A stretch of 64,000 nucleotides of DNA from Thioalkalivibrio thiocyanodenitrificans ARhD 1. GTDB lineage: Bacteria > Pseudomonadota > Gammaproteobacteria > Ectothiorhodospirales > Ectothiorhodospiraceae. Shown here in pieces: positions 1-64,000 of the stretch. The notes under the pieces were generated by a model that did no database searches, was not told where the DNA came from, and saw nothing but the letters and a program-made list of their open reading frames with translations. The stretch spans positions 879,583-943,582 of the forward strand of contig NZ_KB900536.1 of the NCBI RefSeq assembly GCF_000378965.1, written 5' to 3'. The position numbers and the translations under genes were made by a program. Position 1 is the first letter of the stretch. Each line of letters opens with the position of its first letter.

Positions 1-789
1 CCCGAGCGCGAGGTCGAAACGTCTGAAGCAGCGAGCCCGCGGTTCGTTGCCCCCGAGGCCGACGTGCCCGCCGAACCGGGCCGAAGGGACCTCGTGCAGA
101 CGGGGCTCATGCAGGACCGCCTCTCGCCCGAGGCCACCCGAACCCTCGTGCGCGCGGTCAAACGCAACGGGTTGACGGTCCACGGGGCGATCGGCGCGGC
201 TGTGCACATCGCACTCGCGGCCCGGCACGCCTCGGTCTCCGGTGAATCACCGTACGGCGTCTACCGGGCAGGCTCGCCGGTGAGCATCCGACCGCACGTC
301 GATCCCCCTCTCGCCGACGCCGATATTCGCATGGCAGTCGACGTCGCGTTTACCGACATGGTCGTCGGCGCCGATGAGGGGTTCTGGTCGCTGGCCCGCC
401 GCTTCGGAATGGCCGTGCGAGAGCAGATCGACAACCGGGACATTCTGCGATCGTGGAACCGTACAACGAAGAACGCCCGCGAGTTTGGCTCGACCGGCGT
501 TCCCATCCCGCTCATCTCGAATGTGGGGCGCTCGGTTCTGCAGCCGGCCTATGGCCCTTTGGCAGTCGAAGACGTCGCGGGTGCGATGGCGACGCACGGC
601 ATGTTTCAGATCGACATGCTTTTCACGACCTTCGATGGCCAGCTCGGCGGGTGCTTCTACTTCGAAACGCCCACGGTGAGCCGAACGTCGATGACGCGAT
701 TTATGCGCCACACCATGGGCATCCTGGCCAGCCCCGAGGTGCACGAGGGCGAGCCGTCCATCGCGGCGCTTCTGGATGTAACCCAATAA
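1..789 (+). CDS. Condensation-type acyltransferase, C-terminal part (5' truncated by window edge)
   Basis: The frame is open from base 1, so the start lies outside the window and about 262 codons are visible. The GTG at 64 is probably not the true start. The visible part resembles the C-terminal half of condensation/PapA-like acyltransferases (chloramphenicol-acetyltransferase fold): a helix of the type LTVHGAIGAAVHIALA, then SPVSIRP, which matches the usual N-L-R-P strand of these enzymes, and a late beta-rich FDGQLGGCFYF segment. The N-terminal half, where the HHxxxDG motif would sit, is missing, so activity cannot be judged. Such enzymes transfer acyl groups to alcohols or amines, often in lipid or peptide biosynthesis. 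It ends 48 bp before the rhodanese gene. Family is moderately sure; substrate is unknown. Confidence 0.55.
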   Translation, partial: PEREVETSEAASPRFVAPEADVPAEPGRRDLVQTGLMQDRLSPEATRTLVRAVKRNGLTVHGAIGAAVHIALAARHASVSGESPYGVYRAGSPVSIRPHVDPPLADADIRMAVDVAFTDMVVGADEGFWSLARRFGMAVREQIDNRDILRSWNRTTKNAREFGSTGVPIPLISNVGRSVLQPAYGPLAVEDVAGAMATHGMFQIDMLFTTFDGQLGGCFYFETPTVSRTSMTRFMRHTMGILASPEVHEGEPSIAALLDVTQ

Positions 790-837
790 CCGTCCAAACA
801 GAGGCGCCACCTGACCCTTGAACCAGATCAGGAACCC

Positions 838-1236
838 ATGAGGGAGAAAATCACAAAAAGCGCTCAGGACTACATCGATGAAGCCAATGCGATTGTCCCG
901 CGTGTCACGACCAACGAGGCGATTGAAATCCACTCAAAGGGTCGGGCGGTTTTTATTGACGTGCGCGATAGCAACAGCCTCAGAAAGACGGGAACAATCG
1001 CTGGAGCACACCACGTTCCGCGCGGGATGGTCGAACTCTCGGCCGATCCGAAGAGCGAGTACTACAAACCATTCTTCAGGAAGGACACGCAAATATGTAT
1101 TGTCTGTGGCGCCGGCTTGATGGCCGCGATGGCCGGCAAGACCCTGATCGAGATGGGATATGAGAATATTATCAATGTCGGCGGGATGCGGGCATGGAAA
1201 GATGCCGGTGGCCCGGTCGACCCATTGGATTCATAG
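838..1236 (+). CDS. Single-domain rhodanese-like protein
   Basis: 132 residues containing one rhodanese domain after a short helical N-terminus. The fold signatures FIDVRDSNS, AGAHHVPRG and GGMRAWKDAGGPV are clear. The predicted active-site cysteine is C90 in the loop CGAGLMA. Sulfurtransferases usually have a loop ending in R (CxxGxR-like), and here the last position is A, so sulfur-transfer substrate preference may differ. The ATG at 838 follows AGGA. No signal peptide is seen, so it is probably cytoplasmic. It is convergent with the aldehyde dehydrogenase gene, whose end is 24 bp away. The physiological sulfur donor cannot be inferred from context. Confidence 0.85.
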   Translation: MREKITKSAQDYIDEANAIVPRVTTNEAIEIHSKGRAVFIDVRDSNSLRKTGTIAGAHHVPRGMVELSADPKSEYYKPFFRKDTQICIVCGAGLMAAMAGKTLIEMGYENIINVGGMRAWKDAGGPVDPLDS

Positions 1237-1260
1237 CCTGACGCAGTGCGGTCTCGTCGC

Positions 1261-2640
1261 TCATGCCAGCTTCCCCTCGCTTATCACCTTCACTTGAGCG
1301 AACTGGCGGTGGCCCTCGACGGAGCCGTGGTAGCCGTAGCCGCTTTCCTTCGCACCCACCCAGGGTGTACCGCTGGCGCCGAAACAACTCTTGTTGACAC
1401 CGACCATGCCTGACTCAATCCGGCGCGCGACCGCGCGCGCCGCCTCGGGACTGCCGAATACCGAGCCGCCCAGCCCCAGCGGGTTGTCGTTCGCCAGCCG
1501 GACTGCTTCCTCCGCGCTCCCGACGCGCTGAATCGCCAGCACCGGCCCGAACGTCTCGTCGCGCATGATCGTCATCGATTCGTCGCATTTGCCGAGCACG
1601 GTGGGAACCACGAAGCGGGCCGGATGATCCGTGCCACCGGCGAGGACCGTGGCGCCTTGCTTGATTGCATCCTCGATCTGGCCGATCACGTGCAACCGCT
1701 GCCGCTCGTTGATCATCGGCCCCATTTCGGCGGATTCGTCGTCCCACGGGCCATAGCGGATGTTCCCGACAAGCTCCGCCACGCGCTGCTCGAATGCCTC
1801 GGCAATGGAGTCGTGGACGTACACGCGCTCGCTGGAGACGCACATCTGCCCGCCGTTCTCGTAGCCATTCTCCACCGCGCATTGCGCAGCCGCCTCGATA
1901 TCCGCATCCGGCAGAACGATGAACGGATCCTTGCCGCCCAATTCGAGGATGACGCGCTTCAACTTATCCGCAGCGCTGCCGAGGATGTGCTTGCCGGCAG
2001 TGCGCGAACCCGTGAACGCGATCAGGCCCACGTCCGCCTTCACCAGCGCGCGGCCTTGCTCGTCGGCCCCGTGAACGATCTGCAGCACCTCCGCGGGCAG
2101 AAACTCATTCAGCGTGTCGACATACGCCTGCGCGATCAATGGTGTTTCCTCCGACGGTTTCAGGACCACCGCGTTGCCCGCCACCAACGCCGGCAATACC
2201 AGCCACTGCGGCATCGACATCGGGTAATTCCACGGGCTGATCGCCGCGCAGACTCCGAAGGGTTCGTAGTAGAGGGTCGAACGTGTGTTGTCGTCCTCGA
2301 GCGTGCGCGGCTGCAACGCGCCGACCATCTCGTCAAGCTTGCCCAGGATGCTCTCGCTGCAGAACCGGACCTCGCCGATGCCGTACTTCAACGGCTTGCC
2401 CATCTCGCGACTAAGCAGGTGCCCCAGTTCCTCGGCACGCTCGTCGAGCCGATCCGCCGCGCGCCCAAGCAGTTGGGCCCGATCCTCCAGGGATTGGTCA
2501 CGCCAGCCGAGCGCCGCGCGGTGCGCACGAACGACGGTCTCGCCGATATCTTCCGGGCTGCTCACCGCAACCTCACCAACGACTTCCCCGTTGGCAGGGT
2601 TGAAGGACTTCAGCATTTCACTCATCAGTATTTCTCTCAT
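1261..2640 (-). CDS. NAD(P)-dependent aldehyde dehydrogenase (succinate-semialdehyde dehydrogenase-like)
   Basis: 459 residues, the normal length for the ALDH superfamily. It has the Rossmann-type SPWNYPMSMP segment, KPSEETPL, the FTGSRTAGKHI cofactor turn, the general-base glutamate in LELGGKDPF, the nucleophilic cysteine in NGGQMCVSSERVYV and the ETFGPVL motif. It oxidises an aldehyde to the acid in the cytoplasm; the short form and motif spelling are closest to GabD/Sad-type succinate-semialdehyde dehydrogenases, but substrate cannot be fixed from sequence. The start is ambiguous between ATG at 2640 and ATG at 2625 (MSEMLKSF), because a near-repeat of the start region places two ATGs 15 bp apart. 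Confidence 0.85.
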   Translation of the reverse strand: MREILMSEMLKSFNPANGEVVGEVAVSSPEDIGETVVRAHRAALGWRDQSLEDRAQLLGRAADRLDERAEELGHLLSREMGKPLKYGIGEVRFCSESILGKLDEMVGALQPRTLEDDNTRSTLYYEPFGVCAAISPWNYPMSMPQWLVLPALVAGNAVVLKPSEETPLIAQAYVDTLNEFLPAEVLQIVHGADEQGRALVKADVGLIAFTGSRTAGKHILGSAADKLKRVILELGGKDPFIVLPDADIEAAAQCAVENGYENGGQMCVSSERVYVHDSIAEAFEQRVAELVGNIRYGPWDDESAEMGPMINERQRLHVIGQIEDAIKQGATVLAGGTDHPARFVVPTVLGKCDESMTIMRDETFGPVLAIQRVGSAEEAVRLANDNPLGLGGSVFGSPEAARAVARRIESGMVGVNKSCFGASGTPWVGAKESGYGYHGSVEGHRQFAQVKVISEGKLA

Positions 2641-2798
2641 CAGTGGAGTCCGAGGTCACAGGAGTTCAGGGTCCGAGTGACGTAGGGGCTTGACCAACCA
2701 CTGAGTTTCTACTCTGACCCCGAATATCCTGACGTAGAAGTCACCGGCGCTGCGCGGCTTTATCGCGTAGTGTCCGTGTGGACTGCCGGGTTAGAAAC

Positions 2799-3605
2799 CT
2801 ATTTCGCACGAAGATACAGAACCTTTTGTGTTGATCCTGCTGATTGTCGTTCTTCAGTTACAAAGAGTTCTGTCTTGGCCTTGACAAGGTCGGAGAGCTT
2901 CTTGTAACCGTAAAGTCTGGAATCAAAGTCTGGCTGCAACTTGGTGAGATAGCTTCCGAAGGTGCCCAAATGCGCCCATCCAGAGTCGTCACTTGACTGT
3001 TCAAGTGCGGCGAGCACAAATTTCTTGGGAAACTTCTGTTTTGGTTCCGCGACCACAGCCGTAAATTGAGGTGAAGTGGTCTTCTGATCATTCTTGGCCT
3101 TCTTCGCGAATGCGGTGGGGTCGTCTGCTGAGTTTGGACGAAGAACCTCCGTGAACACAAACTTGTGGCAGGCGTTGCGAAACGCATCTGGTGTTTTCTT
3201 CTCGCCAAAGCCGAGAACAGTGAGCCCCTCTTCACGTAAGCGCATCGCAAGACCAGTGAAATCACTGTCGCTCGTAATCAGACAAAACCCATCGAATTGT
3301 CGCGTATAGAGCAAATCCATCGCATCAATGATCAGCGTGCTATCCGTGGCATTCTTTCCAGTTGTATATGCAAACTGCTGAACGGGTTTGATAGCGTACT
3401 GTTGAAGCACTTTCCTCCATGAAGAGCTTGTCGGGACCGTGAAGTCACCGTATATGCGCTTTACAGTTGCCTCTCCGAACCGTGCTATTTCCGCAAGTAG
3501 TCCTTCGATAACGGAAGCTTGTGCATTGTCGGCGTCGATGAGAACTGCTAACCGGCGGGTTGGTTCTTCGGCTTCATTTCTTTCGACCAATCGAGAGGAT
3601 TTCAA
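2799..3605 (-). CDS. NYN (PIN-like) RNase-type protein with C-terminal OST-HTH/LOTUS domain
   Basis: 268 residues. The N-terminal NYN domain (about 15-160) shows the expected acidic residues: LIDADNAQ near the start, KNATDSTLIIDAMDLLY, and CLITSDSDFTGLA, the Asp pattern of PIN/FEN-like nucleases. A linker rich in K and T follows. The C-terminal ~75 residues (GWAHLGTFGSYLTKLQPDFDSRLYGYKKLSDLVK) match the OST-HTH/LOTUS winged helix proposed to bind RNA. Start is TTG at 3605, preceded by AGGAG at good spacing. The gene is visibly more AT-rich than its neighbours, which suggests transfer. Similar proteins are annotated as LabA/DUF88; an RNA-processing role is inferred from family only. Confidence 0.85.
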   Translation of the reverse strand: MKSSRLVERNEAEEPTRRLAVLIDADNAQASVIEGLLAEIARFGEATVKRIYGDFTVPTSSSWRKVLQQYAIKPVQQFAYTTGKNATDSTLIIDAMDLLYTRQFDGFCLITSDSDFTGLAMRLREEGLTVLGFGEKKTPDAFRNACHKFVFTEVLRPNSADDPTAFAKKAKNDQKTTSPQFTAVVAEPKQKFPKKFVLAALEQSSDDSGWAHLGTFGSYLTKLQPDFDSRLYGYKKLSDLVKAKTELFVTEERQSAGSTQKVLYLRAK

Positions 3606-4099
3606 GATGGCTCCTGTTTTCTAACTTATAAGCATTTATCCGCCGTGCGCAGCATGGTGGATAAATGTCTGTTGGACTAAGCCGCCCTTCAGACTGGCAC
3701 GGAACGATCTATAGGGAAATGTATTGCGCGCAGCGGTCGCGACGTGCTGCGCTGGGCACCGGCGCGGGCGGAAATGACGTCCGGCGGGGTCTCATCAGCC
3801 ATACTCTTGCTCCCTGTGGCATGTGAGTTATGGCCATTCTCGCGCCATTTTGGTGCAAGATCCAGCGTCAGGACGCACGACGCCGCATCCCCTCGCGGGG
3901 CCGTCGATGGTGACTGCCTTTTACCGTGTGCTGCAGGGTTTGCTCATGATGGTGCCTCTGGTGGCCTCCAGGGCTGGCGGCGCTGTCGGCACTTGGCGCA
4001 TGGATAGCCGGCGTCGCCGTGAACAGCAACCCTGGGTGACATACGAGCATGACAGATCTATCGTTGTGCAATCCGCTCTGCTGGCAGGCACACCCACCC
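3606..4099. other. Gene-free interval between NYN gene and archease
   Basis: About 490 bp with no convincing gene. Overlapping open frames on both strands lack family signals and ribosome sites. It contains one inverted repeat near the NYN start (separate entry). Confidence 0.5.
3633..3667. repeat. Inverted repeat upstream of NYN gene
   Basis: CATTTATCC at 3633-3641 and GGATAAATG at 3659-3667 are perfect 9-bp arms around a 17-bp centre. It lies 28 bp before the TTG start of the minus-strand NYN gene and could be an operator or a remnant of the insertion that brought the gene. No T-tract follows on either strand, so it is not an obvious terminator. Confidence 0.45.
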
Positions 4100-4525
4100 A
4101 TGTCCACCCTCCCCCACTGGCAGCACTTCCCCCACGAGGCCGACATGGGCGTGCGCGGCCATGGCGAGACTCTCGCGGCGGCCTTCGAGCAGGCGGGGCT
4201 GGCGCTCACCGCCGTGATCACCGACCTGGACGGGGTGGAACCCCGGGAACCCGTGGAAATCCGCTGCCAGGCCCCGGACCCGGAGATTCTGCTCTATGAT
4301 TTTCTGAACAGCCTCGTGTACGAGATCGCCGTCGGCGGACGCCTGTTCTCGCGGTTTGAGGTGGAGATCAACGGTGAACACCTCAGCGCCCGGACCTGGG
4401 GCGAGCCGGTGGACGTGGGCCGCCACCAGCCGGCGGTGGAGGTCAAGGGCGCGACATTTACCCAGCTCCGGGTGCAGCAGCAGCCGGACGGGCACTGGAT
4501 CGCGCAATGTGTGTTGGACATCTGA
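4100..4525 (+). CDS. Archease, activator of RtcB RNA ligase
   Basis: About 141 residues from the ATG at 4100 (MSTLPHWQHFPHEADMGVRG), the length and N-terminus usual for archease. The open frame extends to 4049, but those extra residues are not family-like. The SHS2-fold signatures are visible: HEADMGVRGHGETLAAAFEQAG, then LLYDFLNSLVYE and the C-terminal KGATFTQLRVQ. Archease accelerates guanylylation of RtcB and lets the ligase turn over. The gene ends 52 bp before rtcB on the same strand, the classic pairing, so co-transcription is likely. Confidence 0.9.
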   Translation: MSTLPHWQHFPHEADMGVRGHGETLAAAFEQAGLALTAVITDLDGVEPREPVEIRCQAPDPEILLYDFLNSLVYEIAVGGRLFSRFEVEINGEHLSARTWGEPVDVGRHQPAVEVKGATFTQLRVQQQPDGHWIAQCVLDI

Positions 4526-4577
4526 GAGCCCTGTCCCCTCGCGCAGACGCCATTCCTGAATTCAGAGGCATCACCCC

Positions 4578-6008
4578 ATGGACCCGAATCGCTTCACCCG
4601 ACTCTCCGACACCGCCTGGCAGCTTGAGCCCACCGGCAGGATGCGCGTGCCGGCGATCCTGTATGCCACCGAGGCGCTGCTGAAGGAGATGGACGACAAG
4701 GTGGCCGAGCAGGCGAGCAACGTCGCTACCCTGCCCGGCATCGTGCAGGCCAGTTATGCCATGCCCGACGCCCACTGGGGCTACGGCTTTCCCATCGGCG
4801 GCGTGGCGGCGTTCGACGCCGACGAAGGGGGTGTGGTGTCCGCCGGAGGCGTGGGCTTTGACGTCTCGTGCGGCGTGCGCACCCTGCACACGGGGCTGAC
4901 CCGTGAAGCCATCGAGAAGATCAAGCCCGCCCTGGCCGACGCGCTGTTCGAGACGGTCCCCGCCGGCCTGGGCAGCACCGGGCGCATCCACCTTCAGGAC
5001 CACCAGATGACCGAGATGCTCGCCGGCGGCGCCGCCTGGGCGGTGGAACAGGGCTACGGGGAGGCCGCCGACCTGGAACGCATCGAGGAGCACGGCCGCA
5101 TGTCGGGCGCCGATCCCTCCGCCGTTTCGGAACAGGCGCGCAAGCGCCAGAGAAACGAGATGGGGACGCTCGGCTCCGGCAACCATTATCTGGAGGTGCA
5201 GCACGTCACCGAGATCTACGATCCCGCGGTGGCCGATGCCTTCGGCCTGGCCGGCGGTCAGATCATGGTGAGCATCCACTGCGGCTCCCGCGGCCTCGGC
5301 CACCAGATCGGCACCGAGTTCCTGCGCGAGATGGCGGTGTCCGCCGCCCGCCACGGCATCGATCTGCCGGACCGGGAACTGGCCTGCGCCCCCATACGCT
5401 CGGAACTGGGGGAGCGTTACCTGGGCGCCATGCGCTCGGCCATCAACTGCGCGCTCGCCAACCGGCAGATCATCACCCACCTCACCCGCACGGTGTTCGC
5501 GCGGGTGCTGCCCGAGGCGCGTCTGGACCTGCTCTACGACGTCTCCCACAACACCTGCAAGGTGGAGACGCACCGCATCGATGGGGAGCCGCGCCAGCTC
5601 TACGTGCACCGCAAGGGCGCTACCCGCGCCTTCGGCCCCGGCCATCCGGACCTGCCCGAGGCCCTGCGCCCGGTGGGTCAGCCAGTGCTGATCGGCGGTT
5701 CCATGGGCACCGCCTCCTACATCCTGGCGGGCACCAACGAGGGCGAGGCCCTGTCCTTCAATTCCGCCTGCCACGGCGCCGGGCGCGCCATGAGCCGCCA
5801 CGCGGCCACCCGTCAATGGCGCGGCCGCGCCCTGGTCGATGAACTGGCCGCCCGAGGCATCCTGATCCGAAGCCCCAGCCTGCGCGGCGTGGCCGAGGAG
5901 GCGCCGGGGGCCTACAAGGACGTGAGCGCGGTGGTGCAGGCCACCCACGACGCGGGGCTCGCCCGGATCGTGGCGCGGGTGGAGCCTGTGATCTGTATCA
6001 AAGGCTGA
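4578..6008 (+). CDS. rtcB: RtcB 3'-phosphate RNA ligase
   Basis: 476 residues. RtcB joins RNA 3'-phosphate or 2',3'-cyclic-phosphate ends to 5'-OH ends using GTP and Mn2+. Visible motifs: MPDAHWGYGFPIGGVAAFD, the metal-ligand cysteine C98 in DVSCGVRTL, GTLGSGNHYLEVQ, HCGSRGLGHQIG, and YDVSHNTCKVE, whose histidine (H324) corresponds to the residue guanylylated in known RtcB proteins. The C-terminus has GSMGTASYILAG and the alanine/arginine-rich CHGAGRAMSR. The gene follows archease. No RtcA or RtcR regulator is present, so this is a repair/ligation pair rather than an RtcR-controlled rtcBA operon. Confidence 0.95.
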   Translation: MDPNRFTRLSDTAWQLEPTGRMRVPAILYATEALLKEMDDKVAEQASNVATLPGIVQASYAMPDAHWGYGFPIGGVAAFDADEGGVVSAGGVGFDVSCGVRTLHTGLTREAIEKIKPALADALFETVPAGLGSTGRIHLQDHQMTEMLAGGAAWAVEQGYGEAADLERIEEHGRMSGADPSAVSEQARKRQRNEMGTLGSGNHYLEVQHVTEIYDPAVADAFGLAGGQIMVSIHCGSRGLGHQIGTEFLREMAVSAARHGIDLPDRELACAPIRSELGERYLGAMRSAINCALANRQIITHLTRTVFARVLPEARLDLLYDVSHNTCKVETHRIDGEPRQLYVHRKGATRAFGPGHPDLPEALRPVGQPVLIGGSMGTASYILAGTNEGEALSFNSACHGAGRAMSRHAATRQWRGRALVDELAARGILIRSPSLRGVAEEAPGAYKDVSAVVQATHDAGLARIVARVEPVICIKG

Positions 6009-6086
6009 CCGTGTGGCTTTGAAGCGCATTTCCGGCCTTTGTTAGGGTGGATGGCGGAACCAACTTTATCCGAGAGGAGGATCGCC

Positions 6087-6413
6087 ATGCATGATCGCGA
6101 AACGAACCTCACACGCCGCCGACTGCTGCGCGCAGGTGTCGCCGGATTGGTGGCCGCGCCCGCGGTGCCGTTGATCTTCAGCCCCGCCCTGGCCGATGAA
6201 CGCCTGAGCGAGGACGATGCCCAGGCCCGGGCGCTGCATTACCGCCACGACGCGGCGGATGTGGAACATGCGGATTACGAGGAAGGCCAGACCTGCGCCA
6301 ACTGCCAGCTCTACACGGACGCCGACGCCGAGGACTGGGGCCCCTGCTCCGCGTTCCCGGGCCGCCTGGTATCGGCCAACGGCTGGTGCACCGCGTGGGT
6401 ACCCCGCGGCTGA
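6087..6413 (+). CDS. High-potential iron-sulfur protein (HiPIP)
   Basis: 108-residue precursor with an N-terminal twin-arginine signal (TRRRLLRAG followed by a hydrophobic stretch and an ALA-type cleavage site near residue 36). The mature part has the four cluster ligands C70, C73, C87 and C101 in the arrangement CxxC...C...C with GWCTAW at the end, diagnostic of the HiPIP family. It carries one [4Fe-4S] cluster at high potential in the periplasm and shuttles electrons, for example to a photosynthetic reaction centre or a terminal oxidase. Start ATG at 6087 is preceded by GAGGAGG. Presence of HiPIP points to purple sulfur or related halophilic/chemolithotrophic gammaproteobacteria. Confidence 0.92.
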   Translation: MHDRETNLTRRRLLRAGVAGLVAAPAVPLIFSPALADERLSEDDAQARALHYRHDAADVEHADYEEGQTCANCQLYTDADAEDWGPCSAFPGRLVSANGWCTAWVPRG

Positions 6414-6432
6414 ATCATCCCGAACATCTCAC

Positions 6433-6469
6433 AGGCCGGTGCTGACCCGAACGTCACGCCGGCCTTTCC
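6433..6469 (+). terminator. Probable terminator after HiPIP gene
   Basis: AGGCCGGTG at 6433-6441 pairs with CGCCGGCCT at 6457-6465 (one G-U), followed by a short T run. It begins 19 bp after the HiPIP stop. The T-tract is weak, so efficiency is uncertain. Confidence 0.45.
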
Positions 6470-6642
6470 TGTGGTTCGTCGTCTATAACCTGCATGCGGC
6501 CCCGATGCCGCCCGGTTTACCGCGGCGTGAAGTCGTCCCCGCCCTTGCCTGTACGCGGCGGCAGGATGGACAATGCCACGGAAGGATCCCGGTACGGGCA
6601 CGACCGCCCCTAGCTCCCGAGGATGACCCTGGACCGCACGCC

Positions 6643-7407
6643 ATGTTCCTGCCGCCCTTTAATGTCAGCCATCTTCACGAAACCTTCGCCCAGGTATCGG
6701 GGGATGTGGTCGAGGCCTATGAAGACCTGGCCGATCCCGGTGCGGATGAACAGCAGACCCCGGTCATGCTGGTGGAGGCCATGGAACAACTGCTGGAGGT
6801 GCTCAGGCGCATCGAGGAGAAACAGGGGGATGTTCCCGGCGCGTCGGACGACGCCTCCCCCCTGGACGAACGTGAAATGAGCGAACTGGGGGACTTCGGC
6901 ATCCAGATCCTCGACGAACTGGCGACCCATGCCGTCCGGCTGGGTCTCGAAGCGCACGCCGAAGTCCTGTCCGACCTCACCTTCCCCCTGGCCGTGTGGG
7001 TGGTGCGCGCCGGCGGTGATCTCCGCATCCTGCAACCGGTGGTGACCGCCGTCTCAGATCTGGCCAACAAGGCGCGGGACCCGGCCCTGCTCGAGGAACT
7101 GTTCCGCGTCACCGCCGAGATCGTGGAACACGTGGACGAACAGCTTAAACAGGACGAGGAGAAGACCGACCCGATGCGGCCGTGGCGGATCCTGCTGCTC
7201 AATTTCGGCATCATCGCCACGCGCAGTCATCAGCCCGCGATGATGGAACACGCCTTCGATACCCTGATTCAGTACCTCCCGGAAGAGGCCCCGGAGTTCT
7301 TCCGCCAGGGGATGGAGCAGATGGAGGCCCTGAACTATCCCCAGCACGTGCGCGAGGTGGTGGAACGCTACCACGACGAATGGGGCCGCCCGCGTACCAT
7401 TCACTGA
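6643..7407 (+). CDS. Conserved hypothetical protein, all-helical, acidic
   Basis: 254 residues from the ATG at 6643 (MFLPPFNVSHLHETF). The same frame stays open upstream over the HiPIP gene, but that part is low-quality and overlaps a real gene. The protein is strongly acidic and appears almost wholly alpha-helical, with heptad-like leucine patterns (LVEAMEQLLEVLRRIEEK, LLEELFRVTAEIVEHVDEQLK); no signal peptide, membrane segment, cysteine cluster or catalytic motif is seen. This looks like a TPR-like or helical-repeat scaffold, but I do not recognise the family. It ends 46 bp from the convergent ABC transporter gene. Function unknown. Confidence 0.7.
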   Translation: MFLPPFNVSHLHETFAQVSGDVVEAYEDLADPGADEQQTPVMLVEAMEQLLEVLRRIEEKQGDVPGASDDASPLDEREMSELGDFGIQILDELATHAVRLGLEAHAEVLSDLTFPLAVWVVRAGGDLRILQPVVTAVSDLANKARDPALLEELFRVTAEIVEHVDEQLKQDEEKTDPMRPWRILLLNFGIIATRSHQPAMMEHAFDTLIQYLPEEAPEFFRQGMEQMEALNYPQHVREVVERYHDEWGRPRTIH

Positions 7408-7453
7408 TCCGGCGCGAAGCCGGCGCGGGAGGACGTGTCCGCCTCCCCTGCGC

Positions 7454-9295
7454 TCAATCGCGAATGCCCGCGCCCCGGGTATCCGCCACCGTCTCGCCGA
7501 AGCCGGCGGAGTCGCTGATGCGCTCCTGCTGCTGGTGCGTCCAAAGTTGCGCATAGGTGCCGCCGGCGGCCAGCAGCGCGGCATGGTCGCCCTGCTCCAC
7601 GATGCGGCCCTGGTCCAGCACGATGATGCGATCCGCATCCACGATGGTGGACAGCCGGTGGGCGATGGCCAGCGTGGTGCGGCGCTCCGCCACCTCGTTC
7701 AGGGCCTCCAGGATCACCTTCTCGCCGTGGGAATCCAGTGACGACGTGGCCTCGTCCAGCACCAGGATCGGCGGATCCTTCAGCAGCACGCGGGCGATGG
7801 CGATGCGCTGCTTCTCGCCCCCCGAGACCTTCAGCCCGCGTTCCCCCACCTGGGTTTCCAGACCCCGGGGCAGCGATGCGATGAAACCGTCCAGGTGGGC
7901 CATGCGCACGGCCCGCTCGATCTCCTCGTCCGTGGCGTCCGGACGGCCGTAGGCGATGTTGTAGCGAATGGTGTCGTTGAACAGCACCGTGTCCTGGGGC
8001 ACGACGCCGATGGCCCGGCGCAGGCTGTGCTGGGTGACCGAGCGGATGTCCTGCCCGTTGATGGTGATGCGCCCGTCCGTGACATCGTAGAAACGGAACA
8101 GCAGCCGGGCGATGGTGGATTTGCCTGCCCCGCTCGGCCCCACGATGGCCAGTTTCTGCCCGGCGGGTATCTCGAAGCTCAGGTCCCGGAGGATGGGACG
8201 GTCCTCCGTGTAGGCGTAATGCACGTGTTCGAAGCGGATGGTGCCGCCGTCGGGCCGCAGTTCGGGCGCGTCCGGGGCATCGACGACCCTGGCGGGCTGG
8301 TACATGAGTTTGAACAGGCGCTCGATATTGACCAGCGCCTCGCGGATCTCCCGGTACACGAACCCCAGGAAGTTGAGCGGCATGAAGAGCTGGATCATGT
8401 AGGCGTTGACCATGACCAGGTCGCCCAGCGTCATCCGGCCCGCCGCCACCTGCTGGGCCGCCATGACCATCATCACCGTGATGGAGCCGGCGATGATGAG
8501 CGCCTGACCGGAGTTCAGGCCCGCCAGGGAGAGGCGATTCTTCATGCGCGCCTCTTCCCACGCCTCCAGGTTCCGGTCGTATTCCCGGGCCTCGTAGGCC
8601 TCGTTGCCGAAGTACTTCACCGTCTCGTAGTTGAGCAGGCTGTCCACGGCCCGGGTGTTGGAGCGGTTGTCCATCAGGTTGCTTTCGCGCACGAAGCGGT
8701 TGCGCCACTCCGTGACGTAGATGGAGAACACCGCGTAGACCGCCACCGCCGCCAGCACCGTGAGCGCGAAGCTGGCATCGAAGGCCACCAGCATGATGAC
8801 GGTGATCATGCCGATCTCCAGCAGCGTCGGCACGATATTGAACAGCATGAAGCGCAGCAGGAAGCTGATGCCGGTGGTGCCGCGTTCGATGTCCCGGGCG
8901 AGCCCGCCGGTCTGGCGCGCGAGGTGAAAGCCCAGGTCCAACTGGTGAAGATGCTCGAACACGCGCAGGGAGACACGGCGCATGGCCCGTTCCGCCACGC
9001 GTGCGAAGACCGCGTCGCGCAACTCGCCGAAGAACACCGCGGTGAAGCGCAGCGCCCCGTAACCGAGCAGCAGGGCCAGCGGCACCGCCACCATGGCCTC
9101 TTCCGGGGATTCGAAATGATCCACGATGAACTTGAGAGCCACCGGCACGGTGACGCCGGCCAGCTTGGCCAGCGCCAGGAAACCCAGCGCCAGGAACACC
9201 CGGCCCCGGAATTCCATGAGAAACGGAATGAGGCTCAGGATGATGCGCCAGTTGACCGGCCCGCCCCGGTATTCGCTATCCCTGCGTGTTCTCAC
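7454..9295 (-). CDS. ATM1/HMT-type ABC transporter, fused permease-ATPase
   Basis: 613 residues: an N-terminal exporter-type membrane domain with about six helices (roughly 15-320) and a C-terminal ATPase with Walker A GPSGAGKST, Q-loop, signature VSGGEKQR, Walker B ILVLDEATSSLD and the H-loop histidine in AIAHRLST. The intracellular segment NYETVKYFGNEAYE is the hallmark of the ATM1/ABCB7/HMT1 group, which exports glutathione-linked sulfur, metal or persulfide compounds. It acts as a homodimer in the inner membrane. Start GTG at 9295 overlaps the stop of arfB by 3-4 bp, so translation is coupled. A second possible start is the GTG of VNWRII. Confidence 0.92.
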   Translation of the reverse strand: MRTRRDSEYRGGPVNWRIILSLIPFLMEFRGRVFLALGFLALAKLAGVTVPVALKFIVDHFESPEEAMVAVPLALLLGYGALRFTAVFFGELRDAVFARVAERAMRRVSLRVFEHLHQLDLGFHLARQTGGLARDIERGTTGISFLLRFMLFNIVPTLLEIGMITVIMLVAFDASFALTVLAAVAVYAVFSIYVTEWRNRFVRESNLMDNRSNTRAVDSLLNYETVKYFGNEAYEAREYDRNLEAWEEARMKNRLSLAGLNSGQALIIAGSITVMMVMAAQQVAAGRMTLGDLVMVNAYMIQLFMPLNFLGFVYREIREALVNIERLFKLMYQPARVVDAPDAPELRPDGGTIRFEHVHYAYTEDRPILRDLSFEIPAGQKLAIVGPSGAGKSTIARLLFRFYDVTDGRITINGQDIRSVTQHSLRRAIGVVPQDTVLFNDTIRYNIAYGRPDATDEEIERAVRMAHLDGFIASLPRGLETQVGERGLKVSGGEKQRIAIARVLLKDPPILVLDEATSSLDSHGEKVILEALNEVAERRTTLAIAHRLSTIVDADRIIVLDQGRIVEQGDHAALLAAGGTYAQLWTHQQQERISDSAGFGETVADTRGAGIRD

Positions 9296-9708
9296 TGCAG
9301 GTCCACCTTGCCGCGCAACTCCTTGGTCCGGCCCCGGCGGGTCTTGCTGTCCATGCGCCTGCGTTTCGCGCTCAGGCTCGGCCGGGTGGGCTTGCGGGCC
9401 TTGGGCACCGCCGCGACGCTGCGAATCAGTTCCGCCAGCCGCCGCAATGCATCCTCGCGGTTGCCCTCCTGTGTCCGGAAGCGCTGCGCCTTGATGACCA
9501 CCACGCCGTCGCCGGTGATGCGCCGGTCACGCAGTTTCAGGAGTCGGGTCTTGTAGAAATCCGGCAGGGAGGAACCGGGGATGTCGAAGCGCAGGTGGAT
9601 CGCGCTCGCCACCTTGTTCACGTTCTGCCCGCCCGCACCCTGGGCGCGGATCGCCGTGATCTCGATTTCGTGATCGGGGATGGACACCTTGTTGGAAATG
9701 CTGAGCAT
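9292..9708 (-). CDS. arfB: ArfB (YaeJ) ribosome-rescue peptidyl-tRNA hydrolase
   Basis: 138 residues from ATG at 9708 (MLSISNKVSIPD); the frame extends further upstream, but that extension reads through a palindromic repeat and is not protein-like. The catalytic GGQ motif is at residues 26-28 (AGGQNVNK) and the C-terminus is a basic, arginine/lysine-rich tail (KARKPTRPSLSAKRRRMDSKTRRGRTKEL) that enters the empty mRNA channel in this family. ArfB releases peptides from non-stop ribosomes. It forms an overlapping pair with the downstream ABC exporter. The other rescue gene of this window, ssrA, carries an intron (see findings). Confidence 0.93.
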   Translation of the reverse strand: MLSISNKVSIPDHEIEITAIRAQGAGGQNVNKVASAIHLRFDIPGSSLPDFYKTRLLKLRDRRITGDGVVVIKAQRFRTQEGNREDALRRLAELIRSVAAVPKARKPTRPSLSAKRRRMDSKTRRGRTKELRGKVDLQ

Positions 9709-9756
9709 GGGCTGGCGTGCGGCTTCGGGCAGCACACAGTCTAGCAAGAAGCCTCC

Positions 9757-9853
9757 CCGCATGGGTCCGCTGCGCTTGACCCATCCTACAGGAGCCGTCA
9801 CCCGCCACCGGTGCCAGACGGTAGGATGGGCAAAGCGAAGCGTGCCCATGCGG
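9757..9853. repeat. REP-like palindrome, GTAGGATGGGC family, copy 1
   Basis: 33-bp arms: right arm starting GTAGGATGGGCAAAGCGA at 9821 and its near-complement at 9757-9789, with a 31-bp centre. Located just upstream of the arfB start. The same unit recurs at 9940. Confidence 0.85.
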
Positions 9854-9939
9854 ACACCGGAGTAAGGGAGCCCGCAGCCCCGTCCGGGGTCGGGTGGGTG
9901 GCCGCCATCGCACCGTCACCTGTCGGCGTTGTGCCTCTC

Positions 9940-10039
9940 CCGCATGGGTCCGCTGCGCTTGACCCATCCTACTACAGGAGTCATCGTCCACCACCGGCGC
10001 CGGAATGTAGGATGGGCAAAGCGAAGCGTGCCCATGCGG
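9940..10039. repeat. REP-like palindrome, GTAGGATGGGC family, copy 2
   Basis: Same arms as copy 1 (9940-9972 and 10007-10039) around a 34-bp centre. It ends 14 bp beyond the stop of the minus-strand wrbA gene, where the RNA would form a long hairpin that could protect the 3' end or stop transcription. Confidence 0.85.
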
Positions 10040-10053
10040 ACAGCGGCGACAAG

Positions 10054-10698
10054 TCACGCCCGACGCTTCTCGGCCTCCTGCCATTCCTGCCTGCCGAGCT
10101 GCTGCGCCCGTGCCGTCTCGGCCACGTGGCGGCCCTGGGAACGGGCCATGGCCAGCTCGTTCTCGGAAGGCTGGCGGCTGCCGTCGCCCCCGGAAAGCGT
10201 CGTGGCGCCGTAGGGGGTTCCTCCGCTGATCTCATCCAGGCTCAGCTGTCGCTTCTCCGTGTAGGGCAGGCCCACCACGGTCATGCCCAGGTGCATGAGA
10301 TTGACGATGGTGGAGACCAGCGTGGTCTCCTGTCCGCCGTGCTGGCTGGCGGTGGAAGCGAACACGCTGCCCACCTTGCCCACCAGCTTGTCGTGCAACC
10401 ATAGCTGACCGGTCTGATCCAGAAAGTTGGCCATCTGCGCGGCCATCCGGCCATAACGGGTGGGCGTGCCGATGACGATCGCGTCGTAGTCCGCCAGCTC
10501 GGCGGGCTCGGCAACGGGTGCCGCCTGGTCCAGTCTGGCGCCGGCGCGTTTCGCCACTTCCTCGGGCATCAGTTCGGGGACGCGCTTGATGACCGCCTCG
10601 GCCCCCGGCACCTCGCGCACGCCGTCGGCCACGGCCTGGGCCATCTGTTCCACGTGGCCCCAGGTGGAGTAATAAAGGACGAGAATCCGGGTGTTCAT
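10054..10698 (-). CDS. wrbA: NAD(P)H:quinone oxidoreductase WrbA
   Basis: 214 residues with a flavodoxin-like fold. The FMN phosphate-binding loop is [12 protein letters not shown] (residues about 9-20), followed by [13 protein letters not shown] and the flavin-contacting [14 protein letters not shown] segment that is specific to WrbA. It reduces quinones by two electrons using NAD(P)H and limits oxidative damage. The length is normal (about 200) with a slightly longer basic C-terminal tail. It is divergent from a LysR-type gene 108 bp away, which is a plausible regulator. Confidence 0.93.
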
Positions 10699-10806
10699 GT
10701 ATGCCTCCGATTGGCTGAAATGGGATCTTCGGTACAGCCTAAAGGTTGCGTTTTACAGAAATAAGGGCACAGAATCGAAATCAGTGTTCGTAAATTTGGT
10801 ACGTTT

Positions 10807-11709
10807 ATGAAACTGGAAGGGATTCGAACCTTCGTGACGATCGTGGAGGCGGGCTCCATCACCGGGGCGGCGCGCAGGCTGGGCGTGGCCAAGTCGGTGG
10901 TCAGCCACCGGCTCTCGGAACTGGAGGACGCGGTGGACGCGCGCCTGATCCAGCGTTCATCGCGCCGTTTGTCGCTCACCGACCAGGGCGCCACGTTCCA
11001 CCGTTTCTGCACGCGCATGCTGGGGGAACTGGACGAGGCCGTCTCCCTCATCGCGGAAAAGGGCCACGAACTGTGCGGCCCGCTGCGGGTGGCCGCCCCC
11101 ATGAGTTTTGGCCTGCTGCACCTGGGGCCTGCCCTGTTTGCCTTTCTCGCCGGGCATCCCGGCATCCAGCTGGATCTGGATCTCAACGACCGGATGGTGG
11201 ATCTGGTGGGGGAAGGCTATGACATGGCCATTCGCATCGGACAGCTGCCGGACTCCAGCCTGGTGGCGCGCCGCCTGGTCTCCAGCCGTTCCCTGCTGGT
11301 GGCCAGTCCCGACTATGCCCGCGCACAGGGATTGCCGCGCCGCGTGGAGGACCTGGCCGGGCATCGCGGCATCCTCTACTCCAACGTACACCCCAATGAC
11401 CAACTGCGCTTCAAGCGCGGCGGCGGATTCGTCACCGGGCATTTCGGGACATCCATGCAGGTCAACAACGGCGACATCATGCGCGATGCCGCCATCGCCG
11501 GCCTCGGCCTCGCCGTGATCCCGGATTTCATCGTCTGGCAGGCAGTCGCTGACGGACGTCTGCAGGTGGTGCCCCTGGACGGCTCCCTGCCGGAGGTGGG
11601 CATCTACGCGGTATTCCCCCAGACCCGCCACCTGCCCGCCAAGGTGCGGGCCCTGGTGGATCACCTGGCGGAGACCTTCGGGGATCCACCCTATTGGCAG
11701 GGGGAATGA
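10807..11709 (+). CDS. LysR-family transcriptional regulator
   Basis: 300 residues, the standard LTTR length. The N-terminal winged helix-turn-helix (about 2-60) reads FVTIVEAGSITGAARRLGVAKSVVSHRLSELED, and the C-terminal two-lobed effector domain follows (about 90-290). The spelling, with FKRGGGFVTGHFGTSMQVNNGDIMRDAAIAGLGLAVIP, is typical of the CrgA/DsdC-like group of LTTRs that sense small aromatic or quinone-like molecules. The divergent position next to wrbA suggests it controls wrbA in response to quinone or electrophile stress; the effector is unknown. Confidence 0.9.
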   Translation: MKLEGIRTFVTIVEAGSITGAARRLGVAKSVVSHRLSELEDAVDARLIQRSSRRLSLTDQGATFHRFCTRMLGELDEAVSLIAEKGHELCGPLRVAAPMSFGLLHLGPALFAFLAGHPGIQLDLDLNDRMVDLVGEGYDMAIRIGQLPDSSLVARRLVSSRSLLVASPDYARAQGLPRRVEDLAGHRGILYSNVHPNDQLRFKRGGGFVTGHFGTSMQVNNGDIMRDAAIAGLGLAVIPDFIVWQAVADGRLQVVPLDGSLPEVGIYAVFPQTRHLPAKVRALVDHLAETFGDPPYWQGE

Positions 11710-11728
11710 GGGGGAGGCGACAGGTACA

Positions 11729-11824
11729 TTACCCCTTACCCCTTACCCCTTACCCCTTACCCCTCACGCCTCACGCCTCACGCCTCACGCCTCACCCCTA
11801 TCGCCTATCCCCTCACGCCTCACC
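11729..11824. repeat. Heptamer tandem array (CCCCTTA then CGCCTCA units)
   Basis: About 13 units of exactly 7 bp: first CCCCTTA-type copies, then CGCCTCA-type copies, then degenerate ones. It fills the gap between the LysR gene and the SOS box of lexA. Confidence 0.9.
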
Positions 11825-11854
11825 CGAACTTGCCCCGCCCCCGAATCCGGACTA

Positions 11855-11870
11855 CTGTAATTAAATACAG
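11855..11870 (+). promoter_or_regulatory. LexA (SOS) box upstream of lexA-imuA-imuB
   Basis: CTGTaattaaatACAG, a perfect CTGT-N8-ACAG palindrome, 22 bp before the lexA start. The gene downstream encodes a LexA protein, so the operon is predicted to be autoregulated and DNA-damage inducible. Confidence 0.92.
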
Positions 11871-11892
11871 TCTCCTTCATCCGGACGCGCCC

Positions 11893-12492
11893 ATGATCCC
11901 CCTCACCCCCCGACAGGCCGAGATCCTGCAATTCATCCGCAACGCCCTGGGCGAGAGCGGGATGCCGCCCACCCGGGAGGAGATCATGCGGGCCTTCGGC
12001 TTCAGCTCCCCCAATGCCGCCCAGGCGCACCTGCAGGCCCTGGCCCGCAAGGGGGCCATCGAACTGCGCGCCGGCACCTCACGGGGCATCCGGCTGCGTG
12101 ACGGTGGGGGGCTGCCCCTGGTGGGCCGGGTGGCGGCCGGCCGGCCCATCCTGGCGGAGCAGCACATCGAGGACCATTACAGCCTGGATCCCCGCCTGTT
12201 CTCCCCGGCACCGGACTACCTGCTGCGGGTGCACGGCCAGAGCATGCGGGACGCGGGCATCCTGGACGGGGATCTGCTGGCGGTGCACCGCACGCCGGAG
12301 GCACGCAACGGCCAGATCGTGGTGGCGCGCCTCGAGGACGAGGTGACCGTGAAGCGCTTTCGCCGCCGGGGCAACCGGATCACCCTGCTGCCGGAGAACC
12401 CGGAGTTCGAGCCCATCGTGGTGGACCTGCGCCGTGAGCCGCTGGTGATCGAGGGCATCGGCGTGGGCGTGATCCGCAACCGGCCGAAATGA
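11893..12492 (+). CDS. lexA: LexA repressor
   Basis: 199 residues from ATG at 11893 ([15 protein letters not shown]). The N-terminal winged helix (1-70) has [28 protein letters not shown]. The autocleavage site is A82-G83 in GRVAAGRP; the catalytic dyad is S117 (HGQSM) and K154 (VTVKRF). LexA represses SOS genes and self-cleaves when bound to RecA filaments. It heads an operon with imuA (6 bp downstream) and imuB, the mutagenesis-cassette arrangement. This may be the cell's only LexA or a second, cassette-specific copy; the window cannot tell. Confidence 0.95.
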
Positions 12493-12498
12493 GCGGGC

Positions 12499-13230
12499 AT
12501 GAAACCGCACTCCGACACCCGGGATGCCTGCGCCGCGCCCGACGACGAAACCCTGGACGCCCTGCTCCGCCGCACCGACCTCTGGCGCGGCCGCACGCCC
12601 CTGCCCGGCGGCGGCGACCTGCCCACCGGCCACCCGGCCCTGGATACCTGCCTGGGCGGCGGCTGGCCCCGGGGCGCCCTGGTGGAACTGCTCACCGATC
12701 AGGAAGGCATCGGCGCGGTTTCCCTGCTGCTGCCGCTGCTTGCGGCGCAGACCGCGGCGGGCCGTCATGTTGCCCTCGTGGCCCCGCCGCACATCCCCTA
12801 TGCCCCGGCGCTCGCCGGGGCCGGTATCGCACTGGATCGGGTCCTGGTGATCGGGGCGCAGAACGACCCGGAGATACTCTGGTCTCTGGAACAGGCCCTG
12901 GGCAGCGGTGCCTGCGGCGCGGCGCTGGCCTGGCCGGACCGTGCGGACACACGCGCCCTGCGGCGCCTGCAACTGGCGGCGGAACGGGGCCGCGCCACCG
13001 GTTTTCTCTACCGGGCAACCCGCGAGGCCGGACAGGCCTCCCCCGCCGCGGTGCGCCTGCACCTTTCGCCGACGGAGGCGGGACTCGCCGTACAAGTGCT
13101 CAAGCGCCGGCGCGGCTGGGGCGGCTCCGTGGTGGTGGTGCCGCATCATGAACAGAACCCCGGTCGCGGCGGGGGCGGCTCGGCGATGGCGGTGCCGCAT
13201 CATAAACAGAACCCCCGTAGGTTGGGGTGA
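12499..13230 (+). CDS. imuA: ImuA, RecA-like mutagenesis-cassette protein
   Basis: 243 residues. It has the ImuA/SulA-like fold: LPTGHPALDTCLGGGWPRGALVELLTD near residue 40-70, and a degenerate P-loop position (DQEGIGAVSLLLP) lacking a canonical GKT, as usual for ImuA. It works with ImuB and DnaE2 in damage-induced mutagenesis. The C-terminal ~35 residues are not family-like: they are encoded by a ~53-bp direct duplication (two PHHxQNP blocks) that runs into a palindromic repeat, whose bases provide the TGA stop. The natural end is probably near residue 208 (VLKRRRGWGG), so the tail is a repeat-derived extension. Confidence 0.85.
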   Translation: MKPHSDTRDACAAPDDETLDALLRRTDLWRGRTPLPGGGDLPTGHPALDTCLGGGWPRGALVELLTDQEGIGAVSLLLPLLAAQTAAGRHVALVAPPHIPYAPALAGAGIALDRVLVIGAQNDPEILWSLEQALGSGACGAALAWPDRADTRALRRLQLAAERGRATGFLYRATREAGQASPAAVRLHLSPTEAGLAVQVLKRRRGWGGSVVVVPHHEQNPGRGGGGSAMAVPHHKQNPRRLG

Positions 13231-13305
13231 GCCGTGCGAACCCCAACAGGACAGGATCATGCACCCGCCGTCCTGTTGGGCTTCGCTCCGCTCAGCCCAA
13301 CCTAC
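13217..13305. repeat. REP-like palindrome, GTAGGTTGGGG family (imuA end)
   Basis: Arms starting GTAGGTTGGGGTGAGC and ending GCCCAACCTAC, slightly diverged from each other. The imuA stop codon TGA (13228-13230) lies inside the left arm. Confidence 0.85.
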
Positions 13306-13327
13306 GACTGCTGTGACTGCTTTATTG

Positions 13328-13359
13328 CCACAGAGGTCACAGAGGGCACAGAGAAAAAA
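13328..13359. repeat. Nonamer tandem repeat CACAGAGGN
   Basis: Three 9-bp units CACAGAGGT/CACAGAGGG/CACAGAGAA followed by A-tract. The same motif recurs at 43844 and, inverted, at 45240, each time next to a GTAGGTTGGGG palindrome, so the two repeats travel together. Confidence 0.75.
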
Positions 13360-13450
13360 GCCAACAGGATTGTAGATACTCCGTACCCGTCCTTGGCGGT
13401 TCGCTTTAAGGCCCCTTAATTCGCGTTCATTTGCGGCCCCTTCGAAACAC

Positions 13451-14983
13451 ATGAAATCTCCCGCACAGACACGACAACACACCCTGCCGGGCCTCGACCC
13501 GGTCCCGGCCCGGATCGCCGCGTCCGCCGATCCGCTGCTGCCCCGTGCCCGGCCGGGGCCCGATACCCTGTGGCTGGCGCTGCACTTTCCCCATCTGGCC
13601 CTGGATCTGATCGCCCGGGAAGGCATGGCGCCCGTCCCGCTGGTGGTCTGCAATACCCCGCGGGGCCGCCCGGAAGTGCATGCCGCCAGCCGTGCGGCAC
13701 GGCGGGCGGGCATCCGCCCGGGCATGCCCCTGGGTGCCGCCCTGGGCCTGTGCGCGGATCTGCGCGTGCGGCAGCGGGATGCGGCGGCGGAACACGCCGC
13801 CCTGGAGACCCTGGCCGCATGGGGGCTGCAGTACACGGATCACGTGGTGGTGGAAGACGGCCACGTGCTGCTGCTGGAGGTGGGCCGGAGCCTGCGGCTG
13901 TTCGGCGGCCTGGAACACCTTCGCCGGCGCATCCTCGATGATCTGGCCGCGCTGGGCCATCACGCCCGTGCCGGTCTGGCCGTCACGCCGCTGGGCGCCC
14001 GCCTGCTGGCCCGGCTCGGCATCACGGCACCGGCGCGGGACACCGATGCCCTGACGGCCCTGATCCGGGAACTGCCGGTGGAGGCCCTGGAATGGCCCGC
14101 GGCCACCGTGCAGCGGCTTCGCGGCATGGGCGTCACCCGGCTCGGTGCCCTGTGGCGCCTGCCCCGGGACGGCCTGGCCCGGCGCCTGGGTGCGTGGCTG
14201 CCTGTCCATCTGGATCGCCTGACGGGACGCCGACCGGACCCCCGGCCCCGCTTCGCGCCACCGCCCCGCTTCGAGAGCCGGCTGTGGCTGCCCGCGGAGA
14301 TGGCCGACCGGTCGATGCTGCGCCTTCCCCTGCACCGGCTGCTGCGGGAACTGGCGGGCGTGCTGCGCGGGCGCGGCGCGGCGGTGCAGTCCCTGGTATT
14401 GCAGTTGCTCCATGCCCGTCACCCGGCCACGGCCCTGACCCTGGGCCTGGCGGCCCCCGGCCGCGATCCGGATCATCTGCTGGGCCTGTGCATGGAACGC
14501 CTGTCCCGGCAGGTTCCGGCGGCGGCGGTGACCGGCATGGTGCTGCGTGCCGACATCTTCCTGCCCCTGCCTCACCGGGACACCGCCCTGCTGCCGGATG
14601 CCGGGACGGACACGGATGCCTGGCAGGCCCTGCTGGACAGGCTTCGCGCACGGCTGGGCCGGGCGGCGGTGTGGAGTCTTGCCGTGTGCGACGATCATCG
14701 TCCCGAACGGGCCTGGAGACGCACGGACCCGGCCGATTCAGCACCGGGAGGTGTTTCTCCCCCCCAATATGGTCCGCGCCCCCTGTGGTTGCTTGAACAT
14801 CCCCTGCCCTGCCCGCCTTCCCTTCGCCGCGTGCACGGCCCGGAACGCATCGAAACCGGCTGGTGGGACGGCGCCGGAGAACGCCGTGACTACTACATCG
14901 CCGAAGACCGCTACGGCGTACGCTGGTGGCTCTACCGCGAACACGGCACAGACTCGGTTTGCTTGTGCGGGGTGTTCGGGTGA
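13451..14983 (+). CDS. imuB: ImuB, catalytically inactive Y-family polymerase-like protein
   Basis: 510 residues. Y-family fold: WLALHFPHLALDLIARE, palm/fingers with AARRAGIRPGMPLGAALGLCADL, LLEVGRSLRLFGGLEHL, and the helix-hairpin-helix region LRGMGVTRLGALWRLPRDGLARRLG. Catalytic acidic residues of true Y-family polymerases are not in place, as is known for ImuB, which acts as a hub linking ImuA, the beta clamp and DnaE2. The C-terminal part ends in DRYGVRWWLYREHG. It is separated from imuA by 220 bp of repeats, longer than usual for this operon, so the promoter arrangement may have been disturbed. Confidence 0.9.
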   Translation: MKSPAQTRQHTLPGLDPVPARIAASADPLLPRARPGPDTLWLALHFPHLALDLIAREGMAPVPLVVCNTPRGRPEVHAASRAARRAGIRPGMPLGAALGLCADLRVRQRDAAAEHAALETLAAWGLQYTDHVVVEDGHVLLLEVGRSLRLFGGLEHLRRRILDDLAALGHHARAGLAVTPLGARLLARLGITAPARDTDALTALIRELPVEALEWPAATVQRLRGMGVTRLGALWRLPRDGLARRLGAWLPVHLDRLTGRRPDPRPRFAPPPRFESRLWLPAEMADRSMLRLPLHRLLRELAGVLRGRGAAVQSLVLQLLHARHPATALTLGLAAPGRDPDHLLGLCMERLSRQVPAAAVTGMVLRADIFLPLPHRDTALLPDAGTDTDAWQALLDRLRARLGRAAVWSLAVCDDHRPERAWRRTDPADSAPGGVSPPQYGPRPLWLLEHPLPCPPSLRRVHGPERIETGWWDGAGERRDYYIAEDRYGVRWWLYREHGTDSVCLCGVFG

Positions 14984-15030
14984 AATTCAGAAAACAGAAC
15001 CTCGACGCAGAGGCGCAAAGCTTTTGACCT

Positions 15031-15654
15031 TCAAAAAACAACCCGCCGCCGATTGTCCGAAGGCCACGGGTACTCCATATTGCGGGCGGCATTGAGGGCC
15101 ACCTCGTCCCCGTGCTGCCGGGCCACCAGTTTCAGCGCCAGATCGATGCCCGCGGAGATGCCGGCGGAACTGATGATGCTGCCGTCCTCCACCACGTGCA
15201 GGTCCTCGTGCACACGCACGTCCGGAAAGCGCTCCTTCATGAACGCCAGCGAGCGCCAGTGGGTGGTGGCCTCGCGGCCGTCCAGCAGTCCGGCGGAGGC
15301 CAGCAGCAGGGACCCGGTGCATACCGAGGCCAGGGTCTTCACCCGTGTCGACTGTTCCCGCAGCCAATCGAGCAATTGCGCGTCCTCCAGCAGCGCCCTC
15401 ACCCCCCAGCCGCCGGGCACCACCAGGATCTCCTGGGGCGGCGCATCGGCCAGCGTATGGGTAGGCAGCACCCGCATGCCGCCGGAGGTGGTGACGGGTT
15501 CCGCCGTGGCCGCCAGCAGGCTCACCCGGTAGGGGGATTCGGTCTCGCGCCGGCGCGCCTCGTCCAGGCGCGTGGTGACGAACACCTCGTAGGGACCGCA
15601 GAAGTCCAGCACCTCCACGTTCTCGAAGATCAGGATACCGACCCGGGTATTCAT
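15031..15654 (-). CDS. DJ-1/PfpI (ThiJ) family protein
   Basis: 207 residues from ATG at 15654. Class I glutamine-amidotransferase-like fold with the nucleophile-elbow cysteine C112 in ASVCTGSLLLASAGLLDG, followed by ATTHWRS, the DJ-1/PfpI pattern also seen in isonitrile hydratase and in AraC-type GATase regulators. An N-terminal acid is present in GPYEVF. No DNA-binding domain follows, so it is an enzyme-like or stress protein rather than a regulator. Reaction not assignable; glyoxalase, chaperone or isonitrile hydratase activities are all known in relatives. The 235 bp up to the GST gene hold no recognisable feature. Confidence 0.87.
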   Translation of the reverse strand: MNTRVGILIFENVEVLDFCGPYEVFVTTRLDEARRRETESPYRVSLLAATAEPVTTSGGMRVLPTHTLADAPPQEILVVPGGWGVRALLEDAQLLDWLREQSTRVKTLASVCTGSLLLASAGLLDGREATTHWRSLAFMKERFPDVRVHEDLHVVEDGSIISSAGISAGIDLALKLVARQHGDEVALNAARNMEYPWPSDNRRRVVF

Positions 15655-15889
15655 GAGGCCTCCGGAGGCAGAATGGAAACGACAGGATACAAGATACGGG
15701 GCGCATCCTGACGCGGCATATGCGGGGCGCGGCTTCCACCCCCGGAAACGCGCGGGCCGCGGTGTGTCAGAACCATCCCGGCATCGTGGTGAGCAATACC
15801 ATCCTGCCGGTGGTGCCCCGCGTCTAACTGATCGTCAGCGGCACCGCAGAACCCACCGGGGCCTGACTGACGGGCAGCCCATCGCCCGC

Positions 15890-16504
15890 TCATCCCCGGC
15901 CGGGCAGCGGCACGTAGCCCGGCAGGGCCTCGATGTCCTCGAACCAGCGGCGGATGGACGGGTACGGCGAGAGATCGATATCCGCATCCGTCGCCAGCGC
16001 CGTGTAGGGATAGCAGGCGATGTCGGCGATGGTGGGATGGTCCGTGCTGGCCAGCCAGCGATGCCCGGACAGCCGGCCTTCGAGCACCGACATGGCCACC
16101 CGGGCGAACTCCCGACACTCCTCCATCCGGCCGTTCTCGGCGAAGGGCGTGGGCAGCCTGAGCGCGATGGCCCGGGCGCGGGCGGAACCGTAGCGGCCTT
16201 CGTTCTGTTCCAGGGCCAGCCATTGCATCACGCCCGCCATGGCGGCCGGCTCAAGAGGCAGCCAGTTCTCGCCGCCGTACCTGCGGGCAAGGTAGACGAG
16301 GATGGCCGTGGAATCCCAAAGTACCTGCTCGCCATCCTTGAGCACCGGCACCTGGCCGCGCGGATTGAGCTGCAGAAATGCCTCCGATTCCAGTTCGCCG
16401 CCGGCCATGTCGACGGTCCTGCGCTCGTAGCCCATCTGCAGCAGTGCCAGCAGCAGGCGGATCTTGTAGCAGTTACCGGAGCGCTCGAAATCGTAGAGAA
16501 TCAT
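15890..16504 (-). CDS. Glutathione S-transferase family protein
   Basis: 204 residues from ATG at 16504 (MILYDFERSGNCYKIRLLL), chosen because GGAGG lies just upstream. Thioredoxin-like N-terminal domain (1-80) with the conserved cis-proline in GQVPVL and the DSTAILVYLARRY segment that binds the glutathione gamma-glutamyl part; all-helical C-terminal domain with HPTIADIACYPY. The S in ERSGNCYK is the likely thiol-activating residue. Likely cytoplasmic detoxification by glutathione conjugation or reduction. Substrate unknown. Confidence 0.9.
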   Translation of the reverse strand: MILYDFERSGNCYKIRLLLALLQMGYERRTVDMAGGELESEAFLQLNPRGQVPVLKDGEQVLWDSTAILVYLARRYGGENWLPLEPAAMAGVMQWLALEQNEGRYGSARARAIALRLPTPFAENGRMEECREFARVAMSVLEGRLSGHRWLASTDHPTIADIACYPYTALATDADIDLSPYPSIRRWFEDIEALPGYVPLPGRG

Positions 16505-16565
16505 GGCAACCTCCCGGGCAGTCTTTTCCGTCACTATCCCGTGTTCACCCGGCATTGGCAATCGC

Positions 16566-16979
16566 CTAGCGATGGAACTCGCCGGCCGCCTCGGGCTGGT
16601 AGAGGATATCGATGATGCGCACCGTCATGTCCCCGTCCCGGGGCGAGGGCCAGTCGATGCTGTCGCCCACCGAGAGGCCCAGCAGCGCGCTGCCGATGGG
16701 GGCCAGCACGGAGATTTTTTCGGGGCTGCCGTCCGCCCCCGAGGGATACACCAGCGTGCGTTCGAACATCTTGCCCTCCGGTTCCATGCGGAAGCGCACC
16801 GTGGAGTTCATAGTCACCAATCCGGCCGGCACCTTGTCGGGTTCCACCACGTTGGCGCGATTGAGTTCATCCACGAGGGCCTGTTGGGCCTGAAGCGCTT
16901 CCCTCGGCAGTTCGTCGAGCAATTCCTCGAGGCGCTGCATGTCCAGGGACGACACGGTAATTGCGGGTTTCTGCGTCAT
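16566..16979 (-). CDS. rnk: Rnk-type nucleoside diphosphate kinase regulator / GreA-GreB C-terminal-like protein
   Basis: 137 residues from ATG at 16979. N-terminal short coiled coil (SLDMQRLEELLDELP) then an FKBP-like GreA/GreB C-terminal domain with TVRFRMEPEGKMFERTLVYP, ISVLAPIGSALLGLSVGDSIDWP. Rnk binds RNA polymerase near the secondary channel but its coiled coil is too short for transcript-cleavage activity. The length and the VLAPIGSALLGL core make Rnk more likely than GreB. Confidence 0.88.
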   Translation of the reverse strand: MTQKPAITVSSLDMQRLEELLDELPREALQAQQALVDELNRANVVEPDKVPAGLVTMNSTVRFRMEPEGKMFERTLVYPSGADGSPEKISVLAPIGSALLGLSVGDSIDWPSPRDGDMTVRIIDILYQPEAAGEFHR

Positions 16980-17009
16980 GGGTCTACCTCCGGCCCGTAT
17001 ACAAACGAA

Positions 17010-17036
17010 CTGCGGCCCGCGCAAGCGCGGGCCGCA
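17010..17036 (-). terminator. Strong GC hairpin between rhlE and rnk
   Basis: CTGCGGCCCGCGC and its exact complement around an AA centre. It lies 100 bp past the rhlE stop on the minus strand and is followed there by only a short T-rich run, so it may be an attenuating hairpin or a weak terminator. Confidence 0.5.
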
Positions 17037-17136
17037 GAGACTCAAGAAAAACATGCTGGTTCACGTCCGACTTGCGGATGGCTTACCTGCCTTTATGGCA
17101 CAGCCCGTGCCTGAAGGCAAAGTGCCGTCGATCCTG

Positions 17137-18453
17137 TCAGACCCGGTTGCCCCTGGAGGCGCCGCTACGGCCCTGCCCCTGCCGGCGGCCACCCGGGCGC
17201 GGTCCCTTGGAAGGACCGCCGCGCGGCGGCCCCTTTCGGGCACCATTGCCCGGACGGGCGCCGCTCGGGCGCGGATTGCGCGGGCTGTCGTTGGCCGGCC
17301 GGCTGGGTGCGGCGAAGCCTTCGGTCTGGATACGCTCGATGGGACGACGGATCAGGCGCTCGATCCCCGACAGCAGACGCAACTCCTCCCCGTCCACCAG
17401 CGACAGGGCGGCGCCCGAGGTGCCGGCACGGCCGGTGCGCCCGATGCGGTGCACGTAGTCCTCGGGCACGTGGGGCAGTTCGAAGTTCACCACCTGCGGC
17501 AGCTGGTCGATATCCAGACCGCGCGCGGCGATGTCAGTGGCCACCAGCACGGGAATACGACCGGACTTGAACTGGTGCAGCGCCTTGGTGCGCGCCGCCT
17601 GGGTCTTGTTGCCGTGAATGGCGGCGGCCGGAATACCGTCCTTGGAGAGCTTCTCCGCCAGCTTGTTGGCGCCGTGCTTGGTACGGGTGAACACCAGCAC
17701 CTGCTGCCAGCGGTTCTCCTTGATCAGGTGACTGAGCAGGTCGCGCTTCTGGTGAGTTTCCACCAGGTGCACATGCTGCTGCACCAGCTCGGAGGCGGTG
17801 TTGCGCGCCGCCACTTCCACCCGGACGGGATCGTTCAGCATGCCGTCCGCCAGGCGGCGGATGTCATCGGAGAAGGTGGCGGAGAACAGCAGGCTCTGCC
17901 GCGTGGCGGGCAGCAGCTTCAGGATGCGCCGGATGTCGTTGATGAACCCCATGTCCAGCATCCGGTCCGCCTCGTCCAGCACCAGGATTTCGATGCAGGA
18001 GAGATCCACCGTCTTCTGGCCCACGTGATCCAGCAGGCGGCCCGGCGTGGCCACAACGATGTCGATCTGGCCGCGCAATGCCCGGAACTGGGGATTGATG
18101 TTCACACCCCCGAAGACGGACGTGGCGCGAAGGCTCAGGTGCTTGCCGTAAGTCTCCACCGATTCGTGGACCTGGGCGGCCAGTTCCCGGGTGGGGGTCA
18201 GCACCAGGCAGCGCGGTCGGCCCGAACCGGGACGGGCCGCGGCACGGGTGGACAGCAACTGCAGGATCGGCACGGTGAAACCGGCGGTCTTGCCGGTACC
18301 GGTCTGGGCGGCAGCCAGCAGGTCACGTCCCTCGAGGATCCGGGGGATGGCCTGGGTCTGAATCGGCGTGGGCGATTCATAGCCGGAGTCGGAAAGTGCA
18401 CGCAAAAGGGGATCGGCCAACCCGAGGTCGGCAAAACGGGAAACTGAAGACAT
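17137..18453 (-). CDS. rhlE: ATP-dependent DEAD-box RNA helicase, RhlE type
   Basis: 438 residues. Q motif ([14 protein letters not shown]...[10 protein letters not shown]), motif [10 protein letters not shown], Ia PTRELAAQ, Ib TPGRLLD, II DEAD ([13 protein letters not shown]), III SAT, IV-VI including [11 protein letters not shown] and [10 protein letters not shown]. The C-terminal ~65 residues are a disordered tail rich in R, G, P and S, as in RhlE/CsdA-like helicases, likely to bind RNA. Unwinds short RNA duplexes in ribosome assembly and mRNA decay. Monocistronic context. Confidence 0.93.
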
Positions 18454-18598
18454 TCAGGAAAACTCCAACGGCGACCCGCCACTCCAAACCGGAGAGGCGC
18501 CCATCTGGGAAGACGAAATCAGGTGGAAAGGATCAGATGAACGGACGCTGACGGGCGGGACGTTCGGTGAGGCGCACTATACAGGAGAAAGGAGGGGT

Positions 18599-18655
18599 TG
18601 GGAAATGCGAAGTGGGAATTGGGAAGTGGGAAGTGGGAAGTGGGAAGTGGGAAGG
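18599..18655. repeat. Heptamer array, GGGAAGT units
   Basis: About seven to eight copies of a 7-bp unit (GGGAAGT, with variants such as GGGAATT). Part of the 416-bp gene-free gap 18454-18869, of which the remainder (18656-18780) shows nothing recognisable. Confidence 0.9.
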
Positions 18656-18780
18656 AAATTCATTTCTCCCTGTCCCTCAGGGACCAATCCGCCGGGAGCG
18701 GCTTTGAACAGGCGACAGGTCGAGCCGAAGGGTCAAGGGCCGGGCGCCAGGAACAGAAGAACGGCGTGAGGGTGGTTATG

Positions 18781-18897
18781 TTCCCCCTTCCCACTTCACC
18801 TCGCACTTCCCAATTCCCATTTCGCACTTCATCCTCTCACTGCCCAATTCCCACGTCGCACTTCACTTCTCACTTCCCAATTCCAACGTCCCAGTTC
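18781..18897. repeat. Degenerate heptamer array, TTCCCAC-type units, reaching into a gene end
   Basis: About 16 units with period 7 but variable bases (CACTTCC, CAATTCC, CGCACTT). It is the reverse-oriented relative of the array at 18599. The last 28 bp overlap the 3' end of the TSUP gene and encode its final residues (NWDVGIGK). Confidence 0.85.
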
Positions 18898-19646
18898 AAC
18901 AGGAACTGCACCACCAGCGTCGCACTCAGGACCCACAGCACACCGCGCAGCCAGCCGCGGTAGGCGTCCGCCGTCACCCGTTCGCGCACCCACATGCCGG
19001 CGCGCAGGCCGGCCAGCGCCACGATCACCACGGGGACCGAGAGCAGCAGCAGACTCGAACCGAGCATGCCGGCAACGCCGAAGGTTGCCGCCTGCGCGCT
19101 TTTGCCCAACAGGAAGGAGAGGTTCATGGACTGGACCACCACCAGCGGCGCCACACGCAGCTCCAGGAAGTAGATCATCAGCACCGGGCCGCCCACGTTC
19201 ACCGTGCCGCCGAGCAGCCCGGCGGCCAGTCCCGCCGCGCTGCCGCTCGTCCCCGGGTGGCGCCGGATCACCCCGAAGTCGAGGCGCTTGATCTGATCGC
19301 TCAGCAGATAGAGCACGAGGGTGAGTGCGAGCAGCAGGCGAAAGGGGTTGGGATCCAGCCGCACCAGCAGCAGGGTGCCGAGTACCGAACCCACCAGCAT
19401 CCACGCGGCCACGTACCAGTAACGTCCCAGGCTCTCGCCCCAGTTGCCTCCCCGGAGCATGCTCCAGAGGTTCACGGCGATGTTGGGCGCAAGCGTGAGC
19501 AGGATGGCGGTTTTCACGTCGGTGACCAGCGCCACCAGCGGCGTGGCGATGATCGGAAAACCGAGCCCGAATATCCCGTGGACCAGGCCCGCGATCACCG
19601 CCACGATGATCACGACAAGGATCTCGGTCAGGCTGTAGGCATCCAA
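18870..19646 (-). CDS. TauE/SafE (TSUP) family membrane permease
   Basis: 258 residues with about eight hydrophobic helices and the two half-repeats typical of TSUP, the first with VAGLVHGIFGLGFPII (residues ~18-33), the second with AGLAAGLLGGTVNVGGPVLMIYF. The family moves sulfite, sulfonates or other organic anions across the inner membrane. The last eight residues are encoded by a heptamer array, so the native C-terminus has been replaced or extended. Substrate cannot be assigned; no sulfur genes are adjacent. Confidence 0.85.
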   Translation of the reverse strand: MDAYSLTEILVVIIVAVIAGLVHGIFGLGFPIIATPLVALVTDVKTAILLTLAPNIAVNLWSMLRGGNWGESLGRYWYVAAWMLVGSVLGTLLLVRLDPNPFRLLLALTLVLYLLSDQIKRLDFGVIRRHPGTSGSAAGLAAGLLGGTVNVGGPVLMIYFLELRVAPLVVVQSMNLSFLLGKSAQAATFGVAGMLGSSLLLLSVPVVIVALAGLRAGMWVRERVTADAYRGWLRGVLWVLSATLVVQFLLNWDVGIGK

Positions 19647-19786
19647 GGGAGCATCCCGGATCTGTGCTGGTGGACGCCATCATAGCAGCACGGCATCCAC
19701 GTCTGACCCGTGACGGGGACCGGGAATACCGGTTCATGTCAAGACGGCGGGCGACCGGGTGAAGTGCGTTGCACGGGCGCCCGCCG

Positions 19787-20236
19787 TCATCGGGGGCGCG
19801 ACGTCAGGAACCGGTCCAACTGATTGGCGAAGGCCTGGCGATCCTTCTGGCTCAGGGTCGAAGGGCCGCCCGTGTTGATGCCGCTCGCTCGCAGGGTATC
19901 CATGAAGTCGCGCATCCCGAGCCGCTCGCGGATCGTGTCCCGCGTGTAGCGTTCGCCTCGCGGATTGAGCGCATGTCCACCCTTCTCGATTACTTCCCAG
20001 GCCAGCGGGATATCGGCGGTGATGACCAGGTCACCCGGCGAAAGCCGGCGCACGATCTCGTTGTCCGCCACGTCGATGCCGGGGGATACCTGCAGGGCGC
20101 GCACCCATTGGGACCGGGGCGTCTGCACGGGACTGTTGGCCACCAGGACCACCGGCACCCGCACCCGCTCGGCCGCCCTGAACAGGATCTCCTTGATCAC
20201 CTTGGGGCAGGCGTCGGCATCTACCCAGATCTGCAT
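19787..20236 (-). CDS. YaiI/YqxD family protein (DUF188)
   Basis: 149 residues from ATG at 20236. Begins [22 protein letters not shown], the DUF188 signature, with [36 protein letters not shown] in the middle and a helical C-terminus. The fold is PIN-like with conserved Asp residues (D6, D8 and the ADIPLA acid), so a nuclease role is suspected but unproven. Divergent from dnaE2; the SOS box lies about 90 bp from its start. Confidence 0.9.
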
Positions 20237-20326
20237 CGTTGAGGTGTCCTCCCGTGAGCGCGAAGCCTGCAGGGTACGGTATTTTCCGGAATGAGGGGCG
20301 ACCCGGCTTGCGGAACAGACAGTGAA

Positions 20327-20342
20327 CTGTATATAAATACAG
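20327..20342 (+). promoter_or_regulatory. LexA (SOS) box upstream of dnaE2
   Basis: CTGTatataaatACAG, a perfect CTGT-N8-ACAG site, sharing the AAAT-ACAG half with the lexA box. It ends 26 bp before the chosen dnaE2 start and rules out starts upstream of it. Confidence 0.92.
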
Positions 20343-20368
20343 TATCCGCATTCAGCCCTCCGCCTGCC

Positions 20369-23300
20369 ATGCCTCCCGACTACGCCGAACTCCACTGCCT
20401 CTCCAATTTCAGTTTCCTGCGCGGGGCCTCGCACCCGGAGGAACTGGTGGCCCGGGCCGCCGAACTGGGCTACCGGGCGCTGGCCCTCACCGACGAGTGT
20501 TCGCTCGCCGGCGTGGTGCGTGCCCACCAGGCGGCCAAGGAACACGGCCTGCACCTCATCATCGGCACCGAGGTACGCCTGTCCACCGTAGGTTGGGGTG
20601 AGCGCAGCGAACCCCAACAAATGGATGCGGATCGTGCAACGGATGTTGGGGTTCGCTGCGCTCACCCCAACCTACGGGTGCCAGGGGGATGCGCCGAGGA
20701 TGCGCTGCATCTGGTGCTGCTGGCGGAAAACCTCGAGGGCTACGAAAACCTCTCCCAACTGATCACCACCGGCCGGCGCAACGCCGCCAAGGGCAGCTAT
20801 CACCTGACCCGGGATGCCCTGGCCCGCCACGCCCGCGGCCTGCTGACCCTGTGGCTCCCGCCCCCCCATTCAACCTTCAACCTTCATCCTTCATCCTTCC
20901 TGCAAGGCATCTTCCCCGGCCGCGCCTGGATCGCCGTCGCCCTGCACCGGGACGGCCGGGACGCGGCGTGGCGTACCGCACTGGAAGCGTTATCGGAACG
21001 CACCGGACTGCCGCTCGCGGCCACCGGCGTGGTGCACATGCACCTGCGCGAACGCCGCGCGCTGCAGGATGTGCTCACCGCCATCCGCCACTGCGTTCCC
21101 CTGTCGGCGGCAGGCGCGCGGCTGTTCCCCAACGGCGAACGCCATCTGCGTCCCCGAGAAGACCTGGCGCGCCTGTACCGACCCGAATGGATGGCCGAGG
21201 CCGTGGCCATCGCCGGGCGCTGCCGCTTCTCCCTGGACGAACTGCGCTACACCTACCCGGTGGACGATGTGCCGCCGGGGGATACGGCCATGGACCATCT
21301 CACGCGCCTCACGCGGGAGGGCATGGCCGCGCGCTGGCCGGGAGGCGCGCCGCAAAAGGTCCGGGACCTGGTGGCCCATGAACTGGCCATCATCGGCGGG
21401 ATGGACTACGCCCCCTACTTTCTCACCGTGTACGACATCGTGCGCTTTGCCCGCGGGCGGGGGATCCTCTGCCAGGGCCGCGGCTCGGCGGCCAACTCCG
21501 CCGTGTGCTACTGCCTCGGCGTCACCGCCGTGGACCCTTCCCGCTCGGAGATGCTGTTCGAGCGCTTCGTGTCGAAGGAACGCAACGAGCCGCCGGACAT
21601 CGACGTGGACTTCGAGCACGAGCGGCGCGAGGAGGTGATGCAGTACATCTACGGCAAATACGGCCGTGAGCGTGCCGCACTGGCCGCGACGCTGATCACC
21701 TATCGCCGGCGCAGCGCCATCCGCGACGTGGGCAAGGCCCTGGGGCTCTCGGTGGACCAGGTCACCCGCCTGTCCGGCAACCTCGCCTGGTGGGCACCCG
21801 GGGTGGCGGCGGAGTGCATCCGCGAGGCGGGCCTGGACCCGGACAGCCCGGTGCTTCGGCGCCTGGTGGCGCTGGTTGAGCAACTGGTGGGCTTCCCCCG
21901 GCATCTGTCCCAGCACGTGGGCGGTTTCGTCATCGCCCGGGACGTGCTCTCGAAGCTGGTGCCCATCGAGAATGCCGCCATGGCCGAGCGCACCGTGATC
22001 CAGTGGGACAAGGACGACCTGGACGCACTCGGCCTGCTCAAGATCGACGTGCTGGCGCTGGGCATGCTCTCCGCCGTGCACCGCGCCTTCGACCTGATCC
22101 ACGGCTACCGGGATGTACGGCTGGACATGGCGACCGTGCCCGCCGAGGACCCGGCCACCTACGAGATGATCTCCCGGGGCGACACGGTGGGCGTGTTCCA
22201 GATCGAGTCCCGGGCGCAGATGAGCATGCTGCCGCGCCTGAAACCCCGCTGCTTCTACGATCTCGTCATCGAGATCGCCATCGTGCGCCCCGGCCCCATC
22301 CAGGGTCAGATGGTGCATCCCTACCTGCGCCGCCGCCAGGGGCTCGATCCGGTGAGCTATCCGAGCGAGGCGGTGCGCGGCGTGCTGGAGCGCACACTTG
22401 GCGTACCCATCTTCCAGGAGCAGGTGATCAAGCTGGCCATGGTGGCGGCGGGCTTCTCCGCTGGCGAGGCGGACGGCCTGCGCCGGGCCATCGGCGCCTG
22501 GCGGCGCAAGGGCACCCTGCATCTGTTCCGGGAACGGCTGCTCAGGGGCATGGCCGAGCGGGGATATCCACAGGACTTCGCCGAGCAGATCTACCAGCAG
22601 ATCCTGGGCTTCGGGGAATACGGCTTTCCGGAATCCCATTCCGCCAGCTTCGCGCTCATCGCCTACGTCTCCGCCTGGCTCAAGCGCCACGAACCCGCCG
22701 CCTTCACCGCCGCACTGCTCAACAGCCAGCCCATGGGCTTCTACGGCCCCTCGCAACTGGTGCAGGACGCCCGGCGCCACGGGGTGACGGTGCTGCCGGT
22801 GGATGTGTGCGAAAGCAGCCGGGACTGCACCCTGGAAGCGCCCCGGTTCAATGGCGATCAGCCGCCCCTGCGCCTTGGCCTGCGGCTCGTTCAGGGACTG
22901 GGCGAAGCTGTGGCGGAACGCATCGCGGCGGCCCGGGATGAGTGCGCGTTTGCCAACGTGAACGATCTGGCCCGACGGGCGACACTGGATACCCGGCAGC
23001 TGGACATCCTGGCGGATGCCGGGGCCCTGAAATCGCTTGCCGGCCACCGGCATCGTGCCCGCTGGGCGGCCCTGGGGGTGGAGGCGCCCCTGCCCCTGCT
23101 CACGGATGCCGCGCCCGCCGAGGCGGACCCCCTGCTGCCGGCGCCGGGCGCGGGCGAGGACTGCGTGGCCGACTACCGCGCCACGGGACTGACCCTGGGC
23201 GACCATCCCCTGGCCCTGCTGCGCGGGCGGCTGCGCCGCGCGGGCGGACTCACGGCCAGGGAGCTGGGGACGCGTCCCCATGGACGTCATGTGCGTTACA

Positions 23301-23566
23301 TCGGTCTGGTCATCACCCGCCAGCATCCGGCCTCCGCCAATGGCACGGTCTTTCTCACCCTGGAGGACGAGACCGGCACCGTGAACGCCATCGTCTGGCC
23401 CGGTCTGGTGGATCGCTATCGCCGGGAGGTGATCATGGGGCGGCTGCTGGAGATCCGCGGGGAGCTGCAGCACGTGGAAGGGGTCATGCACCTGGTGGCC
23501 CGCCGGCTGGAGGACCGCAGTGGATGGCTGGGGCGGTTGGTGACGCCGTCCAGGGATTTCTGTTGA
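20369..23566 (+). CDS. dnaE2: DnaE2, error-prone DNA polymerase III alpha subunit
   Basis: 1065 residues from ATG at 20369 ([21 protein letters not shown]); upstream frame is rejected because the SOS box lies within it. N-terminal PHP domain (to about 280), then the C-family polymerase core with catalytic acids in [13 protein letters not shown] (about residues 408-415) and the [15 protein letters not shown] motif, helix-hairpin-helix region and a C-terminal OB fold ([19 protein letters not shown]). Works with ImuA/ImuB in translesion synthesis and SOS mutagenesis, though encoded 5 kb away. Two intergenic-type repeats sit in frame within the PHP domain: a palindrome at residues ~74-103 and a heptamer array at ~167-177. 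The rest looks intact. Confidence 0.95.
20588..20675. repeat. REP-like palindrome, GTAGGTTGGGG family, inside dnaE2
   Basis: Perfect 31-bp arms (20588-20618 and 20645-20675) around a 26-bp loop, identical in arm sequence to intergenic copies at 43887 and 45144. Translated in frame as [10 protein letters not shown] ... [10 protein letters not shown], which is absent from the normal DnaE2 pattern (IIGTEVRL directly followed by the [13 protein letters not shown] strand). Confidence 0.92.
20869..20899. repeat. Short heptamer array inside dnaE2
   Basis: Two TTCAACC and two TTCATCC units plus a partial one, the same units as the long arrays at 26307 and 27716. It is read in frame as [10 protein letters not shown]. 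The orientation used is the one without stop codons. Confidence 0.9.
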
Positions 23567-23750
23567 AATCCGTCCCGCACGGGTTTCGCCCGCGAACCCC
23601 CGGAGGGTACCGGCGGTCCATAGTATCGTCCCTGCACGATCTGACCGGGCCCGTTCCGGATGCATAAACGATCAATTAAATATTTATAAATAAATTAGTT
23701 ATAAGTTATTCTTAAAGTTTAATATTGGATCCTGACCGGACCCCTGACCC

Positions 23751-24527
23751 ATGCATGCCCTCCTGAAATGGATCGCCGGCACCCTCCTGCTCCTGTTCCT
23801 GCTGCTGACGGGGCCGGCCATCATGGCCATGTCCGAACAGGTGGCCCTGGGCGGTTCCTGGCGGACCGCCGACCGCTCCAGTACGGGCCTCGCCCCGGAT
23901 CCGGCCCTCACCCCCGAGGCCGTGGTACAGGTGTACGGGGCCCGCGCGTTCAACTGGCGCGGCGCGTTCGCCGCCCACACCTGGATCGCCGTCAAGCCCG
24001 CCGGCGCGGACGGCTACACCCTGCACCAGGTGACACGCTGGCGCGGCCTGAGCACGGGCCCGGGTGTCGCCGACGCCCACTGGTTCGGCAACCGCCCCCA
24101 TGTCCTGGCCGAACTGCGCGGGGCGGAGGCCGAACGGGCCATCGAACGGATCGGGACACTGCTGCCCGAATACCCCTGGCCCCACCTCTACCGCGTCTGG
24201 CCCGGACCCAACAGCAACACCTTCACCGCGTGGATCACACGCCGGGTCCCCGAGCTGCGGGCACGATTGCCCACCATCGCCGTCGGCAAGGACTACCTGG
24301 ATTCACGGATGGTGGACGTGGCCCCCAGCGGGACCGGCGTTCAGTTCTCCGTGCAGGGGCTCCTGGGCATTCTGATTGCCCCCGAGGAAGGCCTCGAGGT
24401 CAATGTGCTCGGTCTCGTTATGGGCATTGACCCTCAGGCACCCGGCATCAAACTGCCGGGCATCGGACAGGTCCGTTTCGGGCGATCCGCGGAATCCCCC
24501 GGCACCGCCGCCGCTTCAGACCGGTGA
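23751..24527 (+). CDS. DUF3750 domain protein with N-terminal membrane anchor
   Basis: 258 residues. A hydrophobic N-terminal helix (residues ~5-25, LLKWIAGTLLLLFLLLTGPAIM) works as signal anchor. The rest matches DUF3750: VQVYGARAFNWRGAFAAHTWIAVKPAGADGYTLHQV, DAHWFGNRPHVLAELRG, YRVWPGPNSNTFTAWITRRVPEL. The conserved H-T-W and N-S-N-T-F segments resemble a hydrolase-like active site, but function is unknown. The 180 bp upstream are very AT-rich and contain plausible promoter sequence. It overlaps the convergent hydrolase gene by 12 bp at the 3' ends. Confidence 0.85.
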   Translation: MHALLKWIAGTLLLLFLLLTGPAIMAMSEQVALGGSWRTADRSSTGLAPDPALTPEAVVQVYGARAFNWRGAFAAHTWIAVKPAGADGYTLHQVTRWRGLSTGPGVADAHWFGNRPHVLAELRGAEAERAIERIGTLLPEYPWPHLYRVWPGPNSNTFTAWITRRVPELRARLPTIAVGKDYLDSRMVDVAPSGTGVQFSVQGLLGILIAPEEGLEVNVLGLVMGIDPQAPGIKLPGIGQVRFGRSAESPGTAAASDR

Positions 24528-25421
24528 CGGCGGCGTTTCGCCGATCAGCTGTTCGCACCAGTGCTCGATGGCGTGGCGCGCTTCGACCGGGCGTTCCGTC
24601 AGCAGCCAGTGATCGGCATCGATGGCCACCTCCTGGCCCAGCGGGAACCGGATAATCTGAGCGGCGACCGCATCACGGTCACTCACGCTGGCCCCCGCCG
24701 AGCGCAGCACCAGCACCGGCACCCGGATCCGGCACGGGTCCGGGACAGGCCGCACCACCTCACGCAGATCCTGGAGATAATTGCGCAGCGGCAGATAGCG
24801 AAGATCCGCCCTGGGGTTCATGTAAAGCCGACCGATGTGTTCCGCTTCGTTACGGCGCAACCGCTCGCGCGTGCGTGCATCCAGGGCGGCCAGGTCCCGG
24901 TAGGGAAACCTCCGCCTTCCGATGCCCAGGCGCTGCGCGGCGGCCAGCAGGGCAATCACGAGACGATTGACGGGGGCCAGCCTGCGCACCAGACCCAGCA
25001 TGCCCCGAAGCGCCCCGGGAAACACCGGATCCACCAGGATCAGTCCCCGCACGCGCGCCGGGTGGGCCACGGCGAGATCCATGATCACCTGGGCACCCAG
25101 ACTGTGGCCCAGAAAGACCGCCCGCTCGTGGCCCTCGGCATCGAGAAGTGCAAGCAGATCCCTGCACCAGAGTTCCCGGCTGAGCGTTCCCCGGCGCATG
25201 GACGCGCCGTGGCCCCGCAGGTCCGGCCGAAGCAGGTCCCAGGTTCCGCGCAGGCGCATTTGGTCGCTCAGTTCGCTGAACCGCGTACTGTTGCTGGCCA
25301 CCCCGTGCACCATGACCAGCGCGGGGGCATCCCGCATGCCGCAGTGATGGACGCGATACGCGAGTCTTGCGCCGTCGGCTGCCGGGTAATACCGAAGCAG
25401 GCCATGGTCGATGTCATCCAT
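24516..25421 (-). CDS. Alpha/beta-hydrolase fold protein
   Basis: 301 residues. Signatures: oxyanion-hole region MVHGVASNSTRF, nucleophile elbow GHSLGAQ (serine within it), the acid near LRSAGASVSDRDAV and the late histidine in DADHWLLTERP. Resembles esterases and meta-cleavage hydrolases of the abhydrolase_1 type. No signal peptide. Substrate unknown. Convergent with DUF3750 and divergent (165 bp) from the secreted protein gene. Confidence 0.85.
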   Translation of the reverse strand: MDDIDHGLLRYYPAADGARLAYRVHHCGMRDAPALVMVHGVASNSTRFSELSDQMRLRGTWDLLRPDLRGHGASMRRGTLSRELWCRDLLALLDAEGHERAVFLGHSLGAQVIMDLAVAHPARVRGLILVDPVFPGALRGMLGLVRRLAPVNRLVIALLAAAQRLGIGRRRFPYRDLAALDARTRERLRRNEAEHIGRLYMNPRADLRYLPLRNYLQDLREVVRPVPDPCRIRVPVLVLRSAGASVSDRDAVAAQIIRFPLGQEVAIDADHWLLTERPVEARHAIEHWCEQLIGETPPSPV

Positions 25422-25586
25422 CGGTTCATGTTAGCCCAGAAGAGGGGCCGCATTGCCGGGACACAATCCCGTTCGGGCCGAAGGACCGGGACGCCGGCGA
25501 TCCGCGCCGGCGCCCCGGGGAACTTCGGTATTTCCGTGTGATCCATTTATACTCATGAGAAGCCCGGTGTGATCCGGAGGTAGCGC

Positions 25587-26303
25587 ATGAGATTTTGGCC
25601 CGCCCTGCCCGCCCTGCTCCTGACGTTCAGCGCCATGGGCGCCGAAACGATCCCCTTCAACCACTGGACGGTCATGTCCCATGCGGACCCGGACTCCGAC
25701 AAGGTGTTCATCGCCGCCTGGACACGCAACCGCGACGGGCACATGCTCGCCTTCGGCCAGCAGGACAACGGCCCCATCGAGGGCGCGCTGATCCTGAACG
25801 AAAACAGCGGCTCCGAGGCCCACGCGGGTCATGCATTGCGGGTCAGCATCGCCCGCAAGGGCGAACACCGGGTGGCGGATCTGCGCATCCCGGACAGCGC
25901 CCGGAACGGGGACCGGTCCGAAGTCGCCAGCCGCGTGGAATGGCCCGTCTGGGAGAAACGCCAGGGCGGCAAGCCGCCCAGCCTTCTGAGCGAGATGCGC
26001 GAGGGCGAGCAACTGGAACTGGAATTCAGGGATGCCCAGGGGCAGGCGCAGCAGACGCACTTCTCACTCAAGGGGGCGGATCGCGCCCTGGCCTGGATCC
26101 TCCAGGAAGGCCCCATGACGGCCAGCTATCACACCGTGGACACCCTCTCCGAGGACGCCGCCCTGCAATGCCGCCGCCAGGCCGACGGCGACCCCCGCCG
26201 CCGGGACACCTGCTTCGACCGCATCGTCTCCTGCTGGGACAAGCAGGGCAACGGCTCCGTCGCCGCCTTCCGCGGCTGCCTGAGCAACGAAGGAGTGATG
26301 TAA
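25587..26303 (+). CDS. Secreted/periplasmic hypothetical protein, IalB-like middle region
   Basis: 238 residues with a clear N-terminal signal peptide (MRFWPALPALLLTFSAMGA, cleavage after AMGA). A ribosome site CCGGAGG precedes ATG 25587. The region GEQLELEFRDAQGQAQQTHFSLKGADRALAWI resembles the invasion-associated locus B pattern, but similarity is limited. Three cysteines near the C-terminus (CRRQ, CFDR, CWDK and CLS) may form disulfides. Function unknown. The gene is followed directly by a heptamer array and an insertion sequence. Confidence 0.6.
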   Translation: MRFWPALPALLLTFSAMGAETIPFNHWTVMSHADPDSDKVFIAAWTRNRDGHMLAFGQQDNGPIEGALILNENSGSEAHAGHALRVSIARKGEHRVADLRIPDSARNGDRSEVASRVEWPVWEKRQGGKPPSLLSEMREGEQLELEFRDAQGQAQQTHFSLKGADRALAWILQEGPMTASYHTVDTLSEDAALQCRRQADGDPRRRDTCFDRIVSCWDKQGNGSVAAFRGCLSNEGVM

Positions 26304-26306
26304 GTA

Positions 26307-26343
26307 AAGGATGAAGGTTGAAGGTTGAAGGTTGAAGGATGAA
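26307..26343. repeat. Heptamer array, GAAGGTT/GAAGGAT units
   Basis: Five 7-bp units starting 3 bp after the stop of the secreted-protein gene. Complementary in sequence to the arrays at 20869 and 27716. Confidence 0.88.
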
Positions 26344-26377
26344 TTAAACCACCCCTCCCCGGCCCTCCCCTGAGGGG

Positions 26378-27689
26378 GGGACTGTAATTAAATCTGTGTA
26401 ACTGCTTGTTTCTGTTTATGGTAGCTGAAACGGGAGACAAGCAGATGCAAGAACAAGAGAAGAAGGACTTGGCGGCGCGCCTGGCCAAGGGGATCAAGAC
26501 GGAGAAGGATCTGAGCGATTTCAGCGCTGAGCTGATGAAGCTGGTGGTGGAAACCGCGCTGGGTGCGGAGATGGAGGCGCACCTGGGCTATGCCAGGCAT
26601 GACCCGGGCGGGCACCACAGCGGCAACAGTCGCAACGGCTTCAGCCGCAAGACGCTCAAGGGCAGTCACGGGGAGGTCGAGATTGCCACGCCCCGGGATC
26701 GCAACGGCAGCTTCGAGCCGCGGCTGGTGGGCAAGGGCCAGACGCGGCTGACACAGTTTGATGATCAGATCCTGGCGCTCTATGCCCGGGGCATGAGCAC
26801 GCGCGACATTGTCTCGGCCTTTGAGCAGATGTACGGGGCGCAAGTGTCTGCGAACCTGGTCTCGCGGGTCACCGAGGCGGTGATCGAGCAGGTTGAGGCC
26901 TGGCAGAACCGGGTGCTCGACGAGGTCTATCCCATTGTTTTTCTGGATTGTGTGGTGCTCAAGGTGCGCCAGGACCGGCGCATGGTGAATAAATCGATGT
27001 ACCTGGCGCTGGGGATCAACACCGAGGGCGAGAAGGAGTTGCTGGGGCTGTGGCTGGCCGAAACCGAGGGGGCGAAGTTCTGGCTCTCGGTGCTCACCGA
27101 GCTTCAAAACCGGGGGGTCAAGGAGATCTTCATCGCCTGCGTGGACGGGCTGAGCGGCTTCCCCGATGCCATCGAGGCGGCCTTCCCCCATGCGCGGGTG
27201 CAGCTGTGCATGGTGCACATGGTGAGAAACAGCGTGCGCTACGTCTCCTGGAAGGAGCGCAAGGCGGTGTGCCGGGACCTGCGCCAGATCTACCACAGCG
27301 CGAGCGCCGAGCAGGCCGAGGCGCAGCTTGCTGCCTTTGAGGCCGTCTGGGGCGAGCGCTATCCCAGCATTGGGCCGATCTGGCGCCGGCACTGGGCACA
27401 GGTGATCCCGCTGTTTGATTATCCGCCCGAGATCCGCAAGGTGACCTACACCACCAACGCCATCGAATCGCTCAACAGCGTCATCCGCAAGGCCACCAAG
27501 AACCGGCGTGTCTTCCCCAGCGATGCCTCGGCGATGAAGGTGGTATTCTTGGCCGTGCAGAGCGCCTCAAAGCGCTGGACCCGGCCCATCCAGAACTGGA
27601 AGGCCGCCATGCATCGATTCGAAATCGAACATGGCGAGCGAATCCGGGACACTCAGGGATAGGCAGTTACACAAAAAGAATTACAGACT
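26378..27689 (+). mobile_element. IS256-family insertion sequence, copy 1 (1312 bp)
   Basis: Bounded by imperfect inverted ends: CTGTAATTnnnTnTGTGTAACTGC at the left and its complement at the right (GTTACACAAAAAGAATTACAG). Flanked by the 9-bp direct repeat CCTGAGGGG at 26369-26377 and 27690-27698. Removing the element restores the palindrome CCCTCCCC-TGA-GGGGAGGG, part of a dispersed repeat also found at 41010. Same length as copy 2 at 47663 and nearly identical in sequence, so both are probably recent insertions. Confidence 0.95.
26445..27662 (+). CDS. IS256-family (Mutator-like) transposase, copy 1
   Basis: 405 residues from ATG 26445, chosen for the GGGAG 8 bases upstream; the frame also allows ATG 26418 or TTG 26406. 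DDE-type catalytic residues: first Asp in PIVFLDCVVLKV, second Asp in FIACVDGLSGFPDAI, the family-typical HMVRN after it, and Glu in YTTNAIESLNSVIRK. N-terminal zinc-free DNA-binding region contains GHHSGNSRNGFSRKTLKG. It appears complete, so the element could be active. It differs from copy 2 at a handful of residues near the N-terminus (R/K and D/E changes). Confidence 0.95.
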   Translation: MQEQEKKDLAARLAKGIKTEKDLSDFSAELMKLVVETALGAEMEAHLGYARHDPGGHHSGNSRNGFSRKTLKGSHGEVEIATPRDRNGSFEPRLVGKGQTRLTQFDDQILALYARGMSTRDIVSAFEQMYGAQVSANLVSRVTEAVIEQVEAWQNRVLDEVYPIVFLDCVVLKVRQDRRMVNKSMYLALGINTEGEKELLGLWLAETEGAKFWLSVLTELQNRGVKEIFIACVDGLSGFPDAIEAAFPHARVQLCMVHMVRNSVRYVSWKERKAVCRDLRQIYHSASAEQAEAQLAAFEAVWGERYPSIGPIWRRHWAQVIPLFDYPPEIRKVTYTTNAIESLNSVIRKATKNRRVFPSDASAMKVVFLAVQSASKRWTRPIQNWKAAMHRFEIEHGERIRDTQG

Positions 27690-27715
27690 CCTGAGGGGAG
27701 GGAGCAGGGTCTGTT

Positions 27716-27890
27716 TTCATTCATCCTTCATCCTTCATCCTTCATCCTTCATCCTTCATCCTTCATCCTTCATCCTTCATCCTTCATCCTTCATCCTTCA
27801 TCCTTCATCCTTCATCCTTCATCCTTCATCCTTCATCCTTCATCCTTCATCCTTCATCCTTCATCCTTCATCCTTCATCCTTCATCCTTC
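27716..27890. repeat. Long heptamer array, TTCATCC x ~24
   Basis: About 24 almost perfect copies of TTCATCC. This is the longest and most homogeneous array in the window, consistent with recent expansion by slippage. It directly follows the duplicated target of IS copy 1 and precedes the qor stop. An open frame through it encodes only (FILHPSS)n and is not a gene. Confidence 0.95.
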
Positions 27891-27920
27891 GGTTCTGCTG
27901 CCCATCAGGGCAGCAGAACC
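27891..27920 (-). terminator. Hairpin spanning the qor stop codon
   Basis: GGTTCTGCTGCCC and its exact complement with loop ATCA; the stop codon of the minus-strand qor gene (27905-27907) lies in the loop. No T-tract follows, so a 3'-stabilising hairpin is more likely than an intrinsic terminator. Confidence 0.4.
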
Positions 27921-28882
27921 GAAGACCCCGTCGTCTTGCGTCCCTCCAGATCCCGGTGCGCCTGGGCCGCGTCCTTGAGGGCGTAGGTCTGGTTGATCTC
28001 GATGCGCACGGCGCCGCTGCCCACCACCTCGAACAGATCGCCGGAGGCCCAGGCCAGGTCTTCGGGCGTCGACGTGTAATGGAACAGGGTCGGGCGCGTC
28101 AGGAACAGTGATCCCTTCTTCGACAGCAGGATCGGCTCGAAGGGCGGCACGGGACCGGAGGCGTTGCCGAAGGTGACCATCATGCCCCGAGGGCGCAGGC
28201 AGTCCAGTGAGCCCATGAAGGTGTCCTTGCCCACGGAGTCGTACACGGCCGCCACCCCTTCCCCGTCGGTGATCTCCCGCACGCGCGTGACGAAATCCTC
28301 GCGGGTGTAGACGATGGGATGGTCGCATCCGTGGGCGCGGGCGATTTCGGCCTTCTCGTCACTGCCCACCGTGCCGATCACCGTGGCGCCCAGGTGGCTG
28401 GCCCACTGACAGGCGATGAGCCCCACCCCGCCCGCGGCGGCATGGATGAGAATCCTGTCCCCGGGTTCCACCCGGTGGATGCGCCTGAGCAGGTAATGCG
28501 CCGTCATGCCCCGGAGCATCATGGCGGCGGCGGTCTTGTCCTCGATGTTGTCGGGCAGCTTGACCAGCCGGGTCGCGGGCATGATGCGCGCTTCCGCATA
28601 GGCGCCCGGCGGCGGCGTGGCATAGGCCACCCGGTCGCCCTCGGAGAGCGTGGAGACGCCCTCGCCCACCGCCTCCACCACACCGGCCGCCTCCATGCCC
28701 AGCACTCCGGGCATCGACGGCAGCGGATACAGACCCGTCCGGAAATACACGTCGATGAAATTGAGCCCTACCGCGGTCTGGCGCAGACGCACCTCGCCCG
28801 GGCCGGGATCGCCCACCTCGATGGACTCCCAGCGCATCACCTCCGGACCGCCGGTTTCGTGGATTCGGATTGCGTGGGTCAT
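27905..28882 (-). CDS. qor: NADPH:quinone oxidoreductase, zinc-free MDR family
   Basis: 325 residues from ATG at 28882 (MTHAIRIHETGGPEVM). The frame runs far upstream, but that part is antisense-like. GroES-like N-domain with VGLNFIDVYFRTGLYPLPSMPGVLGMEAAGVV, no zinc cysteines, then a Rossmann domain with AAAGGVGLIACQWA and the QOR signature GTVGSDEKAEIARAHGCDHPI; C-terminus TGSSVLLP. Reduces quinones with NADPH in the cytoplasm. Length and motifs fit Qor (crystallin-like) better than other MDR enzymes. Confidence 0.92.
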   Translation of the reverse strand: MTHAIRIHETGGPEVMRWESIEVGDPGPGEVRLRQTAVGLNFIDVYFRTGLYPLPSMPGVLGMEAAGVVEAVGEGVSTLSEGDRVAYATPPPGAYAEARIMPATRLVKLPDNIEDKTAAAMMLRGMTAHYLLRRIHRVEPGDRILIHAAAGGVGLIACQWASHLGATVIGTVGSDEKAEIARAHGCDHPIVYTREDFVTRVREITDGEGVAAVYDSVGKDTFMGSLDCLRPRGMMVTFGNASGPVPPFEPILLSKKGSLFLTRPTLFHYTSTPEDLAWASGDLFEVVGSGAVRIEINQTYALKDAAQAHRDLEGRKTTGSSVLLP

Positions 28883-29038
28883 GAATGGCTCCTTCAATGC
28901 AGATACATGAAAAACAGATACAAGATACAAGATAAGGGAGGATGCTGCCCGCGGATCACCGGCTCTTTGCTGTTTCGAGTGGATGGTCTTTGTCGACCAC
29001 GCAAGGATCGCAGGGGGGGGGCAGAGCCAAGGGCACAC

Positions 29039-29106
29039 GTAGGAGCCCGGTCCTCCGGGCGATAGGAGGGCACGGGGAGACGGATCGCCCGGTCCCCCGG
29101 GCTTCC
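29039..29106. repeat. REP-like palindrome, GTAGGAGCCC family, diverged
   Basis: Left arm GTAGGAGCCCGGTCCTCC; right arm has mutated end (GGGCTTCCAC instead of GGGCTCCTAC). Lies between the kinase gene end and qor start; a short AGATACA heptamer array (28915-28933) is nearby. Confidence 0.75.
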
Positions 29107-29117
29107 ACCGCCATCCC

Positions 29118-30134
29118 TTACAGGATCGCCGGTTCATCCATGACCGCGATCTGTTCGCGCAGTTCCAGGATGCGGTCTTCCCAGTAGCGGGGGTTGTCAA
29201 AGAACGGGAAGGCCATGGGAAATGCGGGATCGTGCCAGCGCCGCGCGATCCAGGCGGAATAATGGATGAGGCGCAGGGTGCGAAGCGCCTCGATGAGGTG
29301 CAGTTCCCGGAGGTCGAAGTCCCGGAAATCCTCGTAGCCCTCGCGGATGGCGGCCCATTGGGCGGCCATGCTCTCGGGGTCGCCCGAGAGCAGCATCCAC
29401 AGATCCTGAATCGCGGGCCCCATGCGGGTATCGTCGAAATCCACGAAGTGCGGGCCGGCATCGGTCCACAACACGTTGCCTCCATGGCAATCGCCGTGCA
29501 GACGCAGGGCACGGACCTGTCCGGCACGCCGGTAGCAGTGCGCCACCCCTTCCAGCGCCTGATCCACCACGCCCCGATAGACCGGCTCCAGGTCCGCGGG
29601 AATGATCCGGTTGTCCAGCAGGAACGCCCTGGAGCGCATGCCGAAGGTCTCGGCATCCAGGGTCGGCCGGTGCCGGAAGTCTTCCATGGCACCGACCCCG
29701 TGGATACGGGCGATGAAGCGCCCGAGCCGGGTCAGCGTTTCGGGATCGTCCAGTTCCGGGGCATGTCCCCCCTGGCGGGGAAACACGGAGAAACGTTCAC
29801 GGCCGGCATGAAGCAGCGTGCCCTGTCCGGGAAATTCCAGGGGCGGTACCGCGGGGATCTCGCGCTCCGCGAGCTGTCCGACGAACCGGTGCTCCTCCAG
29901 GATGGCAGCATCGCTCCAGCGGCCGGGCCGGTAGAACTTGACCACGCAGGGAGTCTCATCCTCCAGGCCCACCTGGTAGACGCGGTTCTCGTAGCTGTTG
30001 AGCGCCAGCAGGCGTCCGTCGCAGACCAGTCCGTGGGCTTCGAGCACGTCGAGGATGCGATCCGGCGTCAGGCCCCCGAACGGCGCGCTCAGGGCATCGG
30101 CCTCGATGCCGGGATCGGGCGGGCCGCCGCTCAT
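29118..30134 (-). CDS. srkA: Stress response kinase A (YihE/RdoA)
   Basis: 338 residues from ATG at 30134 (MSGGPPDPGIEAD); the frame allows ATG 30167. Protein-kinase-like/APH fold: LNSYENRVYQVGLEDETPCVVKFYRPGRWSDAAILEEHRF (ATP lysine in VVKFYRP), catalytic loop LHGDCHGGNVLW, metal-binding FVDFDDTRMGP. This spelling is specific for SrkA, a Ser/Thr kinase that protects from Cpx-mediated stress death. It starts 71 bp after the desaturase stop on the same strand, so the two may be co-transcribed. Confidence 0.93.
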   Translation of the reverse strand: MSGGPPDPGIEADALSAPFGGLTPDRILDVLEAHGLVCDGRLLALNSYENRVYQVGLEDETPCVVKFYRPGRWSDAAILEEHRFVGQLAEREIPAVPPLEFPGQGTLLHAGRERFSVFPRQGGHAPELDDPETLTRLGRFIARIHGVGAMEDFRHRPTLDAETFGMRSRAFLLDNRIIPADLEPVYRGVVDQALEGVAHCYRRAGQVRALRLHGDCHGGNVLWTDAGPHFVDFDDTRMGPAIQDLWMLLSGDPESMAAQWAAIREGYEDFRDFDLRELHLIEALRTLRLIHYSAWIARRWHDPAFPMAFPFFDNPRYWEDRILELREQIAVMDEPAIL

Positions 30135-30204
30135 GCGTGCACCCACCGGCCCGGCCCGGCCGGCCACGGTACGACGAGGACCGCCGCACCGTGGATCATG
30201 GCCG

Positions 30205-31344
30205 TCAGGACAGTTGCAGCGTCAGCAGGGCGAGCCGCTTGCGCTGCATCTTGAGCAGATACTCGAACTCCCGGATACGCGTGCGCATGACGGCATGTTC
30301 CCACTGGACTGCAAGCTGCTGCCGGGTCTGTTCGTACAGGCCGCGCTTGTGGGCCTTCCATTGCTCCAGGACGGACAGGAAGTGCTGGTACTCCTGCTCC
30401 AGCACCGTTCGCCATTTTTCCACGTTGCCGCCCCCCCGGGAGAGCTTCCTGCGCGCCTCGCGGAATTGCATGGCGATCAGGGCCTGCTGGATCTGGAAAT
30501 TGCTGGCCCGTTTCAGGTTTCCGGCGAGACCCAGCCAGCTCAGGGTGGCGATCAGCCACTTGGTCGGGTCGTACTGCCACCAGCGCACGCCGTTGCGGTA
30601 ATCGTACTGAAACAGGTGGTGGAAATTGTGATACCCCTCGCCATAGGTCAGCAGCGCCAGGACGCCGTTGTCCCGGGCGCTGTTCCCGTCCGTGTACGGC
30701 TGGCGGCCCCAGAAATGGGCCAGCGAGTTGATGAAGAAGGTGAAATGATGCGCGAGGACCAGGCGCAGAAAACCGGCCAGCAGGAGCATCTCGATCACAT
30801 TGCCGAAAATCAGCCCGAGCACCACCGGCAGGCCGATGTTCATCGACAGTGCAATGGGCACGTAGTAGCGGTGCTGCCACATGACGACGGGGTCGCGCAG
30901 CAGGTCCGGCGCGTTGCTGAAGTCGGCCTTGCCGCTGGGGTAGTCCCTGAGCATCCAGCCGATGTGGGAGAACCAGAGACCCCGCCCGGCGGAGTAGGGA
31001 TCCCGTTCATTGTCATCCACGTGACGATGGTGCGTGCGGTGGCCGGAGGCCCAGATCAGGATGCTGTTCTGCAGGGTACAGGCACCCCACAGGGCCATGA
31101 AGACGCGCACCGCGGGATGGGCCTCGTAGGCGCGATGCGCCCACAGCCGATGGTAGCCGGCCGTGATGGACATGCTGCCAAAGACCATGAACAGGCCGAA
31201 GGCGACCCAGGCGCTGGCACTGTAGCCATGGGTCAGGCCGTACCAGGGCACCACGGTCACGGCCACCAGCGCCGTCAGGCTGAACATCAGCGTGGTGGTC
31301 CAGATCAGGCGCGGACGGGTTTCGGGGGACGCGGATTCGCTCAT
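30205..31344 (-). CDS. Acyl-CoA/acyl-lipid delta-9 fatty acid desaturase
   Basis: 379 residues from ATG at 31344 (MSESASPETRP). Membrane-bound di-iron desaturase: two pairs of hydrophobic helices (about 15-60 and 150-200) and the three histidine boxes HRLWAH, HRTHHRH and HNFHH (in GEGYHNFHHLFQYDYRNG). The C-terminal ~90 residues form a long basic helical extension (KWRTVLEQEYQHFLSVLEQWKAHKR...), longer than in the shortest homologues but seen in marine gammaproteobacterial stearoyl-CoA desaturases. Introduces a double bond into saturated acyl chains, adjusting membrane fluidity. Confidence 0.9.
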   Translation of the reverse strand: MSESASPETRPRLIWTTTLMFSLTALVAVTVVPWYGLTHGYSASAWVAFGLFMVFGSMSITAGYHRLWAHRAYEAHPAVRVFMALWGACTLQNSILIWASGHRTHHRHVDDNERDPYSAGRGLWFSHIGWMLRDYPSGKADFSNAPDLLRDPVVMWQHRYYVPIALSMNIGLPVVLGLIFGNVIEMLLLAGFLRLVLAHHFTFFINSLAHFWGRQPYTDGNSARDNGVLALLTYGEGYHNFHHLFQYDYRNGVRWWQYDPTKWLIATLSWLGLAGNLKRASNFQIQQALIAMQFREARRKLSRGGGNVEKWRTVLEQEYQHFLSVLEQWKAHKRGLYEQTRQQLAVQWEHAVMRTRIREFEYLLKMQRKRLALLTLQLS

Positions 31345-31795
31345 GGGACGCAGGACTCGCAATCGGGTGACGGACTTGGTTACATTTTAGCAGGGAGCCG
31401 CTTCATACCGATACGTCAACCGGCGGCTGTCGTTCAGTCCCCCGGCACCGGGCGCCTTCGCGGTGGCGTGTCGGGCCGGTCTCGCGAACCGTGATCCGGG
31501 CCCGGCGCATACCCGGTGCCTGGCTGACCGGATGGCGGCTCCCGGCTTTGGATGCAAGTGATTGGATCATTAAAGTTTAATTAAATCAATATTAAATAGG
31601 ACATATCTCTCAAGAAACATGACATCCGTCGGGCAGAATCCGGTGGGTGGTCTAAGGTTAGCAGAGAACAATAAAAGCCAATGGGAAGACACGGTCGGAC
31701 CGGTTGATGCGCCATCCGACGCGATTCCCGCGCCCCGGAGAAACGCCCTGCGCGACTGACGCCGGAGCGATAACCAGAGAGAGGGAGTATTGCCG
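31345..31795. other. Gene-free divergent region between desaturase and TRAP genes
   Basis: About 450 bp. The half near 31565-31610 is AT-rich (TTAAAGTTTAATTAAATC...) and probably carries promoters for the TRAP operon; no palindromic repeat of the window families is found here. Confidence 0.45.
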
Positions 31796-32839
31796 ATGAA
31801 ACGCTTTTTCCTGACACTCGTTTCCGCCCTTGTGATTGCCGTCCCCCTGGGGCTGTCGGAGATCCGTACCGCAGACGCCCAGGGCCAGGTGACACAGTTG
31901 CGCTGGGCCACCTCTGCGGTGGGTTCGGCGGGCCATCGCGCCAAGGTGGCCCTGATGGCCATGCTCAACCGGGAGATGCCCGACTACTCCATCACGGTAC
32001 TGCCCACGCCGGGCGCGCTTGCCACGGTGCGGGGCTATGCCACCAACCAGTTCGACGGCTACTACGGCGCCGACATCGCCTTCCGCGAGCTGGCGGGCGA
32101 CACCGGCCGGTTCCGCGGCTTCAGCCAGCAGATGCAGCGTGAACCCGTGCAATCCTTCTGGGCCTACACCATGGAAGTGGGCCTGGGTGTGCGGGCCGCC
32201 GACCGGGGCAACTATTCCGGCTGGGGCGATCTGGCCGGCCGGCCCGTGTTCACGGGTCCGGCGCCCTGGGACGTGCGCGCCCAGCTGGAGCGGGCCATGC
32301 AGACCCTGGAAGTGGGGCATGAGTACGTGGAACTCGACCGCGGCCTGACCGCCTCATCCCTGGCCGAGGGAAACATCGATGCCTTCATCGTCTACAGCAC
32401 CGGCGAAGCCAGCCCCGCCCCCTGGGTGAACGAGGCCATGATCGCCGCCGACGTGGCCGTGCTCAACCCGAGCGAGGCCGAGATCGCGAAGCTCCGGGGG
32501 GCCGGACTTGACGTGGTGGAAGTGGATCCGGATGTATTCCGCGGCGACGTGTATGTGGACAAGGTGCTGGTGGTGCCTTTCTACTACGGGTTCCATGTAG
32601 GGCCCGAAGTGCCCGCCGTTGATGTGTTCCGCATGCTCACCATCATCGAGGCACATGCTGAGGAACTGGCGCGCTCCGACGCCGCGTTCCGTCAGATCAG
32701 CCGGGACATGGTGGATATCCAGCGCCGTGGCGTAGCCGCCTCTGTGGACTCGGTGAAGGTGCATCCGGGGCTTGCCCGTTACCTGCGTGAAAAAGGCGCC
32801 TGGGACAGCGCCTGGGACGATCGCATCGCCGGCAACTGA
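31796..32839 (+). CDS. TAXI-family TRAP transporter solute-binding protein
   Basis: 347 residues from ATG at 31796, preceded by GAGAGAGGGAG. Signal peptide MKRFFLTLVSALVIAVPLGLS with cleavage near ADAQ. The mature part follows the TAXI (TRAP-associated extracytoplasmic immunogenic) pattern: LRWATSAVGSAGHRAK, two ligand-binding lobes, DLAGRPVFTGP, and FYYGFHVGPEVP. It captures an organic acid in the periplasm and hands it to the fused permease encoded 27 bp downstream. Ligand not evident; context suggests a short-chain carboxylate. Confidence 0.88.
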   Translation: MKRFFLTLVSALVIAVPLGLSEIRTADAQGQVTQLRWATSAVGSAGHRAKVALMAMLNREMPDYSITVLPTPGALATVRGYATNQFDGYYGADIAFRELAGDTGRFRGFSQQMQREPVQSFWAYTMEVGLGVRAADRGNYSGWGDLAGRPVFTGPAPWDVRAQLERAMQTLEVGHEYVELDRGLTASSLAEGNIDAFIVYSTGEASPAPWVNEAMIAADVAVLNPSEAEIAKLRGAGLDVVEVDPDVFRGDVYVDKVLVVPFYYGFHVGPEVPAVDVFRMLTIIEAHAEELARSDAAFRQISRDMVDIQRRGVAASVDSVKVHPGLARYLREKGAWDSAWDDRIAGN

Positions 32840-32866
32840 GGGGCCGCTGATCGCCCCGACGGCCTG

Positions 32867-34834
32867 ATGAACGAATCCGCCGCCAGCGGTCCCGACGTGC
32901 CGGGACTTTCCCCCTTGGCACGTCGGTTGCGGCTGGCGGCGGATATCCTGTTCTACCTGGTCGGTACGATCTTCTTCCTGCACTTATCGCGCTACTACGT
33001 CACCGGGGCCGGCGGCCCCACCCAGCTCGCCGTGGTGGGGGTCCCGCTCACCATCTGCCTTGTCTACCTCAACGATCTGCGCCATGGCGAGTTGTATCCA
33101 CGCCTGGGGCATCTGGCCCCGTTCATCATCGCGCTCGTGTATTGCGGCATCAGTGTCTACGCCATTTCCTATCTGATCCGCGAGTTCGACGAGATTCGCA
33201 TCTATCGCCTTGGCCTGTGGAATCTCCATGACCTGGCGGTGGGCGGCGCCGTCGCGGCGCTGGTGATGGAGTACACACGGCGGCGCTACCTTGCCCTGTT
33301 CGTCCTCAACATCCTGTTGATCCTCTACACGGTCTACGGCTATCTGGTACCGGGCCTGTTCAACCATCCGGGCATGACCTGGACCCGCGTGGTCAGTGCA
33401 GTGAGCGTGGAGATCTCGACGGGAGTCTTCGAGCGTCTGCCGCAGCTTGGCCTCACGCTGATCGGTTCCTTCATCCTGGTACTGGCGGCACTTCGCGCCT
33501 TCGGCTGCATCGACTCCCTCCTGCACGGCTCCACCCGGATTGCCGTGCATTCGCCCAGATTGCTGCCCCAGGCGGCGGTGATCGGCTCCTTCGGTGTGGC
33601 GGCCGTATCGGGCTCAGGCGCGGCCAATGCCGCAACCACCGGCACCGCAACCATTCCCGTGCTCATCAAGGCGGGCTTTCCACGAGTCACGGCAGCGGCG
33701 GTGGAGACCGCCTCATCCCTGGGTGGCCAGCTCATGCCCCCGCTCATGGGGATTGCCGCGTTCCTCATGGCCGACTATCTGGGCGTCGGCTACTTCGACG
33801 TGGTGGCCAGGGGGTTCGCACCGGCCATCATCTTCTACCTGGGCGTGGCCTTCGCCGTCTGGCTTCTGGCCGGGCGCTACTACCGGCGCGCCGTCTCGCC
33901 GGCGGTGGAGCCCCTGGGCTTCATGGACTGGGCCAATATCGCAGCCTACTTCGTCGCGGTGGCGGGCCTGATCTATTTCATGGGCGTGGAGCGCAAACCC
34001 GCCATGGCCGCGGCTCAGACCGTGTTCACCTACTTGTTCATCTTCCTGGCCGCGGCCTTCGCCGTGCGCAGCGTCAAGGCGCGCCGTTTCTCGATCGAGT
34101 GGGTTACCCGCCCGCTGCTGCGAATGATCGAATCCTATGCCAGCATCACCGCCGAGTTGACCATCCTGCTGGCGACCCTGGGCATACTCACGGCCACCTT
34201 CACCATCACGGGCGTGCCGACCAAGGTGGGCATCCTGCTCATGGAGGGCGCCGGGATCAATCTTGCCGTGATGGTGCTGGTAGGCTTCGGGTTCGGCTAT
34301 ATCATCGGCATGGGCCTGCCGGTGGCGCCGACCTACATCATCATCGCCATCGTCATCTCGCCGTTCATGATCCGCGCCGGCGTGGATCCGTGGGTGGTGC
34401 ACTTCTTCGCCTTTCTGGTGGCGGTGTTCGGTGAACTCTCGCCACCCACCTCGGTGACCGCCGCGGTCGCCTCGCGTATCGCGGAGGCGCCCTTCATCCG
34501 TACCATGATGGTGGCCATGGTGATCTGTATGCCGTTGATGCTCATGATGGGCGCCATCTTCGCCCGTCCCGACCTGGTCGTGCAGCCGGGGATGGCGCAA
34601 CTGCCCGCCTTCGTCCTGGTGCTGATCGGCACCCTGGCCATCAGCTTTGCCCTGCAGGGGAGCTTCATCTACCCGCGCATGGCGGACATCACCCTGCGCA
34701 TCATCCTGGCGGGTCTCGCCGGCGCGGCGGTCTTCCATCCCGACACTGCAACCGCAGCGGGCTATGCCGTGCCCAGCCTGCTGCTGATGCTGTTCGGGCT
34801 GTGGCGATACCGCCGGCTCGTACCCTTGAGATGA
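32867..34834 (+). CDS. TRAP transporter fused permease (4TM/12TM)
   Basis: 655 residues, around 16-18 hydrophobic helices, the fused DctQ-DctM type that accompanies TAXI binding proteins. Conserved transport core: GSFGVAAVSGSGAANAATTGTATIPVLIKAGFPRVTAAAVETASSLGGQLMPPLMGIAAF and the second repeat GMGLPVAPTYIIIAIVISPFMIRAG, then FGELSPPTSVTAAVASRIA. Couples uptake to a Na+ or H+ gradient. Its stop overlaps the start of the TSUP gene (ATGA), so the three genes form one operon. Confidence 0.93.
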   Translation: MNESAASGPDVPGLSPLARRLRLAADILFYLVGTIFFLHLSRYYVTGAGGPTQLAVVGVPLTICLVYLNDLRHGELYPRLGHLAPFIIALVYCGISVYAISYLIREFDEIRIYRLGLWNLHDLAVGGAVAALVMEYTRRRYLALFVLNILLILYTVYGYLVPGLFNHPGMTWTRVVSAVSVEISTGVFERLPQLGLTLIGSFILVLAALRAFGCIDSLLHGSTRIAVHSPRLLPQAAVIGSFGVAAVSGSGAANAATTGTATIPVLIKAGFPRVTAAAVETASSLGGQLMPPLMGIAAFLMADYLGVGYFDVVARGFAPAIIFYLGVAFAVWLLAGRYYRRAVSPAVEPLGFMDWANIAAYFVAVAGLIYFMGVERKPAMAAAQTVFTYLFIFLAAAFAVRSVKARRFSIEWVTRPLLRMIESYASITAELTILLATLGILTATFTITGVPTKVGILLMEGAGINLAVMVLVGFGFGYIIGMGLPVAPTYIIIAIVISPFMIRAGVDPWVVHFFAFLVAVFGELSPPTSVTAAVASRIAEAPFIRTMMVAMVICMPLMLMMGAIFARPDLVVQPGMAQLPAFVLVLIGTLAISFALQGSFIYPRMADITLRIILAGLAGAAVFHPDTATAAGYAVPSLLLMLFGLWRYRRLVPLR

Positions 34835-35583
34835 CCATCGAACAGGTCTTGCTGCTGCTGGCGGCAGGCGCCCTGTCGGGCTTTCTCAACGTCATGTCCG
34901 CCGGGGGATCCATGATCACCCTGCCGGTGCTCATGTTCGTCGGCCTGGACAGCACCACGGCCAACGGCTCCAACCGTGTCGGCATCGTGCTGCAGAACAT
35001 CACGGCCACCTGGAAGTACCGCAGCGCCGGACACCGGCACCTGCGCCTGGGCATCAAGCTCTCCGTACCCGCCGTGGCGGGCGCCGTCGTCGGGGCCTGG
35101 GCCGCCACTCTGGTGGGCGACGACCTGTTTCGCTGGATTCTCATCCTGGTGATGGTGGGCTCGTCGGTGATCATGCTGATGCCCATGCCGACGCACCGGG
35201 ACACGGTATACCTGGAGGATTCGCACCTGCGATGGCCGGTGATCGCCGCCATGGGCGTCATCGGCTTCTACGGCGGCTTCATCCAGGTGGCCGTGGGCAT
35301 CCTGTTCATCGTGCTGCTCTACCGGATCCTGCGCATCGATCTGGTGCAGGTGAACATCCTCAAGGTGCTGGTGGTGCTCTTCTACATGGTGCCGGCCCTG
35401 GGCATCTTCATGGCCACGGGCAACGTGCACTGGGGCTTCGGACTGGTGCTCGCCGCAGGCAGCATGGCCGGCGCCTGGCTCGGCGCCCACATGACCCTGG
35501 GCCCGCGGGGCGCGGTGTGGATCCAGCGCATCACCCTGCTCATCATCGCGGCAATCATCATCAAGCTCATCGCCGACATGTGA
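34831..35583 (+). CDS. TauE/SafE (TSUP) family permease, second copy
   Basis: 250 residues from ATG at 34831, overlapping the TRAP permease stop by 4 bp. About eight helices; first repeat AAGALSGFLNVMSAGGSMITLPVLMFVGLDSTTANGSNR, second repeat GVIGFYGGFIQVAVGILFIVLLYRIL. Probably an anion exporter or importer; the overlap with a TRAP system argues that it handles a related substrate or exports a product such as sulfite from a sulfonated substrate. That link is inference only. Only distantly similar to the TSUP protein at 18870. Confidence 0.85.
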   Translation: MTIEQVLLLLAAGALSGFLNVMSAGGSMITLPVLMFVGLDSTTANGSNRVGIVLQNITATWKYRSAGHRHLRLGIKLSVPAVAGAVVGAWAATLVGDDLFRWILILVMVGSSVIMLMPMPTHRDTVYLEDSHLRWPVIAAMGVIGFYGGFIQVAVGILFIVLLYRILRIDLVQVNILKVLVVLFYMVPALGIFMATGNVHWGFGLVLAAGSMAGAWLGAHMTLGPRGAVWIQRITLLIIAAIIIKLIADM

Positions 35584-35659
35584 CGGCGGCTGCCCGCCGC
35601 CCATCGCTGGATGGTCATCAATTTCATGACTTCTCGTCAGAAGTGAATCTGATAGTTCT

Positions 35660-35679
35660 TTCCAATCAATGCATTGGAA
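35660..35679. repeat. Inverted repeat upstream of prpE
   Basis: TTCCAAT - CAATGC - ATTGGAA, perfect 7-bp arms, 17 bp before the candidate regulator site. Could be an operator or the end of the TRAP operon. Confidence 0.35.
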
Positions 35680-35695
35680 ATCTCGCCGCCAACGG

Positions 35696-35707
35696 ATTGT
35701 TGACACT
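35696..35707 (+). promoter_or_regulatory. Candidate GntR/FCD operator upstream of prpE
   Basis: ATTGTTGACACT matches the palindromic site at 38154 (ATTGTTGACAAT) at 11 of 12 positions, including the first ten bases. The TTGACA within it could also be a -35 element. Occurrence before both the regulator gene and prpE suggests one regulator for the set. Confidence 0.5.
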
Positions 35708-35742
35708 TCCGCCAAAACCGCTAGTGTTCTACTAGCCGGCCG

Positions 35743-35808
35743 GAGTGAGCACGCCCCGTCACAGCGAGCGGATCGGCGGCCGCAGCAGAAGGGTGGCGAG
35801 ATATGCGG
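35743..35808. repeat. Dispersed repeat (GATCGGCGGCCGCAG core), copy 1
   Basis: About 66 bp roughly 80% matching the reverse complement of 63017-63080; shared core GATCGGCGGCCGCAG, then GAAGGGTGG and AGATAT. No coding content seen. Confidence 0.6.
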
Positions 35809-36018
35809 GCCACCGTGCTATCTCGCCGGATCGGCCATGGCAAGGCATCCGGACACCGCGTTCCCGTCGAGGTATCCGGCCGGGCCGAAACCCGGAACAC
35901 AATTTTCGAGGGTGCCCGGAATCCCCGCGGTACAGACCGCCGCACCACGCAGGCACGGCGCTGTTTCGATCAGGATTCGAAGGCATCCCCCACGGCAGTG
36001 ATCGGAGAGGAGTGAGTC

Positions 36019-37923
<1,905 letters not shown>

Positions 37924-37957
37924 TCGGCCGGAGCGTCGAACAACGGCGGGACGCCCC

Positions 37958-38023
37958 GTAGGAGCCCGGTCCCCCGGGCGATTTGCCAGGCCCCGGCCAT
38001 CGCCCGGGGGACCGGGCTCCTAC
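37958..38023. repeat. REP-like palindrome, GTAGGAGCCC family, perfect
   Basis: 25-bp arms that are exact complements (37958-37982 and 37999-38023) with a 16-bp loop. Between prpE and the regulator gene; as RNA it could end or stabilise the prpE transcript. Confidence 0.92.
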
Positions 38024-38091
38024 AGGGAGGGCCGGCGGTGCCACACGACGGATCGACCGTCTCGATCCCGCCCGGAGACCTGCTGACAACG

Positions 38092-38099
38092 TGTATACA
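38092..38099. promoter_or_regulatory. Candidate FCD-regulator palindrome TGTATACA
   Basis: TGTATACA within GTGTATACAATA. Related GntR/FCD repressors (MatR, MdcY type) bind ATTGTATACAAT-like sites; this is 79 bp before the regulator start. Confidence 0.4.
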
Positions 38100-38153
38100 A
38101 TATTCCCGTAAATACCCCTGAAGAACGGTGTAATTGGCTTGCTTTGCAGCAAG

Positions 38154-38165
38154 ATTGTTGACAAT
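38154..38165. promoter_or_regulatory. Candidate operator of the propionate GntR regulator
   Basis: ATTGTTGACAAT, a near-perfect 12-bp palindrome 12 bp before the regulator start codon, in the form known for GntR-type propionate regulators (ATTGTCGACAAT-like). Suggests autoregulation and control of prpBCD. Confidence 0.6.
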
Positions 38166-38177
38166 ATAGGCGCCGCT

Positions 38178-38876
38178 ATGCATCCCGACGAACAAGGCAT
38201 CACCCTCTCCGAGCGGGTATTCCGCCGCCTCCGCAAGGCCATCGTGGAGGGCGAGATTCCCAGCGGCAGCAAGATCAGCGAGCCGGAGCTGGCGGCCGCC
38301 TACGGCATCAGCCGGGGCCCGCTGCGCGACGCCATCGGCCGCCTGGAGGCCTGCCACCTGGTGGAACGGCGGCCCAACGTGGGCGCCCGGGTGGCCACCC
38401 TCACCCAGGCCGACCTGATGGAGCTGTACCTGCTGAGAGAATCCCTGGAGGGGCTGGCAGCGCGCCTGGCGGCGGAGCGCATCACCGGCGAGGAGATCAG
38501 CGAGTTGCGCGGTCTGCTGACCCAGCACGAGCAGCGGGTGGAACTGCAGGAAGGGGTCGCCTACTTCCAGAAGGAGGGGGATCTCGACTTCCACTACCGC
38601 ATCGTCCAGGCCAGCGGCAATGCACGGCTCGTCCAGCTTCTCTGCAACGATCTCTACCACCTGATGCGCATGTACCGCTACCAGTTCGGCATGGCCAGCA
38701 GCCGGGCACGCAATGCATTCCGGGAGCACGGCCATATCGTCGACGCCATCGCCGACCGTGACGGGGAGATGGCCGAACTGCTCATGCGCCGCCACGTGCG
38801 CGTCTCCCGGGAGAACGTGGCCCGCCAGTTCGCGGAGCATCCGGATCAGTCTCCCAATATCCGTATCGCCGGTTAG
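38178..38876 (+). CDS. GntR-family (FCD) transcriptional regulator of propionate genes
   Basis: 232 residues from ATG at 38178 ([14 protein letters not shown]); the upstream frame crosses the operator. N-terminal winged helix (about 10-75) with [64 protein letters not shown]-terminal FCD helical ligand domain with [14 protein letters not shown] and [13 protein letters not shown], whose Asp/His residues usually bind a metal and the effector. Located 29 bp before prpB in the same direction. Likely represses prp genes and responds to 2-methylcitrate or a related compound; the effector is inferred from homologous systems. Confidence 0.88.
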
Positions 38877-38905
38877 CGGCATGTCCGCATGACCAGGAGC
38901 CACTC

Positions 38906-39817
38906 ATGACCGAAGCATCCCCGACACCTTCCAAACCCGGCGCCCGCCTGCGCCGGGCCGTGGCCGAAGAAAGGCCGCTGCAGGTGATGGGCGCCATCAA
39001 CGCCTATCACGCCACGCTGGCGGAACATGCCGGCTACCGCGCCCTCTACCTCTCCGGCGGTGGCGTGGCCGCCGGCTCCCTGGCCCTGCCGGACCTGGGC
39101 ATCAGCACCCTGCACGACGTGCTGGAGGACGTGCGCCGCATCACCTACATCACGGAGCTGCCGCTGCTGGTGGATGCGGATACCGGCTTCGGACCCAGCG
39201 CCTTCAACATTGCCCGCACCGTGCGCGAACTCATCCGCGCAGGCGCCGCCGGCTGCCACATCGAGGACCAGGTGCAGTCCAAGCGCTGCGGCCACCGTCC
39301 GGGCAAGGCCATCGTCTCGAAAGGCGAGATGGTGGACCGCATCAAGGCCGCCGCCGATGCGCGCACCGACGACTTCGTCATCATGGCGCGCACCGACGCC
39401 CTGGCGGTGGAAGGCCTGGATGCGGCGGTCGACCGTGCCGCGGCCTGCGTGGAGGCCGGTGCCGACATGATCTTCCCGGAGGCGGTCACGGAACTGGATC
39501 AGTACCGGCGATTCGTGGAGGCCGCGGGCGTGCCCGTGCTGGCCAACATCACCGAGTTCGGCCAGACGCCGCTGTTCACGACGCAGGAGCTGAAAGACGC
39601 CGGCGTCGGGCTCGCGCTCTATCCGCTGTCCGCCTTCCGCGCCATGAACCAGGCGGCCCTCAAGGTCTACGAGGCAATCCGCCGCGACGGCACGCAGAAG
39701 GCGGTGCTCGACCTCATGCAGACCCGCGACGAACTCTACGAACACCTGGGCTATCACGCCTACGAACAGCAACTCGACCGCCTGTACCGCCAGGAGGGGG
39801 ACAACGCAGATGACTGA
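38906..39817 (+). CDS. prpB: 2-Methylisocitrate lyase PrpB
   Basis: 303 residues. ICL/PEP-mutase superfamily TIM barrel with the catalytic motif KRCGH (C128), the metal-binding [20 protein letters not shown] and [32 protein letters not shown]. PrpB splits 2-methylisocitrate into pyruvate and succinate. Overlaps prpC by 8 bp, so translation is coupled. Distinguished from isocitrate lyase by length (~300 versus >430) and by the [19 protein letters not shown] segment. Confidence 0.95.
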
Positions 39818-40967
39818 AACCGATACCACCCAGACCAAACCCAGGCCCAAGAAGTCCGTGGCCCTGTCGGGCACCGTGGCCGGCAACACGGCCATCTGCA
39901 CCGTGGGCCGCACGGGCAACGACCTGCACTACCGGGGCTACGACATCCTGGATTTCGCCGACAAGGCGGAGTTCGAGGAGATCGCCCACCTGCTGATTCA
40001 CGGCACCCTGCCCGACCGCGCGGAGCTGGCGGCCTACAAGGAACGGCTGCGCGCACTGCGCGGCCTGCCCGCGGCGCTGCGCACCGTGCTGGAGCAGATC
40101 CCGCCTTCGGCCCACCCCATGGACGTGATGCGCACCGCAGTCTCCATGCTGGGCACCCTGGAGCCGGAGAAGGAGGACATGACCGTGGCCGGCGCGCGCC
40201 AGATCGGCGACCGGCTGCTGGCAAGCCTGGGGTCGGCCCTGCTCTACTGGTATCACTTCGCCCACAACGGCCGGCGCATAGACGTGGAGACCGACGACGA
40301 CAGCCTGGGCGGGCATTTCCTGCACCTGATGCACGGGCGCGCGCCCTCCGAACCGTGGGTGCGCGCCATGCACACCTCGCTCAATCTCTACGCGGAGCAC
40401 GAATTCAACGCCTCCACCTTCACGTCCCGGGTGGTGGCGGGCACCAACGCCGACCTCTACTCGGCCATCACCGGCGCCATCGGCGCCCTGCGCGGCCCCA
40501 AGCACGGCGGCGCCAACGAGGTGGCCTGCGACATCCAGTTGCGCTACGACGATCCCGACCAGGCGGAGGCGGACATCCGCGAGCGCGTGGGCCGCAAGGA
40601 GATCATCATCGGCTTCGGTCATCCCGTGTACACCACCGGGGACCCGCGCAACGAGGTGATCAAGGCGGTGGCGAAGCGCCTCTCCGAGGACCGGCACACC
40701 ATGACCATGTTCGCCGTGGCGGACCGCCTGGAGAGCGTCATGTGGGATCTGAAGAAGATGTTCCCCAACCTGGACTGGTTCTCCGCGGTCTCCTACCACA
40801 TGATGGGCATCCCCACCGCCCTGTTCACGCCCATCTTCGTCATCTCGCGCACCACCGGCTGGGTGGCCCACGTGATCGAACAGCGCCTGGACGGCAAGAT
40901 CATCCGCCCCAGCGCGAACTATACGGGGCCGGAGAACCGCAAGTGGGTGCCGATTGATAAGAGGTGA
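39810..40967 (+). CDS. prpC: 2-Methylcitrate synthase PrpC
   Basis: 385 residues of the citrate-synthase fold. Begins after a short leader with [36 protein letters not shown]; active-site histidines in [47 protein letters not shown] and in [14 protein letters not shown], and the aspartate in the later [16 protein letters not shown] segment. Condenses propionyl-CoA with oxaloacetate. The prpC-prpD spacer of ~190 bp is filled with heptamer arrays and a GC-rich repeat, unlike the tight prpBC junction. Confidence 0.95.
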
Positions 40968-40975
40968 AGCAGAAA

Positions 40976-41130
40976 TGAAGTGCGAAGTGGGAATTGGGAA
41001 GTGGGAATGAAACCACCCTCACCCCGGCCCTCTCCCTGAGGGAGAGGGCGCGCATCGGGGCTATTCCGACTTCCCAATTCACACTTCCCACTTTCATTCG
41101 CCCTTCCCAATTCACACTTCTTACTTCCAA
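40976..41130. repeat. Paired heptamer arrays flanking a CCCTCACCCC repeat
   Basis: GGGAAGT-type heptamers at 40976-41008 and complementary TTCCCAA-type heptamers at 41066-41130, with a repeat containing GGCCCTCTCCCTGAGGGAGA at about 41010-41049 between them. The central repeat is the same kind that IS copy 1 interrupted at 26349. Confidence 0.85.
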
Positions 41131-41155
41131 GAAATGCGACATCAGGAGCATTGAG

Positions 41156-42604
41156 ATGAGCCAACACATCGCCGACGCCAACGTCCGGCCCGACCCGGAC
41201 CCGGAAATCAAGGCCATCGCCGACTACGTGTGCGACTATGCCGTCGATTCCCAGGAAGCGCTGGACACCGCACGCAACTGCCTGATGGATTCCCTGGGCT
41301 GCGCCATGCTGGCGCTGCAGTATCCCGAGTGCACCAAGCACCTCGGGCCGGTGGTGCCGGGGACCGTGGTGCCCAACGGCTCGCGCATCCCCGGCACCCA
41401 GTTCCAGCTCGACCCGATCCAGGGTGCCTTCAACATCGGGGCCATGGTGCGCTGGCTGGACTTCAACGACACCTGGCTCGCCGCCGAGTGGGGTCACCCC
41501 TCCGACAATCTGGGTACCATCCTGGCCCTGGCCGATCACCTGAGCCGCAGGGCGGTCGCCGAGGGCAGGCCACCCATCAACATGGACGACGTGCTGCGCT
41601 ACATGGTCAAGGCCCACGAGATCCAGGGCGTGCTGGCCCTGGAGAACAGCTTTAACCGTGTGGGTCTGGACCACGTGGTGCTGGTGAAGGTGGCCTCCGC
41701 GGCGGTGGCCGCCCACATGCTGGGCGCACACCGTGAGCAGGTCATCGACGCCGTCTCCCAGGCCTGGGTGGACGGGCAGTCGCTGCGCACCTACCGCCAC
41801 GCCCCCAACACCGGCTCGCGCAAATCCTGGGCCGCGGGAGATGCCTGCGGGCGCGCGGTGCGCCTGGCGCTGATGGTCATGAAGGGAGAGATGGGCCTGC
41901 CCAGCGTGCTGTCCGCGCCCCGCTGGGGTTTCTACGACGTGCTCTTCAAGGGCGAGAAGTTCAGGTTCCAGCGCGACTACGGCAGCTACGTGATGGAGAA
42001 CGTCCTGTTCAAGATCAGCTTCCCGGCCGAGTTCCATGCACAGACGGCAGTGGAATGCGCGCTGAAGCTGCACGACCAGGTGAAGGACCGCATCGACGAG
42101 ATCGACCGCATCGAGCTGACCACGCAGGAATCCGCCGTGCGCATCATCAGCAAGGACGGCCCCCTGCACAACCCGGCGGACCGCGACCACTGTCTGCAGT
42201 ACATGGTGGCCGTACCGCTCATCTTCGGCCAGCTCACCGCGCGCCACTACGAGGACGACGTGGCCGCCGATCCGCGCATCGACGCCCTGCGCGAGAAGAT
42301 GCGCGTGGTCGAGGACCCGCGCTATTCGAAGGAATACCACGACACCGACAAGCGCTCCATTGCCAACGCCATACAGGTGTTCTTCAAGGACGGCTCCAGC
42401 ACCGACAAGGTGGAGGTGGAATACCCCATCGGCCACCGCCGGCGCCGCGCCGAAGGCATCCCGGTGCTGGAGAACAAGTACCGCGACGCCCTGCGCACCC
42501 GTTTCCCCCGCGGCCAGGCGGAGCGCATCTTCGATCTGTGCAAGGACCCCGGCCGCCTGTCGGCCACCCCGGTGCACGAGTTTGTGGATCTGTTTCTGAT
42601 TTGA
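41156..42604 (+). CDS. prpD: 2-Methylcitrate dehydratase PrpD
   Basis: 482 residues from ATG at 41156 ([19 protein letters not shown]); the frame continues upstream through repeats that give nonsense SQFTLPT peptides and is not part of the gene. MmgE/PrpD fold: [36 protein letters not shown], the [18 protein letters not shown] active-site loop, [20 protein letters not shown], and [14 protein letters not shown]. Dehydrates 2-methylcitrate to methylaconitate. With PrpB and PrpC this completes the core of the methylcitrate cycle; AcnD/PrpF are not present, and PrpD uses a general aconitase for rehydration. Confidence 0.95.
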
Positions 42605-42650
42605 TGGGACGGCGGCTTTGAGGGAACCACCACTTTCAGAGAACCGCGGC

Positions 42651-42766
42651 GCAAAGACGCGAAGGGGCGCAAAGTTAACTGATCTAAAAACAGCACTTAT
42701 ATTCGGGTGTTCTTTTTACACATGATTCTTTGCGTTACTTTGCGTCTTCGCGTCTTCGCGTCAAAG
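42651..42766. repeat. Inverted pair of GCGCAAAG / CTTTGCGT octamer-type repeats
   Basis: GCGCAAAGACGCGAAGG at 42651 and the complementary CTTTGCGTCTTCGCGTC at 42738 onward. These are 8-9 bp-period repeats rather than heptamers. They occupy the prpD-MBL spacer. Confidence 0.7.
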
Positions 42767-42789
42767 CTCTTGATCTGTCGGTAAACCAC

Positions 42790-43746
42790 ATGACCCAAGT
42801 ACATTACGAAGATCTCGACCACGGCATCACCATGATCGATGCCCAGCTGTATCGTCAGGGACAGGTGTCCACCTACCTGATGATCGAAGGGGACCGCGCC
42901 GCGTTCATCGAGACGGGAACCGCCCACTCGGTACCGGGCATGCTGTCGGTGCTGGAGCAGAAAGGCATCCCGCGGGAGAACGTGGATTTCGTGATCCCCA
43001 CCCATGTGCACCTGGACCATGCCGGCGGTGCCGGCGCGCTCATGCGCCACCTGCCCAACGCGCACATGGTGATCCACCCGCGCGGTGCGCGCCACATGAT
43101 CGACCCGTCCAGGCTCAACGCCGGTGCCGCGGCGGTCTATGGTGAAGCCGAGATGGAACGCATGTTCGGCACCGTCGTGCCCGTGCCCGCCGAACGAGTC
43201 ACGGAGGCCGGCGACGGAGACGAACTGGATTTCAACGGCCGGGTGCTGCGCTTCCTGGACACGCCCGGCCACGCCAAACACCACTTCTGCGTGGTGGACG
43301 AGGCCGGTGACGGCATCTTCTCCGGCGACACCTTCGGACTCTCCTACCGGGAGTTCGACACCGAACACGGCCCCTTTGTGCTGCCCACCACGACACCGGT
43401 CCAGTTCGATCCCGAGGCCCTGCATCAGTCGGTGGACCGGCTCATGGCGCAGAGCCTGAGCTACATGTATCTCACCCACTACAGCCGCGTAGGCGATCTC
43501 AAACGTCTGCAGCAGGACATGCACGAACTCATCGACATCTACGTGGACCTGGCACGGGCGCGGGCCCATGACGGCGACGCCCGCCACGACGCCCTGTGCG
43601 AGGACATGATGCAGGTGCTGATTCGACGCCTGAGAGATCACGGCTGCCGGCTGCCGGAGGACGAGATGCGCACCCTCCTGGACCCGGACGTAGGCCTCAA
43701 CGTCCAGGGCCTGGAGATCTGGCTGGACCGCCAGACACAAACGTAG
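42790..43746 (+). CDS. MBL-fold metallo-hydrolase
   Basis: 318 residues from ATG at 42790 (MTQVHYEDLDHGITMID). Metallo-beta-lactamase core with the di-metal motif HVHLDH (residues 72-77), then TPGHAKHH, and SGDTFGLSYR. The N-terminal STYLMIEGDRAAFIETGT strand is standard. The C-terminal helical region (about 215-318) is longer than in glyoxalase II. Function in this locus is unknown: an acyl-CoA or lactone hydrolase would fit the C3-acid context, but that is inference. Its TAG stop is formed by the first bases of a palindromic repeat. Confidence 0.82.
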   Translation: MTQVHYEDLDHGITMIDAQLYRQGQVSTYLMIEGDRAAFIETGTAHSVPGMLSVLEQKGIPRENVDFVIPTHVHLDHAGGAGALMRHLPNAHMVIHPRGARHMIDPSRLNAGAAAVYGEAEMERMFGTVVPVPAERVTEAGDGDELDFNGRVLRFLDTPGHAKHHFCVVDEAGDGIFSGDTFGLSYREFDTEHGPFVLPTTTPVQFDPEALHQSVDRLMAQSLSYMYLTHYSRVGDLKRLQQDMHELIDIYVDLARARAHDGDARHDALCEDMMQVLIRRLRDHGCRLPEDEMRTLLDPDVGLNVQGLEIWLDRQTQT

Positions 43747-43830
43747 CTTGGGGTGAACGCAGCGAACCCCAACATGGCAGAGGCCTCCCGGGCCCCGGCG
43801 CGTTGGGGTTCGTTCCTCACCCCAACCTAC
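43743..43830. repeat. REP-like palindrome, GTAGGTTGGGG family
   Basis: Arms GTAGCTTGGGGTGAACGC and its near-complement ending CCCCAACCTAC. Provides the TAG stop codon of the MBL gene. With the next two entries it fills the 342-bp gap before acuI. Confidence 0.9.
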
Positions 43831-43843
43831 AACTGCTTTCTTG

Positions 43844-43876
43844 CCACAGAGTACACAGAGGTCACAGAGAAAAAAA
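43844..43876. repeat. Nonamer repeat CACAGAGNN between two palindromes
   Basis: CCACAGAGTACACAGAGGTCA followed by an A-rich end; same motif as at 13328, between two GTAGGTTGGGG palindromes. Confidence 0.75.
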
Positions 43877-43886
43877 CAACAGAATC

Positions 43887-43974
43887 GTAGGTTGGGGTGA
43901 GCGCAGCGAACCCCAACACGGCAAAGGCCTCCCTGGCCCCGGCGCGTTGGGGTTCGTTCCTCACCCCAACCTAC
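43887..43974. repeat. REP-like palindrome, GTAGGTTGGGG family
   Basis: Left arm identical to the one inside dnaE2. The centre (CGGCAAAGGCCTCCCTGGCC...) resembles that of the copy at 43743, so the two arose by local duplication. Confidence 0.9.
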
Positions 43975-44088
43975 GCTCTGGCTGGACAGGCAGGCACAGG
44001 CGCGCGGCGCGGCCGCCGCTGCCACGGTAAACCGGGGTCCGGAATCGGAACCACCGGCACACACACAGCAACCGAACAGGAGTGACCC

Positions 44089-45087
44089 ATGAGCGAGACA
44101 TTCAAGGCCCTGGTACTGGAAGAAGCCGAGAAGGCCCCCGTCGCATCCGTCAAGGAACTCACGCTATCCGATCTGCCGGAAGGCGACGTGCTGGTGCGGG
44201 TGACCCACTCGGGCCTCAACTACAAGGACGGCATGATCATCAAGGGCCTCGGGCGGCTGGTGCGGAAGTACCCGCACGTACCCGGCATCGATTTCGCCGG
44301 CACGGTGGAGGAATCCGGCGACGCGCGCTACCGGCCCGGTGACGCGGTGGTGCTCACCGGCTGGCGCGTGGGCGAAGTCCACTGGGGGGGCTACGCGCAG
44401 ATGGCGCGGGTCAAGGCCGACTGGCTGGTGCCCCTGCCCGACGGTCTCAGCGCGCGCCAGGCCATGGCCGTGGGCACGGCCGGATTCACCGCCATGCTGG
44501 CCGTCCAGGCGTTGGAGGATGACGGATTGTCACCCGGCAATGCCCAGGGCGAGGTGCTGGTGACCGGTGCTTCCGGCGGGGTCGGCAGCGTGGCCGTTTC
44601 ACTGCTCTCGCGTCTCGGCTACCCGGTGGCGGCGGTGACCGGCCGCCCGGACAACGAGGACTACCTCAAGGGGCTGGGCGCCGCCAGCGTCGTGGCCCGT
44701 GCCGAGTTGGCGGACCCCCCCGGCAAACCGCTGCTCGGCGAACGCTGGGCAGGCTGCGTCGACGCGGTGGGCGGCGACATGCTGGCTCACGTGCTGGCGG
44801 AGATGCGCTACGGATCATCCGTGGCAGCCTGCGGGCTGGCCGGCGGCCCGGCACTGAAGACCACCGTCCTGCCCTTCCTGCTGCGCGGGGTGAGGCTGCT
44901 GGGAATCGATTCGGTCATGTGCCCCACGGAAAGGCGCACGGCCGCCTGGACGCGCATCACCGAACTCCTGCCCACGGACGTGCTGGATTCCATGACCACG
45001 GAGATCGGCCTGGACGACCTTCCGGAATACGCGGACCGCATCCTCCAGGGCCAGGTGCGCGGACGCGCGGTGGTGGTGCTGGACTGA
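44089..45087 (+). CDS. acuI: Acrylyl-CoA reductase (NADPH), AcuI/YhdH type
   Basis: 332 residues; zinc-free MDR fold. SGLNYKDGMIIKGLGRLVRKYPHVPGIDFAGTV, GWRVGEVHWGGYAQMARVKADWLVPLP, the nucleotide motif GASGGVGSVAVSLLSRLGYPV and CVDAVGGDMLAHVLAEMRYGSSVAACGLAGG are the AcuI/YhdH signature. The enzyme reduces acrylyl-CoA to propionyl-CoA, a detoxification and entry step for acrylate, DMSP or 3-hydroxypropionate carbon. Adjacent to prp genes, which would consume the product. Start ATG 44089 with CAGGAG upstream. Confidence 0.88.
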   Translation: MSETFKALVLEEAEKAPVASVKELTLSDLPEGDVLVRVTHSGLNYKDGMIIKGLGRLVRKYPHVPGIDFAGTVEESGDARYRPGDAVVLTGWRVGEVHWGGYAQMARVKADWLVPLPDGLSARQAMAVGTAGFTAMLAVQALEDDGLSPGNAQGEVLVTGASGGVGSVAVSLLSRLGYPVAAVTGRPDNEDYLKGLGAASVVARAELADPPGKPLLGERWAGCVDAVGGDMLAHVLAEMRYGSSVAACGLAGGPALKTTVLPFLLRGVRLLGIDSVMCPTERRTAAWTRITELLPTDVLDSMTTEIGLDDLPEYADRILQGQVRGRAVVVLD

Positions 45088-45143
45088 CCCGCCTTTGCGT
45101 CTGCGCGAGAGAATCGGTTTTACCGGATGGGGGCCCGCAGCCT

Positions 45144-45228
45144 GTAGGTTGGGGTGAGGAACGAACCCCAACAACGGGTGGTCTCCGAAGCCGCGCCGTT
45201 GGGGTTCGCTGCGCTCACCCCAACCTAC
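45144..45228. repeat. REP-like palindrome, GTAGGTTGGGG family
   Basis: Arms GTAGGTTGGGGTGAGG and complement with GCTGCGCTCACCCC at the right. First of four repeats filling the 479-bp gap 45088-45566. Confidence 0.9.
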
Positions 45229-45239
45229 GGTTCTGTTGG

Positions 45240-45273
45240 TTCTTCTCTGTGACCTCTGTGTACTCTGTGGCAA
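45240..45273. repeat. Nonamer repeat, CTCTGTGNN orientation
   Basis: Reverse orientation of the CACAGAG repeat, again between two GTAGGTTGGGG palindromes, as at 43844. Confidence 0.75.
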
Positions 45274-45283
45274 GAAAGCAGTT

Positions 45284-45371
45284 GTAGGTTGGGGTGAGGA
45301 ACGAACCCCAACGCGCCGGGGCCTGGGATATTTCCGCCATGTTGGGGTTCGCTGCGCTCACCCCAACCTAC
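45284..45371. repeat. REP-like palindrome, GTAGGTTGGGG family
   Basis: Left arm GTAGGTTGGGGTGAGGAA. Together with 45144-45228 and the nonamer it is an inverted copy of the 43743-43974 arrangement, suggesting that the whole set duplicated around acuI. Confidence 0.9.
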
Positions 45372-45423
45372 CCTCTCCCAGCATTGACAGGGCGAGCCGT
45401 TCCTGTCGGCCGCTCTGTGTTCC

Positions 45424-45489
45424 GTAGGAGCCCACTCCCGTGGGCGATCGGGCCAGGCTCTGCCATCGCCCGGAGGACCGGGCTCCTAC
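45424..45489. repeat. REP-like palindrome, GTAGGAGCCC family
   Basis: Left arm GTAGGAGCCCACTCCCGTGG, right arm ending CCGGGCTCCTAC. Located 78 bp past the msrQ stop on the minus strand. Confidence 0.88.
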
Positions 45490-45566
45490 ATCGGGCCGGT
45501 TCAATCCGATGGGGTTCATTCTCGCGCCCTCGGCGTGCTTCATGGCTGAACCGGGCACACCCACAC

Positions 45567-46163
45567 TCACCTGGCGCCACCCCGCAACGGTCGCAACACC
45601 CGCCCCTTCCACACCCACCGCATCACCACCCGCCACCCCAGCAGCACGCCCAGGATCACCGCGTACAGCAGCGGCTCACGGTAATCCGCACGGGTCAGCC
45701 ACCAGAAGTGCAGCACGCCCAGGATCGCCGCCGGATAGACCAGCCGGTGCAGGTGCGCCCAGCGCCGCCGCAGACGGCGCATCATGGCGTCCGAGGACGT
45801 GAGCGCCAGGGGCACGAGGAGCAGCCATGCGGTGAAGCCCGCGGTGATGTAAGGCCGGTTGAGGATATCGTCCCAGACAAGAGTCCAGTCGAAGAACAGG
45901 TCCATGCCGATCCACACGCCCAGATGCAGGCAGGCATAGAAGAAGGTGAACAGCCCCAGCATGCGCCGCAAGCGCATGACGGCGCTCCAGCCGGTCAGAT
46001 GACGCAGCGGACTGACCGCCAGGGTGATGAGCAGGAACCGCAGGGTCCAGCTGCCCAGATCGCGCATGACGAACTCGATGGGGTTGGCGCCGAGCCCCCC
46101 GCCCATGCCCCCGAAGGCACGGGCGAACAGGATCGCCAGCGGCAGCAGGCACAGAACGAACAC
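45567..46163 (-). CDS. msrQ: MsrQ, heme-binding membrane subunit of MsrPQ
   Basis: About 198 residues from GTG at 46163, six hydrophobic helices and conserved heme-ligand histidines in TLAVSPLRHLTG, FFYACLHLGVWIG and RRWAHLHRLVYPAAILGVLHFWW. MsrQ passes electrons from the quinone pool or flavin reductase to MsrP. Family proteins start about 12 residues earlier ([12 protein letters not shown] is in frame upstream but without ATG/GTG), so the true start may overlap msrP with an unusual codon. Confidence 0.92.
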   Translation of the reverse strand: MFVLCLLPLAILFARAFGGMGGGLGANPIEFVMRDLGSWTLRFLLITLAVSPLRHLTGWSAVMRLRRMLGLFTFFYACLHLGVWIGMDLFFDWTLVWDDILNRPYITAGFTAWLLLVPLALTSSDAMMRRLRRRWAHLHRLVYPAAILGVLHFWWLTRADYREPLLYAVILGVLLGWRVVMRWVWKGRVLRPLRGGAR

Positions 46164-46195
46164 CGCCGCCTTGAGCGCCTTGAAGGTTCCGGGGC

Positions 46196-47146
46196 TCAGA
46201 AGTGCTTCCTCAGGTCCATGCCCGCATAGAGCGCCGCCACTTCATCTTCATACCCGTTGAACATCAGGCTGCGCCGCCGGCGCAGCTCACCGATACGCCG
46301 TTCCGTGCGCTGGCTCCAGCGCGGGTGATCCACATCCGGATTGACGTTGGAATAGAATCCGTACTCCCGGGGCGTGGCCATGTTCCAGCTGGTGGGCGGT
46401 TCCTCCTCCGCGAAACGGATGTGCACGATGGACTTGATGCTCTTGAAGCCGTACTTCCAGGGGACCACCAGGCGCAGCGGCGCGCCATTCTGGTTGGGCA
46501 GGGTCTCCCCGTAGAGACCCACGGCCAGGATGGTCAGCGGATGCATGGCCTCATCCATGCGCAGCCCCTCCCGGTACGGCCACTCCAGCACCCTCAGGCG
46601 CTGCCCGGGCAGATTCTCCGGATCCATCAGCGTGGTGAAGGCCACGTAGCGGGCACTGCCCAGGGGCTCCGCCTGCGCGATGATGCGGTTGAGCTCGAAA
46701 CCCACCCAGGGGATGACCATGGACCAGCCTTCCACGCAGCGCAGCCGATAGACACGCTCCTCCAGTGCATGGGGTCTGAGGAAATCCTCCAGCCGGTAGC
46801 GCCCGGGATTCAGGCATAACCCGTCCACGGTCACGGTCCAGGGTTCGGTGACCAGCCGGTGGGCATTGCGCGCCGGGTCCGCCTTGCCGGTGCCCAGTTC
46901 GTAGAAGTTGTTGTAGGTGGTGATGTCCTCCCGGGGCGTCAGCGCCTCGTCGGTGCCGAACGGCCCCGGCATGTAGTCCAGGGATGCCCCGTGGGCGGGC
47001 GCGGGCTGCAACAGTGCCGATCCGCCCAGCGCCCCCATGGCCGCCAGACCCATGCCACGGAGAAACCGCCGCCGTCCCCGGTAGACCTCGGGCGGGGTGA
47101 TCTCCGATGGTTTCGGCGCATGTTTAGAGGGGATGCGGATGAGCAT
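46196..47146 (-). CDS. msrP: MsrP, periplasmic protein-methionine-sulfoxide reductase catalytic subunit
   Basis: 316 residues from ATG at 47146 ([22 protein letters not shown]). Twin-arginine signal [16 protein letters not shown] near residue 25. Sulfite-oxidase-fold molybdoenzyme; molybdenum-ligand cysteine C137 in [15 protein letters not shown]. Repairs oxidised methionines of periplasmic proteins. msrQ follows on the same strand about 30 bp away. The final residues are GMDLRKHF. Confidence 0.94.
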
Positions 47147-47293
47147 GAGCGGGTTCCAGGCCGGGGGTGTTCCCAAAGAGGATACGACGCTTGTCGGCGT
47201 TTGGATGCCCCCACCGCCGATTGGTTTCCGGGGCCGGGCGGGCAGGGAACGGGGCATCAAACATTTTTTGGATTAGGAATAAAAAAAATCTTG

Positions 47294-47321
47294 TTGCGCA
47301 TTTCGACAAGCACGGTATAAG
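47294..47321 (+). promoter_or_regulatory. Candidate sigma-70 promoter for small ORF 47380
   Basis: TTGCGC at 47294 and TATAAG at 47316 with a 16-bp spacer, in an AT-rich intergenic region between divergent genes. Supported only by match to consensus. Confidence 0.35.
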
Positions 47322-47379
47322 GGCGTCGTAAAACGTCGCTTTTAAAGGACATTGACGCCAACCGTGGAGAAGCGCCCCT

Positions 47380-47574
47380 ATGGCAAGGGTCCGAGACATC
47401 CCCACCATGGACGATGAACTGGACAGTCCTGAATGGACCCAGGAGACCAACGCGGCCCCCCGCACCACCGCCCGCCGTTCCCTGGAGCGGCTGCTGGAGA
47501 AGCGCGCCCTGCGCCGTCAGCTGGAAGACACGTTCGGAGACGACAGCCACGCGCTGAGCGAACTCGACTGGTAA
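47380..47574 (+). CDS. Small charged protein, PA3496-like
   Basis: 64 residues: MARVRDIPTMDDELDSPEW, then a basic helical segment TTARRSLERLLEKRALRRQLEDTFGDD. The acidic N-terminus and RRxxExxLExRxLRxQL helix recall the small PA3496 family of gammaproteobacterial envelope-integrity proteins; the identity is tentative. GC and codon use match neighbours, and a promoter-like sequence precedes it. It is followed within 5 bp by a heptamer array and then by an IS. Confidence 0.6.
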   Translation: MARVRDIPTMDDELDSPEWTQETNAAPRTTARRSLERLLEKRALRRQLEDTFGDDSHALSELDW

Positions 47575-47578
47575 CTCA

Positions 47579-47642
47579 AGTTTGAAGTGTGAATTGGGAA
47601 AGGGGAACTGAAGTTTGAAATGTGAATTGGGAAGTGGGAATA
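47579..47642. repeat. Heptamer array, AGTTTGA / GTGAATT-type
   Basis: About nine 7-bp units with variable first letters but constant period, immediately after the small gene. Confidence 0.85.
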
Positions 47643-47662
47643 AGAAAAAAGGGCGAGCCGCA

Positions 47663-48974
47663 GGGACTGTAATTAAATCTGTGTAACTGCTTGTTTCTGT
47701 TTATGGTAGCTGAAACGGGAGGCAAGCAGATGCAAGAACAAGAGAAGAAGGAGTTGGCGGCGCGCCTGGCCAAGGGGATCAAGACGGAGAAGGATCTCAG
47801 TGATTTCAGCGCTGAGCTGATGAAGCTGGTGGTGGAAACCGCGCTGGGCGCGGAGATGGAGGCGCACCTGGGCTATGCCAAGCACGACCCGGCTGGGCAC
47901 CACAGCGGCAACAGTCGCAACGGATTCAGCCGCAAGACGCTCAAGGGCAGTCACGGGGAGGTCGAGATTGCCACGCCCCGGGATCGCAACGGCAGCTTCG
48001 AGCCGCGGCTGGTGGGCAAGGGCCAGACGCGGCTGACACAGTTTGATGATCAGATCCTGGCGCTCTATGCCCGGGGCATGAGCACGCGCGACATTGTCTC
48101 GGCCTTTGAGCAGATGTACGGGGCGCAAGTGTCTGCGAACCTGGTCTCGCGGGTCACCGAGGCGGTGATCGAGCAGGTTGAGGCCTGGCAGAACCGGGTG
48201 CTCGACGAGGTCTATCCCATTGTTTTTCTGGATTGTGTGGTGCTCAAGGTGCGCCAGGACCGGCGCATGGTGAATAAATCGATGTACCTGGCGCTGGGCA
48301 TCAACACCGAGGGCGAGAAGGAGTTGCTGGGGCTGTGGCTGGCCGAAACCGAGGGGGCGAAGTTCTGGCTCTCGGTGCTCACCGAGCTTCAGAACCGGGG
48401 GGTCAAGGAGATCTTCATCGCCTGCGTGGACGGGCTGAGCGGCTTCCCCGATGCCATCGAGGCGGCCTTCCCCCATGCGCGGGTGCAGCTGTGCATGGTG
48501 CACATGGTGAGAAACAGCGTGCGCTACGTCTCCTGGAAGGAGCGCAAGGCGGTGTGCCGGGACCTGCGCCAGATCTACCACAGCGCGAGCGCCGAGCAGG
48601 CCGAGGCGCAGCTTGCTGCCTTTGAGGCCGTCTGGGGCGAGCGCTATCCCAGCATTGGGCCGATCTGGCGCCGGCACTGGGCACAGGTGATCCCGCTGTT
48701 TGATTATCCGCCCGAGATCCGCAAGGTGACCTACACCACCAACGCCATCGAATCGCTCAACAGCGTCATCCGCAAGGCCACCAAGAACCGGCGTGTCTTC
48801 CCCAGCGATGCCTCGGCGATGAAGGTGGTATTCTTGGCCGTGCAGAGCGCCTCAAAGCGCTGGACCCGGCCCATCCAGAACTGGAAGGCCGCCATGCATC
48901 GATTCGAAATCGAACATGGCGAGCGAATCCGGGCCACTCAGGGATAGGCAGTTACACAAAAAGAATTACAGACT
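47663..48974 (+). mobile_element. IS256-family insertion sequence, copy 2 (1312 bp)
   Basis: Same ends as copy 1. Flanked by the 9-bp direct repeat CGAGCCGCA at 47654-47662 and 48975-48983. Removing one repeat and the element restores AAAGGGCGAGCC-GCA-GGCTCGCCCTTT, a perfect 12-bp-arm palindrome that looks like an intrinsic terminator. The element is therefore inserted through a hairpin loop. Confidence 0.95.
47730..48947 (+). CDS. IS256-family transposase, copy 2
   Basis: 405 residues from ATG 47730, same start choice as copy 1 (the frame also allows 47703 and TTG 47691). Complete DDE motifs as in copy 1. Differs by a few substitutions only, concentrated in the first 100 residues. Confidence 0.95.
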   Translation: MQEQEKKELAARLAKGIKTEKDLSDFSAELMKLVVETALGAEMEAHLGYAKHDPAGHHSGNSRNGFSRKTLKGSHGEVEIATPRDRNGSFEPRLVGKGQTRLTQFDDQILALYARGMSTRDIVSAFEQMYGAQVSANLVSRVTEAVIEQVEAWQNRVLDEVYPIVFLDCVVLKVRQDRRMVNKSMYLALGINTEGEKELLGLWLAETEGAKFWLSVLTELQNRGVKEIFIACVDGLSGFPDAIEAAFPHARVQLCMVHMVRNSVRYVSWKERKAVCRDLRQIYHSASAEQAEAQLAAFEAVWGERYPSIGPIWRRHWAQVIPLFDYPPEIRKVTYTTNAIESLNSVIRKATKNRRVFPSDASAMKVVFLAVQSASKRWTRPIQNWKAAMHRFEIEHGERIRATQG

Positions 48975-49002
48975 CGAGCCGCAGGCTCGCCCTTTCCTTT
49001 TA

Positions 49003-49071
49003 AGTTCCCCCTTCCCAATTCCCCCTTCTCACTTGAGTTCCCCCTTCCCAATTCACACTTCCGACTTCAAC
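49003..49071. repeat. Heptamer array, TTCCCCC/TTCCCAA units, touching purL end
   Basis: About ten 7-bp units on the far side of IS copy 2; the complement of the 47579 array, so IS and heptamers form one repeat-rich block. Its last bases overlap the purL stop region (49067). Confidence 0.85.
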
Positions 49072-52000
49072 AACTCCATTCCCTCGCATTGCGGAACAGC
49101 CGCAGCCACGGCCCGTCCTCGCCCCATTCGGGCGGGTGCCAGGAATGCTGCACGGTGCGCACGACGCGCTCCGGGTGAGGCATCATGATGGTGACCCGGC
49201 CGTCACGGGTGGTAAGGCCGGTGATCCCGGCGGGAGACCCGTTGGGATTCTCCGGATAGTGCTCCGTGACCTGCCCGCGGTTGTCCACGTAGCGTAGCGC
49301 CACACCCGGCGCGGACGCGGCATCTCCGCCGTCGAAGACCACCCTGCCCTCACCGTGGGCCACGGCCACGGGCAGCCTTGAACCCGCCATGCCCGCCAGC
49401 AGGATGGACGGACTCTCTGTCACCTCCACGAGGGACAGGCGCGCCTCGAACTGCTCGGAGCGGTTGCGCAGGAAGCGCGGCCACTGGTCGGCCCCCGGGA
49501 TCAGATCCTTGAGCTGCGAGAACATCTGGCAGCCGTTGCACACGCCAAGGGCAAAGCTGTCCTCGCGCTCGAAGAAGGCCTGGAAGACCTCCCGGCCCCG
49601 GGGATTGAAGAGGATGGAGCGGGCCCAGCCGCCCCCCGCGCCCAGTACGTCGCCGTAGGAGAAGCCGCCGCAGGCCGCCAGCCCGCGAAAACCCGACAGC
49701 TCCAGGCGGCCCGACAGAATGTCGGTCATGTGCACGTCCACGCTCTCGAACCCCGCCTTGTGGAAGGCGGCCGCCATCTCGATCTGGCCGTTCACCCCCT
49801 GCTCGCGGAGGATCGCCACCCGCGGGCGGGCACCGGTGTTCACGTAGGGGGCGACCACGTCCTCGCCCGGATCAAAGGCAAGCACAGGCGACAGCCCCGG
49901 ATCGTCAACGTCGGAGATCCGCTCGAACTCCTCACGGGCGCAGTCCGGGTTGTCGCGCAGTGCCTGCATGCGGTAACTGGTCTCTGACCAGGCGGCCTGA
50001 AGCTCCGCCCGGGGTGCCCTGAACAGGTCCTGCCTGCCGTGGCAAAACCGAAGCTCATCGGCGTCATTGAGACTGCCGATCACGTGGCTGTGATGTCCCA
50101 GCTCCGCCTCGCGCAGCACGGAAAGCACCTCCTCGGTATTCTCGTGGCGCACCTGGATGACGATCCCCAGCTCCTCGGTAAACAGCGCCGCCAGCGGGTC
50201 CGCACCCAGATCATCCAGGTGCAGCGTCACGCCGGTGTGCCCGGCAAAGGCCATCTCGCAGACCGTCGCCATGAGTCCGCCGTCAGAGCGGTCATGGAGC
50301 GCCAGCAGATACCCGCCCCTGCTCAACTCGCGCACCGCCCCGAAACAGCGCACGAGCATGTCCGGATCATCCAGGTCCGGCGGGTGGTGGCCCACCTGCT
50401 TGTACGCCTGGGCCAGCGCCGAGCCCGCCAGGCGATTGCGCCCCTTGCCCAGGTCGACGAGGATCAGGTCAGTTTCGCCCGGCTCCGTGCGCAGCATAGG
50501 CGTGAGCGTGCGGCGGATGTCCGCCACCGGCGCGAACCCCGTGACGATGAGCGACACCGGCGCGGTCATGACCTGCTCGCCCGCCCCGTCCCGCCACACG
50601 GTCTTCATGGACAACGAGTCCTTGCCCACGGGGATGGCGATACCCAGCCGCGGACACAACTCCTCGCCCACCGCCTTGACCGTGTCGAACAGCGCCGCGT
50701 CCTCACCGGCATGTCCCGCCGCGGCCATCCAGTTGGCGGACAGGCAGATGCGTCCGATGCGATCGATGTCCGCGGCCATCAGGTTGGTGACGGTCTCGCC
50801 GATGGCCATGCGCCCGGAGGCCGCCGGATTCACCAGGGCGATGGGCGCGCGTTCGCCCATGGCCATGGCCTCGCCGGTGTAGCCGGTGTGATCCGTAGCG
50901 GTGACAGCCACGTCCGACACCGGCACCTGCCACGGCCCCACCATCTGGTCGCGCGCCACCAGCCCCGTGACGGTACGGTCGCCGATGGTGATCAGAAACC
51001 CCTTGGATGCCACCGAGGGCAGACGCAGCACGCGGTGCACCGCGTCGGCCGGATCCAGCCCGGCGGTCTCGAACTCCGGCTTGTGGAAAGTCTTGTGGTG
51101 CACCTCGCGCAGCATCTTCGGCGGCTTGCCCAGCAGCACCTCCATGGGCAGGTCCACCGGCTCGTTGCGGAACAGCCCGTCCCCCACCAGCAGGTGCTGG
51201 TCGGCCGTCGCTGTGCCGATCACGGCGAAGGGTGCACGCTCCCGCTCGCACAGGGCGGTGAAGGCGTCCAGGCGTTCCGGATCGATGGCCAGCACGTAGC
51301 GCTCCTGGGCCTCGTTGCACCAGATCTCCATGGGCGACATGCCCGGCTCGTCGGAGGGCACCGTGCGCAGCTCGATGGCACCGCCCCGGCCGGCGTCGTT
51401 GAGGATCTCCGGTACCGCGTTGGACAGCCCGCCCGCACCCACGTCATGGATGGACAGGATGGGATTGGCGGCACCCATGGCGGTGCAGCGATCGATGACC
51501 TCCTGGCAGCGGCGCTCCATCTCCGGGTTGCCCCGCTGCACCGACGCGAAGTCGAGATCCTCCGCGCTCTCGCCGCTGGCCACCGAAGAGGCCGCCCCGC
51601 CGCCCAGCCCGATGAGCATGGCCGGTCCGCCCAGCACTACCACCGGCGTACCCTCGGGCAGGGCATGCTTCTCCACGTGCTCGGGGCGGATGCTGCCGAG
51701 ACCGCCGGCGATCATGATGGGCTTGTGGTAACCGCGCAGTTGGCTGCCGCCTGGGCCCGGCACCCGCTCCTCGAAGGTGCGGAAATAACCGGCCAGGGCC
51801 GGGCGGCCGAACTCGTTGTTGAAGGCCGCCGCGCCGATGGGCCCGTCCAGCATGATGCGCAGCGCGCTCTCGATGCGCCCCGGCCTGCCGTGATCCGTCT
51901 CCCAGGGCTGTTCGAAGCCCGGGATGCGCAGGTTGGACACGGAAAACCCCGTGAGCCCCGCCTTGGGCTTGGAGCCCCGGCCGGTGGCACCCTCGTCGCG

Positions 52001-52936
52001 GATCTCGCCGCCCGCACCGGTGGCTGCCCCCGGGAAGGGCGAGATCGCTGTAGGGTGGTTATGGGTCTCCACCTTCATGACGATGGGCAGATCCATCTCC
52101 TCGGCGCGGTAGGCGGCGGTGTCCGGGTCGGGCATGAAACGCATGCCGCGCGCGCCCTCCATGACCGCGGCATTGTCCCGGTAGGCGGACAGGATGCCCC
52201 GGGGCGAACGGGCATGGGTGTTGCGGATCATGGCGAAAAGGGTTTTCTCCTGCGCCTTGCCGTCGATGATCCAGTCCGCGTTGAAGATCTTGTGGCGGCA
52301 GTGCTCGGAATTGGCCTGCGCGAACATCATCAGTTCCACGTCGGTGGGCGCCCGGCCCAACGCGCCATAGGCCTCGGCCAGGTAGTCGATCTCCTCGTCG
52401 GACAGGGCAAGACCCATCTCCGCGTTGGTCCGCCTCAGCGCCCCTGGTGCGTCGTCCCCCAGCTCGATCACCCCCACCGGGGCGGGCTCATGGTGCAAGA
52501 ACATCCGCTCGGCCTCGGCGACATCGAACAGCACCGTCTCGGTCATGCGGTCGTGGAGAAAACCGGCCAGCCGGCGCCGGACCTGCGCATCCGGACCGGG
52601 GCCCTCCAGCCGGTAGAAGATGCCCCGCTCGATACGCCGCACGGCCCCGTCCAGCCCGCAGTGGTGCGCGATATCCGTGGCCTTGCTGGACCAAGGGGAG
52701 ACGGTGCCCAGACGGGGCACCACCAGGAAATCGAACTCCACCGTCCCCTCACCGGAGGTCTCCAGCAGGGCATCCAGCACCAGCCGCTCGGCCGCCGTCA
52801 GCGCCCGTTCCGGATCCACAAAATAGACGAAGCGCGCGGTGAGCCCCTGCACCGACGATTCGGCGTCCCGGAGCGTGCCCAGCAGGCGTTCGAGACGGAA
52901 GTCGGACAGGGCGGGCGCCCCAGGCAGAAACAGCAT
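49067..52936 (-). CDS. purL: Phosphoribosylformylglycinamidine synthase PurL (single-chain)
   Basis: 1289 residues, normal for the large gammaproteobacterial PurL. N-terminal domain, linker [16 protein letters not shown] synthase catalytic region with [45 protein letters not shown], the pseudo-repeat with ATP-binding lobes, and a C-terminal glutamine amidotransferase with nucleophile C1133 ([13 protein letters not shown]) and HGEGR. Converts FGAR and glutamine to FGAM in purine synthesis. The C-terminal last residues (NAREWSC) end next to a heptamer array. It diverges from ssrA, 130 bp away. Confidence 0.96.
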
Positions 52937-53065
52937 TGCAGACCCCAGGAAAGGCTGTGGATTGAAGGCCGCCTATGATACTGTAAAGGCCTGTCCGCGG
53001 CACCGTCGGAAGCGATGCCGGAGGGGAACTTCCGCGGACAGGGCTGGTCTATTCGAACAGCCAAT

Positions 53066-53695
53066 GGGGGCGACCTGGCTTCGACGTGGGTCACGAAACC
53101 CGAGGTGCATGCCGAGGAGACAGCTTCCCTCGTAAAACCAGCTGTAACGCTATAGTTGCCAACGACGACAACTACGCTCTGGCTGCGTAAAACCAGCTGG
53201 ACCTTCGACTGGACTTGCTTGTGGGTCCTACTTGAAGGTCATCGCACACAAGCTCGCGGAGCGGACTCGCCCGGGTCTTAACCGTTAAACCTGATCGGGA
53301 TCGCGTCTGGGTATCCTGTCCGTCGGAGACTCAGTCGTAAAATTAAACGACGGCTCTAAGCATGTAGTATCCGAGGATGTAGGTCTCGCGGACGCGGGTT
53401 CGATTAACACAATGGTCGCCTCTACCCGTAAGGGTAGAGTGAAAACGGGGCTCACATCGGTGGACCCTACGGCAGGGCAACCTGCTACGGCAACACCGAG
53501 GGGTAGGAAGAGGGCCAACCTCAGGCCTGCCCTGTAGAGACTCATAGACCGGCTGAGTTCATGGGAACGGAGCCGGCACTAGGATTCGCGGAAACATTGC
53601 ACCGCGGATAACACGCCCCGCATCCTGGAAACAGGATGAAGGTATAGTCCAGCCCATATCGAAAGATATGGATCACTGTCCCGCCGCCTCCACCA
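53066..53695 (+). ncRNA. ssrA: tmRNA (ssrA), interrupted by a group I intron in the T-loop
   Basis: The 5' end GGGGGCG (53066-53072) pairs with CGCCTCC near the 3' end to form the acceptor stem; CCA is encoded at 53693-53695. The tag frame at 53158-53190 encodes ANDDNYALAA and a stop, close to the E. coli ANDENYALAA tag. The D-loop-like and AAACC-type regions, the pseudoknot area and GGACGCGGGTTCGAT follow. Exon 1 is 53066-53404 and exon 2 is 53679-53695. Joined, they give the T-arm GCGGG-TTCGATT-CCCGC with a normal 7-base loop. Mature RNA would be about 356 nt. tmRNA rescues stalled ribosomes and tags truncated proteins. Confidence 0.95.
53405..53678 (+). other. Group I self-splicing intron within ssrA (274 nt)
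   Basis: Boundaries follow group I rules: exon ends in U (53404) and intron ends in G (53678). P1 can be drawn as 53401-53406 with 53413-53418, with the required U-G pair U404-G415 at the splice site. P2 is a 7-bp stem TCTACCC/GGGTAGA. A GACT/AGTC P7-like pairing (GTAGAGACTC and GGTATAGTCC) flanks a GAAA-capped hairpin CATCCTG-GAAA-CAGGATG, and a second GAAA hairpin CATATC-GAAA-GATATG (P9-like) precedes the 3' splice site. The subgroup is unassigned. No endonuclease frame lies inside it. Self-splicing is predicted from these pairings, not proven. Confidence 0.88.
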
Positions 53696-53704
53696 ACCCT
53701 GAAA

Positions 53705-53734
53705 ACCCTGGCCGGAAACGGCCAGGGTTTTTTT
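53705..53734 (+). terminator. Intrinsic terminator of ssrA
   Basis: ACCCTGGCCG-GAAA-CGGCCAGGGT followed by a run of seven T. It starts 9 bp after the encoded CCA. Confidence 0.92.
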
Positions 53735-53782
53735 GTGGCGCTATACTCGGTCCCACAGGACATGGGCCAAAGGGTTACACGG

Positions 53783-54088
53783 ATGAACCTTGAAGACCTG
53801 GCCGCGATACACGCCGCCTACATCGCAGGACTGATCGACGGGGAAGGCACCATCACCCTCACCCGAAAGCATCGAAACGAAAACCGTCAGCTCGCGGTAA
53901 CCATCAGCAGCACGGAGCGAAATCTTCTGGAATTCGTCAAGGAAACCCTCGGCGTCGGAAAGATTACCCGGATTCGAAACCGCGGTGCTCAGCATCAAGC
54001 CGATTGACGATGGGTGATCATCTGCCTGACCGCGGATAGTCGGCGGGATATGCAGCCGCTGCTGGCGGGACGGCTGTTGGGGAGGTGA
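53783..54088 (+). pseudogene. LAGLIDADG homing endonuclease remnant, broken by an in-frame TGA
   Basis: Starts MNLEDLAAIHAAYIAGLIDGEGTITLTRKHRNEN; AGLIDGEG is the LAGLIDADG helix with the catalytic acid in place. The frame reads ISSTERNLLEFVKETLGVGKITRIRNRGAQHQAD and then meets TGA at 54005-54007. Beyond it the same frame continues without a shift for 26 codons (RWVIICLTADSRRDMQPLLAGRLLGR) to TGA at 54086-54088, resembling the usual end of such single-motif enzymes. It therefore looks like a recently inactivated gene. It lies outside the intron and beyond the ssrA terminator, 88 bp after the tmRNA 3' end. It may have helped mobilise the intron. Confidence 0.8.
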
Positions 54089-54333
54089 CCGTCCCTGACC
54101 AACCCGCACCCACCTGCCTCTGCCAAATGCCTGCGATACGCTCGGTGTGACACGCTGGTGTCGCACTTTTTACCCAAGACGTCCGACGTCAAGATATGAA
54201 GACGCGCGCATTGGCAGGCCGCGGTCTTGTAGCGCCGCGGCCGAGGCACCCTGTTTCAGGCTCCTCAACGTTCCCGGCGGATGCGATCATCACGGAGGAT
54301 CCAGGGACATCCGCGCGATGACCTACACCCCAT

Positions 54334-54403
54334 GTAGGAGCCCACTCCCGTGGGCGATCCTGCCCAGGCCAAACCCCTTTCGCCCGGGGGACCGGGCTCC
54401 TAC
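54334..54403. repeat. REP-like palindrome, GTAGGAGCCC family
   Basis: Left arm GTAGGAGCCCACTCCCGTGG; right arm ending GGACCGGGCTCCTAC. First of a direct pair in the 404-bp gap 54089-54492; the first 240 bp of that gap show nothing recognisable. Confidence 0.9.
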
Positions 54404-54425
54404 ACGCGTGTGCCTCGATCCCCCT

Positions 54426-54496
54426 GTAGGAGCCCACTCCCGTGGGCGATCCTGCCCAAGCGAAACTCCCTTTCGCCCGGGGGACCGGGCTCCTAC
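54426..54496. repeat. REP-like palindrome, GTAGGAGCCC family, overlapping manC stop
   Basis: Second, almost identical copy. Its last bases (CTAC) contain the complement of the manC TAG stop at 54493-54495, so the repeat sets the end of the protein. Confidence 0.9.
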
Positions 54497-55968
54497 GAAC
54501 GCCCGTAGGCATCCTCAAAACGCACGATGTCGTCCTCGCCCAGATAGGCCCCGGACTGCACCTCGATCAGTTCCAGCGGGATGCGTCCCGGATTCTCCAG
54601 GCGGTGCTTCACGCCGATGGGAATGAAGGTGGATTCGTTCTCGCTCAGCATGAATACCTCCCCGTCCCGGGTGATGCGCGCCGTACCGCGCACCACCACC
54701 CAGTGCTCGGCGCGGTGATGGTGCAACTGCAGGGAAAGCCTTGCCCCCGGCTTGACCGTGATGCGCTTGACCCGGAAGCGTTCCGCCGAATCGATGCACT
54801 CGTACGTGCCCCAGGGGCGCGCCACGCATCGGTGATCGAGGGCCTCCTCGCGATCCGCCTCGCGCAGGCGGTCGACGATCCGCTTCACATCCTCGGTGCG
54901 CGACTTGTCCATGACCAGCAGCGCATCGCCGGTCTCCACGATGATCAGGTCCTCCACACCCACCGCCGCCACCAGCCGCCGGCCGGCGTGCACGAAGGTG
55001 TTGCGCACACCCTCGGCAAGCACATCCCCGTGGAACACGTTGCCGGCCGCGTCCTGCCCGCCCGCCTCCCGGAGGGCGCTCCAGGAACCCACGTCGCTCC
55101 AGCCCGCATCCAACGGCACCACCACGGCCCGGTCGGTCTTCTCCATGACCGCGTAATCGATGGAATCCGCGCGGCAGCGGGCAAAGGCCTCCTCATCGAC
55201 GCGCAGAAAATCCCGGTCCCGCTCCTGCCCGGCGAGCGCCTCCCGGCAGGCCTCCAGGATGTCCGGTGCGTGCCGCTCCAGTGCCTCCAGGTAAGCGGAG
55301 GCCCGGAACAGGAACATGCCGCTGTTCCAGAAGTAATCGCCCGAGGCCAGATACCGCCCGGCGGTCGCCGCGTCGGGCTTCTCGACGAACCCGGCCACTG
55401 GATACGGTCCGTGGTTTGAAGGCGGTCCGTTGTCAATTGTCCGTGGTCCGTCGCTTTTCAACAACTGACCACTGACCACTGACCACTGACCGCTCTTATC
55501 AACCCGTATGTATCCGTAACCCGTATGGGCGGACGCCGGCACCACCCCGAAGGTGACCAGCATCCCCGCCCTGGCCGGTTCCAGCCCAACGGACAGGGCC
55601 TTGTGGAAGTCCTCCACGTCCCGTATCACGTGGTCGGCGGGCATCACCAGCAGCATCGCATCCGACTCCGCCTGGCTCAGCGCGGCCAGCGCCACCGCCG
55701 GTGCCGTGTTGCGGCCCACGGGCTCCAGCAGGATCGTGCCCGGATCCTCCGACACCGTGCGAAGCTGCTCCGCCACCAGGAAACGGTGCGCTTCGTTGCA
55801 CACCACCAGGGGGGCACCGACACCGGGATACCCGCGGATGCGCTCCACGGTGGACTGCAGCAGCGTGCGATCCTCCCGGACCAGGGGCAGGAACTGCTTC
55901 GGATACAGTGCCCGGGACAAGGGCCATAAACGGGTACCCGACCCACCGCTGAGAATGACAGGAATCAC
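54493..55968 (-). CDS. manC: Mannose-1-phosphate guanylyltransferase / mannose-6-phosphate isomerase (ManC/AlgA type)
   Basis: 491 residues from GTG at 55968. N-terminal nucleotidyltransferase with the GGSGTRLWPLSR signature, FLPLVREDRTLLQST and VMPADHVI; C-terminal cupin (residues ~370-480) with the PWGTYECID and HHHRAEHWVVVRGTARI isomerase motifs. Makes GDP-mannose for exopolysaccharide. About 31 residues near 157-188 (KSGQWSVVSGQLLKSDGPRT...) are absent from the family pattern GYGYIR...YPVAGFVEKPD and are encoded by a heptamer cassette inserted in frame; the surrounding domain is intact. The stop is supplied by a palindromic repeat. Confidence 0.92.
   Translation of the reverse strand: MIPVILSGGSGTRLWPLSRALYPKQFLPLVREDRTLLQSTVERIRGYPGVGAPLVVCNEAHRFLVAEQLRTVSEDPGTILLEPVGRNTAPAVALAALSQAESDAMLLVMPADHVIRDVEDFHKALSVGLEPARAGMLVTFGVVPASAHTGYGYIRVDKSGQWSVVSGQLLKSDGPRTIDNGPPSNHGPYPVAGFVEKPDAATAGRYLASGDYFWNSGMFLFRASAYLEALERHAPDILEACREALAGQERDRDFLRVDEEAFARCRADSIDYAVMEKTDRAVVVPLDAGWSDVGSWSALREAGGQDAAGNVFHGDVLAEGVRNTFVHAGRRLVAAVGVEDLIIVETGDALLVMDKSRTEDVKRIVDRLREADREEALDHRCVARPWGTYECIDSAERFRVKRITVKPGARLSLQLHHHRAEHWVVVRGTARITRDGEVFMLSENESTFIPIGVKHRLENPGRIPLELIEVQSGAYLGEDDIVRFEDAYGRS
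55404..55498. repeat. Heptamer cassette inside manC
   Basis: GTCAGTG-type heptamers, then GTCAGTTGTTGAAAAGCGAC and ACGGACC-type heptamers when read on the coding strand. The centre matches the intergenic cassette at 55986. It preserves the manC frame and is oriented so that it has no stop codons. Confidence 0.9.
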
Positions 55969-55985
55969 AAAGGAGGCTCCTTAAA

Positions 55986-56101
55986 GGCTGTCAGTTGTCA
56001 GTTGTCCGTTGTCCGTTGTCAGTTGTTGAAAGCGACGGACCACGGACCACGGACAACGGACCGCCTTTAAACAACTGACAACTGACAACTGACAACGGAC
56101 C
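55986..56101. repeat. Heptamer cassette between manC and wcaJ-like gene
   Basis: TTGTCAG/TTGTCCG heptamers, the core GTTGTTGAAAGCGACGGACC, ACGGACC heptamers and AACTGAC heptamers; overall an imperfect long inverted repeat. It shares its centre with the copy inside manC 500 bp away. Confidence 0.9.
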
Positions 56102-56102
56102 A

Positions 56103-57521
56103 TCAATAAACATTTCTGCCCACGAACCCCTTGAAGACCGTGAGCAGGATGATCTTCAGGTCGAACCAGATCGACCAGTTCTCGATGTAGTACAGGTCGT
56201 GCTCCACCCGTTTGCGCATCTTCTCCAGGGTGTCGGTTTCGCCCCGGTAGCCGTTGATCTGGGCCCAGCCGGTGATTCCCGGCTTTACCTTGTGGCGCTG
56301 CATGTAGTGGTCCACGTGCTCCTTGTAGAACGCGTTGTGCGCCAGCGCGTGGGGGCGCGGACCCACGATGGAGATACGGCCCTGCAGCACATTGACGAAC
56401 TGCGGCAGCTCGTCCAGGCTCGTTCGCCGCAGGAAGGCGCCGAACGGTGTCACCCGGGCATCGTTCCTGCGGGCCTGGGTGACCCGGCCGTCCTCCTCCC
56501 GGTGTTCCACCATGGTGCGAAACTTGTAGATGCGCATCTCGCGGCCGTCCCAGCCGTGGCGCGTCTGCCTGAACAGGACAGGGCCGGGGGAACTCAGTTT
56601 GACCCCGACGGCGATGACCACCAGCAGCGGACTGACGAGCACGAGGATCAACAGGGCGAGGATCCTGTCCTCGAGCCCCTTGATCAGCCGGTTGAACCCC
56701 TCCATCGGCGACATGGAGAGATTCATGACCGGCAGGCCGGCCACGTCGGTGACCGAGTGATTGATCAGGCGGAGCCCGAACAGGTCCGGCACAAAGCGGA
56801 TGTCCACCGTGGCATGGCGCAGCGCATACAGCAGATCGCGGACCTTCTCCTCCTCCTTGAGGGGCAGGGCGAGCCAGACCTGATCCACCGGCTCCCTCTC
56901 CACGTACGCCGGCAGATCCCCGATGGAACCGATCACGGGATAAGGGCCCACCCCTGTCTCCGGGGGCCCATCGGGATCAGAGAAGAATCCCGCGACCTGA
57001 AGTCCCGTCCACGGCGCCGCGCTGATACGCGCCGCCACCTCCCGGCCCAGTTCGTCGGCGCCGACGATGACGATCCTCCGTTGATTGAAGCCGCGCGCCC
57101 GCATCCATTTCAGCAGCCTTCGCAGCAGGATCCGGCTGGCGATGAGCCCGAACCACGCCAGGGCGGCCCATATCAGCGCCCAGCCCCGGGAATAGGTCTC
57201 CCCCATCTTGATCACGAAGGCGATGAACACCAGCGCGGCCACCACCGTCGCCCAGGACAACGTGATCAGGCGCAGCTCCTCGATCAGGGAAGCGCCGCGC
57301 CATGCCCTGTAGACGTGGAACCGCGGGAACACCAGGGCCGCGAGCAGCACCCCGACGAGAATCGCCGCCTCGTAGAAGCCGGGAAGCGACGGCCTGCCCA
57401 GGTAGATCCAGTGGGCGAGCCAGCCGGTCAGGGCGATCCACACCCAGTCGCACACGTGCAGCAGCACACTGAGTGTGCTGGAGTATTCCTTCAGTACACC
57501 CCGCAGCGATCCGGTTGCCAT
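56103..57521 (-). CDS. Undecaprenyl-phosphate glucose phosphotransferase, WcaJ type
   Basis: 472 residues. Four to five N-terminal helices, a CoA-binding-like Rossmann domain (IVIVGADELGREVAARI, about 150-260), one further helix (LLILVLVSPLLVVIAVGVKL) and the C-terminal bacterial sugar transferase domain with KFRTMV, TPFGAFLRRTSLDELPQFVNVLQGRISIVGPRP, KPGITGWAQINGYRGET. It transfers the first sugar phosphate (probably glucose) to the lipid carrier, initiating exopolysaccharide repeat synthesis at the inner membrane. Upstream of manC on the same strand. The 213 bp after its start hold nothing recognisable. Confidence 0.9.
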   Translation of the reverse strand: MATGSLRGVLKEYSSTLSVLLHVCDWVWIALTGWLAHWIYLGRPSLPGFYEAAILVGVLLAALVFPRFHVYRAWRGASLIEELRLITLSWATVVAALVFIAFVIKMGETYSRGWALIWAALAWFGLIASRILLRRLLKWMRARGFNQRRIVIVGADELGREVAARISAAPWTGLQVAGFFSDPDGPPETGVGPYPVIGSIGDLPAYVEREPVDQVWLALPLKEEEKVRDLLYALRHATVDIRFVPDLFGLRLINHSVTDVAGLPVMNLSMSPMEGFNRLIKGLEDRILALLILVLVSPLLVVIAVGVKLSSPGPVLFRQTRHGWDGREMRIYKFRTMVEHREEDGRVTQARRNDARVTPFGAFLRRTSLDELPQFVNVLQGRISIVGPRPHALAHNAFYKEHVDHYMQRHKVKPGITGWAQINGYRGETDTLEKMRKRVEHDLYYIENWSIWFDLKIILLTVFKGFVGRNVY

Positions 57522-57734
57522 CAGGCAGGCCTCTTCACGGCACGGGCCTTGCGGTCCGCAACCCTACGGCTTGCCCCGCCTCCCGGGACGCCGAAGCGGA
57601 AACGGCCCCGCGCTTCGACGAGCGCTGTCATGCTGTCACCCGGCTTGCTCAAGCCTCCCTCCTCGCCAGTGTGGTGTCCGGGGCGCGTTGTGCGAACCGG
57701 CGACGGCGTCTGACGTCACTGCTCCGCGGCACCG

Positions 57735-58766
57735 TCACAACCAGTAGGCGTGCCGGATGATGTCCATCGGTTCAACATGAACCCCCGGAACCGTTTCCAG
57801 ATGCATCATGAGCGCCGTTTCATGCAGCGCGGCCAGCGCGCCGACGCGCTTGTGAAGAGGATACCCCGTGTCCGGCGCCCCGGCGAGGAACCGCACCAGG
57901 TCCTCCCCGTATCTGCGCACCCGGTCCTCCAGCCCCTCGGGTGCGACCACGGCCGACTGCCCGATGCCCGTGCGGAGCAGGAACAGGTAGTCGAAATCCA
58001 GGCAATAGGGAACGTCCTCCAGGAAAGGATACCGGCTCAGGTCCCCGAGACATCGTTCAAGCAGGGGCTCGGCGTGCCTGTAGGGCCGACCCAGCACGTG
58101 ATTGATCCAGTGGACATGCACCACGCCTCCGATATCGCCATGGGCGGGGTCATGGCGGGCACGGTAGCACAGGCGAAAAAGGGCCTGAAGCGGTTCACTG
58201 CGATAGGCCCGCAGCAATCCCGTCCCGTCCGCGATCAGGTGCCTGTCGCAGGCCGCCATGATTTCGCCGACCAGACCTTCCTCAACGGTGCCCCCGGGAT
58301 CATGGCGCGCGAAGTTGAGCAGGATCGCCGGAACGCCCCCGATCCAGTGACTCACCCGCCAGGTGTGATGCGACCAGGCCCGCGGCCATCTCGGCAGCAT
58401 TCGAGCCCGGTCGATGAGTCGATCCGCATCGAGATCGATCGCCCCGAGTGTCTCCCCGCGATGATCGTGGCCGGACAACGCCAGCAGATTGAGCGCGCCA
58501 AGCAGATAGGCCGACAAGTGGGGGCGCAGGGTCGCGCCGTGTCCTGACCGGCCGGCCAGCGGTGCCTCGGCCACCGCCTGCGCAAAGGCCTGCGCACCGG
58601 CGGGCGGAACATCGCCCAGCGTGCCCGTCAACGCCCGGCAATACACATAATCGGCATGCGCCAGATAGCCCGACGGCGTCGTCTCGATCCGCCCCCCGTC
58701 CTCCCAGAATGCGTTCACATCCCGCGGGGCCCAATCCTGCCAGCGACGAAGGTCCATGAACGTCAT
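57735..58766 (-). CDS. Hypothetical protein in exopolysaccharide locus
   Basis: 343 residues from ATG 58766 (or 58757). No signal peptide and no transmembrane segment. Rich in W, H and R: LPRWPRAWSHHTWRVSHWIGGVPAILL, CYRARHDPAHGDIGGVVHVHWINHVLGRPYRHAEPLLE, FDYLFLLRTGIGQSAVV. The helical repeats suggest an alpha/alpha-barrel, as in polysaccharide lyases or glycosidases, but I do not recognise the family. Possible polysaccharide-modifying enzyme from context only. Confidence 0.6.
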   Translation of the reverse strand: MTFMDLRRWQDWAPRDVNAFWEDGGRIETTPSGYLAHADYVYCRALTGTLGDVPPAGAQAFAQAVAEAPLAGRSGHGATLRPHLSAYLLGALNLLALSGHDHRGETLGAIDLDADRLIDRARMLPRWPRAWSHHTWRVSHWIGGVPAILLNFARHDPGGTVEEGLVGEIMAACDRHLIADGTGLLRAYRSEPLQALFRLCYRARHDPAHGDIGGVVHVHWINHVLGRPYRHAEPLLERCLGDLSRYPFLEDVPYCLDFDYLFLLRTGIGQSAVVAPEGLEDRVRRYGEDLVRFLAGAPDTGYPLHKRVGALAALHETALMMHLETVPGVHVEPMDIIRHAYWL

Positions 58767-58984
58767 CCGGTCATCCGCGCCGCGGGCCTGCCCCTGTCTC
58801 CGGAGGCCCTACTGCGCATCACGGTCCTGCCGTCCCCGCTTCGCCTGTATCGTAAGCACGCGATCCACCCGACTCCTGCACCTCGTCCCCGGGACACGGG
58901 GTGTCGCTCATCTTACCGTACGGACCCGTGTCCGCAACGTCCCGGCCTTCCTGCCCATGACGTGTACGACAACACCCCCGCTGT

Positions 58985-59058
58985 GTAGGAGCCCAGTCCC
59001 CTGGGCGATCCGGCCCAGCACGGTGGATCATCCTTCGCCCGGAGGACCGGGCTCCTAC
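58985..59058. repeat. REP-like palindrome, GTAGGAGCCC family (tandem unit 1)
   Basis: Left arm GTAGGAGCCCAGTCCCCTGG, right arm ending CCGGGCTCCTAC. Preceded by GCCCATGACGTGTACGACAA, which recurs before the next copy, so a ~135-bp block is duplicated in tandem. Confidence 0.9.
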
Positions 59059-59119
59059 GGGAAGACCCCGCAGCCGCAGGCCACCTTGCCCATGGCGTGT
59101 ACGACAATGCCCCCGCAGT

Positions 59120-59194
59120 GCAGGAGCCCAGTCCCCTGGGCGATCCGGCCCGGCACCAGTGGATCATTCTTCGCCCGGGGGACCGGGCTCCTAC
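59120..59194. repeat. REP-like palindrome, GTAGGAGCCC family (tandem unit 2)
   Basis: Same as unit 1 with a G-to-C change at the left end (GCAGGAGCCC). Followed by GCATCGCAGCAACC and GGATGAACAACCTGT, also found after the copy at 62893, so the unit includes flanking DNA. Both units lie in the 600-bp gap 58767-59367. Confidence 0.9.
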
Positions 59195-59367
59195 GAGGAG
59201 GCCCTGCATCGCAGCAACCCTCCGGATGAACAACCTGTCGAGAGGTCACAGCTGGCGCACGCGCGATGGCGACCGGTCGCGGCAATGTGCGCCCGCCTGC
59301 GTGCGTCGCCACGACACACGAGACCTAACCACCTGACTTTCCTGCATATGCATGGCAGACTACGAAC

Positions 59368-60588
59368 GTGCAGACCACCCCCGATCAAGTCACCCGTTAC
59401 GAACAGCACGGGCATGGCGCAACGCCCTGGCTTGCGGTGCCGATCCTGCTTGTTCTAAGCGCCCTGATGGTGCTGGGCGGCACCCTTGTTTTCTATCTGA
59501 CCGGCGACCACTACGAACAGCGCATGACGCGCGTGTGGGATGGCGCGGGTCTGACACCTGCCGGAAGCGTCACTCAGTACGAGCAGGGGGGCCTGGTGCT
59601 GCCCCTGCTGGACTTTCGGCAGCAAGTCAGCGTGGAACTCCCGGTCGGGACACTGTCCACGGAACACTACGACACGCTGGAATTTCACGTCTCGGGCCAG
59701 GGACGCATCCGTTTCGAACTGGCCTGGTCCGATGCCACCGCGCCGGGAAACATCCGGTCCATCTGGCTGCCCCCGATCGCCGAAGGGACGCAAACGATCG
59801 ACCTGGGCAACGAACCCGTCTGGCGGGGCACCATCGGGGATCTCTTCCTGCTGATGCGGGGCCCCGTCACCGAAACGATGATCCTGCACAAGATCCGGCT
59901 GCAGCCGGTCGAGCCGTCCGCGGGCCGGCTGTTGCAGCAGATGTGGCGGGAATGGACGGCATTCGAGGGCTGGCGTACCCATTCGATCAACTTCATCGTG
60001 GGCGGCAGCCGCGCCCCGTTGATCTCCCCCGTTCCGGCGTCCGCCGCATGGGTGGCACTGAGCATGGTGCTCTACGCCCTGTGGGTGCTGTTTCGCCGAC
60101 AACCTTTTCACCTGGCGCCATTGGCGGTCATCTTCCTGGCCGGCTGGCTTGCGCTGGACATTCGCTGGCAGGCGGATCTCCTGCGCCAGTTGCAGATGAC
60201 CCACTCCCAGTTCGCCGGCAAGGACTATCATGAGAAACGGCTGGCATCCCCTGACCGCGACCTCTATCGCTTTGCGGAACAGGTCAAGAACCATCTGCCC
60301 CCTGATCCCGCACGCCTGTTCCTCGTTCCACCCTCGAACCGGCAGGAACACTATTACCTCCGCACCCGCCTGCACTACCTGCTCCTGCCGCACAATGTCG
60401 GCTCCGTCTGGGACAGGCCTCCCGCGCCGGAGCACACACGTGCCGGCGATCACCTGCTCGTCCTGCGCCCCCATCCGCGCGTGAGCTTCGACCATTCGAC
60501 CGGGCGCCTGCACTGGGATCAAAGCCGGGAACTCGCCGTCGAGCGACTGATGGCACATCCCACCGGGGATCTGTACCGGGTGCGATAG
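59368..60588 (+). CDS. Hypothetical membrane protein, EPS locus
   Basis: 406 residues from GTG at 59368 (MQTTPDQVTRYEQHG). One N-terminal helix (about 22-45), a large probably extracytoplasmic beta-rich domain (about 70-210), then two helices (about 225-270) and a soluble C-terminal domain ending GDLYRVR. I do not recognise the family. The next gene starts 4 bp downstream, so it is co-translated with the GT39-like protein; it may be a partner subunit of a polysaccharide glycosyltransferase. Confidence 0.7.
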   Translation: MQTTPDQVTRYEQHGHGATPWLAVPILLVLSALMVLGGTLVFYLTGDHYEQRMTRVWDGAGLTPAGSVTQYEQGGLVLPLLDFRQQVSVELPVGTLSTEHYDTLEFHVSGQGRIRFELAWSDATAPGNIRSIWLPPIAEGTQTIDLGNEPVWRGTIGDLFLLMRGPVTETMILHKIRLQPVEPSAGRLLQQMWREWTAFEGWRTHSINFIVGGSRAPLISPVPASAAWVALSMVLYALWVLFRRQPFHLAPLAVIFLAGWLALDIRWQADLLRQLQMTHSQFAGKDYHEKRLASPDRDLYRFAEQVKNHLPPDPARLFLVPPSNRQEHYYLRTRLHYLLLPHNVGSVWDRPPAPEHTRAGDHLLVLRPHPRVSFDHSTGRLHWDQSRELAVERLMAHPTGDLYRVR

Positions 60589-60591
60589 CGC

Positions 60592-62022
60592 ATGGAGACC
60601 CTCCGCCTGTCGATCGCATCCCTGCTTCCCCTGGTCCTCGGCATCGCCTGGCTGCGCGGGATCTGGCACGCTGACACGCCCGGGGCCTGGCCGGCCATCC
60701 TGGGCTACGGATACATCCTGGGCATGGTGGCGACCGCCCTGGTCATGCTGGCGCTTGACACGCTGGGCGCCCCTCAGCATTTCGCGCTGATCGCAGGCGT
60801 GCTGGGTGTCCTGACGGCCGCCGGACTGTGGGCCACGCGGCGCCGCCCGGGCACCGTTCCCGCATCGACGGAGGTCCTGTTCACGGACCCGACACGGGCC
60901 GTTCCCTGGCAACGCGTCGTCATGGCACTCCTGCTGGGCCTGATCGCGCTGCGCTTCGCCGGTTTTGCCCTGGAGATCGCATGGCGTCCGCTGTTTCCCT
61001 GGGATGCCTGGATGAACTGGGCGCTCAAGTCGCGGGTGTGGTTCGAGCACGGCCAACTGGTGCCCTATATCTCGCCCTCCGAGTGGATGACAGGCACCGA
61101 CCGTTCCGCCTACACCGGCTCCACGCTGCACAACACCCACTACCCGCCGCTCGTTCCCCTCATTCAACTCTGGATGGCCCTGGGCGCCGGATACTGGAGC
61201 GAATCCCTGATCAATCTTCCCTGGCTGCTGTGCGGCATCGCGCTGGTGCTGGCCTTTTACGGGCAGGCCCGTGCCCTGGGGGCGTCCCCGCTCGTGGCCC
61301 TGATCTTCTGCTACCTGCTGGCGTCCATGCCGTTCATCGGTATCCATGTGGCACTGGCGGGTTATGCGGAACTCTGGCTGGCCGCATTGTATGCGCTGGC
61401 GGCCATGGCCTTTCTGCACTGGGCCGCAACCCGTCACCCCGGTCAGGGCATCCTCGCCATCGCGTGTATCGCCGCCCTGCCCTTCGTCAAGCAACCCGGC
61501 ATCGCATGGGCCGTCACCTTCATTCCCGCCCTGCTGGTCGCGGCGCTGCCTTTCCGGTGGCTTGCCGTCGGCACGGTCATCGCGGGCGGCACGCTGGCCG
61601 CCTTTTATTTCACGACGGGTATCGCGCTTCGCCTGCCCCAGATCGGCAAGATCGTCCTGAGCCCGGACCGCGTCCGGCTGCCGGGCTACACCGGTGACGG
61701 CTTCACCTTCTATCCGGTATGGGATCCGTTCGTGCAGAACCTTTTCGTGCTCGCCAACTGGCATCTGCTCTGGTTCCTGGTGCCAGTCCTGCTGGCTGCG
61801 GCGCTGCCGTCTCTGGCCCGCAGCCGCGAACTTCGCGCGGGGCTCACGCTTGCACTGACCGCACTCGCGTTCCTGTTCGTCGTGTTCTTCTTCACCCGGC
61901 GTTACAGCGTCGAAGCCCTCAACTACACGACCATCAACCGCGCCATCATCCACATGGTCCCCGCGCTGCTTTTTGTCGCAATGATGTCGATCCGCCGTGT
62001 ACGGATCCCGTTTCGGGAATGA
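60592..62022 (+). CDS. GT39/ArnT-like polytopic glycosyltransferase
   Basis: 476 residues with about 11-12 hydrophobic helices. An early extracytoplasmic loop LFPWDAWMNWALKSRVWFEHG carries acidic and aromatic residues at the position of the catalytic Asp in dolichol/undecaprenyl-phosphate-linked transferases, followed by NTHYPPLVPLIQLWMAL, similar to GT39 and ArnT loop 2. Likely adds a sugar from a lipid-linked donor in the periplasm. Assigned from topology and this loop; a defined family match is not certain. Confidence 0.7.
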   Translation: METLRLSIASLLPLVLGIAWLRGIWHADTPGAWPAILGYGYILGMVATALVMLALDTLGAPQHFALIAGVLGVLTAAGLWATRRRPGTVPASTEVLFTDPTRAVPWQRVVMALLLGLIALRFAGFALEIAWRPLFPWDAWMNWALKSRVWFEHGQLVPYISPSEWMTGTDRSAYTGSTLHNTHYPPLVPLIQLWMALGAGYWSESLINLPWLLCGIALVLAFYGQARALGASPLVALIFCYLLASMPFIGIHVALAGYAELWLAALYALAAMAFLHWAATRHPGQGILAIACIAALPFVKQPGIAWAVTFIPALLVAALPFRWLAVGTVIAGGTLAAFYFTTGIALRLPQIGKIVLSPDRVRLPGYTGDGFTFYPVWDPFVQNLFVLANWHLLWFLVPVLLAAALPSLARSRELRAGLTLALTALAFLFVVFFFTRRYSVEALNYTTINRAIIHMVPALLFVAMMSIRRVRIPFRE

Positions 62023-62029
62023 CAGCAGG

Positions 62030-62830
62030 ATGACGGAGTCGACACAGGCGCACCGGGAGGAACAGCGGGAACACGGATGGGTAACCCTCCCCGCCATCCG
62101 CATCGGAGGCATGCGCATCGTGACCGCCTCACGGAGCGCGCTGGCCGGGGCAATGGTGGCGGACTGCCTGGCGGCGCGGCGCCCCGATCCCCGCCCGCGC
62201 CTGATATTCAGCGCAAACGGTCATGCCCTCTCCCTGCGGGAAACGGACAGCGCCTATCGCGCCGCCGTGGATCAGGCGGATGTCATTCACGCGGACGGCG
62301 GCTTCCTGGTGACCGCATCGAGACTGCTTGCATCCACGCCCATCGCGGAACGCAGCGCCACCACCGACATGATCCACGACTGCGCCGCGCAGGCCGCCGC
62401 CCACGGCCTGTCCTTCTATCTGCTTGGCGGGACCGAAACGGTCAACGCCGCCTGTGCCCGCATCCTGGCCGACACCTACCCGGGGCTCGCAATCGCCGGA
62501 CGGCGGCACGGTTACTTCTCTCCCGAGGAGGAGGACGACATCGTTGCCGGGATCAATGCGGCGCAGCCCGACGTCCTGTGGGTCGGGCTCGGAAAACCCG
62601 GGGAGCAGCTTTTCAGCGTACGTCACCGGGACCGGCTGTGCGCCGGATGGCTGGTCACCTGCGGGGGATGCTTCAACTTCGTCACCGGAGACTACCGGCG
62701 GGCGCCCGCGTGGATGCGCAACCACAATCTGGAATGGCTGCACCGCATGCTGAGCCAACCGCGCAAACTGTTCCGGCGCTACCTGCTGACCACGCCCCAC
62801 GCCCTATGGCTGGTGCTGACGCGGCGTTGA
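62030..62830 (+). CDS. WecG/TagA/CpsF family glycosyltransferase (GT26)
   Basis: 266 residues from ATG at 62030. GT26 pattern: LIFSANGHALSLRETDSAYRAAVDQADVIHADGGFLVTASRLL, then LLGGTETVNAACARILADTYPGLAIAGRRHGYFSPEEE, VGLGKPGEQLF and CGGCFNFVTGDYRRAPAWMRNHNLEWLHRMLSQPRKLFRRYL. The acid in the HADGG segment is the usual catalytic one. Transfers a (acetamido-)sugar or ManNAc-like residue from UDP-sugar to the lipid-linked acceptor. The gene is 7 bp from the GT39-like gene, in one operon. Confidence 0.88.
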   Translation: MTESTQAHREEQREHGWVTLPAIRIGGMRIVTASRSALAGAMVADCLAARRPDPRPRLIFSANGHALSLRETDSAYRAAVDQADVIHADGGFLVTASRLLASTPIAERSATTDMIHDCAAQAAAHGLSFYLLGGTETVNAACARILADTYPGLAIAGRRHGYFSPEEEDDIVAGINAAQPDVLWVGLGKPGEQLFSVRHRDRLCAGWLVTCGGCFNFVTGDYRRAPAWMRNHNLEWLHRMLSQPRKLFRRYLLTTPHALWLVLTRR

Positions 62831-62892
62831 CCCGGGCTGCGGGTCCGCCGGCCCCCTCGCCTATGGCTTGAAAGACAAACACCCCCCACACC

Positions 62893-62968
62893 GTAGGAGC
62901 CCAGTCCCCTGGGCGATCCGGTCCGGCATCGGTGGGTCATTCTTCGCCCGGAGGACCGGGCTCCTACG
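62893..62968. repeat. REP-like palindrome, GTAGGAGCCC family
   Basis: Left arm GTAGGAGCCCAGTCCCCTGG. Followed by CATCGCAGCAACC and GGATGAACAACCTGT as at 59194-59240, marking a duplicated block. Located 62 bp past the GT26 stop. Confidence 0.9.
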
Positions 62969-63016
62969 GGAAGAATCCTGCATCGCAGCAACCAGCCGGA
63001 TGAACAACCTGTTGCC

Positions 63017-63080
63017 GGATATCTGACCACCCTTCAACTGCGGCCGCCGATCTGCGCGCTGTGGCGGAGCGTACTCGCTA
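63017..63080. repeat. Dispersed repeat (GATCGGCGGCCGCAG core), copy 2, inverted
   Basis: Reverse complement of the repeat at 35743, roughly 80% matching over ~65 bp. Its end reaches the stop of the GT2 gene. Confidence 0.6.
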
Positions 63081-63995
63081 CGAACGGCGGGGAGATATCC
63101 GGGCCAGGTAGAAATCGGCGATGCGCCGGTAGGCGCCGGCCGGGAACAGGATCTGCATGGCGATGACCATCGCGAGCCGCGGCCTGTAGCACCGGTGCCC
63201 GACGGCGGACGCATAGAGCGTCAGTGCCTTCCAGAGCCTTCCCGATCGGGCATACGACTTTGCAAGGAACCATCCCCGGTGGCCATGGTACGCACGCACC
63301 GGAATCTCGCTCCTGATGCCCTCCAGCCAGCGCAGCCGGACCTCCGGCACCGATCGCGCCGAAATTCTTTCCGGGTCCGCCACGTCCCGCCAGACGACCG
63401 ACGGTTCGGCAAGCAGATGAAAGTGCATCCCGTGAAGGTAGAGCCGGATGGCGAAATCCGTGTCCTGACCGTAGGGCAGTCCCTCCAGGTACCGGACTTC
63501 GCGGGCGACAGGCGTGGGCACCACCAGCGAGGACGTGGCCACGAAACCGCGTTCGCAGAGCAGGTACTCGGCCATGTGTTCCCCGGGCGCGAGCCCCCGC
63601 GGTGGTTTCAGGTTCGTCCTGCCGCCGCCTCGGTCGACCAGTACCCGTCCATGAACGACGGTTTCGGGTGACACGCGCAGGACCGCGGCGACGCTTTCCA
63701 GATGGTGCGGCATGAACCGGTCATCAGAGTCGAGAAAGGCGATGTATCGCCCATGCGCCGCGTCGATCCCCCGGTTCCGGGCGGTATTGGCACCGCTGTT
63801 ATCCTGCCGGATCAGGCGAATGCGGCGGTCCCCGAGCGCTTCCAGCACGGCGTCCGGGTTGTCGTCCGAGCCGTCGTCCACGACGATGATCTCGAAATCC
63901 CGGCACGTCTGCGCCAGCACCGACCGGATGGTCTCACCCAGGAGGTGCGCACGGTTATAGACGGGTATCACAACCGTGAAAAGCGGCTCGCTCAT
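63078..63995 (-). CDS. GT2 family glycosyltransferase
   Basis: 305 residues from ATG at 63995. GT-A fold with FTVVIPVYNRAHLLGETIRSVLAQT, IIVVDDGSDD, NTARNRGIDAAHGRYIAFLDSDD (nucleotide-sugar/metal DSDD) and later YGQDTDFAIRLYLHGMHF with the probable catalytic acid. C-terminal helix RLAMVIAMQILFPAG may be membrane-associated. Part of the EPS locus but on the opposite strand to GT26; the acceptor is unknown. Confidence 0.9.
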   Translation of the reverse strand: MSEPLFTVVIPVYNRAHLLGETIRSVLAQTCRDFEIIVVDDGSDDNPDAVLEALGDRRIRLIRQDNSGANTARNRGIDAAHGRYIAFLDSDDRFMPHHLESVAAVLRVSPETVVHGRVLVDRGGGRTNLKPPRGLAPGEHMAEYLLCERGFVATSSLVVPTPVAREVRYLEGLPYGQDTDFAIRLYLHGMHFHLLAEPSVVWRDVADPERISARSVPEVRLRWLEGIRSEIPVRAYHGHRGWFLAKSYARSGRLWKALTLYASAVGHRCYRPRLAMVIAMQILFPAGAYRRIADFYLARISPRRS

Positions 63996-64000
63996 GTCCG

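Follow-up and report, generated by a model that had tools for sequence, protein, structure and literature searches.

The window analysed here, a stretch of 64,000 nt from Thioalkalivibrio thiocyanodenitrificans ARhD 1, carries a tmRNA gene (ssrA) interrupted within its T-loop and followed by the remains of a LAGLIDADG homing endonuclease gene (HEG). The neighbourhood of interest reaches approximately position 54017, beyond the end of the tmRNA, and contains the following features:

53066..53404, + strand: tmRNA (ssrA) 5' exon, ending in the T-loop at UUCGAU (RF00023, 172.4 bits; empty sites of relatives)
53158..53190, + strand: tag frame ANDDNYALAA and stop codon (translation)
53405..53678, + strand: group I intron of 274 nt; additional stems lie between P7 and P3' (RF00028, 33.1 bits; covariation over 40 introns; model R1, 89.3 bits for the 3' end)
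53679..53695, + strand: tmRNA 3' exon, UCCCGCCGCCUCCACCA, with the last T-loop base, T-stem, acceptor and CCA (direct reading; identical to the empty site of relatives)
53702..53735, + strand: intrinsic terminator, stem ACCCTGGCCG/CGGCCAGGGT with a GAAA loop and a T run (direct reading)
53783..54007, + strand: N-terminal part of a LAGLIDADG HEG, shortened by an internal deletion and a frameshift; ATG at 53783, the listed ORF starting at GTG 53735 (PF14528, 1.7e-7; 77% identity to the intact homologue of genome G004 over the aligned part; profile match with an internal TGA)
53973..54017, + strand: C-terminal remnant of the HEG, out of frame, FETAVLSIKPIDDG (by eye, against the C-terminus in genome G001)

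A long, open ORF for a Mutator-family transposase also lies in the window (47691-48947), approximately 4 kb from the tmRNA.

The Rfam tmRNA model RF00023 matched positions 53066-53427 (172.4 bits, E = 1.8e-68), with an alignment that is wrong at its 3' end because the real end of the tmRNA is beyond the insert. By direct reading, the acceptor stem pairs GGGGGCG with CGCCUCC and includes a G3-U70 pair, and the 5' half of the T-arm (GCGGG-UUCGAU) stops at 53404, to be resumed after the 274-nt insert by UCCCGC-CGCCUCC-ACCA at 53679-53695. The acceptor and T-arm, tag frame, RF00023 match, G3-U70 pair and CCA together identify the gene as a tmRNA, and the acceptor stem, the tag ANDDNYALAA, the encoded CCA and the terminator, all claimed in a first-pass annotation of this DNA, were read directly in place. 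ARAGORN called no tmRNA gene in the window, and a promoter and terminator pattern scan listed neither element, though the tmRNA terminator is plain by eye. Relatives supplied 30 uninterrupted tmRNA loci: 25 are identical to the spliced T-arm and acceptor across 31 nt around the site (uninterrupted T-arm sequence, GGACGCGGGTTCGATTCCCGCCGCC), three have one acceptor-base difference, and two have the loop TTCAATT. These empty sites support an insertion between the sixth and seventh T-loop bases (UUCGAU|U), and joining U53404 to U53679, as the first-pass annotation had proposed, rebuilds the T-loop, the joined exons matching the uninterrupted gene of relatives.

The group I model RF00028 gave a full-length match at 53395-53671, with a score of 33.1 bits (Rfam curated cut-off, 50) and an E-value of 7e-7 in a 381-nt search; an Rfam search at the curated thresholds did not detect the intron. 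In the genome-wide search with RF00028, the window intron was the single match at E 0.001 (E = 1.3e-6). A search with a group I covariance model had been set beforehand as the test on which the intron claim could fail, and the claim came through it, though with a weak score (33.1 bits). Both splice sites, U53404|U53405 and G53678|U53679, obey the rules for such introns: the U at -1 pairs with a G in P1, and the intron ends in G. The fold of the window intron is 5.5 standard deviations more stable than that of 100 shuffled sequences.

Covariation was assessed across 40 aligned introns, comprising that of the window and 39 of the 42 found at the HEG loci described below; the longer introns of L071, L093 and L097 were left out. 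In this alignment, 91.1% of the cells are paired and 47 of 73 pairs have changed on both sides, and none of 500 shuffled controls reached the values of the intron alignment on any of five measures. Structures slid along the alignment were 33-45% paired, a comparison favouring the named structure, which was drawn by hand from the window sequence, whereas the MAFFT alignment was made without it. P3 is paired in 100% of the introns, with double changes at three of its six pairs; P7 is invariant, and all 40 introns have the U-G pair at the 5' splice site. We take the extra stems to be P7.1 and P7.2 of the group IA type. By eye, two structural subtypes can be told apart among the tmRNA introns, differing in the P2 and P6 regions. 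RF00023, RF00028, the empty sites and covariation agree in identifying the 274-nt insert as a group I intron at T-loop position 7, as had been claimed, the splicing itself being predicted from sequence.

Such introns have been reported yet are uncommon, in line with the first-pass annotation: 883 of 97,179 unique tmRNA sequences bear an intron, across 21 phyla, most of them at T-loop position 7 (PMC11915505, which cites PMC99078 as the first report of a tmRNA intron; PMC13153191, by comparison, concerns an intron of 23S rRNA). The window intron shares with the published position-7 introns the gene, the insertion point, the -1U and terminal-G rules and a short length (PMC11915505). It differs in the placement of its HEG: those counted in that study lie within the intron, in P7.1 or after P9, and occur in 36 of 883 introns (4.1%), whereas here the HEG stands outside, behind the gene. 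A count of intron-internal HEGs would therefore score such loci as lacking one. The intron at T-loop position 7 is already known; for the adjoining external HEG, searches of an open-access library found no published description of a LAGLIDADG HEG directly behind an intron-split tmRNA.

The HEG of the window, which does not appear in the first-pass annotation and changes what the intron likely belongs to, is a broken copy of the I-CreI/I-MsoI type just 3' of the tmRNA terminator, with its middle lost; the promoter scan found no promoter for it. In the window's family, a HEG or its remains stands behind all seven intron-bearing tmRNAs among the 31 genomes examined. Five genomes (G002, G003, G004, G005 and G008) carry open HEGs of approximately 145 aa in the same place, and G001, whose intron differs from that of the window by one base and whose tmRNA 5' part falls off its contig, has a separate HEG deletion that takes out the motif. 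No HEG was found behind any of the 24 intronless tmRNAs of the family (23 searched over at least 700 bp downstream, one over 187 bp). A pair of small ORFs, by eye resembling an antitoxin and a RelE-type toxin, lies behind the HEG in G001 (L061 791-1392) and G002 (L062 5980-6593).

The HEG proteins score above the cut-offs of PF14528 and PF00961 and have a predicted I-CreI-like fold, in keeping with a LAGLIDADG endonuclease, the window's own copy being broken. An AlphaFold model (pLDDT 90.9) has I-CreI, I-MsoI and I-CvuI as its nearest Foldseek matches, the profile match to I-MsoI reaches E = 1.9e-11, and D22, the motif Asp, and G25 are invariant in 38 aligned homologues; NCBIfam gave no family for three of the HEG proteins. 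The three nucleases named are intron-encoded, in organelle rRNA genes. The tmRNA-linked HEG resembles these homodimers in its single motif, its length of approximately 145 aa, its predicted fold and its conserved motif Asp, but is only 16-20% identical to them in the best matches and is free-standing beside a tmRNA. The protein is probably a homodimer like I-CreI, and the T-arm DNA, as an inverted repeat, would suit such a nuclease. In the four intact pairs tried, dN/dS was 0.18, 0.05, 0.22 and 0.15, and those copies therefore look selected. The LAGLIDADG protein could in principle be a maturase that aids the folding or splicing of the intron, as some of its relatives do; the gene co-occurs with the intron, and its more remote matches include a maturase (2ab5) and I-AniI. 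We regard this function as highly improbable, given that introns persist despite a broken gene in the window and in G001, G449, G303, G174 and G427, and that in the Halieaceae the gene is open without an intron (L085-L087, dN/dS 0.05 at a dS of 1.5, near saturation).

To map the arrangement more widely, a HEG profile was scanned against one genome per species, which yielded 52 relatives, three of them from the window's family. At 42 of these, the tmRNA carries an intron and the matched part of the HEG, encoded on the same strand, begins 52-183 bp downstream of the tmRNA 3' end, outside the intron, so that a free-standing HEG (a remnant in the window) adjoins an intron without one of its own. 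The 42 loci include Thioalkalivibrio, Methylophaga, Thiocapsa and Parahaliea, as well as metagenome bins labelled Nitrospira, Betaproteobacteria and Anaerolineae, labels that may be wrong. At the other loci, the HEG stands behind an intronless tmRNA in L085 and L087 (Seongchinamella), bin L090 and L106 (a Nealsonbacteria bin); it is convergent with an intronless tmRNA 49 bp away in L108 (a Nomurabacteria bin) and approximately 10 kb from one in L112 (a Parcubacteria bin). The HEG of L080 (Pseudohalioglobus) begins its contig, which probably adjoins the contig end L200, where a tmRNA lies, across an intervening insertion sequence. The HEGs of L116, L118 and L119 (32-38% identity) are on contigs other than those of the tmRNA matches, or not close to them. 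No HEG match was found on plasmids at E 1e-5. Phage records gave 40 matches, all below 60% identity (the 20 listed, 29-40%), and the best match among the best 80 of 283 from viral contigs had 42% identity.

Four of the 42 loci, with a HEG that is short or contains a stop, were dropped before distances were compared. In the other 38, HEG distances correlated with those of the tmRNA body at r = 0.54 and with those of the intron at r = 0.32, and the partial Mantel correlation between HEG and intron given the tmRNA was 0.22, a value reached in none of 5000 permutations. The HEG tracks the tmRNA body more than the intron, and the intron and HEG therefore need not always move together. Co-phylogeny of the two was set aside as proof of joint transfer, its support being weak (partial Mantel 0.22). 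Intron distances fit the tmRNA body less well than HEG distances do.

A survey of 369 genomes of the window's class, partly overlapping the 52 relatives, detected the HEG profile at E 1e-10 in 18 genomes, in all of them beside a tmRNA; these include G081, in which the gene crosses a contig end, and G311, in which the contig begins within the intron. An earlier junction pattern had matched 75 of the 369 genomes, mostly not introns where read (12 of 30 loci read, plus G277 and G420). The final intron count was made with R1, an 88-position model of the intron 3' end for which 31 of the 40 aligned introns were used; it matched 22 genomes at 69-98 bits, which were counted, and matches of 27 bits, the next best, or less were set aside. 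Intron and HEG occurred together in 16 genomes, the HEG alone in two, the intron alone in six and neither in 345 (Fisher p = 2.7e-21, with genomes treated as independent and relatedness ignored). Two of the six, G277 (38 aa, E = 8e-7) and G420 (36 aa, E = 0.004), have no profile match but short apparent HEG remains, which brings the HEG or its apparent remains to 18 of the 22 intron carriers; no HEG was found within 1.4-1.5 kb downstream of the intron-bearing tmRNA in G200, G209, G301 and G078. Full-length open HEGs number nine, every one behind an intron-bearing tmRNA. The two HEGs without an intron (G060 and G198) are degraded and lie beside uninterrupted tmRNAs with the loop TTCGATT; that of G060 is partial and by eye frameshifted, and that of G198 contains a TAG and was matched only to position 98 of 138. 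In G060 (L309), the degraded HEG is present in two copies 8.4 kb apart, the first behind the intronless tmRNA. The HEG of G174 (L307) is in two parts with approximately 2.5 kb between them, as though an insertion had separated them.

These distributions could arise if the intron were an ordinary tmRNA group I intron and the HEG a neighbour using the same conserved hotspot, with no part in the spread of the intron. The four of 22 class-survey carriers, together with two Halieaceae (L241 and L244), that have an intron and no detected HEG would be consistent with such independence, as would HEG distances that track the host tmRNA more than the intron. Against it stand the strength of the association (16, 2, 6 and 345 genomes), an order and spacing that are fixed across bins of several phyla, and the restriction of full-length HEGs in the class survey to sites behind intron-bearing tmRNAs. 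We consider mere neighbourhood unlikely.

We think it probable, if well short of certain, that the intron and the adjoining HEG form one unit of collaborative homing at the tmRNA, with cutting and splicing predicted and the target site inferred from position. In this cycle, the nuclease would cut uninterrupted tmRNA genes in the T-arm, and repair from a chromosome carrying the unit would copy the intron, the short 3' exon, the terminator and the HEG together. The intron would destroy the cut site and so protect the carrier, self-splicing would keep the intron-bearing tmRNA working, and after fixation the nuclease would decay, a state seen in the window. Some Halieaceae seem to rely on an altered T-loop, rather than the intron, for protection. 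Collaborative (trans) homing in phages, as described for cyanophage psbA, T3/T7-like phages and the ICP1 terminase, likewise pairs an intron that lacks a HEG with a free-standing endonuclease gene adjoining the host gene, the intron site being the presumed cut site (PMC3984707, PMC10448857). Our case differs from these accounts in its setting on bacterial chromosomes, its RNA gene host, its LAGLIDADG family and its recurrent arrangement, and in that cutting is predicted only. Genomic islands at tmRNA genes share with the unit the 3' half of the gene as a target and, at some loci, extra 3' ends downstream, but the intron-HEG unit has approximately 1 kb and one protein gene (PMC11915505).

The HEG may have been intron-internal at first, on the P9 side, and moved outside when the 17-nt 3' exon was duplicated, which would make the unit a displaced ordinary mobile intron. 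Four HEGs lie after P9, near the start of the 3' exon, among 844 introns (PMC11915505), which would offer a starting point; none of our 42 loci has a HEG inside the intron and no intermediate was seen, and we hold this history very unlikely. It concerns origin and is compatible with collaborative homing as the present-day mechanism. Running counter to homing, the patescibacterial HEGs of L106, L108 and L112 are open near uninterrupted tmRNAs, two of which have the loop TTCGATT. Unless these nucleases have another specificity, they speak against the rule that a nuclease can stay intact only beside a protected site.

The Halieaceae offer a view of the HEG with and without the intron. Of 61 genomes drawn, 46 tmRNAs were readable through the T-arm, the fragments L246-L248 having been dropped for lack of a readable T-arm. 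The intron follows TTCGAT in seven, five of which have a HEG or part of one; in L241 and L244 none was found within 1.4-1.5 kb downstream. Another 36 lack the intron; no HEG was found behind them, and their loops read TTCAACT, TTCAATT or TTCAAGT (27 with at least 700 bp searchable downstream and nine with less; the contig of L226 ends at the gene). Position 57 is G in all seven intron carriers versus A in all 36 intronless tmRNAs without a detected HEG, a difference that the copying of exon bases would be expected to leave. The sister loci L245 (intron and HEG) and L217 (uninterrupted, with 234 bp searchable downstream) are joined with support of 100/99 in the Halieaceae tree, from which L226 (one of 47) was left out.

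Three of the 46 tmRNAs lack an intron and have an intact HEG behind them, in one case on what is probably the adjoining contig; bin L090 brings such loci to four, three with the loop TTCGAGA and one with TTCGAAA. Their HEGs form one clade (100/99) in a HEG tree that leaves out six of the 52 and has unsettled bootstrap, whereas their tmRNA bodies are scattered on the tmRNA-body tree. That of Seongchinamella unica L240 (= L085) is sister to L230 (96/84), which has a native loop and no HEG in 307 bp downstream; that of S. sediminis L235 is sister to L239 (100/94), where the loop is native and 1.5 kb contained no HEG; and that of Pseudohalioglobus L200 is in another clade, with the T-stem GCCGG versus GCGGG in the two near bodies compared. 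In a small sample, with a short RNA gene and several weak forks, this discordance points to a HEG that may have been transferred with the tmRNA 3' end and no intron. We tentatively suggest, with more doubt than confidence, that in some Halieaceae the nuclease spreads intronless by a "cut and recoded rescue", cutting the native TTCAACT or TTCAATT T-arm and installing its own cut-proof TTCGAGA or TTCGAAA loop along with the HEG. If true, the intron and the recoded T-loop would be two interchangeable shields for a single selfish nuclease lodged at an RNA gene.

Additional copies of the tmRNA 3' end behind HEGs were considered as marks of cutting, and were found at three distinct loci (two in one genus) plus one weak case versus three of 65 controls plus one weak case; they were dropped as evidence because the controls show about equal frequency. 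At L087 (5292-5990, S. sediminis), the tmRNA and the HEG are separated by an extra tmRNA 3'-end fragment with a terminator-like stretch, and there is an inverted T-arm-like stretch too, as if the site had been repaired more than once. At L240 (= L085; approximately 2612-2680, S. unica), an extra tmRNA 3' end of the native type (TTCAACT) with a terminator lies approximately 40 bp behind the HEG.

The first-pass annotation went too far in making tagging dependent on self-splicing, as the same genome carries a second, uninterrupted tmRNA (G000:C2:112992-113361; L059 7993-8362; 163.3 bits) with the tag ANDDSFDRALAA, which is 52% identical to the spliced chromosomal tmRNA over 353 columns. In this strain, tagging may therefore be possible without splicing. 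The contig C2 has 302 kb, and two stretches of it (L059 and L060, 35 kb in total) hold 23 and 13 tRNA genes of many isotypes; tRNA arrays have been described on giant plasmids in Mycobacterium (PMC12803027). A plasmid search with the second tmRNA gave one partial match, on a Thermus plasmid. The two C2 stretches have a GC content of 0.60 versus 0.66 in the window, and an IS605-type transposase, an AAA ATPase and helicase-associated proteins are encoded near their tRNA genes and tmRNA.

Counted as almost free of HEGs (4.1%), tmRNA introns have a spread over 21 phyla that is left unexplained (PMC11915505). A HEG just outside the gene could explain the spread of the proteobacterial and nitrospiral ones. 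A cycle in which invasion is followed by nuclease decay and then intron loss, as proposed here, becomes testable, because loci resembling each stage occur in one gene family. The external HEG would provide a case of chromosomal collaborative homing in named isolates such as those of Thioalkalivibrio, Thiocapsa and Methylophaga, where the accounts cited above concern phages.
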